Shown in pieces: positions 1 to 44,512 of a stretch of DNA of 44,512 nt. Every line of letters begins with the position of its first letter. Positions within the stretch are counted from its first letter, which is position 1. A program made the position numbers and the translations under genes. This stretch comes from Bryobacter sp. CoA8 C33 (GTDB taxonomy: Bacteria; Acidobacteriota; Terriglobia; Bryobacterales; Bryobacteraceae), in the NCBI GenBank assembly GCA_019931185.1, contig JAINDK010000071.1, forward strand, positions 1 through 44,512, in the 5' to 3' direction. The notes under the pieces were generated by a model that had not been told where the DNA came from, did not search any database, and saw nothing but the letters and a program-made list of their open reading frames with translations.

Positions 1-523
1 CCCCATCCACCACCTCCCCCGGCCCCAGTTGCGCCTCCCGCACCGCCGCCCCCGCGATCCCCACCACCCCAGCCGTCAATAACGCCATCAGCACCAGCAA
101 CACCGCCCCCGTCACCGGCTCCATCCTGCTCATCTTGCGCGATCCCGCCGGCACTGGCACCGATACCTGTCCCTCCCCCCGGGCCCCCTTCACCGTCGCC
201 CTCACTTGCCACGAACCCGCCCCCATGATCCACACTCCGCCCGTAAACAATTGCCCGTCTTCCCTGCTCCGTACCGCTTCATCCGCCGTCGGCGGATACT
301 TGCTCCCCGCTCCCGTCAACGTCATCGGCGTGATCCGGATCGATTCCACATCCTTCGCCGCCGACCGGATCGAAATCTCCGCCACCCCCGGAATTACCAG
401 CGGCGGCCGCACCGTCACATACAGCGGATACGGCCCCGCCAGCCCCTCAAAAAAAACATCATTCACCCCCACATGCGCCACTCCCAGAGCGGCACACAAC
501 ACCAGCAGCAGCCCGCCCCGCAT
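1..523 (-). CDS. Exported protein with C-terminal membrane anchor, unknown function (3' end outside window)
   Basis: This gene starts at an ATG (523-521) that overlaps the stop of the upstream gene as TGATG, and runs off the left edge without a stop. About 174 residues are visible. A hydrophobic signal segment (MRGGLLLVLCAALGVAH) is followed by a beta-rich exported region beginning DVFFEGLAGPYPLYVTVRPP, then a hydrophobic helix near residues 135-160 (VTGAVLLVLMALLTAGVVGI). The layout suggests a small Ig-like or YtkA/FixH-like periplasmic domain tethered to the membrane, but no catalytic motif is visible and the family name is inference. Coupling to the eight-helix protein just upstream suggests that the two act as a pair. 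The existence of the gene is well supported; its function is unknown. Confidence 0.7.
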   Translation of the reverse strand, partial: MRGGLLLVLCAALGVAHVGVNDVFFEGLAGPYPLYVTVRPPLVIPGVAEISIRSAAKDVESIRITPMTLTGAGSKYPPTADEAVRSREDGQLFTGGVWIMGAGSWQVRATVKGARGEGQVSVPVPAGSRKMSRMEPVTGAVLLVLMALLTAGVVGIAGAAVREAQLGPGEVVDG

Positions 524-1704
524 CAGCGACGCACCGTTCTCATCCAGTTGCCGAAACCCAGCCCCAACCGCGTCATCAGCACCCCCGCCAACAACGCCTG
601 CCCCATCACCAGCAAAAACCCGCTCAGTTCCTTCTCATTGCCCATCACCGTGAAAACGCCTCGCCTCAGATTCGAATTCGGATGCACATAGTACCCGTAA
701 TGGTGCCCTCCGAAGATCCAGTTCTTCGCCCCCTCCGACATCAAGAAGTTCGCAAACGGCCATTGCACCACCACATACACGCCCAAAAACACCACGCCCC
801 CCACCACCGCCTGCTTCCACCCATCGCTTTGATTCATCCGCCCCCAGCACCAGTCCAGCGCTACCGCCGGAACAATCAGCAACAACGGAAACTGCGGCGG
901 CACAAAGTAGCTCACCGGCGAGAACACCGGCCCCAGCTTCGGCTCGGCCGGAAACAGGGGCAACACCCATTGCAACCCCAACAGGATCACCGTGTATACT
1001 CCCGCCGTCACCGTCGCCGCCCACCGGTACTCGCTCCCCCGCCACATCATCGCCAGCACCAGCGGCACGAACAACGCCACCGTCCGGTAGAAAAACGCCG
1101 TGTGCATCAGCGTCCGCACCGTCAATTCCAGAATCAGAATCGTAAACGTCACCAGAATCAACCCGCCCATGTACAGGTAAATCCATTCCAGCTTCCGCCT
1201 CCCCTCCCCACCGGCCCGGTTCATCTCCCCCAGCGCCAGCAGCAATCCCCCCACCTGCACCGACAAAAATCCGAATATCAACAGCACATGCGGCGGTGAG
1301 ATGATCTTCACGTCCAGCCCATATGCGTTATGCCACCAGTCGTCGAATGGCGCCGATGTCAACATCGCCACCCCGCCCCAGGCCACCAGAAACGCCCCCA
1401 GCGGCGCCCGAAATCCAAACACCCCCACCGTCTTGGCCCTCTCCCCTCCCGCCAACCCGAACGTATTGACGAAGATCAGCCACCCCGCGCTCGCTCCCCC
1501 CAGCACCCCGCACAGATAGATCGCCATGTGCGCCGGCGTCCAAAAATTGTCCCGCCCGATCGAGGAATGCCAGCTGATATCCCAATGCGCCCCAATTACC
1601 GCCGACGTGCAGGCCATCGCCATCAGCCATACCGTCCAGTGAATCCCCCGCGCCTTCTCTACTGCTAACGAGCGCCCGGCCAGCGCCTCAACATGCGTCG
1701 CCAT
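523..1704 (-). CDS. Polytopic membrane protein of unknown function, rich in His/Trp/Asp motifs
   Basis: This is a 393-residue protein with about eight to nine predicted membrane helices and no recognised transporter signature. Two stretches look conserved and polar for a membrane protein. Near residues 41-63 is HWDISWHSSIGRDNFWTPAH, and near 119-140 is PFDDWWHNAYGLDVKIISPPH. Each contains histidines beside tryptophan and aspartate, which would suit a metal site or proton path. A third His cluster (GGHHYGYYVHP) lies near residue 337. The start is the ATG at 1704, 30 bases after the ribE stop, so it probably belongs to the ribD-ribE operon. Its stop overlaps the ATG of the exported protein at 523. 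I do not recognise the family and assign no reaction. Confidence 0.75.
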   Translation of the reverse strand: MATHVEALAGRSLAVEKARGIHWTVWLMAMACTSAVIGAHWDISWHSSIGRDNFWTPAHMAIYLCGVLGGASAGWLIFVNTFGLAGGERAKTVGVFGFRAPLGAFLVAWGGVAMLTSAPFDDWWHNAYGLDVKIISPPHVLLIFGFLSVQVGGLLLALGEMNRAGGEGRRKLEWIYLYMGGLILVTFTILILELTVRTLMHTAFFYRTVALFVPLVLAMMWRGSEYRWAATVTAGVYTVILLGLQWVLPLFPAEPKLGPVFSPVSYFVPPQFPLLLIVPAVALDWCWGRMNQSDGWKQAVVGGVVFLGVYVVVQWPFANFLMSEGAKNWIFGGHHYGYYVHPNSNLRRGVFTVMGNEKELSGFLLVMGQALLAGVLMTRLGLGFGNWMRTVRR

Positions 1705-1734
1705 GCCCCCATTTTCACACGCGCCACCCCCGCA

Positions 1735-2346
1735 CTAGTGCTTTTCCGGCAACACAATCCGGCTCAGCATCTTCTCCACATACTTCGCAATCACATCCGT
1801 CTCCAGGTTCACCCGGTCCCCTTCCCTCCGCCGCGACAGGTTCGTATGCTTCCACGTATGCGGGATGAGCGTCACGCTCACCCTCCGGCCCTCCACCGCC
1901 GCCACCGTCAGGCTGATCCCGTCAATCGCGATCGAGCCCTTCAACACCAGATACCGCTCCAACTCCTCCGGCACCTCCACCGTAATCCACCAGTTCCCTT
2001 CCCCCAGCTCACGCAACTCCGCCACGATCCCCACCCCATCCACATGCCCCTGCAAAATATGCCCGCCCAGCCGCGCCGTCGGCAATAGGCTCCGCTCCAG
2101 ATTCACCGCCATCCCCGCCGCCAGCTCACCCAGATTCGTCCGCGCCAGCGTCTCCGGCGCCAGGTCCGCCGCGAAACTCCCCCCGCTGATATCGAGCGCC
2201 GTCAAGCACACCCCGTTCACGCAAATCGAGTCCCCCTCCCGGGCATCCTCCGTCGCCACGGCCGAAGCAATCCGCAGCCTCGCCCCCGTCGGCTTCACCT
2301 CAAGACTCACCACCTCCCCCAACGTCTCAATCAGTCCCGTAAACAT
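1735..2346 (-). CDS. ribE: Riboflavin synthase, alpha chain
   Basis: The enzyme dismutates two molecules of 6,7-dimethyl-8-ribityllumazine to riboflavin, the last step of the pathway, in the cytoplasm. The 203-residue length is normal for the family. It starts with the hallmark MFTGLIETLGEV and contains two lumazine-binding repeats. The first has GDSICVNGVCLT near residues 38-49 and ends with LERSLLP and GGHILQGHVDG near 84-103. The second has LKGSIAIDGISLTV near 133-146. The ATG directly abuts the ribD stop (TAGATG), so the two are surely cotranscribed and probably translationally coupled. No FMN riboswitch is visible upstream of ribD. Identification is secure. Confidence 0.96.
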   Translation of the reverse strand: MFTGLIETLGEVVSLEVKPTGARLRIASAVATEDAREGDSICVNGVCLTALDISGGSFAADLAPETLARTNLGELAAGMAVNLERSLLPTARLGGHILQGHVDGVGIVAELRELGEGNWWITVEVPEELERYLVLKGSIAIDGISLTVAAVEGRRVSVTLIPHTWKHTNLSRRREGDRVNLETDVIAKYVEKMLSRIVLPEKH

Positions 2347-3432
2347 CTAGCCCTTCTTCACCCTCGCTTCCACGGCAAACTCATCCGGCGCCACCGGATG
2401 CAACCGTACATCCTCTAATTGAATCGCATCCACCCGGCTCCTCCGCCCCAGCCCCCCCGCCACTGGCAACGACTTCATCCCTCCCAAAATCTTCGGCGCG
2501 TAATAGAAAAACACCTTGTCCACTACCTCACTCTCGAGCGCCGCCCAGTTCAACTTGCTCCCCGCCTCGATCATCGCCGATAAATACCGCCTCCGGCCCA
2601 GTTCCTGCACCAGCAACTCCAGGCTCACCCGCCCCCCCGCCGCATCGAGCACCAGCACTTCCACTCCCTTGGCCTCGAGCGCCCGCCGCCTCTCCCCCGA
2701 ACACGCCGTCGTCGTCGCCACCATCACATCCCCCGCCCCGCTCCCCACCATCCGCGAATTCAACGGCAGCCGCCCCTGCGAATCCACCACCACCCGCAAC
2801 AGCGGCCGCGACCGCTTCTCCCCAGTCCGGTCCGTCAACAGGCAGTCGTCGGCCAGCACCGTTCCGATCCCCGTGATCATCACATCGCTCCAGTGCCTCA
2901 GGGTCTGCACATGCCCCCGCGCCAGCTCACTCGTAATCCAGCCCCCGTTATCCTCCGGCGCCGCGATCTTCCCGTCCAGCGTCAGCGCGCTCTTCAGCGT
3001 CACCAGCGGCCTGCCCGTGCGCATGTAATGCGTGAACGGCTCATTGATCCGCTCCGCCTCAACCCTGGCTTCCTCCTCCCATTCAACGCGAATCCCCGCC
3101 TTCGTCAGCCTCTCAATCCCTGCCCCGGATACCGCCGGATTCGGGTCCTCCATCGCCACCGTCACCCGCGCCACCCCCGCCGCGATCAGCGCCTCCACGC
3201 ATGGCCCCGTCCGTCCCTCGTGGCTGCATGGCTCGAGCGTTACATAAACCTCGCCCCCCCGCGCCCCCTCGCCCGCCTCGCGCAACGCCACCACCTCGGC
3301 ATGATCCCTCTCCGCGTAAATATGCGCCCCCCGCCCGATCACCACGCCGTCCCGCACCACCACGCACCCCACGCTCGGGTTCGGGCTCGTCTGCCCCATC
3401 GCCCCGCGCGCCAGCTCCAGTGCCGCGCGCAT
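2347..3432 (-). CDS. ribD: Bifunctional diaminohydroxyphosphoribosylaminopyrimidine deaminase / 5-amino-6-(5-phosphoribosylamino)uracil reductase
   Basis: RibD carries out the second and third steps of riboflavin synthesis. The N-terminal half is a zinc deaminase: TSPNPSVGCVVV, then HAEVVAL (zinc His and catalytic Glu) and EPCSHEGRTGPC with the two zinc cysteines. The C-terminal half is a RibD/DHFR-like reductase, with SALTLDGKIAAPEDNGGWIT and the GIGTVLADDCLLTDR segment. I place the start at the ATG at 3432, giving 361 residues, the usual length, and 25 bases after the ftsY stop. The open frame continues upstream to 3498, but that extension overlaps ftsY and carries no family sequence. It lies between ftsY and ribE in one operon. 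Confidence 0.95.
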   Translation of the reverse strand: MRAALELARGAMGQTSPNPSVGCVVVRDGVVIGRGAHIYAERDHAEVVALREAGEGARGGEVYVTLEPCSHEGRTGPCVEALIAAGVARVTVAMEDPNPAVSGAGIERLTKAGIRVEWEEEARVEAERINEPFTHYMRTGRPLVTLKSALTLDGKIAAPEDNGGWITSELARGHVQTLRHWSDVMITGIGTVLADDCLLTDRTGEKRSRPLLRVVVDSQGRLPLNSRMVGSGAGDVMVATTTACSGERRRALEAKGVEVLVLDAAGGRVSLELLVQELGRRRYLSAMIEAGSKLNWAALESEVVDKVFFYYAPKILGGMKSLPVAGGLGRRSRVDAIQLEDVRLHPVAPDEFAVEARVKKG

Positions 3433-3457
3433 CGGCCCGCTCACCCTCTCGTTCCGC

Positions 3458-4375
3458 TCAATTGTCGAATAAGGATGCAACAAACTTGTCCGCCTCAAAT
3501 GGAATCAAATCCTCAATCTGTTCCCCCACCCCCACAAAGCGAATCGGCAGATTCATCTCCCGCGCAATCGCCACCACCACGCCTCCCTTCGCCGTCCCGT
3601 CCAGCTTCGTCAACACAATCCCCGTCACTCCCGCGCTCTCGGTAAACTTCTTCGCTTGCTCGAGCCCGTTCTGCCCCGTCGTCGCATCGAGCACCAGCCA
3701 CACCTCGTGCGGCGCATCCTCGATCACCCGCCGCGCCGTCCGTGTCATCTTCTCTAGCTCCGCCATCAGGTGCGCCTTGTTGTGCAGCCGCCCCGCCGTA
3801 TCCACCAGCACTACGCCCGTCTCGCGCGCCTCGGCCGCCTTCAGGGCGTCAAACAACACCGCGCTCGGGTCCGCCCCCGTCTGCTGCCGGATCATGTCTA
3901 CCCCACTGCGCTCGGCCCACACCTCCAACTGCTCGATCGCCGCCGCCCGAAACGTGTCCGCCGCGCAAATCAGCACTCTCTCCCCTTCACTCTTGAACCG
4001 GTTCGCCAGCTTCCCGATCGTCGTCGTCTTCCCCACCCCGTTCACCCCAACAATCATCACCACCGTCGGCCCGCTCGCCGCCCGCTTCATCGGCCGCTCG
4101 TTCGCCTCCAGAATCTCCTGCAACTGCTCGCGGATCATCGCCCGCAATTCCGCCGCGTCCCCCAATTGCTGCCGCTCCACACGCTGCCGGATTCCCTCGA
4201 GAATCTCCGTCGCCGTCCTCACCCCGATATCCGAGCCAATCAGCGTGTACTCTAACTCCTCCAGCAGATCCGGGTCGATCTCCTTACGCCCATGAATCAG
4301 CGCATCCAGTGAACCGGTAAACCCGCTCCGCGTCTTCTGGATTCCCTGCTTCAGGCGGTCTAACAAGCTGCTCAT
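3458..4375 (-). CDS. ftsY: Signal recognition particle receptor FtsY
   Basis: FtsY is the membrane-associated SRP GTPase that docks ribosome-nascent chain complexes at the Sec translocon. The 305-residue protein has a short N domain (from MSSLLDRLKQGIQKTRSGF) and lacks the long acidic A domain of the E. coli protein, as in many bacteria. The G domain is complete: P-loop GVNGVGKTTTIGKLANRF near 112-128, DTFRAAAIEQL near 141, DTAGR, TKLDGTAKGG, and the closing RFVGVGEQIEDLIPFEADKFV. It leads the ribD-ribE operon and is divergent from the methyltransferase at 4425, with only 49 bases between starts. That gap must hold both promoters. Confidence 0.97.
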   Translation of the reverse strand: MSSLLDRLKQGIQKTRSGFTGSLDALIHGRKEIDPDLLEELEYTLIGSDIGVRTATEILEGIRQRVERQQLGDAAELRAMIREQLQEILEANERPMKRAASGPTVVMIVGVNGVGKTTTIGKLANRFKSEGERVLICAADTFRAAAIEQLEVWAERSGVDMIRQQTGADPSAVLFDALKAAEARETGVVLVDTAGRLHNKAHLMAELEKMTRTARRVIEDAPHEVWLVLDATTGQNGLEQAKKFTESAGVTGIVLTKLDGTAKGGVVVAIAREMNLPIRFVGVGEQIEDLIPFEADKFVASLFDN

Positions 4376-4424
4376 GCGTTATCCCCTCAGTGTATCCGCC
4401 CAGGCCCTCGCGTAGAATATTGAT

Positions 4425-5150
4425 TTGCTCCCCACCGAAGTCTCCACTACCGCCGAATACACCGTGCGCGACCAGCAGCGCATGTCCCGCGCCGTCAATT
4501 ACTTCGCCTGGCAGGCCCGCCTCGCCATCGCCCCCCTCGGCCGCCGCATCGTCGAAGTCGGCTGCGGCATCGGCAACTTCACCCGCCTGCTCGCCGCCCG
4601 CGAACTCGTCATCGGCATCGACATCGAACCCGCCTGCATCGCCGAACACCAGGCCCGCTTCGGCTCCCAGCCCAATATCCAGTCCCGCGTTCTCGACGCC
4701 ATGCACCCCGGCTTTCTCGCCCTCAAGGACGCCCAACCCGATTCCGTCGTCTGCCTCAACGTCCTCGAACACATCGAAGACGACCTCGGCACCCTCCGCG
4801 CCTTCGCCTCCATCCTCCCCCCCGGCGGCCGCGCTGTTCTCATCGTCCCCGCCTTCATGGCCCTCTACGGCCCCATCGACCGCCACCTCGGCCATTACCG
4901 CCGCTACACCCTCTCCAGCTTCCGCGAAACAGCGGAAAAAGCCGGCTTCTCCCCCCTCACTCTCCGTTACATGAACACCATCGGCTTCTTCGGCTGGTGG
5001 GTCAACGCCAAAATCCTCAAACGCCAGGAACAGTCCGAAGGCCAGATCGACCTCTTCGACAAATACCTCGTCCCCCTCATGGACAAGCTCGAATCCCTCA
5101 TTCCCCCTCCCTTCGGCCAAAGCGTTTTCGCCGTCCTCGAAAAGAAGTAA
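4425..5150 (+). CDS. Class I SAM-dependent methyltransferase
   Basis: A 241-residue methyltransferase. The SAM-binding fold is plain: motif I VEVGCGIGNF near residues 43-52, the acidic ribose ligand in VIGIDIEP, and post-motif SVVCLNVLEHIEDD near 106-119. The substrate is unknown. Because it is followed 18 bases later by a dolichol-phosphate-mannose-synthase-like enzyme and then by GT-C-like genes, it probably modifies a lipid or glycan of the envelope (inference). The start used is TTG at 4425. An ATG at 4482 would remove residues up to RDQQR, but the earlier NYFAWQ-leading segment typical of such proteins fits either start. A possible -10 box, TAGAAT at 4413-4418, would make the transcript nearly leaderless. 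Confidence 0.85.
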   Translation: MLPTEVSTTAEYTVRDQQRMSRAVNYFAWQARLAIAPLGRRIVEVGCGIGNFTRLLAARELVIGIDIEPACIAEHQARFGSQPNIQSRVLDAMHPGFLALKDAQPDSVVCLNVLEHIEDDLGTLRAFASILPPGGRAVLIVPAFMALYGPIDRHLGHYRRYTLSSFRETAEKAGFSPLTLRYMNTIGFFGWWVNAKILKRQEQSEGQIDLFDKYLVPLMDKLESLIPPPFGQSVFAVLEKK

Positions 5151-5168
5151 GATCAGGGAAAGCCGACT

Positions 5169-5915
5169 TTGAAGATCTCCATCATCATCCCCGTCTACAA
5201 CGAAGTCAACGTCCTCCCCATGGTGCTCGACCGCGTCATGAAGGCTCCCCTCCCCGCCCGCTGCCAAAAGGAAATCATCATCGTCGACGACGGCTCCACC
5301 GACGGCACCACCGAACTCCTCAGCCGCTATAAGGACCTCGTCATGGTCCACCATTCCGTCGAAAATTTCGGCAAAGGCGCCGCCATCCGCATCGGCATCC
5401 GCAAGGCCACCGGCGACATCGTCCTCATCCAGGACGGCGACCTCGAATACGATCCCAACGACTACCTCGCCGTTCTCCAGCCCATCGTCGACGGCCAGGC
5501 CTCCGTCGTCTACGGCAGCCGCTTTCAGGGCAAGCTCGAGGGTATGAAGTTCGCCAACTGGCTCGCCAACAAAATCCTCACCCTCACCACCAACATCCTC
5601 TACGGCTGCCGCATCACCGACGAAGCCACCGCCTACAAAGCCTTCCGCATCGATGTCCTCCGCGCCATGCGCTTGCGCTGCCTCCGCTTTGAGTTCTGCC
5701 CCGAGGTCACCGCCAAGGTCCGCCGCCTCGGCCACCACATCCACGAAGTCCCCATCCGCTATAACGCCCGCGGCATCCTCGAAGGCAAGAAAATTCGCTG
5801 GCAGGATGGCTTCCACGCTATGTACACCCTGCTCAAATACCGCTTCACTCCCATGGAACAGCCCTCCCCAGAACCCGCCCGCAACGTCGCCCAGGAGTCG
5901 AGCTCCCCGGCGTGA
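5169..5915 (+). CDS. Family 2 glycosyltransferase, dolichol/polyprenyl-phosphate mannose synthase-like
   Basis: Enzymes of this type transfer a sugar from a nucleotide donor to a polyprenyl phosphate on the cytoplasmic face, making the lipid-linked donor used by GT-C enzymes. The 248-residue protein opens with KISIIIPVYNEVNVLPMVL, has IIIVDDGSTDGT near residues 37-48 and the metal-binding QDGDLEYDPNDY near 90-101, and ends soon after the catalytic domain. It therefore lacks the C-terminal membrane helices of the GtrB/DPMS-long type. The start is TTG at 5169. The stop overlaps the next gene by GTGA, which fits it supplying donor for the membrane protein downstream. Confidence 0.9.
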   Translation: MKISIIIPVYNEVNVLPMVLDRVMKAPLPARCQKEIIIVDDGSTDGTTELLSRYKDLVMVHHSVENFGKGAAIRIGIRKATGDIVLIQDGDLEYDPNDYLAVLQPIVDGQASVVYGSRFQGKLEGMKFANWLANKILTLTTNILYGCRITDEATAYKAFRIDVLRAMRLRCLRFEFCPEVTAKVRRLGHHIHEVPIRYNARGILEGKKIRWQDGFHAMYTLLKYRFTPMEQPSPEPARNVAQESSSPA

Positions 5916-7822
5916 CTCCCCAGGTTTGGAGCTGGTTTCCCGACTGGTGGCTCCCCAACGCCCAAACGTTTCTCTCCCAAATCGCCGACCCCTCTTTTGA
6001 TCCCATTCTCCTGTTTCGCTACGCCCTCCAGGCCCTGCTCACTTCCCTCCCCATCTTTCTCGCCGATTACTTCTTCGGCCTCGCCCTCCTCACCCGCCTC
6101 CGCCTCCATCTCCCCTCCCCCCTCAAACACGCCTCCGCTCTCGCTCTCGGCTCCAGCCTCGCCGCCCTGGGCCTCTTCCTCTTCGGCTTCTTCGGCCGCC
6201 TCACCTTTCGCGGCATCCTCATCTTCACCCTCCTCGAAGGCCTCATCGGCCTCGCTCTCTGCTACCGTTCACTCCGCCTTCCCCGCCCCCGCCTTGCTTG
6301 GCTCTGGGCCATCCCCCTCTTCCTCTTCTATCTGCCCGACCTCATGCTCCCCATCCTCGAGTACGACAGCACCATGTACCACATGGCCTCGGCCCGCCAC
6401 TACATGGATCACCAGAAGATCCTCTATCACGAAGGCATCCGCTTCAATGCCCAGCCCCACATGCCCGTCATGCTCTACCTCCGCCAGTGGTGGCTCACCG
6501 GCGACGCCAATCTCATTAAACTCGTAAACCTCGAATTCCTCTTCATCCTCATCCATCTCTTCGCCCATTACGCCCGCCGCTACCGGCTCCGCTGGGGCGT
6601 CCTCGCCGCCGCCGGGCTCGTTTTCGGCTCACCCATCTTCAGCTATTCTTCCCGCCAGGAATACGCCGACTTCGCCCTCACCACCTGGCTCGCCGCCGGC
6701 GTCACCCTCATGCTCTCGCTCGCTCCCCGCCGCCTCCTCCTCGCCGGCCTCATCCTCGGCGCCGCCGCGGCCAGTAAACTCCAGGGCCTCCTCGTTGTCG
6801 CCTGCTTCCTCCTGGCTGATTTCCTCCTCACCGCTCTCCGTACCCGCTCCCTGCCCTGGCGCCGTGCCCTCTCCCTCGGCCTGCCCGTCCTCGCCGTCAG
6901 CCTCCCCTGGTGGTGGCGCGGTTGGCGCGCCACCGGCTCCCCCTTTTACCCCTTTCTCTCCAACTCGCCCGATACCGCCGCCCTCTTCAAGGTCAATGCC
7001 GGCTACGGTGTCGGCCACGACCTCCCCGCCTTCCTCTCCCTCCCCTGGCACATGATCACCATCCCCCCCGAGCGCTACGCCGACCTCTTCCGCTTCGGTC
7101 CCGCTCTCGCCTTCCTCCTGCTCACCTCTATCGCCGCCCTCACCCTCCGCAGACCCCGTCTCATCCCCCTCGACCGCTCCACCCCCACCATCCTCGCCGG
7201 CAGCCTCCTGTTCACCCTCTTCTGGTTCCGCTCCGGCCAGGTTATGCGCTACGAAGCCTGCCTCCTCCCCCTCTGGACCATCCTCCTTTTCGGCGCCTGG
7301 CGCTCCCTCCGCGCCCCCGGCCCTCTCCTCGCCCTCATCACCCTTCCGCTGCTCCTCTCCACCGCCTTACTCACCTCCAACCTCATCCGCTACGGCGTAC
7401 CCCCTCCCGTCACTTGGCCCGCCACCCAGTCCGTTCTCAACGCCGTCCTCCCCTACTACCGCGCCACGCTCGCCCTCCGCCCATACATCCGCCCCGGCGA
7501 CAAAACCTATACCTGGTTCTGCGACGATATCCGCGCCTACACCCCCGGCCTTTCCTACGGCGATTGGTTCGGCGCCTACACCTACACCTGGCTTGGCGAT
7601 GTCAATACCGGCAAACCCATCCTCTCCACCTCCGCCATGCTTGCCCGCCTCCGCCAAAACGGTTTCCGCTTCATCATCATCGACCGCCAGCGCGCCGAAC
7701 GCGGTGGCACCATCTACGGCCAGGAATTCCTTTCCTCCGGCCTCGTCCGCCCTTTTGCCCCCCTGCCCGGCGCCGAAACCATCTTCGACGATGGCAGGTA
7801 TTGGGTCTTTCGTCTACCCTAA
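5912..7822 (+). CDS. Multi-pass GT-C-like glycosyltransferase
   Basis: A 636-residue membrane protein with about eleven to thirteen hydrophobic helices followed by a soluble C-terminal region from about residue 500. The first large loop holds LEYDSTMYHMASARHYM near residues 149-165, in the position and style of the catalytic Asp loop of GT-C enzymes that use polyprenyl-phosphate sugars. The C-terminal part has a DTKxW-like surface region around TYTWFCDDIRAYTPG. The start GTG at 5912 overlaps the GT2 stop by four bases, so the pair is translationally coupled. The acceptor is unknown. The call rests on topology, the Asp loop and neighbours; the exact family is not determined. Confidence 0.75.
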   Translation: MTPQVWSWFPDWWLPNAQTFLSQIADPSFDPILLFRYALQALLTSLPIFLADYFFGLALLTRLRLHLPSPLKHASALALGSSLAALGLFLFGFFGRLTFRGILIFTLLEGLIGLALCYRSLRLPRPRLAWLWAIPLFLFYLPDLMLPILEYDSTMYHMASARHYMDHQKILYHEGIRFNAQPHMPVMLYLRQWWLTGDANLIKLVNLEFLFILIHLFAHYARRYRLRWGVLAAAGLVFGSPIFSYSSRQEYADFALTTWLAAGVTLMLSLAPRRLLLAGLILGAAAASKLQGLLVVACFLLADFLLTALRTRSLPWRRALSLGLPVLAVSLPWWWRGWRATGSPFYPFLSNSPDTAALFKVNAGYGVGHDLPAFLSLPWHMITIPPERYADLFRFGPALAFLLLTSIAALTLRRPRLIPLDRSTPTILAGSLLFTLFWFRSGQVMRYEACLLPLWTILLFGAWRSLRAPGPLLALITLPLLLSTALLTSNLIRYGVPPPVTWPATQSVLNAVLPYYRATLALRPYIRPGDKTYTWFCDDIRAYTPGLSYGDWFGAYTYTWLGDVNTGKPILSTSAMLARLRQNGFRFIIIDRQRAERGGTIYGQEFLSSGLVRPFAPLPGAETIFDDGRYWVFRLP

Positions 7823-7828
7823 GTTCGT

Positions 7829-8488
7829 ATGCGCTTTTTTTCCATTCTTCTGGCGTTCCTCGTTCTCTCCTCCTGTGTCTCCGAAAAGGAAAAAGCTCCC
7901 ACGCTCCCCGGCCCCCGCATCGATCGCCTTGTCCCCGACAAGGTAGTCGAAGGCCAGCCCTTCCAGCCCCAGCCCAACGGCCAAAGCGCTCTCAGCGTCC
8001 TCGGCGCCAACCTCGTCAAAGGCTCCCGCATCAAGCTCAATGGCATGCCCCTTGAGACTGCCTCGAGCGACGGCGCCTCCCTCGCTGCCCTCGTCCCCCC
8101 ACCCCTCTTCGCCAAACCTGCCGGCTATGTCGTCACCGTCGAGACCCCCGACGGCCGCACCAGCAATCCCCTCGCCTGGATCGTCCTCGCCAAAACCGGC
8201 CCCGCCCCCGAAATCCGCTCCCTTCACCCAGATACCACCCCCGCCGCTAAACCCTTCAACGTCCAGCCCAACGGCATCTCCGCCATGGGCATCGTCGGCA
8301 TCAATTTCCTCCCCGGCGCCAAGGTCCTCCTCAACGACAAGGAAGTCGAAACCACCTTCGGCAATACCGACCAACTCGGCGCCGTCATACCCCCCGAAGC
8401 TTTCGCCAAACCCGGCAAAGTCTCCGTCGTCATCCTCAATCCCGACGGCAAACGCAGCCCCGCCAAAATCCTCAACATCACAAACTGA
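7829..8488 (+). CDS. Lipoprotein with two IPT/TIG-like domains
   Basis: A 219-residue predicted lipoprotein. The signal peptide MRFFSILLAFLVLSSC ends in a lipobox (LSSC), so Cys16 would be acylated. The rest is two homologous repeats of about 95 residues. Each starts with a conserved pattern (RIDRLVPDKVVEGQPFQPQPNGQSA and IRSLHPDTTPAAKPFNVQPNGISA share the spaced L-P-D, PF..QPNG..A), has an N-G-x-N-hydrophobic strand and ends VVTVETPDG or VVILNPDG. This is the immunoglobulin-like IPT/TIG pattern. It sits between two GT-C-like genes, six bases after the first and overlapping the second by one base (TGATG). It may be an accessory or anchoring factor for them; that role is inference. Confidence 0.8.
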   Translation: MRFFSILLAFLVLSSCVSEKEKAPTLPGPRIDRLVPDKVVEGQPFQPQPNGQSALSVLGANLVKGSRIKLNGMPLETASSDGASLAALVPPPLFAKPAGYVVTVETPDGRTSNPLAWIVLAKTGPAPEIRSLHPDTTPAAKPFNVQPNGISAMGIVGINFLPGAKVLLNDKEVETTFGNTDQLGAVIPPEAFAKPGKVSVVILNPDGKRSPAKILNITN

Positions 8489-11259
8489 TGCGCCGCTGGC
8501 TCGAACCACTCCTCTTCCTCCTCGCCTTCTCCGCCCTGCTCGCCGCCACCGTCCCCTGGCTCACCAGCCTCGGCATGGAATACGACGAAGCCCACTTCCT
8601 CCCCACCGCCGTCAAGCTCGCCTTCGGCGCCGAAGAACGCATCAATCCCCCCCACGGCATCACTCTCAACCACCGCCCCATCCCCTTCATGACCATGCCC
8701 TATGTCGGCTCCCTCGATGCCTTCGTCTACGCCCTCCCCTACCGCCTCTTCGGCTCCTCCCCACTCGTCTCCCGCTTCACCAATCTCACCCTCGCCCTCG
8801 CCATCTGCGCCCTCGCCTGGTCCCTCACCCGCCGCCATGCCGGCCCCTGGGCTGCCCTCTTCGCCCTCGCTCTTCTCCTCGCCGACGTCGAGCTCATCCT
8901 CCACTTCCCCACCAACTTCGGCCCCTTCCTCCTCCAACAACTCCTCACCCTCATCGCCCTCCATTTCCTCCACACCTGGTTCACCTCCGGCGGCTCCCTC
9001 CCCCTCCTGCTTGCCACCGCCTCTCTCGCCCTTGCCTTCCACGAGAAACTCACCTTCCTCTGGATCCTCGGCTCCCTCCTGCCCGCCGCCTTACTGTTCT
9101 ACTTCCGGCCCATCCGCCAGCACCTCCGCTGGTTTCACCTCCCCGCCGCCCTCCTGCTCGCCCTCCTCATCCTTAGCCCCATCCTCTACTTCACCTTCTC
9201 CGTTCCCGAAGTCGTCCTCGGCTTCGGCAAACAAAGCTCCCGCCTCCCCACCGATTGGCCCACCCTCCTCGCCTCCCGCTGGCATTCCCTCAACCTCATG
9301 CTTCGCGGCTCCTGGACCATCGAGTTCACCGTCGGCCCGCCTCCCGCTTACCTCTCCCGTGGCCCCGCCCTCCTCCTGCTCTTCCTCCTCGCCTTCCCCG
9401 CCGCCCTCTACACCCGCCACCGCCCCGCTCTCTTTCTCCTCTCCACCGCCTCCGGCATCTGGGTCGGGAACCTCTTCTTCCCCGACGCCGGCCGCATGCA
9501 CCATGTCCTCCTCATGGCCCCCCTCTGGCAAATGGCCGCCGCCATGGCCTTCTTCGCTCTCCCCCGCAAGCTTCTCCCCCTCCCCCTCGCCCTCGCCCTC
9601 TGGGCCGCCGCCGATGCCACCCGCTCCTACATCTGGTACACCCACGCAGCACGCGCCACAGGCGGCATCAACCATTGGTCCGACATGACCACTTCCCTCG
9701 CCCTCTGGCTCCAACAGCACCCCGATCACCAGCCCGTCACCACCTCCTGGGGCATCGCCCACATCCTCGAAACTCTCAGCGGCGGCCGCCTCTCCCCCAC
9801 CGAGCTTTACTTCCAAACCCTCCCCGCCCAACTCTCCCCCGAAACCACCGCCCAACTCTCCTCCCTCATCCACAAGCAACGCCAAATCTGGCTCGTCTCC
9901 GACGTCATGCCCCTCTACGCCGAACAGTGGAATCGCGTCGTCGCCCTCGCCCTCTCCCAGGGCAAGCAACCACTCCACCTCAAGACCTTCCCCTCCCGCT
10001 CCCACAACCAGCAAATCGCCGCCTACACCTTCACGCCTACCCCGCCCACCCCCGCCCGCTGGCTCCCCCGCACCTCGACCCAATTCGATCTCACCCCCTC
10101 CACCCCACACCTCCGTCTCCGCCTCGACCGCCCTCTCGCTGGCGTCAACGACTTCCTCACCCTCCACTGGCTCGATGCCACCGGAAAAACCCTCTTCACC
10201 GATACCCGCAACTTCTACTGGAATCCCTCCCTCTCCACCCCGGCCCTCTTCGAATTCACTCCCCATTTCTGGCCCTCCCGCTTCGAGCGCCAGCTTCTCA
10301 GCCCCGGCACCCCCACCTCCCTCCGCCTCGAATCCTCCTTACCCCCCGCTCTCATCGAAGTCGCCGCCCCTGACCTCTCCTCGCTCGAACAATACCCCGC
10401 TCCCCCCCGCCCCTTTTCCTCCCCCCTGCTCGGTGAATACGGCAATGCCTCCCAGTCCGTCATCCTCCTCGAGCACAACGGCCAACTCCTCGCCCTCGCC
10501 AATCGCCAACACCTCACTCCCTACAATCCCGCCACCAACCCGGTCTCCCCCGCTGGCCTCCTCTGGCACGGCCAAACCCTCCCCCGCCTCCCCGATCCCA
10601 ATCGCGACTTCCGCATCCAACTCGAGCAGCCCGTCTCCGCGCTCCGCCCGATCGCCGACGCCGCCCAGCCCCCCGCCCAGCCCCCCCATCTTCTCCCCCC
10701 CGATCTCGTCAACCTTCGTACCCTCTCCCCCTCTCTCCACTTCGACATCCGTTACGCCACCAGCAACAACTTCATGGGCGCCGCTCTTTATTCTCAACCC
10801 GCCGCCTACCTCCAGCGCCCCGCCGCCCAAGCCCTCCTCCGCGCCCACCAGCAACTCGCCTCCTCCCGTGTCGGCCTCCTCATCCATGACGCCTACCGCC
10901 CCTGGCGCGTCACCCGCATGTTCTGGGATGCCACCCCGCCCCACCAGCGCAACTTCGTCGCCAATCCCGCCCGCGGCTCCCGCCACAATCGCGGCTGCGC
11001 CGTCGACCTCTCTCTTTACGACCTCCAGTCCGGCCAACCCCTCACCATGCCCAGCGGCTTCGATGAGTTCTCACCCCGCGCTTACCCCGATTACCCCGGC
11101 GGCTCCTCTCTCGAGCGCTTCCACCGCCGCCTCCTCCGCCGCGCCATGGAACAACAAGGCTTCACCGTCAACGACGACGAATGGTGGCACTTCGATTACC
11201 AAGATTGGCAGCGCTACCCCATCCTCAACCTCAGCTTCGAACAACTCGGCTCCCGCTGA
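8488..11259 (+). CDS. Fusion of a GT-C-like membrane domain with a VanX-like D-Ala-D-Ala dipeptidase
   Basis: A 923-residue protein of three parts. Residues 1 to about 410 form a polytopic membrane region with a GT-C-like first loop (LGMEYDEAHFLPTAVKL, near 28-44). Residues about 430-730 are soluble and beta-rich, ending in a segment starting LLGEYGNASQSVILLEHNG. Residues about 737-920 are an M15D (VanX/DdpX) dipeptidase. The zinc motif SRHNRGCAVD near 830-839 fits SxHxxGxAxD exactly. DDEWWHFDY near 896-904 gives the catalytic Glu and third zinc ligand, and LLIHDAYRPWRVTRMFWDAT is the family arginine region. The dipeptidase half therefore looks active. The ATG overlaps the lipoprotein stop. 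No frameshift is seen across the junctions. The 3' end overlaps the convergent MFS gene by 29 bases. Confidence 0.88.
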   Translation: MRRWLEPLLFLLAFSALLAATVPWLTSLGMEYDEAHFLPTAVKLAFGAEERINPPHGITLNHRPIPFMTMPYVGSLDAFVYALPYRLFGSSPLVSRFTNLTLALAICALAWSLTRRHAGPWAALFALALLLADVELILHFPTNFGPFLLQQLLTLIALHFLHTWFTSGGSLPLLLATASLALAFHEKLTFLWILGSLLPAALLFYFRPIRQHLRWFHLPAALLLALLILSPILYFTFSVPEVVLGFGKQSSRLPTDWPTLLASRWHSLNLMLRGSWTIEFTVGPPPAYLSRGPALLLLFLLAFPAALYTRHRPALFLLSTASGIWVGNLFFPDAGRMHHVLLMAPLWQMAAAMAFFALPRKLLPLPLALALWAAADATRSYIWYTHAARATGGINHWSDMTTSLALWLQQHPDHQPVTTSWGIAHILETLSGGRLSPTELYFQTLPAQLSPETTAQLSSLIHKQRQIWLVSDVMPLYAEQWNRVVALALSQGKQPLHLKTFPSRSHNQQIAAYTFTPTPPTPARWLPRTSTQFDLTPSTPHLRLRLDRPLAGVNDFLTLHWLDATGKTLFTDTRNFYWNPSLSTPALFEFTPHFWPSRFERQLLSPGTPTSLRLESSLPPALIEVAAPDLSSLEQYPAPPRPFSSPLLGEYGNASQSVILLEHNGQLLALANRQHLTPYNPATNPVSPAGLLWHGQTLPRLPDPNRDFRIQLEQPVSALRPIADAAQPPAQPPHLLPPDLVNLRTLSPSLHFDIRYATSNNFMGAALYSQPAAYLQRPAAQALLRAHQQLASSRVGLLIHDAYRPWRVTRMFWDATPPHQRNFVANPARGSRHNRGCAVDLSLYDLQSGQPLTMPSGFDEFSPRAYPDYPGGSSLERFHRRLLRRAMEQQGFTVNDDEWWHFDYQDWQRYPILNLSFEQLGSR

Positions 11260-12436
11260 TCTTCGACTCCACCCAGATCAGCGCCAGAATCACAAAAACC
11301 ACCAGGCTGCACCACAACGGCACCGTCATCGCCGACGTCTCACTCCCCCAGGCCGCCCCAAACGCAATCGCCGCCGGCGCCAGAAAACCGCCCAGCATCC
11401 CCAAACCAAAAATTCCATGGAACAAACTCGACTGATACTCCACAAACCGGTTGCCGATCCGCTCCACCAATAGCGGATACACAAACGCAAACCCAAACCC
11501 CGCCAAACTCAGCCCCAATAAAGCCCCAAATCGATTGTCCGTGCTCCCAAACATCAGAATCCCCACCCACGACATCGCCGCGCTCGCCAGCAAAAGCCGC
11601 CGGTGCGCCACATGCCGCATCAGCGTTTGCGCCACGATCCGCCCCGCCAACAACACCATACAGTAATAGCTCAAAATTCCCAGCGCTTGCCCCGGGCTCA
11701 TCCCCGAGCGCAACACCAGATGCAGCGGCACCCATTCAAGCACCGATACCTCCGCCGCCGTCTCAAAAAACAACAACCCCGCGAACAGCACATGCACCGG
11801 GCTCCGCGTTTCCCGCCACACCGCCTGAAAACCCAGATCCAAGCCCTCCTCCCGCACCGGATTTCCCTTGCGAAACATCCACACCGCCATCCCGAACGGC
11901 GCCAGCGACACTAGCAAAAACACCCCCTCGAAATCCAAACCCGCATACGCCAGCGCTCCCAACAACGCCGTCATAAACGTCCCCAGTCCCATCAGCCCCC
12001 CCGCCAGATTCACCGTCGCCGCCGGGTCCTGTTCATACAACCGCCGCAAAAGCTGAAACGTCGCCGCCATCACCATCCCCTGCGCCACTCCCACCAGCCC
12101 CAGCGCCAGATCCCGCCAAAGCTCCGCCACCGGCGGCGCTCCCATCTCCACCATCACAATTCCAATCGCTGCAACCACCGCTCCCGCTTTCAGCCCCCCA
12201 TGCACCCCCAACCAGTCCAACATCCTCCGGCTCGCCCACAACGCCGCCAGCACTCCCCCCGCAAAACTCAAAAAATGCACCCCAATCCCAACATACGGCG
12301 GATTCAAATGATATCCCCACACCACCAGCGCCGTCCCAGGTACCCCCAACAGCATCCCGATCAGAAAAAATCCGAGAAACGCCCTCCGGCTTCCCGGCTT
12401 CACCATCCCGGCATACTGGGCCTCCATCACGGACAC
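11231..12436 (-). CDS. Major facilitator superfamily transporter
   Basis: A 401-residue protein with about twelve hydrophobic helices in two halves, a central cytoplasmic loop around residues 195-215 (RKGNPVREEGLDLGFQAVWRETRS), and an MFS-like A-motif region around ALWASRRMLDWLGVHGG between helices 2 and 3. No substrate can be assigned. It stands alone on this strand. The stop lies 29 bases inside the 3' end of the GT-C/VanX fusion gene, and upstream is the RNA-rich region, so it is probably a single transcription unit. The start ATG at 12436 is chosen for the charged N-terminus before helix 1; an internal ATG (residue 11) is possible. Confidence 0.85.
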   Translation of the reverse strand: MSVMEAQYAGMVKPGSRRAFLGFFLIGMLLGVPGTALVVWGYHLNPPYVGIGVHFLSFAGGVLAALWASRRMLDWLGVHGGLKAGAVVAAIGIVMVEMGAPPVAELWRDLALGLVGVAQGMVMAATFQLLRRLYEQDPAATVNLAGGLMGLGTFMTALLGALAYAGLDFEGVFLLVSLAPFGMAVWMFRKGNPVREEGLDLGFQAVWRETRSPVHVLFAGLLFFETAAEVSVLEWVPLHLVLRSGMSPGQALGILSYYCMVLLAGRIVAQTLMRHVAHRRLLLASAAMSWVGILMFGSTDNRFGALLGLSLAGFGFAFVYPLLVERIGNRFVEYQSSLFHGIFGLGMLGGFLAPAAIAFGAAWGSETSAMTVPLWCSLVVFVILALIWVESKISGSRVVRS

Positions 12437-12537
12437 GCTAAAGATTCTACTCCTTTTAGAACCACTCCACCTTCCCCCAACTCAATGTAGCCTCCCGAAA
12501 AACCCCACCGCTCCTTGTGGCCGCCACGATTTTTCTC

Positions 12538-12567
12538 TTGACTACCCCGCTCCCGCAGCCTTATTCT
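12538..12567 (+). promoter_or_regulatory. Sigma-70-type promoter for the 12575-12740 element
   Basis: TTGACT at 12538-12543 and TATTCT at 12562-12567 are separated by 18 bases. The predicted transcript starts near 12575, a few bases before the strong Shine-Dalgarno-like sequence. This is one of the best matches to the consensus in the window, and there is no other gene on the + strand for it to serve. Confidence 0.6.
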
Positions 12568-12574
12568 GCCAGTA

Positions 12575-12740
12575 TCACTGAGAAAGGAGGTGGTCCAGTC
12601 GAAATGATAAATGGTTGTAATTCTGACGAGACAAAGCGTGAGGTGATTGACTGCTGAAGCAGCCTTGATCACTTGAAGGCTCCGACAGTGCCCGGAGCCG
12701 CTATGACTGTAGACCGATTGCCTCACGCATAGGTCTTGCA
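12575..12740 (+). ncRNA. Putative structured RNA / leader with extended anti-16S sequence
   Basis: Between a good promoter and a hairpin terminator lies a short element that is not explained by any long gene. It begins with AGAAAGGAGGTGGTCCAGTC (12581-12600), which can pair at all 20 positions (two of them G-U wobbles) with the usual 3' end of bacterial 16S rRNA. Next comes a 17-codon ORF (12604-12657). A long-range helix joins GCGTGAGG (12636-12643) to CCTCACGC (12721-12728). Inside it are CTGC-TGAA-GCAG (about 12651-12662) and a 7-bp hairpin, GGCTCCG (12678-12684) with CGGAGCC (12693-12699). It could be a small RNA, a leader with a coding mini-ORF, or both. I cannot name a family. Confidence 0.5.
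12604..12657 (+). CDS. Possible 17-residue peptide inside the structured element
   Basis: ATG to TGA encodes MINGCNSDETKREVIDC. A very strong AGGAGG (12585-12590) lies 13 bases upstream. That is longer than the optimum, but extended pairing with 16S rRNA could compensate. The last third of the ORF forms one arm of the long-range helix, so translation and folding would be mutually exclusive. That is the arrangement expected of a regulatory leader or of a dual-function RNA. An alternative ATG at 12611 in another frame gives only 11 residues. No homologue is recalled, so this is a weak coding call. Confidence 0.3.
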   Translation: MINGCNSDETKREVIDC

Positions 12741-12778
12741 AAAATCCCGCCGGTCGCCTTCACGCCCCGGCGGGATTC
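12740..12778. terminator. Bidirectional intrinsic terminator between the RNA element and rnpB
   Basis: An 11-bp perfect stem, AATCCCGCCGG (12743-12753) with CCGGCGGGATT (12767-12777), has a 13-base loop. On the - strand it is followed by a run of five T (ending rnpB); on the + strand by the pyrimidine tract CTCCTTTTT (ending the element at 12575). It is placed exactly between the two convergent RNAs. Confidence 0.8.
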
Positions 12779-12788
12779 TCCTTTTTAC

Positions 12789-13170
12789 GTCCTTCTCCTC
12801 GTAAGCCGGTTTCTGTCACGGCTCAGCTTCCGCCTCACCGTAGGCAATCATTCCTCTAGGCGGCACATTACTGCACCGCTCCAGCAGCCTACCCGGGAGT
12901 CCTATCGAGACGGGCCGCCTCTGCTCCCCTATTTGGCCTTGCTCCCTGTGGGGTTTTCCCTGCCAGGTGCGATTACTCGCCCCGCGGTGCGCTCTTACCG
13001 CACCTTTTCACCCTTACTTCTCCGCCAGTGGCAGACAAGCGGTATATTTTCTGTGGCACTTTCCGTCCAAACCGCTTTGAGCAGTCCAGCCCGGCCGTTA
13101 GCCGGCACAGCGCCCCACGGAGACCGGACTTTCCTCTGAAAAAATTCCAGCGATTGCCCGAAGAAGGACT
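12789..13170 (-). ncRNA. rnpB: RNase P RNA (catalytic subunit), bacterial type A
   Basis: The RNA processes the 5' ends of tRNA precursors. Read on the - strand it has the universal 5' core GAGGAAAGTCCGGTCTCC (just below 13140) and, near the 3' end, ACAGAAACCGGCTTACGAG, the conserved J/P4 closing region. Terminal helix P1 is formed by GTCCTTCTTC at the 5' end (13169-13160) and GAGAAGGAC at the 3' end (12797-12789). Other core blocks include GACGGAAAGTGCCACAGAAA and GGTAAGAGCGCACC. The length of about 382 bases is normal. The ends are set by P1. A terminator follows at 12740-12778. I found no convincing promoter box pair upstream. Confidence 0.95.
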
Positions 13171-13391
13171 ACTGCCACAATACCAAACTCTTGCCAATCA
13201 GCTAGTACCAAATCCAATCAAGCCCCCTACGACGATCTGCAAGCCCCCAAAAAAGTACTGCCTGGTCCTTCCCCCCACACCCTTCAAATTTCAGCACTAC
13301 CACCGAAATTTCTTGCAATAAGGAGTGTTTTGTACTACCATCAAAACTTCACGGACTCTATCTTTAGTACTATGATTACGGAGGATTTTTC
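13171..13391. other. Intergenic region between rnpB and the PEP-CTERM gene
   Basis: 221 bases that must hold the divergent promoters of rnpB (-) and the PEP-CTERM gene (+). The base composition is markedly less GC-rich than in most of the window. A TTCACG/TATGAT pair with 17-base spacing (13348-13376) is present, but its start point would fall inside the Shine-Dalgarno of the downstream gene. No other structure is evident. Confidence 0.4.
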
Positions 13392-14216
13392 ATGAAACGT
13401 TTACTTTCCACATTCTGCCTGCTGCTGGGAGCCTCGCTAGCCTCCTTCGCCGGCTTGATCACCAGCACCACAGGAACAAACTTGACCGGCCCGAGTTCTG
13501 CCTTGCAGAACTTTGACAATACCGCAACATTTCCCGTAGCATCCTTTACTACTTTGCCTACATTTACTCTGGCAAACGGGGTTCAGGTAGTCATTACTGC
13601 CAGTGGACCATCCACACCAAGTTCTTTTAACAACGGGAACACCGGACGGGTCGGAAATACAGTCGGTGGTGTGTACGGCACGTCAACCACGGCTGGAGTA
13701 GGCAGTTTGTCTGGTCAATATCTTCAAACCTGGAATGGTGGTTCTGTCACCAATTCAAACAGCTTCGTACGCACCCTCACTTTCACTTTCTCTTCTGGAG
13801 TCAGCGAATTTTTGATTGATTATTTTGATAGCAATTCAGGAACGGTCGGTTCTAGCGCCCACGCACTGGTAGTCAATCTTTCAAACACATCACAAACCTC
13901 CTCAGCTTTGTCACAAACCAACTCGGGCGTTTGCGGCAACTGCCTGGGTACAGGTAGACAAATCGGCTGGGTCGGTGATGGGGGGGCAACCATCACCTCG
14001 TTCAGCATTGTTATGGGCTCTGCTAAAGGTGACCAGGACCCCACCTATGGCGGTGATTTCCTCATCCTCGATAACCTCCGCGTCGCAACGAGCCAGAATG
14101 GTGGCGGAACGCCAGAGCCACCGCCCCCGCCCCCCGGTGACATCCCCGAACCCTCCACCTATGCCCTTCTCGGCGCTGGCCTTCTCTCCATCGCCTACGC
14201 TCGGCGTCGCAAGTAA
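13392..14216 (+). CDS. PEP-CTERM-anchored secreted protein
   Basis: A 274-residue protein with a Sec signal peptide (MKRLLSTFCLLLGASLASFAG), a Ser/Thr/Asn-rich beta-type body of about 210 residues, a proline linker (PEPPPPPPGD) and a C-terminal PEP-CTERM tag. The tag is PEPSTYALLGAGLLSIAYA followed by RRRK: motif, helix and basic end. In known systems an exosortase cuts at PEP and links the protein to exported polysaccharide; no exosortase gene is in this window. Two cysteines in GVCGNCLG could form a disulfide. The start is fixed by GGAGG at 13380-13384. Codon use over the first 650 bases is much less GC-rich than neighbours, while the tag region matches the genome. A terminator follows directly. 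Confidence 0.88.
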   Translation: MKRLLSTFCLLLGASLASFAGLITSTTGTNLTGPSSALQNFDNTATFPVASFTTLPTFTLANGVQVVITASGPSTPSSFNNGNTGRVGNTVGGVYGTSTTAGVGSLSGQYLQTWNGGSVTNSNSFVRTLTFTFSSGVSEFLIDYFDSNSGTVGSSAHALVVNLSNTSQTSSALSQTNSGVCGNCLGTGRQIGWVGDGGATITSFSIVMGSAKGDQDPTYGGDFLILDNLRVATSQNGGGTPEPPPPPPGDIPEPSTYALLGAGLLSIAYARRRK

Positions 14217-14238
14217 AAGTCAACTCCAGTCACAGGAA

Positions 14239-14263
14239 AAGGCCACCTTCGGGTGGCCTTTTT
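14239..14263 (+). terminator. Intrinsic terminator after the PEP-CTERM gene
   Basis: AAGGCCACC-TTCG-GGTGGCCTT is a perfect stem with a stable UUCG tetraloop, followed by TTTTT (14259-14263). It lies 22 bases after the stop and 15 bases before the next start, so the next gene needs its own promoter or depends on read-through. Confidence 0.9.
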
Positions 14264-14277
14264 CATATAATGACAGC

Positions 14278-16716
14278 ATGTTTCGTGGCTCTTTTTGGTG
14301 TCTCCTAGTCGGTGCCCTTCTCGCCTCCGCCGCGGACGGGCCCCAGATTCTCAAAGAGAACTGCGCCCCTTGCCACGGCGCCACTTCCCTCACCTCCGCC
14401 GGCCTCAACCTCACCTCTCGCGACCTCGCCCTCAAAGGCGGCTCCCGCGGTCCCGCACTAACCCCCGGTAAGTCCAACGACAGCCTTCTCTATCGCTTTG
14501 CGGCCCATCTCGAAGAGCCGCACATGCCCCCCAATAAACCGCTCACCCCCTCTCAACTCTCCATCCTCAAATCCTGGATCGATTCCGGCGCCGATTGGGC
14601 CGCACCCGCTACCCTCCCCGCCTCCGAGGCTGCCGCCGCTCTCGCCCGCCTCGAAGATCGCCCCATCAAACCGCAGGAACGCGCCTGGTGGGCCTTCAAG
14701 CCTCCCATCCGCAAGCCTGGCTTTCAGTCCATCGACGCCTTCCTCAAAGCCCGCTGGCAGGAAAAATCCCTCTCCCCCTCACCCCGCGCCAACCGCCGCA
14801 CTCTCATCCGCCGCGCTTACCTCGACGTCATTGGCATCCCACCCACCCGCGAAGAAGTCGAGGCTTTCCTCGCCGACAACTCCCCCAATGCCTGGGAAAC
14901 CGTCGTCGATCGCCTCCTCGCCTCCCCTCACTACGGCGAACGCTGGGCTCGCCACTGGATGGATGTCGCCCGTTATGCCGATTCCGGCGGCTACGAATAC
15001 GATCGCGACCGCGACAACGCCTGGCGCTACCGCGATTACCTCACCCGCGGCTTCAACGCCGACAAACCCTACGACCGCTTCCTTCAGGAACAGATCGCCG
15101 GCGACGAACTCTTCCCCGGCGACAACGACGCCTCCATCGCCACCGGCTTCCTACGCCTCGGCCCCGAAAATAACATCAAAAACGAGCAGACCCGCCTCGA
15201 CGAGCTCGATGATGTCGTCTCCACCACCGCCAATTCCCTCATGGCCCTCACCGTCGGTTGCGCCCGCTGCCACAACCATAAATTCGACCCCATCCCGCAA
15301 AAAGACTACTACCGCATGCAGGCCGTCTTCTGGCCCATCAAATCCGAAGACCGCCCCCTTGTCTCGCCCGATCAGGTCGCCGCTCACAAAGCCGAACTTA
15401 AGCGCATCCAGGACCTCCAGGCCCCCCTTAAGAAAGAATTGGAGGCCCTCATCAAACCCTACAAGGATGCCTACATCGCCGAAAAGAAAGCCGCTCTCCC
15501 CGACTACATGAAGCTCGCTCTCGCCACCCCGCCCGAACAGCGCAACGAAGGCCAGAAGCTCAACGTCATCCAAATCGAAAAAACCCTCATGGGCACGCCG
15601 GAATCCCTGCCCCAACGCTTCTCCCCCGCCGACAAGGCCCGCCACGTCGAACTCAATCAGCAAATCGCCGCCCTCGAAAAGCAAAAGCCCAAACCCCTCC
15701 CCACCGCCATGGCCATCACCGAGGCCGGCCCCCAACCCGAACCCAGCTACTTCCTCCACCGCGGCAGCCAAAAAGGCTCCGTCATGCAGCCCGGCGTCCT
15801 CAGCGTCGTCCAACAATCCGAGTGGCCCTTCCCCGCCCCTCCCGCCGATGCCAAAACCAGCCACCGCCGCGCCGGCTTCGCCCGCTGGATCACCAGCCGC
15901 GACAACCCCCTCACCGCCCGCGTCATGGTCAATCGCATCTGGCAGCACCACTTCGGCGAAGGCCTCGTCCGCACCCCCAATAACTTCGGCCGCATGGGCG
16001 AGCGCCCCTCCCACCCCGAACTCCTCGATTGGCTCAGCCTCGAACTCATGGACAACGGCTGGCGCCTCAAACCCCTCCACCGTCTCATCCTCACCTCCGC
16101 CGCCTACCAGATGGCGAGCGACGACATTCCCGCCAACCTCACCATCGACCCCGATAACCGCCTCCTCTGGCGCATGCCTCGCCGCCGTGTCGAAGGTGAG
16201 ATCATCCGCGATTCCATCCTCGCCGTCGCCGGCTCCCTCGACCGCTCCGTCGGTGGCGAACCCGTCTTCCCCTACATCGACCCCAGCCTCTTCCAGGCCT
16301 CCTCCAAGCGCACCTGGATCGGCCGCCCCGACGACGACCCCTCCACCTGGCGCCGCAGCCTCTACGTCTTCTCCAAACGCAGCATCCCCCTGCCCATGTT
16401 CGAAGTCTTCGACAAACCAGACACCATCGGCTCCTGCGCCCGCCGCAGCCGCTCCACCGTCGCCCCCCAGGCCCTCATCCTCATGAACAACAGCTTTGTC
16501 GCCCTCCACGCCCGCCGCTTCGCCGATCGCCTCGACCAACTATCCGCCGGTGACCCCAACCGCTTCATCTCCCTCGCCTTCGAGCACGCCTTCTCCCGCC
16601 CTCCCTCTCAATCCGAGCGCGAACGCTCCCTCGCTTTCCTCTCTGCCGGCAAAAACGCCAAAATCGACTTCAGCCAGGCCCTGTTCAACTCCAACGAGTT
16701 CGTCTATATCCCTTAA
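14278..16716 (+). CDS. PSCyt1/DUF1549/DUF1553 protein (planctomycete-type cytochrome c-like)
   Basis: An 812-residue exported protein. After a signal peptide (MFRGSFWCLLVGALLASAAD) comes a small cytochrome-c-like domain with one heme motif, CAPCHG (residues 31-36), and a possible Met ligand in PHMPPNKPL. Next are DUF1549 (from IDAFLKARW to a second CxxCH, GCARCHNHKFDPI) and DUF1553 (RAGFARWITSRDNPLTARVM, VNRIWQHHFGEG onward). Such proteins occur in pairs with DUF1501 proteins in Planctomycetes, Verrucomicrobia and Acidobacteria and are proposed to act in periplasmic redox or polysaccharide breakdown, without a proven reaction. I start at ATG 14278 because only this gives a signal peptide. The open frame further upstream overlaps the PEP-CTERM gene. 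Confidence 0.9.
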   Translation: MFRGSFWCLLVGALLASAADGPQILKENCAPCHGATSLTSAGLNLTSRDLALKGGSRGPALTPGKSNDSLLYRFAAHLEEPHMPPNKPLTPSQLSILKSWIDSGADWAAPATLPASEAAAALARLEDRPIKPQERAWWAFKPPIRKPGFQSIDAFLKARWQEKSLSPSPRANRRTLIRRAYLDVIGIPPTREEVEAFLADNSPNAWETVVDRLLASPHYGERWARHWMDVARYADSGGYEYDRDRDNAWRYRDYLTRGFNADKPYDRFLQEQIAGDELFPGDNDASIATGFLRLGPENNIKNEQTRLDELDDVVSTTANSLMALTVGCARCHNHKFDPIPQKDYYRMQAVFWPIKSEDRPLVSPDQVAAHKAELKRIQDLQAPLKKELEALIKPYKDAYIAEKKAALPDYMKLALATPPEQRNEGQKLNVIQIEKTLMGTPESLPQRFSPADKARHVELNQQIAALEKQKPKPLPTAMAITEAGPQPEPSYFLHRGSQKGSVMQPGVLSVVQQSEWPFPAPPADAKTSHRRAGFARWITSRDNPLTARVMVNRIWQHHFGEGLVRTPNNFGRMGERPSHPELLDWLSLELMDNGWRLKPLHRLILTSAAYQMASDDIPANLTIDPDNRLLWRMPRRRVEGEIIRDSILAVAGSLDRSVGGEPVFPYIDPSLFQASSKRTWIGRPDDDPSTWRRSLYVFSKRSIPLPMFEVFDKPDTIGSCARRSRSTVAPQALILMNNSFVALHARRFADRLDQLSAGDPNRFISLAFEHAFSRPPSQSERERSLAFLSAGKNAKIDFSQALFNSNEFVYIP

Positions 16717-16729
16717 GGAGATCCCACCC

Positions 16730-18118
16730 ATGGAAAAACGCTTCTGGTCCCGCCGTGAACTCCTGCACCGCGCCGGCGGTGGCATCGCCGGCATCGCCGC
16801 TGCTGAACTTCTCAGCGGCGCCTCCCTCATGGCCCCTCGCCAGCCCCACTTCCCCGCCAAAGCCAAAGCAGTCATCTCCATCTTCTGCTACGGCGGCGTC
16901 AGCCACATCGACACCTTCGACCCCAAACCCTACCTCGTCAAACACGCCGGCGAAACCATCCCCGGCAAAAGCGTCGTCCCCTCTCAAGGCACTCCCGGTG
17001 GCCTCATGCCCTCCCTCTGGGAATCGAAAAAGCACGGCCGCTGCGGCATGGACGTCTCCACCCTCTTCCCCCATGTCGCCAAACACGTCGACAAACTCGC
17101 CCTCATCCGCTCGATGTACTCCAAGTCCAATGACCATGCCCCCGCCCTCTACCAGATGAACACCGGCTTCATCCAGGCCGGCTACCCCTCCATGGGCTCC
17201 TGGGTCACCTACGGCCTAGGCACCGAAAATCAGAATCTCCCCGCCTTCGTCGTCTTCTCCGACCCCCGCGGCGGCCCCATCGGCGGCGCTCCCAACTGGG
17301 GCAATGGCTTCATGCCCGCTGCCTTCCAGGGCACCCAGTTCCGCTCCACCGGCGATCCCATCGTCGATCTCAAGCCCCCCAAGGACATGGACGATTCGCG
17401 CCAGCGCCGCTGGCTCGCCTTCCTCCAAAAACTCAACGAAGACCACCTCGCGAAAAATCCCCAGGACAGCGAACTCTCCGCCCGCATCGCCTCCTACGAG
17501 CTCGCCTACAAAATGCAGACTGAGGCCAGCGAAGCCGTCGACCTCAACAAAGAGTCCCCCGCCACGCGCGCCCTCTACGGCCTCGATGAACCCCGCAGCG
17601 AATACTTCGGCCGCCAGGCCCTCATGGCCCGCCGCCTCGTCGAACGCGGCGTTCGCTACGTCCAGATCTTCTCCGGCGGCGGCAACTTCCAGGAAAGCTG
17701 GGACGCCCACTGGGACATCCGCGAAAATCACGAAATGCACTGCGGTGAAACCGACAAGCCCATCGCCGGTCTCCTCGCCGACCTCGAGTCCCGCGGCCTG
17801 CTCGACTCCACCCTCGTCATCTGGCACGGTGAGTTCGGCCGCCTCCCCATCTCTCAGCGCATGGATGGCCGCGATCACAACCCCTATGGCTTCTCCATCT
17901 GGCTCGCCGGCGGCGGCATCAAAGGCGGCTCCATCCTCGGCTCCACCGACGAGTTCGGCCTCGCCGCCGAAGAGAATCGCAAGAGTGTCAACGACGTCCA
18001 CGCCACCATCCTCCACTGCCTCGGCTTCGACCACACCCGCCTCACTTACCCCTATAACGGCCGCATGTTCCGCCTCACCGACGTCGAGGGCGAGGTCATC
18101 AAGGAGATCCTTACCTAG
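16730..18118 (+). CDS. DUF1501 family protein, Tat-exported, sulfatase/alkaline-phosphatase fold
   Basis: A 462-residue partner of the gene above. The N-terminus has a twin-arginine signal (WSRRELLHRAGGGIAGIAAAELL). The body has the DUF1501 landmarks FCYGGVSHIDTFDPKPYL near 47-64, the KSNDHAPALYQMNTGF segment near 125-140, and WHGEFGRLP followed by GRDHNPYGFSIWLAGGGIKGG in the last third. These are probable metal ligands of an alkaline-phosphatase-like fold, but the substrate is unknown. The start is ATG 16730, nine bases after the AAGGAG at 16715-16720 and 13 bases after the upstream stop, so the two form an operon. The final bases overlap the convergent exbD remnant. Confidence 0.92.
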   Translation: MEKRFWSRRELLHRAGGGIAGIAAAELLSGASLMAPRQPHFPAKAKAVISIFCYGGVSHIDTFDPKPYLVKHAGETIPGKSVVPSQGTPGGLMPSLWESKKHGRCGMDVSTLFPHVAKHVDKLALIRSMYSKSNDHAPALYQMNTGFIQAGYPSMGSWVTYGLGTENQNLPAFVVFSDPRGGPIGGAPNWGNGFMPAAFQGTQFRSTGDPIVDLKPPKDMDDSRQRRWLAFLQKLNEDHLAKNPQDSELSARIASYELAYKMQTEASEAVDLNKESPATRALYGLDEPRSEYFGRQALMARRLVERGVRYVQIFSGGGNFQESWDAHWDIRENHEMHCGETDKPIAGLLADLESRGLLDSTLVIWHGEFGRLPISQRMDGRDHNPYGFSIWLAGGGIKGGSILGSTDEFGLAAEENRKSVNDVHATILHCLGFDHTRLTYPYNGRMFRLTDVEGEVIKEILT

Positions 18119-18441
18119 GCTTCCGCATCAGCGCCACCTGATTTAGACCTTCATCCCGCGCCACATCGAGCACCCGCGCCGCCCGCCGCCCGAGCATCTC
18201 CCTTAGCCGCCCCGCCGTCCCTCCATTCCCATCACTTCCTGCTTCGCCCGGATCTCCCCATCCCGGCCTCCACTCACCTCCACACATCCTCCGCCTCTTT
18301 CGCTGCTGCCTCCCCCGGCGCCTTCGCCTCCAGCCCCTTCGCTCTCTCCGGAGCAATCACCAGAAAGATGATCAACAACACCAGCAACACATCGATTATC
18401 GGCGTTACATGGATCCCGCCGGCCTGGTTCCCCATCGCCAT
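18111..18441 (-). pseudogene. Broken ExbD/TolR-like biopolymer transport gene
   Basis: Three pieces in three frames together resemble ExbD/TolR. The first frame starts at 18441 with MAMGNQAGGIHVTPIIDVLL and the single membrane helix VLLVLLIIFLVIAPE, then stops after EDVWR. Shifting frame there continues with VEVSGGRDGEIRAKQEVMG. A second shift gives RLREMLGRRAARVLDVARDE and GLNQVALMRKPR to a TAA at 18111. The usual stretch between REML and the RVLDVA helix (about 10-15 residues) is missing, so sequencing error alone would not explain it. There is no exbB or tolQ beside it. The catalytic-type Asp of the helix (PIIDVLL) is still present. Confidence 0.75.
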
Positions 18442-18529
18442 CGCTCCACCGCCTTTCAATCCCTTCGACACCACGCCAGCCCGCCAGGTTTCCCCTCCTT
18501 CACCATTCCTCACTCCCCGCAAAGCGCCC

Positions 18530-19972
18530 TTACTTCTTCGCCGCAACATCCAACAGGAGATTCTTGATCATCCTCAATCCCGACACCAGCGACTCCACCG
18601 GTACCCTCTCGTCGTTGCCGTGCATCCGCGTCAAATCCTCAGCCGTGATCGGATAGGGATAAATCCCATAAACCGGTACTCCTCGCGAACGCCACGCATA
18701 CGCGTCCGTCCCCGCTTGAAACAGATAAGGCGTCACCAACGCCTCCGGGTACGTCAGCTTCGCATGCTTCGCCAGTGCCTCATACAGCTCCGTCGTTAAC
18801 GGAGACTCGGGAATCGGCTTCGTCCGCCGCTCCGCCGCTGCCGCCATCGCCTTCTCCTGCTCGGCTGTCAGCGGCGCATTCGACAACCGCATCGGCGCCT
18901 CCATCACTTCCACCATTGGATCGTTGATCAACGTCTGCAATTCATCGATCAGTTCTCCTGCCGTTGTCCCTGGAATCACCCGAAAATTGATCGTCGCATC
19001 CGCCGATCCCGGGATCACGTTCCCCCGGAATCCCGCGTTCAAAAACACCGGGGCAATCGTGTTCCGCATGATCGCGTGCAGCAGCGTGTTCTCGCTGATC
19101 GCCTTGTCGGCCGCCTTCACCGTCTCCGGGTCCGCCGAGGTCACCAGATTCTTGAAGTGCGTCTTCAGTGGCTCTTCCGACACTTCCCCCAACGTCAGAA
19201 AAAACTTCCGCGTCGAATCGTTCAGCTTCGGCTTCGTGTCGTAGGTGCTCAGCTTCGCCATGGCCCGCGACAGCCGGAAGATCGCATTATCCGCTAGCGG
19301 CATCGAACTGTGCGTCGATGTGCCCTTGGCCCGGATCAGGATGTTGATCGCCGCCTTGTCCGCCGTCGAGATCGAAACATATTTCACCTGATTTGTTTTT
19401 TCGTCTTTGACGATCCACCCGCCCTCGTTCAAGGAGAACTCACAATCAATCTTGTCCCAATGCCGCTCCGCCAGCCATCCCGTGTTGTAGGGCCCCCCTT
19501 CTTCATCCGCCTCCGACAGCAGAATGATGTCCCGGTCCAACTCCACCTTGCTCCGCGCAATTTCCAGTACCGCCTGCGCGAACACCGCCAACCCTCCCTT
19601 CACATCGATCGCCCCTCGCCCCACGATATAGCCATCCCGCACCACTCCCGCGAACGGATCCACGCTCCACTTCTCCCGCTCTACTCCCACCACATCCGCA
19701 TGCCCAGCCAGTAGAATCGGCTTCTTCTTGCCGTTGCCCCTCAGCCGCGCGATAAAGTGCGATTTTCCCTTCTGCGGCGTCGGAATGATGTCTACCTCAA
19801 AGCCCGCCTCCTTGAAAATCGGCGCCAGAAACTGCCCGATCTGATCCTCGTTCCCCGGCGGATTCGACGTATTGATCCGGATCAGATCCACCAATAGCTT
19901 CGCTACCGGCGGCAATTCTCCTTGCGCTGGAAGTAGCGTCGTCAACATCAGAATGACCAATATGGCGCGCAT
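18530..19972 (-). CDS. Secreted M20-family metallopeptidase (ArgE/DapE/CPG2-like)
   Basis: A 480-residue zinc peptidase or deacylase with a signal peptide (MRAILVILMLTTLLPAQG). The dinuclear metal site is readable: LLAGHADVVG near 88-97 (His and the next Asp), GRGAIDVKGGLAVF near 118-131 (bridging Asp), and LSEADEEGG near 154-162 (general-base Glu and ligand Glu). The dimerisation lid follows (KAAINILIRAKGTSTHSS). The specific substrate, a peptide or acyl-amino acid, is not deducible. Downstream is the exbD remnant; upstream, 50 bases away, is a D-aminoacylase on the same strand. Together they suggest scavenging of modified amino acids or peptides. Confidence 0.9.
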   Translation of the reverse strand: MRAILVILMLTTLLPAQGELPPVAKLLVDLIRINTSNPPGNEDQIGQFLAPIFKEAGFEVDIIPTPQKGKSHFIARLRGNGKKKPILLAGHADVVGVEREKWSVDPFAGVVRDGYIVGRGAIDVKGGLAVFAQAVLEIARSKVELDRDIILLSEADEEGGPYNTGWLAERHWDKIDCEFSLNEGGWIVKDEKTNQVKYVSISTADKAAINILIRAKGTSTHSSMPLADNAIFRLSRAMAKLSTYDTKPKLNDSTRKFFLTLGEVSEEPLKTHFKNLVTSADPETVKAADKAISENTLLHAIMRNTIAPVFLNAGFRGNVIPGSADATINFRVIPGTTAGELIDELQTLINDPMVEVMEAPMRLSNAPLTAEQEKAMAAAAERRTKPIPESPLTTELYEALAKHAKLTYPEALVTPYLFQAGTDAYAWRSRGVPVYGIYPYPITAEDLTRMHGNDERVPVESLVSGLRMIKNLLLDVAAKK

Positions 19973-20022
19973 ATAGAAACCTCTCTCTCGGCTTAAAGGG
20001 CCAAGAACAATCGCCTGGTAGC

Positions 20023-21471
20023 CTACTCCTGCTTCCTGCTGCTTGTCAACACACTCCGTATCGCTTGTCCCGGAAACACATTCTCAACTGTTTTCCCCTC
20101 ATCCACCACCGCCACGCCGTTTACAATCACATACGCCATCCCCCGCGAAAACTGCGGCCCCGTCTCATACGTCCCCGTGTCTTTCACCGTCTCCGGATCA
20201 AACACGGTAATGTCGGCGTCCGCCCCCACTCGAATCCGCCCCTTGTTCTTCATCTGTGGCGACAACGCCTCCAGCCTCTGCGCCGGCAACAGCGTCATCC
20301 GCCGCAGCGCCTCGACCAGCGTCGTCACCTTCAACTCCCTTACATACTCCCCCAACACCTTGCTGAACGTCCCCCCGCCACGCGGATGCGCACCCTTCGC
20401 ATACGGCATCGTGTCGGAGGCCACAATCACAAACGGCGACGCCATCGCCAGCCGGATCCACTCCGGCTTCATCGAATGCTGGATCACGATCCCCCCCTGC
20501 TTCCGGTATTTCTCAAAAGTTTCCTTCGTTAGCCGCTCCCCCGTCGCCTGCCACTGCAAGTCGCCGTAACTGCTGTTCATCGACTTCTGCCAGCCCTCAT
20601 CAAAAATCGCCGACTCGATAAACGTCGACCCCGCCGTGTACGGATACGCCTCCGTCGTAACATCAATCCCCCTCTTCCGCGCCCCCGCGATCATCTCCAG
20701 AATCCACGGCAGCGCCCCCCGCGTCGAACTGTTCAAGTGCACGATATGCAGACTCGCCCCCGTCCCCGCCGCGTTCGCTATCGCCTCCTGCACCCCTTCT
20801 TCCCCCCGCCCCCTCACGTGCGTGTACACCGGAACCTTCCACCGCGCCGCCATCTGATACACCTTGAAAAATTCCGACCGGCTCGCCCCCGGCACATACG
20901 CCGGCAACACCCCCAGCCCTAGCCCTCCTTCCTTCAGCCCCTTCTCCATCAGATAGGCCAGCCGGCTGAACTCCTCTTCATCCTCCAAACTGTCGTCCCG
21001 CCCCTTTATCGCCAGCGCCGACAGCGAATTCTTCATTGGCATCCCCGCATACTTCTTCATCGCTGCCACCCGCAACGCCGTATGCGAAACCGTCGCCCCG
21101 TAGTTCAATACCGCCTTCCCCGCCCGCCCCTCCAGATAGTCCTGAATCGCCGGCAACCCCGCCTCCAGCTCGAGCGCCGTCGTCACCCCATCGTGCGCCT
21201 GATACAGGTTCGAGATGTTGTTGATCCCGTGCGAGTGCAAATCGATAAATCCCGGCGACACCACATGCCGGCTCGCATCGATCACCCTCTTGCCCTTCAG
21301 CCGCCGCGCTGAAATCGCCGCGATCTTCCCCCCTTTGATTCCCACACTCCGCACCCCATCGAGCCCACTCTCCGGGTCGATCACCCGCCCCTTCTCAATC
21401 ACCAGATCATACTCCGGCGCCTGTGCGAACATCCCCAGCAGCAAAACTGTTGTTAGCATACGCTCTATCAT
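20023..21471 (-). CDS. N-acyl-D-amino-acid deacylase (D-aminoacylase), secreted
   Basis: An amidohydrolase-superfamily enzyme that would hydrolyse N-acyl-D-amino acids. It has an exported N-terminus (MIERMLTTVLLLGMFAQA), the opening strand YDLVIEKGRVIDPESGLDG, and the metal motif GFIDLHSHGIN (HxH). Later landmarks are VPVYTHVRGRGEEG, LHIVHLNSS, EAYPYTAGST, and the C-terminal ASDTMPYAKGAHPRGGGTF followed by the composite-domain ending GADADITVFDPETV. That combination is typical of D-aminoacylase/DAN deacylases, though dihydroorotase-like relatives cannot be excluded. I use ATG 21471 (482 residues); ATG 21459 is possible. The open frame upstream of 21471 runs into the divergent gene and has no signal-like sequence. 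Confidence 0.87.
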   Translation of the reverse strand: MIERMLTTVLLLGMFAQAPEYDLVIEKGRVIDPESGLDGVRSVGIKGGKIAAISARRLKGKRVIDASRHVVSPGFIDLHSHGINNISNLYQAHDGVTTALELEAGLPAIQDYLEGRAGKAVLNYGATVSHTALRVAAMKKYAGMPMKNSLSALAIKGRDDSLEDEEEFSRLAYLMEKGLKEGGLGLGVLPAYVPGASRSEFFKVYQMAARWKVPVYTHVRGRGEEGVQEAIANAAGTGASLHIVHLNSSTRGALPWILEMIAGARKRGIDVTTEAYPYTAGSTFIESAIFDEGWQKSMNSSYGDLQWQATGERLTKETFEKYRKQGGIVIQHSMKPEWIRLAMASPFVIVASDTMPYAKGAHPRGGGTFSKVLGEYVRELKVTTLVEALRRMTLLPAQRLEALSPQMKNKGRIRVGADADITVFDPETVKDTGTYETGPQFSRGMAYVIVNGVAVVDEGKTVENVFPGQAIRSVLTSSRKQE

Positions 21472-21481
21472 ACGGCCTGCC

Positions 21482-21988
21482 ATGAGACTTGCCATACCCC
21501 TGCTGCTCTCCGCGGCCCTTCTTTCCCCCCAACCTCCTCCCGTCGCCGCCCGCCGCACCGGCGCCCCCGGTTGGCTTGCCCTCACTCCCGCCCGCGATGG
21601 CTTTGCCTGGCAAGCCTACCGCCCCGGCCTCAAGGCCCTCGTCTACACCCGTGGCCTCAAACCCTCCCCCGTCACCACCTGCTTCGACCGCTCCGAAACC
21701 GGCTCCTTCTTCGAACAAAACCCCATCCTCCTCACCTGCGACGCCCGCGCCTACCGCGTCGAAGTTTTCGGCCTCCACTCCCCGCTCGCCCGCCTCGAAT
21801 TCTCCACCGGCCCCGCCAAACAAATCCTCAAGCGCTGGAAAATCGGCGACCAACCCGCCGAACTCGTCTTCGCCGGCGACCTCGACGGCGACTCCAAACT
21901 CGACCTCCTTATCGAACACGGCGACCTCGGCCTCTACCTCTCTACTCTCGCCCGCCCCGGCCAACTCCTCGGCCACGCCCGTCTCTAG
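21482..21988 (+). CDS. Small secreted protein with a calcium-binding-like DxDGD motif
   Basis: A 168-residue protein with a signal peptide (MRLAIPLLLSAALLSPQPPP). The C-terminal third contains AGDLDGDSKLDLLIEHG, the DxDxDxxxD pattern of FG-GAP/dockerin-type calcium loops in extracellular beta-propeller or docking proteins. Only one such loop is present. Two cysteines (VTTCFD and LLTCDA) may pair. No enzyme motif is seen. The start, ATG 21482, is only ten bases from the start of the divergent D-aminoacylase, so at least one of the two promoters must lie inside a coding region. An extended open frame upstream is antisense to that gene and was not used. Confidence 0.7.
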   Translation: MRLAIPLLLSAALLSPQPPPVAARRTGAPGWLALTPARDGFAWQAYRPGLKALVYTRGLKPSPVTTCFDRSETGSFFEQNPILLTCDARAYRVEVFGLHSPLARLEFSTGPAKQILKRWKIGDQPAELVFAGDLDGDSKLDLLIEHGDLGLYLSTLARPGQLLGHARL

Positions 21989-22004
21989 CTCCAACCCATC
22001 CCCA

Positions 22005-22031
22005 ATTCGCCGGGCAGTATGCCCGGCGAAT
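22005..22031. terminator. 12-bp perfect hairpin between convergent genes
   Basis: ATTCGCCGGGCA (22005-22016), a 3-base loop, and TGCCCGGCGAAT (22020-22031). It lies midway between two convergent stop codons. No clear T-run follows on either strand, so it is a probable but not canonical bidirectional terminator. Confidence 0.6.
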
Positions 22032-22069
22032 CCGCTTTCTCGTTAAACTGTCCACGCCGGAAACCTCGA

Positions 22070-22861
22070 TTAGTCGACGTTGATTCCAGGAGGTCCGGGC
22101 GGCCCCTGCGGCCCCATCGGCCCCTGCGGCCCCGGAGCTCCGGTTGGTCCAGTCGGTCCCGCCGGCCCCTGTACACCTGCCGGCCCCTGTACACCTGCCG
22201 GCCCCTGTACACCCGCCGGCCCCTGCGGCCCTGCCGGTCCAGGCTCCCCAGCTTCTCCCTTCATCCCGGGCACCCCCTGCGGTCCCGTTGCCCCGCGCAG
22301 CCCCATCGCTCCCTTTTCCCCAGCTTCTCCCTTCTCCCCCTTCGGCCCCCGCATCATTTGCAGAATCGGACTGCTTGCTGGCATCACATGCACCGGGTTC
22401 ACAATCCACTCCTGCGATCCAAACCGGTTACCGCCCATCGGCACCCGTAGCGCCGATAGCCCCACTCCCGCCATCTTCGGCGCCTCAATCCGCAAAAACA
22501 ACTCCACCGCATCCCCCACAGCCCATGTCGTATTCGGCCCCGTATACTCCAGTCGGATCACATTCCCCTCGTGCGTCGCCTTGAAGTTCCCTTCCGCCCC
22601 ACCCAGGTTCACTCCCTGCGCAAACATCGGCTCGGAAAACCCCGTCACCAATCCCCCGCGCAGTTCAAGCGCGATTTCAAATACCTCCCCCCGGTTCAGC
22701 GCAACTCCCGGCCCAGGGCTCAGGTTCGTCAAACTCAGCATAATGTCCTGCGTCGCACCAGCCTGCAACGCCCCTGGTACAACGCTTAACCTCAGGTCGT
22801 CCGCCGAAGCGCAACTCACTAAACCCCACACCATTGCTATTTGCACAAAAATTGATTTCAT
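22070..22861 (-). CDS. Secreted collagen-like protein
   Basis: A 263-residue protein with a signal peptide ([20 protein letters not shown]), an N-terminal globular beta-domain of about 155 residues, and a collagen-like tail of uninterrupted Gly-X-Y triplets over about 85 residues, from [17 protein letters not shown] to [14 protein letters not shown]. The globular part starts [20 protein letters not shown] and contains a [18 protein letters not shown] strand, so it resembles a cohesin-like or Ig-like surface fold; this is weak inference. A lipobox-like VSCA is present but not canonical. The tail would form a triple helix, so the protein is probably a surface trimer. Four 18-base repeats encode GPAGVQ copies. 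ATG 22891 is an alternative start that would add ten residues before the signal peptide. Confidence 0.85.
22164..22217. repeat. Three tandem 18-bp repeats in the collagen tail
   Basis: Unit GGCCCCTGTACACCTGCC occurs at 22164-22181 and 22182-22199 identically, and at 22200-22217 with one change. A diverged fourth copy follows. Each encodes two collagen triplets. Perfect in-frame repeats like this can change copy number by slippage, altering the length of the triple helix. Confidence 0.9.
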
Positions 22862-22934
22862 TGATGATCGATATCCTTTGAGACTTGCCAACCTTTGCCT
22901 TTATCGGTCCGCTTCGCCTCTTTGTGATGGAAAA

Positions 22935-23792
22935 TTAGCTCCCCGCTCCGTTTTTCTTTCCACCCAACCTCTCCCGCACCAACTCCCCAAACTCCGTCGC
23001 CTCCCCACCCCGCTGCAAATGCGGATGGTCCCGCCAACTCCACGCCGTCCATCCCATCCCCAGCTCATCGAAATAGTCGAGCAACTCCCGCCCCCACGCC
23101 AAATCCGTTGCTACCCCACCGAATTCCCCCGCGAACACCGCCTCACTCCCCGCCCTCCTCCCAAACGCCGCCTCCCATTCCCACCCCTTCCCCGGGTACA
23201 CGTGCGTCGAATACACCACGTCCCGCAGCCCCACTCTCACACCCCGCAAATCATACGCCCAGTCCAATCCCCCCACCATCAACACCCTCTCCTCATCCAC
23301 CGCCCGCACCGCCCGCCCCAGCCTCTCCGCCCACCCACACCACCGCTCCACCCCAATGTCGTGCGGCTCGTTGAACAAATCGAAAATCACCCACGGCGTC
23401 CCGCGAAACTCCCGCGCCAATACCTCCCATACCCGCTCGCTCCCCTCGTCCGGCTCCGGCGGCACCCGGTTCTTCCCCGGCCCCCACACCCGTTCCCGGT
23501 CCAGCCACTGCAAGTCCAGAATCGTATACCCGCCCCGCACCCCAATCCACTCCACCAGGTCCCGCAACTCCTCCCGGTAGCCCCGCTCCCCCAACGCCCG
23601 CGACTGCACAAACGGCACCCGCACCACGTTCGCCCCCCACCCCTCGAGCATCAACTCCAACTCCCTCTCCGTCACCCCAGCGTGCCGCGCGCTCTCATAC
23701 TCCATCCCGCTCAGGTTCACCCCGCGCAGTTGCACCGGCATCCCCGTCGCCCTCTCAACAATAAAGCGCCCGTCAACCCCGAGCGCGCTCAA
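22935..23792 (-). CDS. Glycoside hydrolase family 5 (cellulase-like) enzyme
   Basis: A 285-residue (beta/alpha)8 glycosidase. Visible GH5 landmarks are the N-terminal strand [23 protein letters not shown], the acid/base glutamate in [11 protein letters not shown] near 140-150, the histidine/tyrosine strand [11 protein letters not shown], the nucleophile glutamate in VFAGEFGG, and the closing [10 protein letters not shown]. Substrate class is open: beta-glucan, mannan or glycolipid. It lacks a signal peptide and starts with TTG at 23792 inside the end of the PhoD gene (20-base overlap), so translation is coupled. It is the last gene of the cluster that starts at 29257. Confidence 0.9.
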
Positions 23793-25299
23793 GCTTCTTC
23801 GCGTAAAGGCTCGCTCCCTTCATATCGCGCAGCGTCACCGTCAGCGCCTTCGTCTTCGCATCCACCTCCACCTCACCAAAAAACTGCTTGCCCTCCGCCG
23901 GCGACAAGTTGAACTTCCCCCTCTCCGGCGCATTCGCATACAGCACCTCGATCCCAAAGGTCCCGTCCGTCACCCCCGGCCCAAACGTCCCCGCGTTCAA
24001 CGGCCCGCTCACAAACTCATAAAATCCATCAAACTCTGTAAACACCGCCTTCGCCGGATCATAGTAATGCGCCGCCGTATAGTGCACATCCGCCGTCAGC
24101 CACACCGTGTTGCGAATCTTCTCCCGCTTCATGAATCGCAGCAAATCCGCGATCTCCAACTCCCGGCCCAGCGCCGGCCCCTCCCCATTGGCCACCGCCT
24201 CAAACATCCCCCGCCCCTGCCCATCCTTGCCGTCCCCCACAATCAGCCCAATCGGCATATCCGACGCCATCACCTTCCAGTCCGCCCGCGACGCCTTCAA
24301 CTCCCGCTTCAGCCACGCCCGCTGCTCCGCTCCCAAAAACTCCGTCTCCGGCCCCTCCTTCTCCTGCCGGTTATACGAATTCGCCGCCCGGTAGCTCCGC
24401 ATATCCAGCAAAAACACATCCACCAGCGGCCCATAGCTCAACTTCCGGTACACCCGCTCGCTCTCCACCCCACTCACCCGCATCGGCGCATACTCCCGGA
24501 ACGCCTGCCCGCCCCGCGCCGCCAGCAGATCAATGCTCTTCTCCGTGTATTTCCCATCCCCTCTTAAATCCTTCCCCGGTGACCAGTTATTCGTCACCTC
24601 ATGGTCGTCCCACTGCCACACCTGCGCCACCTGCGCATTGAACCTTCTCACATGCTCGTCCATCAGGTTGTACTGATACGCCCCGCGAAACTCCCCCAGC
24701 GTCTCCGCCACCTTCCTCTTGGCCTCCGTCGTCACATTGCGCCACTTCACCCCCGACGGCGTCGTCCATTCCCCAGCCAACGGCCCATCCGCATAAATCG
24801 TATCCCCGCTGTGCAGAAAAAAATCCGGCTCCCGCCGCATCATCTCCCGAAAAATCGTAATCCCCCCCAGATCCGGATTGATCCCATACCCCTGCCCCAC
24901 CATGTCCCCGCTCCATAGAAAACGCACATTCCGCCCCGCTCCCGGCGCCGTCCGCGTATGCCCGCTCACCGCCTCGCTCAACGCCCGCCCCTCCCTCAGA
25001 TCCTCCGCCCACACCCGGTAATGCACATCCGCCCCCGCCGGCAATCCGCTCACCACATGCCGCCCCGTATAATCCGTCTCCGGCAGCAGATGCGGCCCCC
25101 TCACCCGCTGGATCACCTGCTTGAACTTCTCATCGAGCGCCACCTCCACCCACATCCGCGACGGCCGGTCCGCCCGCGTCCACACCAGCACACTGTCCCC
25201 CGCCGGGTCTCCCGTCTGCACCCCCTGCGTCAGCCGCGGCCGCCCGCTCTCGGCCCGCAAAAACAGCGGCGCCCCCAATAAAAAACTTCTGCGCTCCAT
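23773..25299 (-). CDS. PhoD-type alkaline phosphatase/phosphodiesterase, Tat-exported
   Basis: A 508-residue metallo-phosphoesterase. The N-terminus [11 protein letters not shown] is a short twin-arginine signal. A Fn3-like PhoD N-terminal domain follows (FTQGVQTGD-like [20 protein letters not shown]). Catalytic landmarks are [46 protein letters not shown] and the C-terminal [13 protein letters not shown], which supply the Asp, Asn and His metal ligands. PhoD enzymes hydrolyse phosphate esters such as phospholipids or teichoic acids with Ca and Fe. The ATG overlaps the ceramidase stop (TGATG). The enzyme is expected in the periplasm. Confidence 0.93.
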
Positions 25300-26624
25300 C
25301 AGTTCATTCCCTTCAATAACGCCTTCACCTTCTCGATCAGAATATCCTCGGCTTCCCCCGCCAGCCCCGCCGGCTGACCGTAGTAAATGAAGCTATCCCG
25401 CGCCTCATAGCCCCCTTCCTCCACCTGCTTCCGCGTCGGTATGTAGCACATCACATCGTTCGAATACGCCATCACAAACAGCTTCGGGTTCCCCGTCTCC
25501 CGCCGCAGCCGCAAACAATAATCCACCACCACTTCCCCTCCCAGCGTCACCACCCGCGCCTGCCCCAGTCGCACCGCCTGGATCGGGTAGCTCAACTGAT
25601 GCGAGATCCGCCTCTCCGCCATCGCCTTCAACATCACCTCCGCCCGCCTCCGCGCATACGCGTTCGCCGACCCCAATTCCTTCTCAAAATCATTCTGCCC
25701 GAACGGCGCAAACGGCAGCTCGATCACCTGATACCGCCCCTCGATCTTGCCCTTCAATTCCTCGCCCTTCCTCTCGAGCACCGCCACCACCGCCTCTCCC
25801 AGCGCTTTTCCATGCCGCTCCGCCAGCTCAAACGAACTCCGCGGCTCCGGGTTCTGATCCCCCGCGCACCCGGTCGCGAATAACGCCATCACCCCCGGCC
25901 GCCTCGCCTCGATCTCCGCCTGCGCAAACCCCGCGTAATCCCCGTTCAACTGATAAAACTCCCCCGTCATCGTCGTGTTGTGACACGAGTACCCAAACAT
26001 CACCGCCCTAAGCTTCCCCTTCCCATCCCGCACCTTGATCACCGGCACCAGATGATCCTTCGGCCCTTCCGGATTCGGCGCCAGCTTGATCCCCTCGGGC
26101 GTCTGCTTCCTCCGGTGCATCGCAAACGTCGCCACGCTCTGATCCTGCTCCACCCGCGCCTTCCCCATCTTCCCCAGCGCCACCCCCACCAACTCCACCA
26201 CCTGCCCCACCAGCCGCCGCGTAAACGCCTCCACCCTCTCCCGCTGCTCCCCGTTCAACGGATACATCTCCGACAGATTCGGCCACACCACCGGCCCGCT
26301 ATGCGTATGCGAAGCATTCAGCACCAACTGCCCCCGCTCCAATCCATACTGCTTCAATACCTTCACCGCGATCTCCTCCGACACACTCCGCGGATACCCG
26401 ATGATGTCCGTCGTCACAAAAACAACCCGCCCCTTGCCCCCATCGTCGATCGCCAGCGCCTTCGCATAAAGCGGCGCCACCACTCCCTCGCTCGGATGCT
26501 TCCGCGCCGCATACCCCGCCATCCAGATCGGCCCCTCCGGCGTGATCTCCACCTTCGCCACCCCCGCCTTCCACTCCGCCCCCATCAGGGCTCCCGCCAT
26601 CGTCATCAGCATCAGCCAGCGCAT
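25299..26624 (-). CDS. Neutral/alkaline ceramidase-like secreted hydrolase
   Basis: A 441-residue protein of the neutral ceramidase N-terminal domain family with a signal peptide (MRWLMLMTMAGALMGA). It begins the mature part with KAGVAKVEITPEGPIWMAGY and has VVFVTTDIIGYPRSVSEEI, the zinc-site region LNASHTHSGPVVW, GYSCHNTTM, NGDYAGFAQAEIE and FATGCAGDQNPEPR, all typical. True neutral ceramidases are about 650-700 residues with a C-terminal Ig-like domain. That domain is missing here, so the substrate could be another N-acyl lipid or amide. The start ATG abuts the upstream stop (TAGATG), with AGGAGGTGA seven bases before it. Confidence 0.88.
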   Translation of the reverse strand: MRWLMLMTMAGALMGAEWKAGVAKVEITPEGPIWMAGYAARKHPSEGVVAPLYAKALAIDDGGKGRVVFVTTDIIGYPRSVSEEIAVKVLKQYGLERGQLVLNASHTHSGPVVWPNLSEMYPLNGEQRERVEAFTRRLVGQVVELVGVALGKMGKARVEQDQSVATFAMHRRKQTPEGIKLAPNPEGPKDHLVPVIKVRDGKGKLRAVMFGYSCHNTTMTGEFYQLNGDYAGFAQAEIEARRPGVMALFATGCAGDQNPEPRSSFELAERHGKALGEAVVAVLERKGEELKGKIEGRYQVIELPFAPFGQNDFEKELGSANAYARRRAEVMLKAMAERRISHQLSYPIQAVRLGQARVVTLGGEVVVDYCLRLRRETGNPKLFVMAYSNDVMCYIPTRKQVEEGGYEARDSFIYYGQPAGLAGEAEDILIEKVKALLKGMN

Positions 26625-27923
26625 CTATCTCACCTCCTGTATTTCCTGCGGCGCAATCTCCACGGCCACCTCGCCAATCAACCGTTTCCCCGCCTCGATC
26701 CGCAGCCGCCCCGGCCCCGGCCGCGCCCCCTCCGGCAACCGGAAGTTGATCTCATGCCGCGGCGGCATCGGGTCCGTGCACAATATCGAATAATCCCGCG
26801 CCGGCGCCCCGTCCAGGCTCGCCCGCAGCGTCTCCGGCTCAAACAGCTCTTCCACGAATAGCTTCACGCTCCCGCTCACGATCCGCGTCCCCGAAAGATA
26901 ATCCATCCCGTCCACCGCTTCCACCAGCCGCGGCACCGCCGGCGGCGCTGGAATGATCCGAAACGTTGCGGTCGCAACGATTTTCCCGTCCAGCTTCAAC
27001 TCCACCGGCCTCAGCCCTACTTCAAGCCCTTCCGGCAACACCGCGTTCAACTGCCGCAACCCATCCATCTCCGCCCCGCCCAGATACGTCAGCCGCGCCT
27101 CCCCACCCCCCACGAATAGTTGCAGCCGCAACAAATCCGTCTCCTCCCCCGCCCCTTCCAGCCACAACGATACCGCCGCGTACCGCCCCCGGTTCGGCGC
27201 CACCGGCTCGCTTGACTCGCTGTTCGTAATCCGCCGGATCCGGATCTCCCCCTCCCCCTCTCGCTCCCCGCCCGGCTTCCGCGCCGTCACCCACATGTAC
27301 TGCGTCCCGATCGCCTCGAGCGCCAGCAACCTCAGCCCCTTCTCCCTTACATACCCCCGCACATCCTCCGGCTCGAGCGAACACCCATGCCAGGTCGCCG
27401 CCGCCGTCCGCGCCGCCTCCAGATTGTTCGCCTGAAACCGCATCAGACCCCCCGGCTTCAACACCCGCGCCGCCTCCCGCAAATAGCTCAGCACCACGTC
27501 CTTGCTCGGAATGTGTTGAAACACCGCGTAGCTGTAGATAAAGTCGAAACTCTCATCGGCGAATTGCCGCAAGTCCGCCCCGCTCCCCACATGCGCATGC
27601 GCATGCGGAATCTCCGTCAGCCGCCGCCGCGCCAGCCCGATCATCTCGTCCGATACATCCACCCCATGGATCTCCCCAAACTTCTCCGCCATCGGCTTCA
27701 GCAGCCGCCCCGGACCACATCCAATCTCAAGCGCCCTCCTCGCCCGCGCCCGCTCTCCCGGTAATCCCCGCTTCATCTCCCGCTCGAGCCCTCTCAACAC
27801 ATCCCCCGCCGTCGCCAAAAACTCCTGCTCATCCTGCTCGTGCCGCCCAAACGCCACGTAATAGTGCGCATCCTCCCGCGCCCGCCGGTTCCAGTCCTCC
27901 CGCATCTGCTCCGCTACGCTCAC
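26625..27923 (-). CDS. Class I SAM-dependent methyltransferase with beta-rich C-terminal extension
   Basis: A 432-residue protein of two halves. Residues about 1-225 are a Rossmann methyltransferase: ALEIGCGPGRLLKPM near 63, VDVSDEMIGLARRRL, FDFIYSYAVFQHIPSKD, and a later LKPGGLMRFQANN. Residues about 250-430 have no methyltransferase sequence; they are beta-rich and look like one or two Ig-like or carbohydrate-binding modules (for example RPVELKLDGKIVATATF and DYSILCTDPMPPRHEIN). I start at GTG 27923 because it overlaps the stop of the beta-helix gene by GTGA. The longer open frame to 28007 lies inside that gene. There is no signal peptide. The substrate is unknown; the tail may recognise a glycan (inference). 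Confidence 0.8.
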   Translation of the reverse strand: MSVAEQMREDWNRRAREDAHYYVAFGRHEQDEQEFLATAGDVLRGLEREMKRGLPGERARARRALEIGCGPGRLLKPMAEKFGEIHGVDVSDEMIGLARRRLTEIPHAHAHVGSGADLRQFADESFDFIYSYAVFQHIPSKDVVLSYLREAARVLKPGGLMRFQANNLEAARTAAATWHGCSLEPEDVRGYVREKGLRLLALEAIGTQYMWVTARKPGGEREGEGEIRIRRITNSESSEPVAPNRGRYAAVSLWLEGAGEETDLLRLQLFVGGGEARLTYLGGAEMDGLRQLNAVLPEGLEVGLRPVELKLDGKIVATATFRIIPAPPAVPRLVEAVDGMDYLSGTRIVSGSVKLFVEELFEPETLRASLDGAPARDYSILCTDPMPPRHEINFRLPEGARPGPGRLRIEAGKRLIGEVAVEIAPQEIQEVR

Positions 27924-29257
27924 TTCGTTTTCCTTTCTGCGTCCACACATACATTCCGCACCTGCCGCACCGTCGCCCTGTCCACCCCCGGCGAGAACCC
28001 CACGCACCGCTCCTTCATCCGGTAGCCCGTCACCAGATTATCCTCCAGCAAAATCCCCCTCGCTACATCCGGCCTCTCCGCCCCCTTGCCCAGATAAATC
28101 CCGCTCCGCAACAAGTCCGGCTCCCCCTCCCCATAGAAACACTCAAACCCCTTCCCGTGGCTCTCCGTGCACTCCGCCGTATTCAAAAACCGCATCCGGT
28201 TCCGTCTCACCACATGCCCCCGCCCAATCAGAAAAATCCCCCCATACTTCATCCCCTCGATCTCGTTTTCCTCGATCACGATCTCCTCGCTCCGCATGTC
28301 CGGATTCGTGTTGTTCAACACAATCCCAAAATGCCCCTGCGGATACGCCGCCGCCCCCTTGCTGTTCACGCACCGGTTCGCCCGCACTGTCCCATGATGA
28401 AATCCGTCCAGATCCACGCACTTCCCGTTTACCTCCTGCATCAGATTCTCCCCATACACGCTGTCCTCCACGTTCCCCGCCGTATCAATCCCCACCGGTA
28501 TCCCCCCATGCGCCACATCCACCAGCTCCACCGGAAATCCAATGTGGAACATCACATTCTTCACCACCCGCACATTCCGCGCATGCCCCACCTGAATCGC
28601 ATCCCGCGCGCTCCCGTTCACTTCGTTCTCCTGGATCAGCCCATCCTCGTTCCGCGGACTCTCATAGCGTGAATGCGTCCAGATCCCATTCCCCCTCACC
28701 CCCCTCAGCTTCACAAACCGCACCTCAAAATCCTTCGTCCCCTCCTCAAGCAAAATACCCCCCGTCGTGTTGTTCTTCCCCGCCTCATCCCGCGACCCCG
28801 AATCCTCCACCCGCGACGACTGGATCCGCACCCGTCGCGACCGGCTCACCAGCACCGCGAAATTCACCACATTCCGCACCACCAGATTCCGCAGGATCAC
28901 CCCCTCACAGCCCTCCACCAACACCCCGTTCAACGGATAGAACTCCGCGAACGCCTTGTCATACGGCGCAATCGGAAACGCCCTCTCCAATTGCCCCCGG
29001 TTCCCGTCAAACTGCACCCCCTCCACGCTAAAATCCTTCACCCCCCGCGCCACCAGCAACGCCTCCCCCCGAAACCCCGCCCCCGCCCGCAGCGTCGATC
29101 CCCCCGGCGCCGCCACCACCCGCACCGCCCCCTCCCCAGCCTCAATCACCATCGGCCGCTCCAGCACCGTCACTCCCGGCTTCAACACAATATCCCGCCC
29201 CGCCAGCGTCCCCGCCACACTCAGCACCGCTATCCTGAGAAGAATGTCCATCCGCAT
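27920..29257 (-). CDS. Secreted right-handed parallel beta-helix protein
   Basis: A 445-residue protein with a probable signal segment (MRMDILLRIAVLSVAGTLAG) followed by repeated short strands of the PbH1 type. Examples are GVKDFSVEGVQFDGN, CEGVILRNLVVRNVVNFA, SRRVRIQSSRVEDS and IVIEENEIEGMKYGGIF. This fold is shared by pectate lyases, C5-epimerases and polysaccharide-binding proteins. No definite catalytic triad can be picked, so lyase activity is unproven. It is the first gene of a five-gene coupled run continuing to 22935. Its start overlaps by 14 bases the start of the divergent Wzt-like gene, so one of the two starts may be slightly wrong; ATG 29251 is an alternative. Confidence 0.82.
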   Translation of the reverse strand: MRMDILLRIAVLSVAGTLAGRDIVLKPGVTVLERPMVIEAGEGAVRVVAAPGGSTLRAGAGFRGEALLVARGVKDFSVEGVQFDGNRGQLERAFPIAPYDKAFAEFYPLNGVLVEGCEGVILRNLVVRNVVNFAVLVSRSRRVRIQSSRVEDSGSRDEAGKNNTTGGILLEEGTKDFEVRFVKLRGVRGNGIWTHSRYESPRNEDGLIQENEVNGSARDAIQVGHARNVRVVKNVMFHIGFPVELVDVAHGGIPVGIDTAGNVEDSVYGENLMQEVNGKCVDLDGFHHGTVRANRCVNSKGAAAYPQGHFGIVLNNTNPDMRSEEIVIEENEIEGMKYGGIFLIGRGHVVRRNRMRFLNTAECTESHGKGFECFYGEGEPDLLRSGIYLGKGAERPDVARGILLEDNLVTGYRMKERCVGFSPGVDRATVRQVRNVCVDAERKTK

Positions 29258-30038
29258 CGATCAGTGTATCTTGAGCCTCGCCCCCGGTTGCGTCCTCGGC
29301 CTCATCGGCCACGATCCCGCCGGCGTCTCAGCCACCCTCGCCGCGGCCCCTCCCTCCGCCTGGGTCACCGAAAATCTCTCCGCCCTCTCCGCCCCCGACC
29401 GCCTCGCCTGGCTCGAGCAAGCCGAACAACGCCGCCGCGCCGGCCACCTCGTCATCGCCGCTTCCTCCGACCCCGAATCCCTCCGCGGCCTCGCCGACGA
29501 AGTCTGGTGGCTCGACTCCTCCTCCATCGTCGAGCGCGGTCTCCCCAACGCCGTCATCCCCGCTTACCTCTCCAGCGTCTACCGTTCTCTCCCCGGCGGC
29601 CTCCATCCCTCCCTCCGCCGCGGCGACGGCCGCGCCTCCATCACCTCCATCCACGTCCTCGACGACCACCACCAGCCCACCGCCCTCCTTCACAGCGGCC
29701 AACCCGCCTCGATCGCCGTCACCGTCCACTTCGCCGCCCCCGTCGCCGACCCCATCATCGGCATCATGATTCGCACCCGCATCGGCTTCGAGGTCTTCGG
29801 CACCAACACCGAACTCGAACACCTCCCCCTCGGCCCAGTCGCCGCCGCCGACTCCCGCACCGTCACCTTCCATTTCCTCTGCCACCTCTGCCCCCAAAGC
29901 TATACCGTCACCGCCGCCTCCCACGACCCCGATGGCGTCTGGCACGAATGGTTGGAGGACGCCATCGCCTTCACCGTCACCGACTCCCGCTACACCGCCG
30001 GCGTTGCCAATCTCCGCGCCCGCGCGGAACTTTCTTAA
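29244..30038 (+). CDS. Wzt-like protein: degenerate ABC ATPase fused to an O-antigen-recognition-like domain
   Basis: A 264-residue protein. Its C-terminal half, from about residue 130 (ASITSIHVLDDHHQPTALL onward, with GIMIRTRIGFEVFGTNTE), resembles the Wzt C-terminal domain that recognises the end of O-antigen chains in ABC export. The N-terminal 120 residues look like an ABC ATPase with its middle removed. The Walker A region reads GLIGHDPAGVSAT, with Val where the catalytic Lys belongs. Signature, Q-loop and Walker B are absent. The H-loop region reads VIAASSDPES, without the histidine, followed by the usual DEVWWLDSSSIVERGLP and VIPAYLSSV. It can hardly hydrolyse ATP. It may be a dedicated glycan-binding regulator, or decay. 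Confidence 0.7.
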   Translation: MSIRIDQCILSLAPGCVLGLIGHDPAGVSATLAAAPPSAWVTENLSALSAPDRLAWLEQAEQRRRAGHLVIAASSDPESLRGLADEVWWLDSSSIVERGLPNAVIPAYLSSVYRSLPGGLHPSLRRGDGRASITSIHVLDDHHQPTALLHSGQPASIAVTVHFAAPVADPIIGIMIRTRIGFEVFGTNTELEHLPLGPVAAADSRTVTFHFLCHLCPQSYTVTAASHDPDGVWHEWLEDAIAFTVTDSRYTAGVANLRARAELS

Positions 30039-30060
30039 CTCAAATGGCGTATCCCTGTTT

Positions 30061-30342
30061 ATGTTCTGCACTCAATGCGGTCAGTCCCTCGAAGCCAATC
30101 TCAACTTCTGCCCCCGCTGTGGAACCTCCCTTAACGGCGCCACTCCCCGCGCCAGCAAAAAACTCCTCCGTCCCCTCAAGGACAACTGGATCGCCGGCGT
30201 CTGCAATGGCTTCGCCCAATACTTCGCAATCGATGTCACCGTCGTCCGCCTCGCTTGGCTCGCCACCCTCCTGCTCGCCGGCACCGGCCTGCTCGCCTAC
30301 CTCATCTGCTGGTTCGTCATCCCCCGTGAATCCCTGGCCTGA
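30061..30342 (+). CDS. Zinc-ribbon plus PspC-domain membrane protein
   Basis: A 93-residue protein. The N-terminus carries a zinc ribbon (CTQCG, then CPRCG 11 residues on). After a basic linker comes a PspC domain: LRPLKDNWIAGVCNGFAQYF, then the helix VVRLAWLATLLLAGTGLLAYLICWFVIP. PspC-domain proteins act in envelope stress sensing (phage-shock-type systems) and in toxin inhibition in some bacteria. I chose ATG 30061 because it begins exactly at the zinc ribbon. An upstream open frame overlaps the Wzt-like gene. No psp partner gene is nearby. Confidence 0.88.
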   Translation: MFCTQCGQSLEANLNFCPRCGTSLNGATPRASKKLLRPLKDNWIAGVCNGFAQYFAIDVTVVRLAWLATLLLAGTGLLAYLICWFVIPRESLA

Positions 30343-30420
30343 CGGCATTCTCCCGGTAACTCCACACACGCAAACAACGCCTTCCTCAGAAACTACACCA
30401 GCCCGCTGGCTGCTCTCCCC

Positions 30421-30951
30421 ATGACACACACCCTCCGCCTCATCGCCCTCGCCTCCCTCGCCCTCCTCCTGCTTCCCCTCATCGCCTCCCGCCTCATCGA
30501 CGGCTGGAACTGGCCTCCCCAAGCCTTCCTCCTCCTCTACGTCCTCTTCTTCCTCACCGGCCTCGCCTACGCCCTCATCACCCGCTATCGAAACCTCTGG
30601 TCCTACAAACTCGCCACCGCCCTTTCCCTCGCCGCCGGCTTCGTCATCGCCTGGTCCACCATGGTCCGCCTCTCGGAAACCGAAAACCGCCTCAATCTCA
30701 TCTACTTTGCCATCCTCGCCCTCGGCGCCGCCGGCGCCGCCCTCTCCCGCCTACACCCCCGCGGCATGGCCCGAGTCCTCTTTACCATGGCTGCTTCCTT
30801 GGCCGCCGCTTGGGTCATCACCCTCCTTCTTTCCCCTGGCGCCCATCCCGGCCCTGCCTGGAGAACCCATCTCCATCACAGCGTCTTCCTCCTCCTGTTC
30901 GCCACCGCCGGTCTCCTCTTCCGCCACTCCGGCCTCTCCCCCTCCAGCTAA
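30421..30951 (+). CDS. Small polytopic membrane protein, unknown function
   Basis: A 176-residue protein with about five predicted membrane helices (for example TLRLIALASLALLLLPLIAS and ALGAAGAALSRLHPRGMA). Helix two is preceded by DGWNWPPQAFLLLYVLFFL. No motif links it to a transport or enzyme family. It starts 78 bases after the PspC protein, on the same strand, and is probably cotranscribed with it. It is codon-biased like its neighbours, so it is a real gene, but I cannot name it. Confidence 0.7.
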   Translation: MTHTLRLIALASLALLLLPLIASRLIDGWNWPPQAFLLLYVLFFLTGLAYALITRYRNLWSYKLATALSLAAGFVIAWSTMVRLSETENRLNLIYFAILALGAAGAALSRLHPRGMARVLFTMAASLAAAWVITLLLSPGAHPGPAWRTHLHHSVFLLLFATAGLLFRHSGLSPSS

Positions 30952-31184
30952 TTCCCCTCCCCTGCTGCCGCTGATGTGCGGCATCAGGCCCGGTAAGGGT
31001 CTTCCGGGCCGCCGCCCGCCCTCCCGCCCACACTTGCCGGTCAGCTTCTTCCCAATTGCCTTCAACACCGCCTCATGTGCTTCCATCATCCGCTCCGTCT
31101 CTCGCGCCGGTCACCATCACGATCGTTTTCACTCCGCCTGCGTCACCCTCCCGGCTGCGACCGGAAATTTAGCTTGCTGACGGC

Positions 31185-31217
31185 GCCCTACTTAGGCCCT
31201 ACTTAGGCCCTACTTAG
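31185..31217 (+). repeat. Three 11-bp tandem direct repeats upstream of the promoter
   Basis: GCCCTACTTAG occurs three times in a row without a gap (31185-31195, 31196-31206, 31207-31217), and a fourth partial copy (GCCCCCTTGAC) merges into the -35 box. A period of 11 bases is one helical turn, so the copies face the same side of the DNA. This suits an activator or repressor that binds cooperatively. Confidence 0.75.
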
Positions 31218-31223
31218 GCCCCC

Positions 31224-31252
31224 TTGACCTCCCCTTCTATCCGTGATACGAA
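31224..31252 (+). promoter_or_regulatory. Probable promoter of the TonB-dependent receptor gene
   Basis: TTGACC (31224-31229) and TACGAA (31247-31252) lie 17 bases apart. The -35 is strong and the -10 weak, a pattern that fits dependence on an activator bound to the adjacent tandem repeats. The predicted start lies about 25 bases before the ATG at 31285. An AAAGG (31264-31268) is the best Shine-Dalgarno candidate. Confidence 0.5.
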
Positions 31253-31284
31253 AGCAGAACAATAAAGGTTGAAAATCATTAACC

Positions 31285-34200
31285 ATGCAAACCCGCTTTC
31301 TCTCCCTTCTCCTCCTGCTCCTCCCCTCCCTCGCTTGGTCCCAGGCCGTCACCGCCAACCTCATCGGCACCGTCACCGACTCAAGCGGCGCCATCGTCCC
31401 CAAAGCCACCGTCACCATCACCGAAGTCAACACCGGCGTCTCCCGCAAGATCGCCACTAACGCCGATGGCATTTACTCCCAACCCTACCTCCCCCCCGGC
31501 CTCTACAAAGTCGAAATCGAAAATCAGGGTTTCAAAAAATTCTCCCGCGACAAAATTGAACTTAACGTCGCGACCACCATCCGCGTCGACGCCACTCTCG
31601 AACCCGGCCAGATCACCGAAACCGTCAGCGTCACCGCCGAAGCCCCACTCCTGCAAACAGACCGCGCCGACGTCAGCCGCACCGTCACCGCCCAGGCCGT
31701 CCGCGAACTCCCCGTCCCCAATCGCTCCTTCCAGGCCCTCGTCGGTCTCCTGCCCGGCGTCTCCGTCCCCGTCGCCAACTTCACCGCTCTCGAAGATCCC
31801 CAACGCACCACCTTCTATCAGGCCAACGGCCAAGGCAACTCCGCCAACAACGTCCAGGTCGACGGTGTCGACAATAACAACCCCACTCTCGGCCTCACCA
31901 TCTATATCCCCCCCGCTGAAGCCGTCCAGGAGGTCAACATCTCCACCTCCAACTACACCGCCGAATTCGGCCGCGCCGGCGGCGCCGTCGTCAACGTCAT
32001 CACCCGCGGCGGTACCAACGACTTCCACGGCGCCGTCTTCAACTTCCTCCGCAACCGCGAACTCCGCGCCCGCAATTTCTTTAACTTCGAGCCCCAGGCC
32101 AAACCCGCCTTCATCCGCAACCAATACGGCGCCACCCTCGGCGGCCCCATCCGCCGCAACCGCACCTTCTTCTTCGCCTCCTTCCAGGGCGTCAATCAAC
32201 GCCAAGCCACCACCCAGCTCAATACCATCCCCGTCCAGGACTGGCGCTCCGGCAACTTCGCCGGCGTCTCCGGCCTCACCATCTTCGACCCCGCCACCGG
32301 CAACCCCGATAACGGCGCCGGCCGCACTCCCTTCCCCAACAACACCATCCCCGCCGCACGCTTCCATCCCGTCGCCCGCATCCTCACCCCACTCATCCCC
32401 GGTACCAACGTCCCCGGCCTCATCAACAACATCGTCGGCAATGTCCCCTTCAAGCTCGACGGCTACAACTACGACGGCCGCGTCGATCACAACTTCAACG
32501 AGCGCAATTCCTTCTTCATCAAATACAACTATTCCCCCTATGAAGTCAGCCAGGCCGCCCTTCTCGGCCCCCGCGTCGGCGACGGCGTCCTCTCCCGCGT
32601 CCGTACCCATACCGTCTCCCTCAACTACAACCGCCAATGGTCCCCCTCCCTCCTCATGGAGGCCCGCGCCGGCTACAACCGTTACTTCGCCGACGTCAAC
32701 GGCGACAACATCGACGACCCCCTCGCCGGTCAACTCCCCATCCGCAATCCCAATCCCGATGCCATCTCCACCCGCGGCATCCCCCGCTTCAATGTCTCCG
32801 GCATGCCCGGCATTGGACCCCCGGTCGTCTACCCCCTCATCAACTCCGATAACCTCTTCAACTTCGTCAACAACTGGACCAAGATCCGCGGTAAACACAC
32901 CCTCAAGTGGGGCGCCGACATCCGCCGCATCCGCGCCGACCGCTTCCAGCCCCAAGGCCTCAACTTCGGCCCCCGCGGCCGCTTTGATTACAACCCCGGC
33001 ACCACCGCCCTCCCCGGTCAGGCCCTCGGCCCCTTCGGCACTCTCGGCAATTCCTTCGCTGCCTTTCTCCTCGGTGCCCCCGACCTTACCTACCGCACCT
33101 TCCAGACCGTCACCCCCACCAACCGCCTCACCCAAGCCTTCTTCTTCCTCCACGACAACTGGCAAATCTCTAAACGCCTCACCCTCGACCTCGGCCTCCG
33201 CTACGAAGCCCACTCCACCGTCAAGCCCCGCTACGCCGGCGGCGCCTCCAACTACGACATCTCCAATAACTCCCTCGTCGTCGCCGGCGTCGGCCCCGTC
33301 GGCCTGTCCACCAACGTCGATTTCGACCCCCAACAGTTCGCCCCGCGCCTCGGCCTCGCCTACCGCCTCAATGACAAAACCGTCCTCCGCACCGGCTACG
33401 GCCTCAGCTATTACACCGGCCGCTTCGGCTTCACCGGCGGTACCCTTTCCACTCAGTTCCCCGTCATCTACAACATCCAGGAAGGCGTCGCCGGCAATTT
33501 CCGCATCGATGGCTCAGCCGATACCTTGCCCCCCTTCGCCCTCATCCCCATTCCCCAAAACGGTACCATCAGCCCCGCTCCCAATCAAGGCTACTTCACC
33601 GTCCCCCGCACCAATCCCATCCCCATGGTTCACAGCTATAGCCTCACTATCCAGCGCCAGCTCGCCGGCCAGATGGTCCTCGACGTCGGCTACGTCAGCA
33701 CCCTCGGCCGCCGCATCCCCGGCCAGCGCGAACTCAACTTCGCCCTCCCCGGCCAAGGCGCCGCCGGCCTCGCCTTCAACCAGCGCTTCGGCCGCACCGC
33801 CAGCGTCGCCGAACGCGCCAACGCCTACAACAACAACTACAACGGCCTTCAGGTCAACCTCCAAAAACGCTTCACCAATGGCTTCTCCTTCCAAACCGCT
33901 TACACCTTCTCCAAAACCCTCGGTGTCGGCGACGATCAGCCCGGCTTCACCATCCCCGGCTTCGTCCGCGAGCGTCACTACGGCCCCGCCGGCTTCGACC
34001 GCACCCACATGCTCACCATCAACCACATCTACGAACTCCCCTTCGGCAAAGGCAAGCGCACCGCCCAATCCGGCCCCCTCAGTTGGATCGCCGGCAACTG
34101 GCAGCTCGCCGGCATCGCCCGCTTTGTCACTGGCGCCCCCTTCTCCATCGTCGCCGACGCCGGTCCCTGCAATTGCCCCGGCAATGGCAACTTCGCCGAT

Positions 34201-34542
34201 GTCCTCTCAAAGACCACCATCCGCGGCGGCTACGGCCCCGGCCAACTCTACATGGACACCGCCGCCTTCGCCGCACCCCGCCCCAATTCCTTCGGCAACG
34301 GCGGCCGCAATATCGTCCGCGGCCCCGGCTTCGGCAATTACGATTTCTCCGTCTTCCGCTTCTTCCCCATCCGCGACAAAATGCGCCTCGAATTCCGCGG
34401 TGAATTCTACAACCTCACCAACTCTCCCCGCTTCGGCAATCCCGTCAACAACGTCAACGCCGGCAACTTCGGCCAAATCACCAGCACCCTCTTCGGCGAA
34501 GGCGAACGCGATATCCAATTCGCCCTCCGCCTCACCTTCTGA
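31285..34542 (+). CDS. Oar-like TonB-dependent receptor with carboxypeptidase-regulatory-like N-terminal domain
   Basis: A 1085-residue outer-membrane protein. A signal peptide (MQTRFLSLLLLLLPSLAWSQA) leads to a carboxypeptidase-D-regulatory-like beta-sandwich (LIGTVTDSSGAIVPKATVTI through LPPGLYKVEIENQGFKK, residues about 27-100). Then comes the plug (DVSRTVTAQAVRELPVPNRS, VDGVDNNNPTLG, YTAEFGRAGGAVVNVITRGG) and a large beta-barrel ending in an aromatic strand (IQFALRLTF). Acidobacteria carry dozens of such genes, thought to take up glycans or peptides. A TonB box is not obvious. No SusD-like gene is present. It is convergent with leuD, 17 bases apart. Confidence 0.95.
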   Translation: MQTRFLSLLLLLLPSLAWSQAVTANLIGTVTDSSGAIVPKATVTITEVNTGVSRKIATNADGIYSQPYLPPGLYKVEIENQGFKKFSRDKIELNVATTIRVDATLEPGQITETVSVTAEAPLLQTDRADVSRTVTAQAVRELPVPNRSFQALVGLLPGVSVPVANFTALEDPQRTTFYQANGQGNSANNVQVDGVDNNNPTLGLTIYIPPAEAVQEVNISTSNYTAEFGRAGGAVVNVITRGGTNDFHGAVFNFLRNRELRARNFFNFEPQAKPAFIRNQYGATLGGPIRRNRTFFFASFQGVNQRQATTQLNTIPVQDWRSGNFAGVSGLTIFDPATGNPDNGAGRTPFPNNTIPAARFHPVARILTPLIPGTNVPGLINNIVGNVPFKLDGYNYDGRVDHNFNERNSFFIKYNYSPYEVSQAALLGPRVGDGVLSRVRTHTVSLNYNRQWSPSLLMEARAGYNRYFADVNGDNIDDPLAGQLPIRNPNPDAISTRGIPRFNVSGMPGIGPPVVYPLINSDNLFNFVNNWTKIRGKHTLKWGADIRRIRADRFQPQGLNFGPRGRFDYNPGTTALPGQALGPFGTLGNSFAAFLLGAPDLTYRTFQTVTPTNRLTQAFFFLHDNWQISKRLTLDLGLRYEAHSTVKPRYAGGASNYDISNNSLVVAGVGPVGLSTNVDFDPQQFAPRLGLAYRLNDKTVLRTGYGLSYYTGRFGFTGGTLSTQFPVIYNIQEGVAGNFRIDGSADTLPPFALIPIPQNGTISPAPNQGYFTVPRTNPIPMVHSYSLTIQRQLAGQMVLDVGYVSTLGRRIPGQRELNFALPGQGAAGLAFNQRFGRTASVAERANAYNNNYNGLQVNLQKRFTNGFSFQTAYTFSKTLGVGDDQPGFTIPGFVRERHYGPAGFDRTHMLTINHIYELPFGKGKRTAQSGPLSWIAGNWQLAGIARFVTGAPFSIVADAGPCNCPGNGNFADVLSKTTIRGGYGPGQLYMDTAAFAAPRPNSFGNGGRNIVRGPGFGNYDFSVFRFFPIRDKMRLEFRGEFYNLTNSPRFGNPVNNVNAGNFGQITSTLFGEGERDIQFALRLTF

Positions 34543-34559
34543 CTCCCGGCCCGCCGCGC

Positions 34560-35159
34560 TTAAACCGCTAGCGTATCGAGCGATCCCACTCGCCCCTTCT
34601 CATAGGCCGCGATCGCTCCCTCGTGCTTCAGCATGAACCCAAGCTCATCCACCCCCTCGAGCAAACACTGCTTCGAAAAAGCATCCACCTCAAACTCCGC
34701 CTTCGTCCCGTCCGCCAAAGTCACCGTCTGGCTCTCCAGGTCCACATGCACCTCGCTATCCGCCATCGCAAACAGCTTCTTGTGCACCTCCGGGCTCACC
34801 ACAATCGGCAGCAGACTGTTCTTCAGCGCATTGCTCTTGAAAATATCCGCGAACGACGTGCTCAAAATCGCCCGAAACCCATACTGCGTCAGCGCCCACG
34901 GCGCATGCTCGCGCGAACTGCCACAGCCGAAGTTGTCCCCCGCAAGCAGCACCTTCGCCGCCTTGGCCCACTCCTGATTCAGCACAAAGTCCGCCTTCGG
35001 CGTACCATCGGCCTCATAGCGCCAGTCGTTGAACAGCAACTCCCCCCATCCCGTCTTGTCCGTCTTCTTCAAAAACCGTGCCGGAATCACCTGATCCGTA
35101 TCAATGTTATCCACCGGCATCACCACCATCCGGCTCGTAAAGCGCGTGAACTTTTCCAT
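34560..35159 (-). CDS. leuD: 3-isopropylmalate dehydratase, small subunit
   Basis: The small subunit pairs with LeuC to isomerise 2-isopropylmalate to 3-isopropylmalate in leucine synthesis. The 199-residue protein has the family elements [17 protein letters not shown] near 14-30, [18 protein letters not shown] near 73-90, [17 protein letters not shown] and a C-terminal [14 protein letters not shown]. The ATG is six bases beyond the leuC stop with a weak AAGAG upstream, so coupling to leuC is likely. It is the last gene of the leuABCD operon. Confidence 0.96.
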
Positions 35160-35164
35160 GTCTC

Positions 35165-36580
35165 TTAATTGCCTCCCAGCAGCGTCCGCACGTCTGTCAC
35201 CTTACCCGCCACTGCGCTTGCCGCCGCCGTCAGCGGGCTCGCCAGGAAGGTACGCCCTCCCTTGCCTTGCCGTCCTTCAAAATTCCGGTTCGAGGTCGAA
35301 ACGCTGTATTGCCCAGGGCTCAGTTGATCCCCGTTCATCGCAATGCACATGCTGCACCCGGCCTCGCGCCATTCCGCGCCCGCCGCCCGGAATACCTCAT
35401 GCAATCCCTCCGCTTCCGCCTCCCGCTTGATCTGCTGCGAGCCCGGCACCACCATCACCCTCACCCCATCGGCCACCTTGCGCCCCTTCAGAATCGACGC
35501 CGCCCCCCGCAGATCGCTCATCCGCGAGTTCGTGCAGCTCCCGATAAACACCACATCGATCGGCTTGCCCAACAACGGCTTGCCCGGCTCGAGTGCCATA
35601 TACTCGAGCGCCTTCCTCAGACTGTCCCGCTCGAGCGCATCTCCTATCGCCCCCGGATCCGGTACCGTCCCCGTTATCCCCATTCCCATGCCCGGGTTCG
35701 TCCCAAACGTGATCATCGGCTCGAGCGCCCCCCCATCAATCGTGATCGAGCGGTCATACTCCGCTCCCTCGTCGCTCGGCAACTGCTTCCACCTCGCCAC
35801 CGCCGCCTCCCAGTCCGCCCCCTTCGGCGCAAACCGTCTCCCCGCCAGATACTCAAACGTCTTCTCATCCGGCGCCACCAGCCCCGCTCGCGCCCCACCC
35901 TCAATCGACATATTGCACACCGTCATCCGCTCTTCCATCGACAGCGCCCGGATCGTCGATCCCCGGTATTCGAGCACACACCCCGTTCCCCCGCCAATCC
36001 CAATCTTCGCAATCAGCGCCAGAATGATGTCCTTGGCCCCCACTCCCGCCGCCAGCGCCCCGTCTACCTTCACTTCAAACGACTTCGACGGCCTCTGCAG
36101 CAGACACTGCGTCGCCAGCACATGCTCCACTTCGCTCGTCCCAATCCCAAACGCCAGCGCCCCAAACGCCCCATGCGTCGCCGTGTGGCTGTCCCCGCAC
36201 ACCACCGTCATCCCCGGCTGCGTCAATCCGTTCTCCGGCCCTATCACATGCACAATTCCCTGTTGATCGCTCAGAAATCCAAAGTACGGGATCCCAAACT
36301 CCTCCGCATTCCGCTCCAGCTTCTCCACCTGGCTCTTCGCAATCGGATCCACAATCGGCAAATGCCGCGGCGTCGTCGGCGTCGAATGGTCCGTCGTCGC
36401 AAACGTCAGGTCCGGCCGCCTCACCTTCAGCCCCCGCGCCCGCAACCCGTCAAAGGCCTGCGCGCTCGTTACCTCATGCACCAAATGCAGGTCGATATAC
36501 AACAACGCCGGCGCTCCCGGCGGCGTCGCCACCACGTGCGTATCCCATAGCTTCTGAATGATCGTTCTTGGTTGTGCCAT
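35165..36580 (-). CDS. leuC: 3-isopropylmalate dehydratase, large subunit
   Basis: LeuC is the aconitase-like [4Fe-4S] subunit. The 471 residues from ATG 36580 are the normal length. The start is [17 protein letters not shown], with [41 protein letters not shown] and the cluster cysteines in [15 protein letters not shown] and [11 protein letters not shown]. The open frame continues eight codons further upstream, but that part lies across the leuB stop. The gap to leuB is five bases. It is transcribed with leuA and leuB. Confidence 0.96.
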
Positions 36581-36585
36581 TTCTT

Positions 36586-37662
36586 CTATCCAATCGCCTC
36601 GCATACTGCCTTCCCCACCTGCTCCGTCGTCGCATTCCCCTTCAGGTCCCGCGTCGTCACTCCCGCATTCAACACGGCTTCCATCGCCGCGTTCACCGCC
36701 GCCGCTTCCTCCACCAGCCCAAAGCTGTATTCCAGCATCGCCGCGATGCTCCCGATCGCCCCCAGCGGATTCGCAATCCCCTGTCCCGCGATATCCGGCG
36801 CCGATCCATGCACCGGTTCATACAGCCCCACCCACGCCCCGCTCGCCCGCTGCGCCCCGATCGAGGCCGACGGCAGCATCCCGATCGAACCCGCAATCAC
36901 CGAGCCCTCGTCCGACAATATGTCCCCAAACATGTTCTCCATCAGTACGATGTCAAACTGCGCCGGCTTCAACACCAACTGCATCGCGCAGTTGTCCACC
37001 AGCATGTGCTCCAGCTTCACCGCCGGAAACTCCGGCGCCACCTCCACCACCACCTTCCGCCACAGCTGCGAGGTCTCAAGCACGTTCGACTTGTCCACGC
37101 TCGTCACCTTCTTCTTCCGCTTCCCCGCCAGGTTAAACGCCATCCGCGTGATCCGCTTGATCTCCCCCCGCGTATACGTCATCGTATTCGTCCCGCGCTC
37201 TTCCTCCCCCTCGCCCGTTATCCCGCGCGGCGTCCCGTAATACAGCCCTCCCGTTAACTCGCGCACGATGATCATGTCCACCCCCGCCAGCAGATGGTTC
37301 TTCAGCGGTGAGCTGTCGAGTAATGCCTCATACGCCCGCACCGGTCGCAGGTTCGCATACACCCCCAATGTCTTCCGGATCCCCAGCAATCCCTTCTCCG
37401 GCCTCTTGTCCGGCGGCGCATTGTCAAACTCCGGCAGCCCAAAGGCCCCCATCACCGTCGCATCCGCCTCGAGCGCCAGCTTCTCCGTCTCGGCCGGATA
37501 CGGCGTCCCCGTCTTGTGGATCGCGATCCCGCCCAGCAGCCCTTCCGTCAGCACCAGCTCATGGCCGTACTTCGCCGCCACATGCCGCAGCACCCGCAGG
37601 CCCTCGGCTGTTACTTCCGTTCCTATTCCATCGCCCGGCAGGGCCAGCACTTTCAATTGCAT
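36586..37662 (-). CDS. leuB: 3-isopropylmalate dehydrogenase
   Basis: LeuB oxidatively decarboxylates 3-isopropylmalate with NAD+. The 358-residue protein begins [20 protein letters not shown] and has [12 protein letters not shown], the substrate-binding arginines in [27 protein letters not shown], the ITRMAFNLA and [12 protein letters not shown] helices, the Asp region [18 protein letters not shown], and [20 protein letters not shown] for NAD. The ATG directly abuts the leuA stop (TAGATG). Confidence 0.97.
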
Positions 37663-38862
37663 CTAGCTAACCTTCTCCGCGGCCTTCTCGATCGCCGCTT
37701 CTATGAACTCCGTGATTTCCTCGTTCGTGAAACCCTTCTTGTTGTCCGCCGCCGAGGTGAACCGCTCGTACACCCGGTCCACTTGCTCCGGCGTCAGCTC
37801 CGCGTAACCCAACTCCTTTACCCGCTCCTTCAACGCATGCCGCCCGCTGTGCTTGCCCAGTATCAGCTTCCCTTCCGGCACCCCCACGCTCCGCGGGTCG
37901 ATTATCTCGTACGTGCTCTTGTTCTTCAGATACCCGTCCTGATGGATCCCCGCCTCATGCGCGAACGCATTCGCCCCCACGATCGCCTTATTCGGCTGCG
38001 GCCCAAATGTAATGATCCCCGATAACAACTGGCTCGCCGGATACAACTGCTCCGTCACGATCCCCGTCTCATACGGATAATAATCCCGCCTCGTCTTCAT
38101 CACCATCACCACTTCCTCGAGCGAACAGTTCCCCGCCCGCTCCCCAATCCCGTTCATCGTGCATTCGATCTGCCGCGCTCCCGCCTTTACCGCCGCCAGC
38201 GAATTCGCCACCGCCAGCCCCAAATCATCATGACAGTGCACGCTTACGATCGCCCGCTCCCCCAATAGCCGCGCAATCCGCCCGATCCGCTCCGCATAAT
38301 CCTCCGGTACCGAATACCCCACCGTGTCCGGCAGGTTCACCGTCCCAGCCCCCGCCCGCACCACCGCCTCGCTGATCGCCTCCAGATACCCCATCTCCGT
38401 CCGCGTCGCGTCCTCGGCGGAAAACTCCACATCCTCCACATACTTCCGCGCCAGCTCCACCGCCCTCACCGCATCTTCCAACACCTGCTCCCGCGTCTTC
38501 TTCAGCTTGTACTGTAAATGAATGTCGCTCGTCGCGATAAATGTGTGGATCCGCGGCCTCTTCGCCTTCTCCAATGCCGCCGCCGCTCTCTCAATATCCT
38601 TCGTCGTCGCCCGCGACAACGCCGCTACCCGCACCTCGGGGAACTCCTCGCTCACCCGCCTCACCGCTTCAAAATCCCCCTCCGAGGCGATCGGAAATCC
38701 CGCCTCCATGATGTCCACTCCCAGTTCCACCAGCTTCGCCGCCATCCGCAGCTTCTCCGGTACCGTCATGCTGCAGCCAGGCGACTGCTCTCCGTCCCTC
38801 AAGGTCGTGTCGAATATGTAGACTCGCGGTTGCTTGTCCGGTTGAATATCGGGCTCAGTCAT
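37663..38862 (-). CDS. leuA: 2-isopropylmalate synthase, short form without regulatory domain
   Basis: LeuA condenses acetyl-CoA with 2-ketoisovalerate, the committed step of leucine synthesis. The TIM-barrel motifs are complete: [18 protein letters not shown] near 15-32, the metal histidines in [16 protein letters not shown], and [15 protein letters not shown], followed by [16 protein letters not shown] and [17 protein letters not shown] of the subdomains. At 399 residues it ends where the C-terminal leucine-binding regulatory domain of about 110-120 residues would start; leuB begins immediately after. It should therefore lack the classic leucine feedback site. Start ATG 38862 has AGGAGG seven bases upstream. 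First gene of the operon, divergent from the LysR-type regulator. Confidence 0.93.
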
Positions 38863-38915
38863 GGGCGCCTCCTATTTGTTTTCTTATTATGGAGGCCCAT
38901 TCACGATTTAGCAAA

Positions 38916-38921
38916 TTTATA
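38916..38921 (-). promoter_or_regulatory. Probable -10 box of the leuABCD operon
   Basis: TATAAA on the - strand (38921-38916) has no matching -35 at 16-18 bases. That is typical of promoters that need a LysR-type activator. The predicted start near 38909 puts the palindrome at 38954-38970 about 53 bases upstream. Confidence 0.4.
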
Positions 38922-38951
38922 TTGCTCGACCCACCAATAATCGTTCATAAT
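38922..38951 (+). promoter_or_regulatory. Probable promoter of the LysR-type regulator
   Basis: TTGCTC (38922-38927) and CATAAT (38946-38951) lie 18 bases apart. The predicted start near 38958 falls in the operator palindrome, so binding would repress the regulator's own gene, the usual autoregulation. Confidence 0.5.
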
Positions 38952-38953
38952 CA

Positions 38954-38970
38954 GATAAGCAATACTTATC
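38954..38970. promoter_or_regulatory. LysR-type operator (T-N11-A palindrome)
   Basis: GATAAG-CAATA-CTTATC is a perfect 6-bp inverted repeat with a 5-base centre and contains the T-N11-A core (38956-38968) of LysR-type binding sites. It lies between the divergent leuA and regulator genes. Confidence 0.75.
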
Positions 38971-38996
38971 CTATCAGCGGTCCCGCGGAGGCTACC

Positions 38997-39914
38997 CTGC
39001 TCCTTCATTCCCTCAAAGTCTTCCTTTCCGTCGCCAACGAGAAATCCTTCTCCCGCGCCGCCGAAAAAATGCTCCGCACCCAACCCGCTATTTCCCTCGC
39101 CGTCCAGCGCCTCGAGGCCGAACTCGATGAAAAGTTAATCGACCGCAGCGCCAAGGAACTCCTCCTCACCGACGCCGGCAAGGTCGTCCTCGAATTCGCC
39201 CGCCGCTTCGAAAACCTCGAAAGCGACATGTACAACTCCCTCGCTGAACTCCGCGATAACTCCTCCGGCCGCCTCACCATCGGCGCCAACGAATCCACTT
39301 CCCTCTACCTCCTCGGCCACATCGAGCAGTATCGCTCCCAGTACCCCAAGGTCAAGATTCAGGTCCGCCGCAGTCTTTCGAGCAAAATCCCTTCCCAACT
39401 CATCGATGGCGACCTCGAACTCGGCCTCATCTCCTTCGACCCCGGCGACGAACGCCTCGTCTCCACCGTCATCTACACCGATCGCCTCGTCTTCGTCGTC
39501 TCCCCCAACCACCGCCTCGCCTCCCGCCCCGAAGTCAATATCAGCGAACTCGGCATGGAAACCTTCATCGCCCACAACGTCATCAGCCCCTACCGCGAAA
39601 TCGTCCTCCGCGAATTCCAGCGCCACCGCGTCCCCCTCAATATGGACGTCGAAATGCCCACCGTCGAGACCATCCGCCTCCTCGTCCAGCGCAACGAAGG
39701 CGTCGCCTTCCTCCCCAAAATGTGCGTAGAGCTCGAACTCGCCTCCGGCGCCCTCAAGGAAGTCCCTGTCCAGGAACTCAACGTCGAACGCAATATCCGC
39801 CTCGTCTACCCCGCCCGCCGCGCCCTAAGCCACGCCGCTAAAGCCTTCCTCGACCTCGTCGATCGAGACGCCGCCGCCGCCGTCACCCTCCAGCAAAAAC
39901 AACTCCTCGGCTAG
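38997..39914 (+). CDS. LysR-type transcriptional regulator, probable regulator of leuABCD
   Basis: A regulator with an N-terminal winged helix-turn-helix (LKVFLSVANEKSFSRAAEKM, TQPAISLAVQRLEAELDEKL) and a C-terminal periplasmic-binding-like effector domain (GRLTIGANESTSLYLL onward). From the CTG at 38997 it has 305 residues, the family's normal length. This start has GCGGAGG six bases upstream (38985-38991). The open frame has an ATG at 38889, but using it would add 36 AT-rich codons that contain the operator and the predicted promoter, so I prefer the CTG. No ATG, GTG or TTG occurs in frame near the SD. Divergence from leuA and the shared palindrome point to leu operon control. The effector is unknown. 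Confidence 0.88.
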   Translation: MLLHSLKVFLSVANEKSFSRAAEKMLRTQPAISLAVQRLEAELDEKLIDRSAKELLLTDAGKVVLEFARRFENLESDMYNSLAELRDNSSGRLTIGANESTSLYLLGHIEQYRSQYPKVKIQVRRSLSSKIPSQLIDGDLELGLISFDPGDERLVSTVIYTDRLVFVVSPNHRLASRPEVNISELGMETFIAHNVISPYREIVLREFQRHRVPLNMDVEMPTVETIRLLVQRNEGVAFLPKMCVELELASGALKEVPVQELNVERNIRLVYPARRALSHAAKAFLDLVDRDAAAAVTLQQKQLLG

Positions 39915-40218
39915 CCCCTCAACCCACACCCCGCCGCGGCGTTTTTCATCCCGCCCCCCACCCTCCCCAACATCACCCCAACTCATCCTGCGGCGGAGTT
40001 GGGAGCAGGTTCTGGTGGGGCAAGCGGTTTTTCAGGGGGGCGAGATTTGAAAGGACTTCGACGGAGAGCCGGCGGTGCAGAGGTTTCGGCGGCGGGACCG
40101 CGGTTGGGGCGGAGGGCTGGCTCTTGGAAACGAGTGGACCAGGGGAGCGAGCGCTAGTCGTGCGATGACCGGCTGGTGGATCGACACTGCAAAGCGACTA
40201 TGACATCACCTCATCAAG
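39915..40218. other. Gene-free region where strand bias switches
   Basis: 304 bases after the regulator. The first 70 are C-rich and include a GC-rich palindrome followed by TTTTT (near 39940-39948), a weak terminator candidate. From about 39,985 the + strand becomes G-rich. No coding frame stands out. An inverted repeat lies exactly at the switch (39977-40003). Confidence 0.5.
39977..40003. repeat. 8-bp inverted repeat at the composition boundary
   Basis: CCCAACTC (39977-39984) and GAGTTGGG (39996-40003) with an 11-base loop. It coincides with the change from C-rich to G-rich on the + strand. It could be a terminator stem for the LysR-type gene or mark a rearrangement end. Confidence 0.45.
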
Positions 40219-40429
40219 ATGCGCACTGCATTGGATCTGGAAAATGATGTCCTGGACCCGGCGCCGGTCTTGGCAGCGGCGCGGGGGGATCGTAGGAGCT
40301 GAACTACCTGGGCTAGCGCGGCGGGTTCTGCCGTCACGGATGCCGGTGGGGGAGCGAAACGGTTTTCCGGTGATTCCCGTGGTGGCTCGGACTCCGCGCT
40401 TCGGCCCGGCAGTTGTGGCGGCGGTCGTC
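40219..40429 (+). pseudogene. Broken VapB-like antitoxin gene
   Basis: The frame starting ATG 40219 reads MRTALDLENDVL, the N-terminus of VapB-type ribbon-helix-helix antitoxins, and stops at 40302. After a shift at a run of six G (40283-40288), another frame continues with IVGAELPGLARRVL and GERNGFPVIPV, the usual C-terminal part of the antitoxin, and runs straight into the toxin remnant. The gene is therefore interrupted by a +/-1 frameshift in a homopolymer. Confidence 0.65.
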
Positions 40430-40907
40430 TTGCTTGATGTGAACGTCCTGCTGGCCTGGGCGTGGCCGACTCATATCTATCATGGGGCGGCGCACCGTGG
40501 GTTTCCCGGGGTGGCATCGTCCGGATGGGCGAGTTGTCCCCTGACACAGTTGCGTTTTGTGCGTCTATCCATGTAGCCGCCGGTGGTAGGGGTTCCGATT
40601 CTGTTTGCCGATGCGATGGGGGGTTTGGATTTTTATAGTTGCGCATCCGGGACACCCTCTTGGGGCTTTGGAAGACGGCTTGGCGGGAGTACCGGCGGAG
40701 ATCCGGGGCCGCCTTCCAGGGCATCAGCAACTGACGGATGCGGTGCTGCTCGATTTGGCGACTCGGCACGGAGCGCGCTTGGCTAGCTTTGACCGGCGTG
40801 TGGCAGTGTTGTTGGCCGCGGATTCGGCAGTGCGCGAGGCGTTGGAGGTTGTACTGGTAAATTCAAGGGCATTGGCGCACGAGGTTGGCGGAGAGAATTG
40901 CCAATAG
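40430..40907 (+). pseudogene. Broken VapC-like PIN-domain toxin gene
   Basis: From a TTG at 40430 the frame reads LLDVNVLLAWAWPTHIYH (the first catalytic Asp of PIN ribonucleases), then GWASCPLTQLRFVRLSM and an in-frame TAG. The same frame continues after the stop with PPVVGVPILFADAMG. Past a second run of six G (40618-40623) the reading moves to another frame with ALEDGLAGVPAEIRGRLPGH, LTDAVLLDLATRHGARLASF and DRRV, holding the later PIN acidic residues, and ends at 40907. There are two defects in the toxin and one in the antitoxin. Intact PIN toxins of this kind cleave RNA. Confidence 0.75.
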
Positions 40908-40924
40908 AGGAGTCTGAGGAGTGC

Positions 40925-41330
40925 CGAGCCAGGCCGGGGAGGTGCTCTGGCTAGGGGTCGGCGGCGACGCTGGTTTTGCGGAAGCCGAAGCCGTGCTTAC
41001 CAGTAGTGTAGTGGTGGAGGGTGGCGCGGCGGTTCCCTATGCTCAAGGCTTCAGTCAAAGGCAGGGTGAGGGTGTCGTCGTGGGCGGTGAGGACGAGGGG
41101 CTCTATGAAAGCACGAAGGCAGAGTTCCCGAGCGAGTTGAACCAGCGGGCTGCGTCTTAACCTTCCTTGTCGATGGCGTGGTGGCGGAAGCCGCCGCCGA
41201 GGGCGATGAGTAAGCCGGTGCCTTTGGCTTGCGGAGGCGGCCTTCGGTGTCGTTGGGGCCGACGAAGGATTCGGAGTTGCCGGGGCGGCCCGATATCTTG
41301 GGCGAGGGCAACGGGCAGCAGGAGGGTGGA
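40925..41330 (-). pseudogene. Broken alpha/beta-hydrolase (acetyl-esterase/BD-FAE-like) gene
   Basis: Read on the - strand, one frame gives KGTGLLIALGGGFRHHAIDK EG-stop, then DAARWFNSLG, NSAFVLS and a second stop. This matches the oxyanion-hole and following helix of acetyl-esterases (GTGxxIxxGGGFxxxAxDKEG-Y-DxARWxNSLG). Both stops fall where Tyr is usual. In another frame, nearer 40950-41090, are LVLTAHDDTLTLPLTEALS, LHHYTTGKHGFGFRKT and SVAADP, the Asp/His catalytic end of the same family. The middle, with the nucleophile Ser, is missing. Coding bias (C-rich) is on the - strand here, opposite to the rest of the window. Confidence 0.7.
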
Positions 41331-41417
41331 TGCGGAGGTGACGCCTCTGGGGACACGGAATCACAGGCAGGAGAACGGTGCGCTGGATGTCAGCTCAAAT
41401 CCAGTCCGAAATCGCTA

Positions 41418-41446
41418 TTGTAAATACATTTACTAATTGCTACGCT
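41418..41446 (+). promoter_or_regulatory. Promoter with overlapping palindromic operator for the SRPBCC/MarR pair
   Basis: TTGTAA (41418-41423) and TACGCT (41441-41446) lie 17 bases apart. The palindrome GTAAAT-AC-ATTTAC (41420-41433) overlaps the -35 and spacer, the usual place for repressor binding by a MarR protein. The predicted start near 41453 coincides with the ATG, implying a leaderless message. Confidence 0.55.
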
Positions 41447-41452
41447 ATTCGC

Positions 41453-41878
41453 ATGACCAGCTTTGAACAATCCACTGTCATCAACCAGCCTGTGGCGACC
41501 GTGTTCCGTTTCTACGAGGACTGCTCCAGTTGGCCTTCCTGGGACTCTGAACTCCAAGCATGCTCTCTTCCCGCCGGGCTGCAAGTCGGGTCCCGGGGCT
41601 GGCTCAAGCCGCGTGGCGCGCCGCAAGCCGATATTCTGATCTCGGAAGTCACCCGGAACCGTTCCTTCACGGCGGTAGCAAAACTCCCGCTTTGCCGGAT
41701 GAGCTTTGTTCATGAGTTAGAAGAACTTGAAAACACTACGCGCGCTACTCACCGGGTCGTTTTTCAGGGCCCCCTCTCTTTTCTGTTCCGGCCCTGGATT
41801 GGCCGCGGCATTCAAAAAGGGCTTCCCTCAACTTTGGCAGGCTTGAAAAAGGCGTCCGAGCGCGATGGCAATCCCTGA
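41453..41878 (+). CDS. SRPBCC-superfamily protein (polyketide cyclase/START-like)
   Basis: A 141-residue protein of the SRPBCC helix-grip fold, which binds hydrophobic ligands. It starts with the typical strand-helix (EQSTVINQPVATVFRFYEDC SSWPSWDSEL), then SRGWLKPRGAPQADILISEV and ends with an amphipathic helix (GIQKGLPSTLAGLKKASE). There is no catalytic motif. I start at ATG 41453, just after the operator. The open frame further upstream crosses it. The stop overlaps the MarR gene by 14 bases, so they are coupled, and the pair is probably a ligand-responsive unit. Codon use is less extreme than in the main window, which suggests a separate origin. Confidence 0.85.
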   Translation: MTSFEQSTVINQPVATVFRFYEDCSSWPSWDSELQACSLPAGLQVGSRGWLKPRGAPQADILISEVTRNRSFTAVAKLPLCRMSFVHELEELENTTRATHRVVFQGPLSFLFRPWIGRGIQKGLPSTLAGLKKASERDGNP

Positions 41879-42335
41879 AACGCACTCTTTTGCCCCCTGG
41901 AACACGTCCGCCTACCGCGCCCCCGACCAGAGTCCCGGCTTCCGGCTCTGGCGCGACTTTCTGCATTGGCAGCGCAGCCTCAACACGGTGCTTCGGCCTT
42001 TGGGCCTTACCCAGCCGCAGTTCGCGATACTGGCGGTTTGTGCCTGGCTTTCCCGGAAGGATGGATTTACCACTCAGCAACAGGTTGCTCTGCTGACCAA
42101 CATGGACCGGATGCATATCTCTCAGATCGTTTCGCGGCTTGAACGCGACCGTCTGCTGAAGAGAAACGTCGGCGATGCCGACAACCGGGTCAAGAGGATT
42201 ACCTTGACCGACGCCGGCGAGGTTAAGCTGCGGGCAGCCCTCCCCCTAGTCGAAAAACATGATCGCAGCTTCGCCGCCAGCCGGCGAAAAAGCCAGCCCC
42301 TGCTCGGCGAAGCAGATCCATCTTCCACAATCTGA
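41865..42335 (+). CDS. MarR-family transcriptional regulator
   Basis: A 156-residue winged-helix repressor. Landmarks are LRPLGLTQPQFAILAVCAWL near 42-61, the DNA-recognition helix TTQQQVALLTNMDRMHISQI and VSRLERDRLLKR near 69-100, and the wing with DADNRVKRITLTDAG near 104-118. MarR proteins release DNA on binding small aromatic or drug ligands. The gene overlaps the SRPBCC gene by 14 bases, and the palindrome at 41420 is its likely own target. The last 20 residues (ASRRKSQPLLGEADPSSTI) look less family-like, so the 3' end may be altered. Confidence 0.9.
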   Translation: MAIPETHSFAPWNTSAYRAPDQSPGFRLWRDFLHWQRSLNTVLRPLGLTQPQFAILAVCAWLSRKDGFTTQQQVALLTNMDRMHISQIVSRLERDRLLKRNVGDADNRVKRITLTDAGEVKLRAALPLVEKHDRSFAASRRKSQPLLGEADPSSTI

Positions 42336-42534
42336 CAGGCGGGTATCGGCTGCGGCCGCGGCCCGCCGCGTTCAAACCAGAAGGCGGTTTCCCAGGCCGG
42401 AACGGTTGCGGTGTTGCCATGGGTGCCACGACCGCTTTCACGCCGCCTGAGGATGCTGGTCTAACCTTCGCGGTTGACGCCAAAACGCGCTGCCAGGTCT
42501 CCCCGTTTCAACAATCCGAGCCGTCAAGTCGGCA
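42336..42534. other. Gene-poor region between MarR and the transposase remnant
   Basis: About 200 bases. On the - strand the phrase LLKRGDLAARFGVNREG (near 42465-42515) ends at a stop and resembles a helix-turn-helix fragment, but it is too short to assign. Nothing else is evident. Confidence 0.35.
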
Positions 42535-43545
42535 CTACATTTTCAGCAGCGATTCAGGGATCTCGGCTACCTTGGCCTGACTCCTTGCCGGTGCTTCCGG
42601 CCAAAGCGTGAGTTTCAAGCTGTCCAGCAAAACTACCTGATCCGGCTCTGGCTCGGTCTAACGCGGCATGACCAGTTGCCGGCCGCCGGTTGCCGGAAAG
42701 CACACATCAATCATCCGGATTCTCACGAGCTTTCCAACAACGCCTTCGCTTTCAGACCTGGCGCGTAAGCCGCCAACCGGCTCTTTGCCTCTCCACCAAA
42801 CAATTGCCCGGAAACAACACAAAATATGGACCTCCACCCTCTGTTGCCGTTGTTGATGAAAGCTCGGACGAATCCTCAAGTCGCTCTTCATGCTCTTGGC
42901 CGCTGCCTCAATCCGAGTCAATTGGATGTAGCGTACCCAAAACACCGCTGGGTCTGCTGCCAACTGATTCGAGTACCGCGGATAATCGCAATCAACGAGC
43001 TCGCATACCCTCAGCTTTTGTTTGCCCTCCCGGAACGTAAACGTCTCCGGCGTCACCTCCTCGCCCGCGAACACCAGCGGGGTCTTCACAAATCCAAACG
43101 CCCGGCCAGCCGCTGACCGGGCCTCCCCAATCCCCGCCAACAACGGATCCCGCGCCGGACAACTCCGCCGGATCGCCCGCGGCTTCCATAACAACCGCGC
43201 CAGCTTCTTACTGTTCATCGCCATCTCTTTAGCCTGCCGCCCGCCGCTGCTGGCCAACTCCTGGATCTCGCCACCCTCGGCCGCCAGCTTCACCAACCCC
43301 CGCTCTCGCACCTTACGCCACGGCAATTCCAGCCACTGCTGCTCCATCTTCCGCATCTTCGCCCTCGGTGTGCCCGCCAGATACCGCACCGGCGGATCGG
43401 ACCCGCGCCTTTCCTGCAACACCGCCTCGGCCGGGATGCCCCGGTTCATTCCCCACACCCGCTCAGCCTTGCCGTACATCGATTCGATCCTGACCAGAAA
43501 GTCTTTCAGCGTGGTCTTGTCCGAGGTGTTGCCATCCATCAGCCC
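42535..43545 (-). pseudogene. Degenerate IS1634-type (IS4 superfamily) transposase
   Basis: An open stretch of 293 codons (43539 to 42658) aligns by eye with the second half of IS1634 transposases: DGNTSDKTTLKDFLVRIESM, YGKAERVWGMNRGIPAEAVL, SDPPVRYLAGTPRAK, YIQLTRIEAAAKSMKSDL and RMIDVCFPATGGRQLVMPR. The N-terminal part with the first catalytic Asp is missing. In the second, VMDRGIP has become GMNRGIP, losing the Asp. A TAG follows MPR where Tyr is usual, yet the same frame continues with TEPEPDQVVLLDSLKLTL to a stop at 42535. No terminal inverted repeats are visible. It is clearly inactive. Confidence 0.85.
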
Positions 43546-43913
43546 GTGTCAAATCCTCAGTGAATTTGTAATCAACTCCAGTGGGTGGGTTTAAGATTGC
43601 TCTTTCCTAAGCCGAGGATACGCCATGGGCTATCGAAATGGCGAACGCCGTCACGCCCGCTACGAAATCGCGATGGCTCTGCGCCCCATCCCACGCGTCG
43701 AGATCGATTCGCATGGCAATTGCGCGGAGCCAGCCTGAAAACCATCCAACCCTCCCCAGACGCCTTCTTCCCGCATTACAAAAAAATCCTAAAAAATATC
43801 TCCCCTCCCCTCAATTACTTACGCCCCAACCCCCGGCGCCCCCTTCCCCCTCCCGTGCTACTCCTTTCAATCGAGGCCTAACCTCCATCCCAATTCGAAA
43901 GTGAGTTTCCCCC
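43546..43913. other. Region between the transposase remnant and the last gene
   Basis: 368 bases. A 37-codon ORF (43625-43738, MGYRNGERRHARYEIAMALR at its start) has a GAGGA seven to eight bases before its ATG, but shows no family similarity and may be chance. From about 43,740 the + strand returns to C-rich, with an A-rich patch (near 43,778-43,800) that might hold the promoter of the next gene. No terminal repeat is found. Confidence 0.3.
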
Positions 43914-44512
43914 ATGCAACACCGCTTAGCCAATCTCCTCAACGCCCAGAAGTCCACCGGCCCCCGCTCCTCCGAGGGCAAAGCCAAATCCGCCACCAAC
44001 TCCACCAAACACGGCCTCCAGGCCCAACCCTCCACCCTCTTCGCCGCCCTCCCCGATCAGCACGCCAGCTTCGAGGCCCTCCGCCTGCAACTCTTCGCCC
44101 AGTGCCTCCCCGACGGCGCCGCCGAACTCGAAGCCTTCGAACGCTACGCCTTCAATCTCTTCCAGTCCCGCCGCGCCCGCTCCTTTGAAATCGACGCCTT
44201 CTCCCGCTTCTCAAACGAACCCAACTCCGAGCCCCTCCTCCGCTCCCTCGACCGCATCGTCCAAATTGCCTCCCAACTCGAGCGCCGCGCCGACCGCGCC
44301 CTCAACGAACTCCGCAAACTCCAGGCCGACCGCTGCCTCGCCGCCGACGTCCAAAACGAAATGTACCTCTTCGAACAACAGGTCCCCGTCCCCGCTTCCC
44401 TGCCCCTCGCCCAGCTCCGCCGCTCCCACCACGCCGTCCGCCTCGCCGCCATGCTCCTCACCCTCGACCCGCCCGTCCAACAACTCTTCGCCGATCTCCG
44501 CCAACGCCAAAC
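43914..44512 (+). CDS. Uncharacterised protein with N-terminal STGPRS/EGK/KHG motif (3' end outside window)
   Basis: About 199 residues are visible, and the frame is open to the right edge. The N-terminus MQHRLANLLNAQKSTGPRSS EGKAKSATNSTKHGL is a recognisable signature (N-x-x-S-T-G-P-R-x-x-x-G-K-x-x-x-x-x-N-x-x-K-H-G) of small proteins found in many copies in some acidobacterial and planctomycete genomes, with unknown function. The rest is helical, with heptad-like stretches (DRIVQIASQLERRADRALNE, LRKLQADRCLAA). Codon use (C-ending) matches the + strand genes of the main window, so it is native. It starts after the island-like region. I call it a real gene without a function. Confidence 0.75.
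   Translation, partial: MQHRLANLLNAQKSTGPRSSEGKAKSATNSTKHGLQAQPSTLFAALPDQHASFEALRLQLFAQCLPDGAAELEAFERYAFNLFQSRRARSFEIDAFSRFSNEPNSEPLLRSLDRIVQIASQLERRADRALNELRKLQADRCLAADVQNEMYLFEQQVPVPASLPLAQLRRSHHAVRLAAMLLTLDPPVQQLFADLRQRQ

Follow-up and report, generated by a model that had tools for sequence, protein, structure and literature searches.

Ms_IGR-5, the RNA that Rfam places in family RF02471, is transcribed in M. smegmatis and in two streptomycetes (PMC10454040, PMC8079986, PMC8780764), and ribosome-protected reads have been reported on it in M. abscessus and M. smegmatis (PMC4974804). The same source describes ribosome footprints on most characterised ncRNAs of another species (PMC4974804), so footprints alone prove little, and no function for Ms_IGR-5 is given in the portions of the literature that our search covered. 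Streptomyces lividans TK24 carries an Ms_IGR-5 locus (PMC8079986). We read the frame and architecture of Ms_IGR-5 from the Rfam consensus alignment, which runs GGAAGGAGGUGGUCC, then UUG AUU GAU UUA UGG ACA UGU GAG GUG GCU GCC CGC UAG. A second RNA of interest is the Caulobacter sRNA CC2171 (RF01867), which begins GAAAGGAGGUGAUCCAGUG, nearly a full complement of the 16S rRNA tail, continues into a possible GTG start and, in its consensus alignment, ends in a long hairpin; the arrangement GAGGUG-9-stop was not seen in that consensus. One C. crescentus study reports ncRNA regions there as untranslated, without naming CC2171 in that statement (PMC4117421).

Other RNAs offer more distant parallels. 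The Shine–Dalgarno sites of SgrS/SgrT, SR1, and RNAIII are ordinary. These RNAs encode functional proteins or peptides, whereas the peptide of the RNA reported here looks secondary; they are likewise small RNAs that are also translated (PMC5521070). Extended Shine–Dalgarno starts, in which pairing with the 16S tail runs past the canonical site, are described in Staphylococcus aureus, and in Escherichia coli the protein bS21 is said to hinder such an extended helix (PMC13009471). The S. aureus case involves two extra Watson–Crick pairs at the start of an mRNA, whereas the RNA described here carries a 20-base complement on a stand-alone transcript. For the anti-16S stretch, the mini-ORF, or this acidobacterial RNA itself, we found no description in the literature searched, outside of which the original Caulobacter and M. 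smegmatis sRNA reports fall.

The locus lies in a window of 44,512 nucleotides, the whole stretch of DNA analysed, from Bryobacter sp. CoA8 C33 (Acidobacteriota; contig JAINDK010000071.1). A sigma-70-like promoter, TTGACT-18-TATTCT, occupies positions 12538 to 12567 on the plus strand (one found by the promoter scan against a mean of 0.2 in shuffles), and by eye a TTGAC-like hexamer stands at the equivalent spot in most of the relatives printed. At the other end, an intrinsic terminator (12743–12787, plus strand) was read on the sequence: the hairpin AATCCCGCC...GGCGGGATT at 12743 to 12777 followed by the T-run CTCCTTTTTA. A simple terminator scan of the window did not list this hairpin; a hairpin with a T-run is also present in relatives, by eye, and in the window it stands at the end of the convergent rnpB gene as well. 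That neighbor, a class A RNase P RNA (12785–13169, minus strand; RF00010, 263.2 bits), and a divergent MFS transporter gene upstream (11231–12436, minus strand; PF07690) both lie outside the RNA. The promoter, the terminator, and the position opposite rnpB are thus as the initial annotation had proposed, and on sequence grounds the RNA appears to be a stand-alone gene with its own promoter and terminator. Two further genes of the window were noted in passing: one at 8488 to 11259 (plus strand) encodes a 923-residue protein that joins a PMT_2 domain to a C-terminal D-Ala-D-Ala dipeptidase (Peptidase_M15) domain, and one just past rnpB, at 13392 to 14216 (plus strand), encodes a PEP-CTERM protein (PF07589).

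The 5′ part of the RNA is dominated by a 20-nt stretch, element A (AGAAAGGAGGTGGTCCAGTC, 12581–12600, plus strand), that is complementary to the whole free 3′ tail of 16S rRNA. The pairing had first been counted against the usual bacterial 16S end; against the host's own 16S gene, which ends ...GGCTGGATCACCTCCTTTCT AAG (the exact mature 3′ end being assumed rather than mapped), all 20 of 20 bases are again pairable, 18 as Watson–Crick and 2 as G–U pairs. This is the longest contiguous tail pairing on either strand of the window, the runner-up reaching 13. With a 16-nt tail, the duplex is predicted at −29.5 kcal/mol, compared with a median of −7.3 and a best value of −18.9 kcal/mol for the 25 nt upstream of 48 window ORFs of at least 200 aa, a set that includes spurious ORFs. 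Within the 5.05-Mb genome, AGAAAGGAGGTGRTCCAG occurs exactly here and antisense to 16S, nowhere else, and its inexact matches with two or three mismatches number seven, equal to a reversed-pattern control.

Across four sets of relatives, the median contiguous run of element A is 19.5, 18, 18, and 10 bases; with one bulged base allowed, and with no control for the bulge, it is 19.5, 19, 19, and 20. Many of the class-level relatives L189 to L210 carry an extra base, GGAGG-A/T-TGATCCAG, that bulges the duplex while both flanks stay complementary to 16S. The gap from GGAGG to the start codon is mostly 12 to 13 nt, or 7 where the start directly follows CCA. The usual optimum for Shine–Dalgarno spacing is about 5 to 9 nt; the 12- to 13-nt gap would therefore be longer than expected of an ordinary site, yet short should the duplex continue through UGGUCCAG.

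Downstream of element A lies the predicted 17-codon ORF (MINGCNSDETKREVIDC-stop; 12604–12657, plus strand), which runs from ATG at 12604 to TGA at 12655 to 12657 and so agrees with the earlier proposal. It contains element B, the Shine–Dalgarno-like codon pair GAG GTG (12640–12645, plus strand), which ends 6 nt before the last sense codon and whose pairing with the 16S tail is predicted at −13.9 kcal/mol. To see how this arrangement is kept, we scanned genome contigs with a pattern that fixed the anti-16S stretch and GAGGTGDYYGA and left start and stop free. The scan yielded at least 118 stretches, 80 of which became loci, and in 80 of the 80 listed an ATG, GTG, or TTG stands in frame downstream of the anti-16S stretch, while the stop codon comes exactly 15 nt after GAG. 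By script, the ORF and stop spacing were likewise found in 28 of 30 blastn loci, window included, in 12 of 12 loci from covariance model R1, and, from model R2, in 30 of 30 own-phylum and 4 of 10 other-phylum loci, some genomes being counted by two routes. The two blastn exceptions are L008, which has the ORF by eye, and L031, which is without it. L031 (1500–1700) belongs to the family; its 5′ and 3′ parts remain, and its mini-ORF seems to be broken by an insertion.

The mini-ORFs span 11 to 19 codons, with a start in frame and the stop almost always 15 nt after GAG across phyla. The first ATG of any frame is in the GAGGTG frame in 27 of 27 blastn, 9 of 10 R1, 27 of 27 R2, and 2 of 2 other-phylum loci, and in 67 of 73 pattern loci among the matches listed. 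Over 152 mini-ORFs, 18 start with GTG or TTG, and all three stop codons occur (TAG 66, TGA 46, TAA 40). In the same set, Glu is written GAG every time (152 of 152) and Val is written GTG with one exception (151 of 152), the search pattern having fixed both codons in 78 of these ORFs; without those 78, the counts are 74 of 74 and 73 of 74, of which 34 ORFs come from R2, a model built mostly on pattern-found loci, so that its matches lean the same way. As a baseline, of the 54 Glu-Val pairs encoded by 32 window ORFs, 19 are GAGGTG. The near-invariance of the two codons against this baseline indicates that nucleotides, and not residues alone, are held, and because GAG GTG is frozen at the nucleotide level, translation itself seems to matter more than the peptide it yields. 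The frozen first two bases of GAG, which are unpaired, could alternatively reflect a requirement for Glu.

A few loci depart from the common form. L026 has GAG GGT in an ORF ending EGAGS, and the family member L169 (1495–1590) has its ORF in another frame, ending RGVLS, with GAGGTG still 14 nt before the stop. L223, L224, and L226 to L230 are compact forms of about 117 to 124 nt with TTG-start mini-ORFs such as LKIDIREVTAT-stop; by eye they have a GUUGGG/CCCAAC hairpin 3′ of the stop, which RNAalifold did not pick on the mixed set.

The predicted fold of positions 12575 to 12790 has an energy of −84.2 kcal/mol (z −4.39; 0 of 200 shuffles as good), and the helices first proposed from the single sequence are present. 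A closing helix, P1, joins codons 11 to 16 of the mini-ORF (12636–12649, plus strand) to a 3′ arm, element C (12715–12728, plus strand), that is anti-Shine–Dalgarno-like in many family members. The initial annotation was right that the end of the ORF forms an arm of this helix, but it spans 14 bp rather than the 8 bp first given, and in the window it uses the last sense codons, not the stop codon. Between its arms lies hairpin P2, GGCUCCG/CGGAGCC with CAGUG in the loop (12678–12699, plus strand), in which each pair (7 of 7) varies at both positions within the family. The family alignment also contains a 5′ hairpin, P0 (12574–12594, plus strand), formed by AUCACU (12574–12579) and GGUGGU (12589–12594) around the loop GAGAAAGGA. 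P0 is paired in 98.7% of cells in 62 sequences yet is nearly invariant and hence shows no covariation; it is missing from the window's own minimum-energy fold, in which element A pairs with the RNA's own terminal T-run CTCCTTTTT. Other phyla start differently from AUCACU, for example with CAGCAG. Single-sequence folds of 12 loci disagree among themselves.

In the R1 structure, 94.5% of cells are paired, 14 of 26 pairs vary at both positions, and compensatory cells number 124, compared with 33.0 ± 6.6 in shuffles. The alignment behind these counts was fitted to the tested structure and draws on 62 sequences from the family and its order, of which the pattern scan supplied 35; slid structures in the same alignment reach at most 47.1% paired. 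In the pairs that hold GAGGUG, among standard pairs, the 3′ partner alone changes. Alignments A1 and A2 held the window and 23 of 28 other loci (L004, L005, L014, L026, and L031 were left out) and did not include L008; A3 held 26 of 31 prepared loci (the long L119, L045, L035, L037, and L038 were left out and L095 was cut). Across phyla, RNAalifold on 27 sequences gave P1 as GGUGGCUG/CAGYYCACC plus a helix that includes the final sense codon; 6 of 15 pairs vary at both positions, a count made without a shuffle comparison. Counted by itself over 55 distinct rows, the cross-phylum P1, of 7 pairs, reaches 97.9% pairing and hardly covaries because its 5′ arm does not change. The 3′ arm outside the family is conserved, AATCCCAACAGTTCACCG-like, and can pair with element B. 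Taken on alignment evidence, the RNA appears to have the covarying secondary structure of a stand-alone sRNA gene.

We searched for relatives by blastn with positions 12530 to 12790 against 61 genomes, the window's own included. The RNA is present in 7 of 7 other genomes of the genus (E 6e-17 or better), and 22 of 29 genomes of the family match its 5′ part at E 0.01 or better; at the loose cut-off, no genome is without a match, and most of the weak matches are due to chance. These relatives keep a TTGAC-like hexamer, AUCACUG, the anti-16S stretch, the ORF, and a hairpin with a T-run; the helices are kept as well, so the proposal passes the check that the initial annotation had set for it in conservation. 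Across the Acidobacteriota, R1 matched 14 of 297 genomes and R2 matched 94 of 396, including 40 of 43 listed genomes of one family in the same class.

Beyond the phylum, matches appear in 42 of 118 genomes of the phylum of a locus titled Candidatus Zixiibacteriota (mini-ORF in 9 of the 10 loci read of these 42, L225 being without one by script). In the phyla of a Sumerlaeia MAG and of a MAG titled Spirochaetia, 17 of 40 and 7 of 149 genomes match, counted as matches to the model. The phylum of a MAG titled Deltaproteobacteria gave 10 of 247 genomes, 4 of them with the mini-ORF; six matches there, L215 to L220, are without it and were taken as false. Matching genomes have one match each at E 0.001 in the covariance-model scans. 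Most genomes sampled in these phyla gave no detected copy, and the stricter filters on large genome sets may lose weak matches; viral contigs gave 0 matches to one narrow pattern. In one locus a decayed second copy (L079, 5527–5657, minus strand; R2 36.5 bits), which has lost its start and stop codons, lies about 1 kb away from the intact RNA.

How does the RNA relate to the described families? The window RNA itself matches no Rfam family. RF02471 gave nothing in the window at its gathering cut-off of 45 bits, nothing to E 5 for the window locus (L002), and nothing up to E 1 in the window's genome; the RNA is accordingly not filed as a member. Over 41 genomes, 9 had matches below the cut-off and 0 passed, and 14 named control genomes, including C. 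glutamicum, had no match. Two acidobacterial relatives do pass, L048 at 47.7 bits (1 of 12 loci) and L204 at 50.3 bits (1 of 15 loci). Seven of those 15 (L120, L125, L213, L190, L103, L030, and L212) score 26.9 to 37.5 bits, among them L030, from the window's own order, at 29.2 bits (E 0.008), and the remaining 7 have no match up to E 0.05. A weak match in G052 (L166) is without a mini-ORF and was taken as false; G037 has a second weak match, at 24.1 bits.

The window RNA is thus linked to RF02471 through intermediates above the cut-off. With Ms_IGR-5 it shares the anti-16S stretch, the mini-ORF, GAG GUG placed 15 nt ahead of the stop, an AAU-CC...CACC stretch on the 3′ side, and a terminator; it differs in its middle hairpin, its longer closing helix, the P0 hairpin, and the lack of a AATCCCAACAG-like motif, and the two, compared through the Rfam consensus, belong to different phyla, Ms_IGR-5 being actinobacterial. 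In our best reading of these sequences, the window RNA is homologous to Ms_IGR-5 as a divergent branch of a superfamily that includes it. The earlier description as an RNA of unknown family is therefore nearly right: it holds for the window RNA itself, which relatives tie to RF02471. No locus reached the RF01867 cut-off of 75 bits (L212 30.7 at best, L012 18.4, L048 18.3), and the L212 match rests mostly on the 5′ stretch; CC2171 is possibly an alphaproteobacterial branch of the same idea.

Together, the sequences show a shared design: element A, a start codon, an ORF of 11 to 19 codons in which GAG GUG lies within the final five sense codons, themselves part of the closing helix's 5′ arm, and a stop almost always 15 nt after GAG. 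We favor, with a probability of about 0.5, the reading that this is a free-standing translated sRNA, one per genome, homologous to Ms_IGR-5, that docks on the ribosome and acts as a two-state reporter or limited trap. Docking and translation of the mini-ORF are well supported by the comparative sequence data; holding at the stop and the two-state output we infer. In this mechanism, element A would capture the tail of a free 30S subunit, and initiation and elongation would then displace A and unwind the closing helix. Once the stop codon occupies the A site, GAGGUG would end 6 nt before the P-site codon, close to the position of a Shine–Dalgarno site at a start codon, and from this spacing alone we infer that the terminating ribosome would be held. 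A ribosome held there would keep the 3′ arm free, giving the RNA a closed state without a ribosome and an open, ribosome-held state, and the RNA would report on, or trap to a limited degree, ribosomes at initiation and termination. The extent to which internal Shine–Dalgarno sites pause ribosomes is disputed. Two counterpoints call for caution: in the predicted minimum-energy fold of the window, the T-run of the RNA itself pairs with element A, and the host, like 18 of the 21 genomes checked (itself included), has bS21, which in E. coli is said to hinder extended pairing (PMC13009471).

Of the three roles first offered, ribosome-binding sRNA and peptide-coding RNA both find support in the sequence, as one translated RNA, and the ribosome-sensing leader does not survive. 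An attenuator leader of a downstream gene such as rpmE is suggested by the presence of rpmE downstream in 14 of 29 blastn-derived loci, 13 of them at 186–320 nt and the other at 1.2 kb, and, among the matches listed from the contig scan, in 37 of 80; in these 37 the 5′ end is ATCACTG in 35, ATTACTG in one, and cut in one. Yet none of the 27 listed loci without the family-type 5′ end has rpmE nearby, and in several loci, by eye, a TGnTATACT-like promoter of rpmE itself lies downstream of the terminator. Within the window's genus, convergent rnpB comes next (found by motif in 7 of 29 loci, and by Rfam in L002 and L006), and tblastn places the upstream, divergent MFS gene in 27 of the 80 contig loci, each of which has the family-type 5′ end, again among the matches listed. 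No downstream gene kept throughout was found in the surveys of 29 and 80 listed loci; since neighbors are not conserved throughout and the RNA has its own promoter and terminator, we rejected the leader, which we consider very improbable. A further candidate anti-16S element, GGCTACC, which precedes the family's terminator and which we take to be complementary to the 16S region of the 1492R primer, was also dropped because it is unseen in the window's genus and its place, matching the CACCG end of the 3′ arm, is paired inside the RNA in other phyla.

Could the peptide of 11 to 19 residues instead be the functional product of a small mRNA, with element A providing very strong initiation? The reading frame itself is conserved, and its C-termini are EV-x-[D/E]-x-like across phyla, but its N-terminal part varies in length and sequence, Glu-Val is written GAG GTG in 73 of the 74 ORFs found without the pattern, the conserved residues coincide with helices P1/P2 and the GAGGUG site, and L026 and L169 keep the Shine–Dalgarno-like nucleotides rather than the residues, so we think this unlikely. 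A base-pairing regulatory sRNA, whose mini-ORF is translated merely to free the 3′ arm for target mRNAs, would fit the conserved 3′ arm, which can pair with element B, and has precedent among translated regulatory sRNAs (PMC5521070), yet pairing inside the RNA explains part of the same conservation, and we hold it to be rather doubtful. An RNA for 16S 3′-end maturation or quality control, testing whether the tail is complete and free, would account for a complement that spans the complete tail beyond CCUCC, in relatives too, but it leaves the conserved ORF, stop spacing, and internal site unexplained and seems distinctly unlikely. GC-rich spacers often fold well, and a remnant such as an antisense 16S fragment or an over-strong Shine–Dalgarno site in spacer DNA might pass for such an RNA; conservation, covariation, and reading frame across genera and phyla make chance scarcely credible.

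The finding is real, and its architecture was not found described in the literature searched. As judged from the sequences, it is an RNA family whose actinobacterial part is already in Rfam, filed under a locus name (Ms_IGR-5), and of which the acidobacterial RNA is a divergent branch. For the free-standing translated sRNA that we favor, single changes in element A, GAG GTG, or the stop codon predict different ribosome positions. More tentatively, it may be a deeply conserved RNA of the translation apparatus, one per genome in the Acidobacteriota, the Actinobacteria (through Ms_IGR-5), and several other phyla, that grips the same ribosome at the start, by the whole 16S tail, and at the stop, by the frozen internal Shine–Dalgarno site, and whose fold reports or limits free 30S or termination capacity. 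Since the tail must then be complete and uncovered, such an RNA might prefer 30S subunits without bS21. If true, it would be a naturally occurring example in which the 16S tail pairs along its full length and a Shine–Dalgarno site serves at a stop codon, and if one such RNA is kept once per genome in several phyla, it likely touches something basic in translation.
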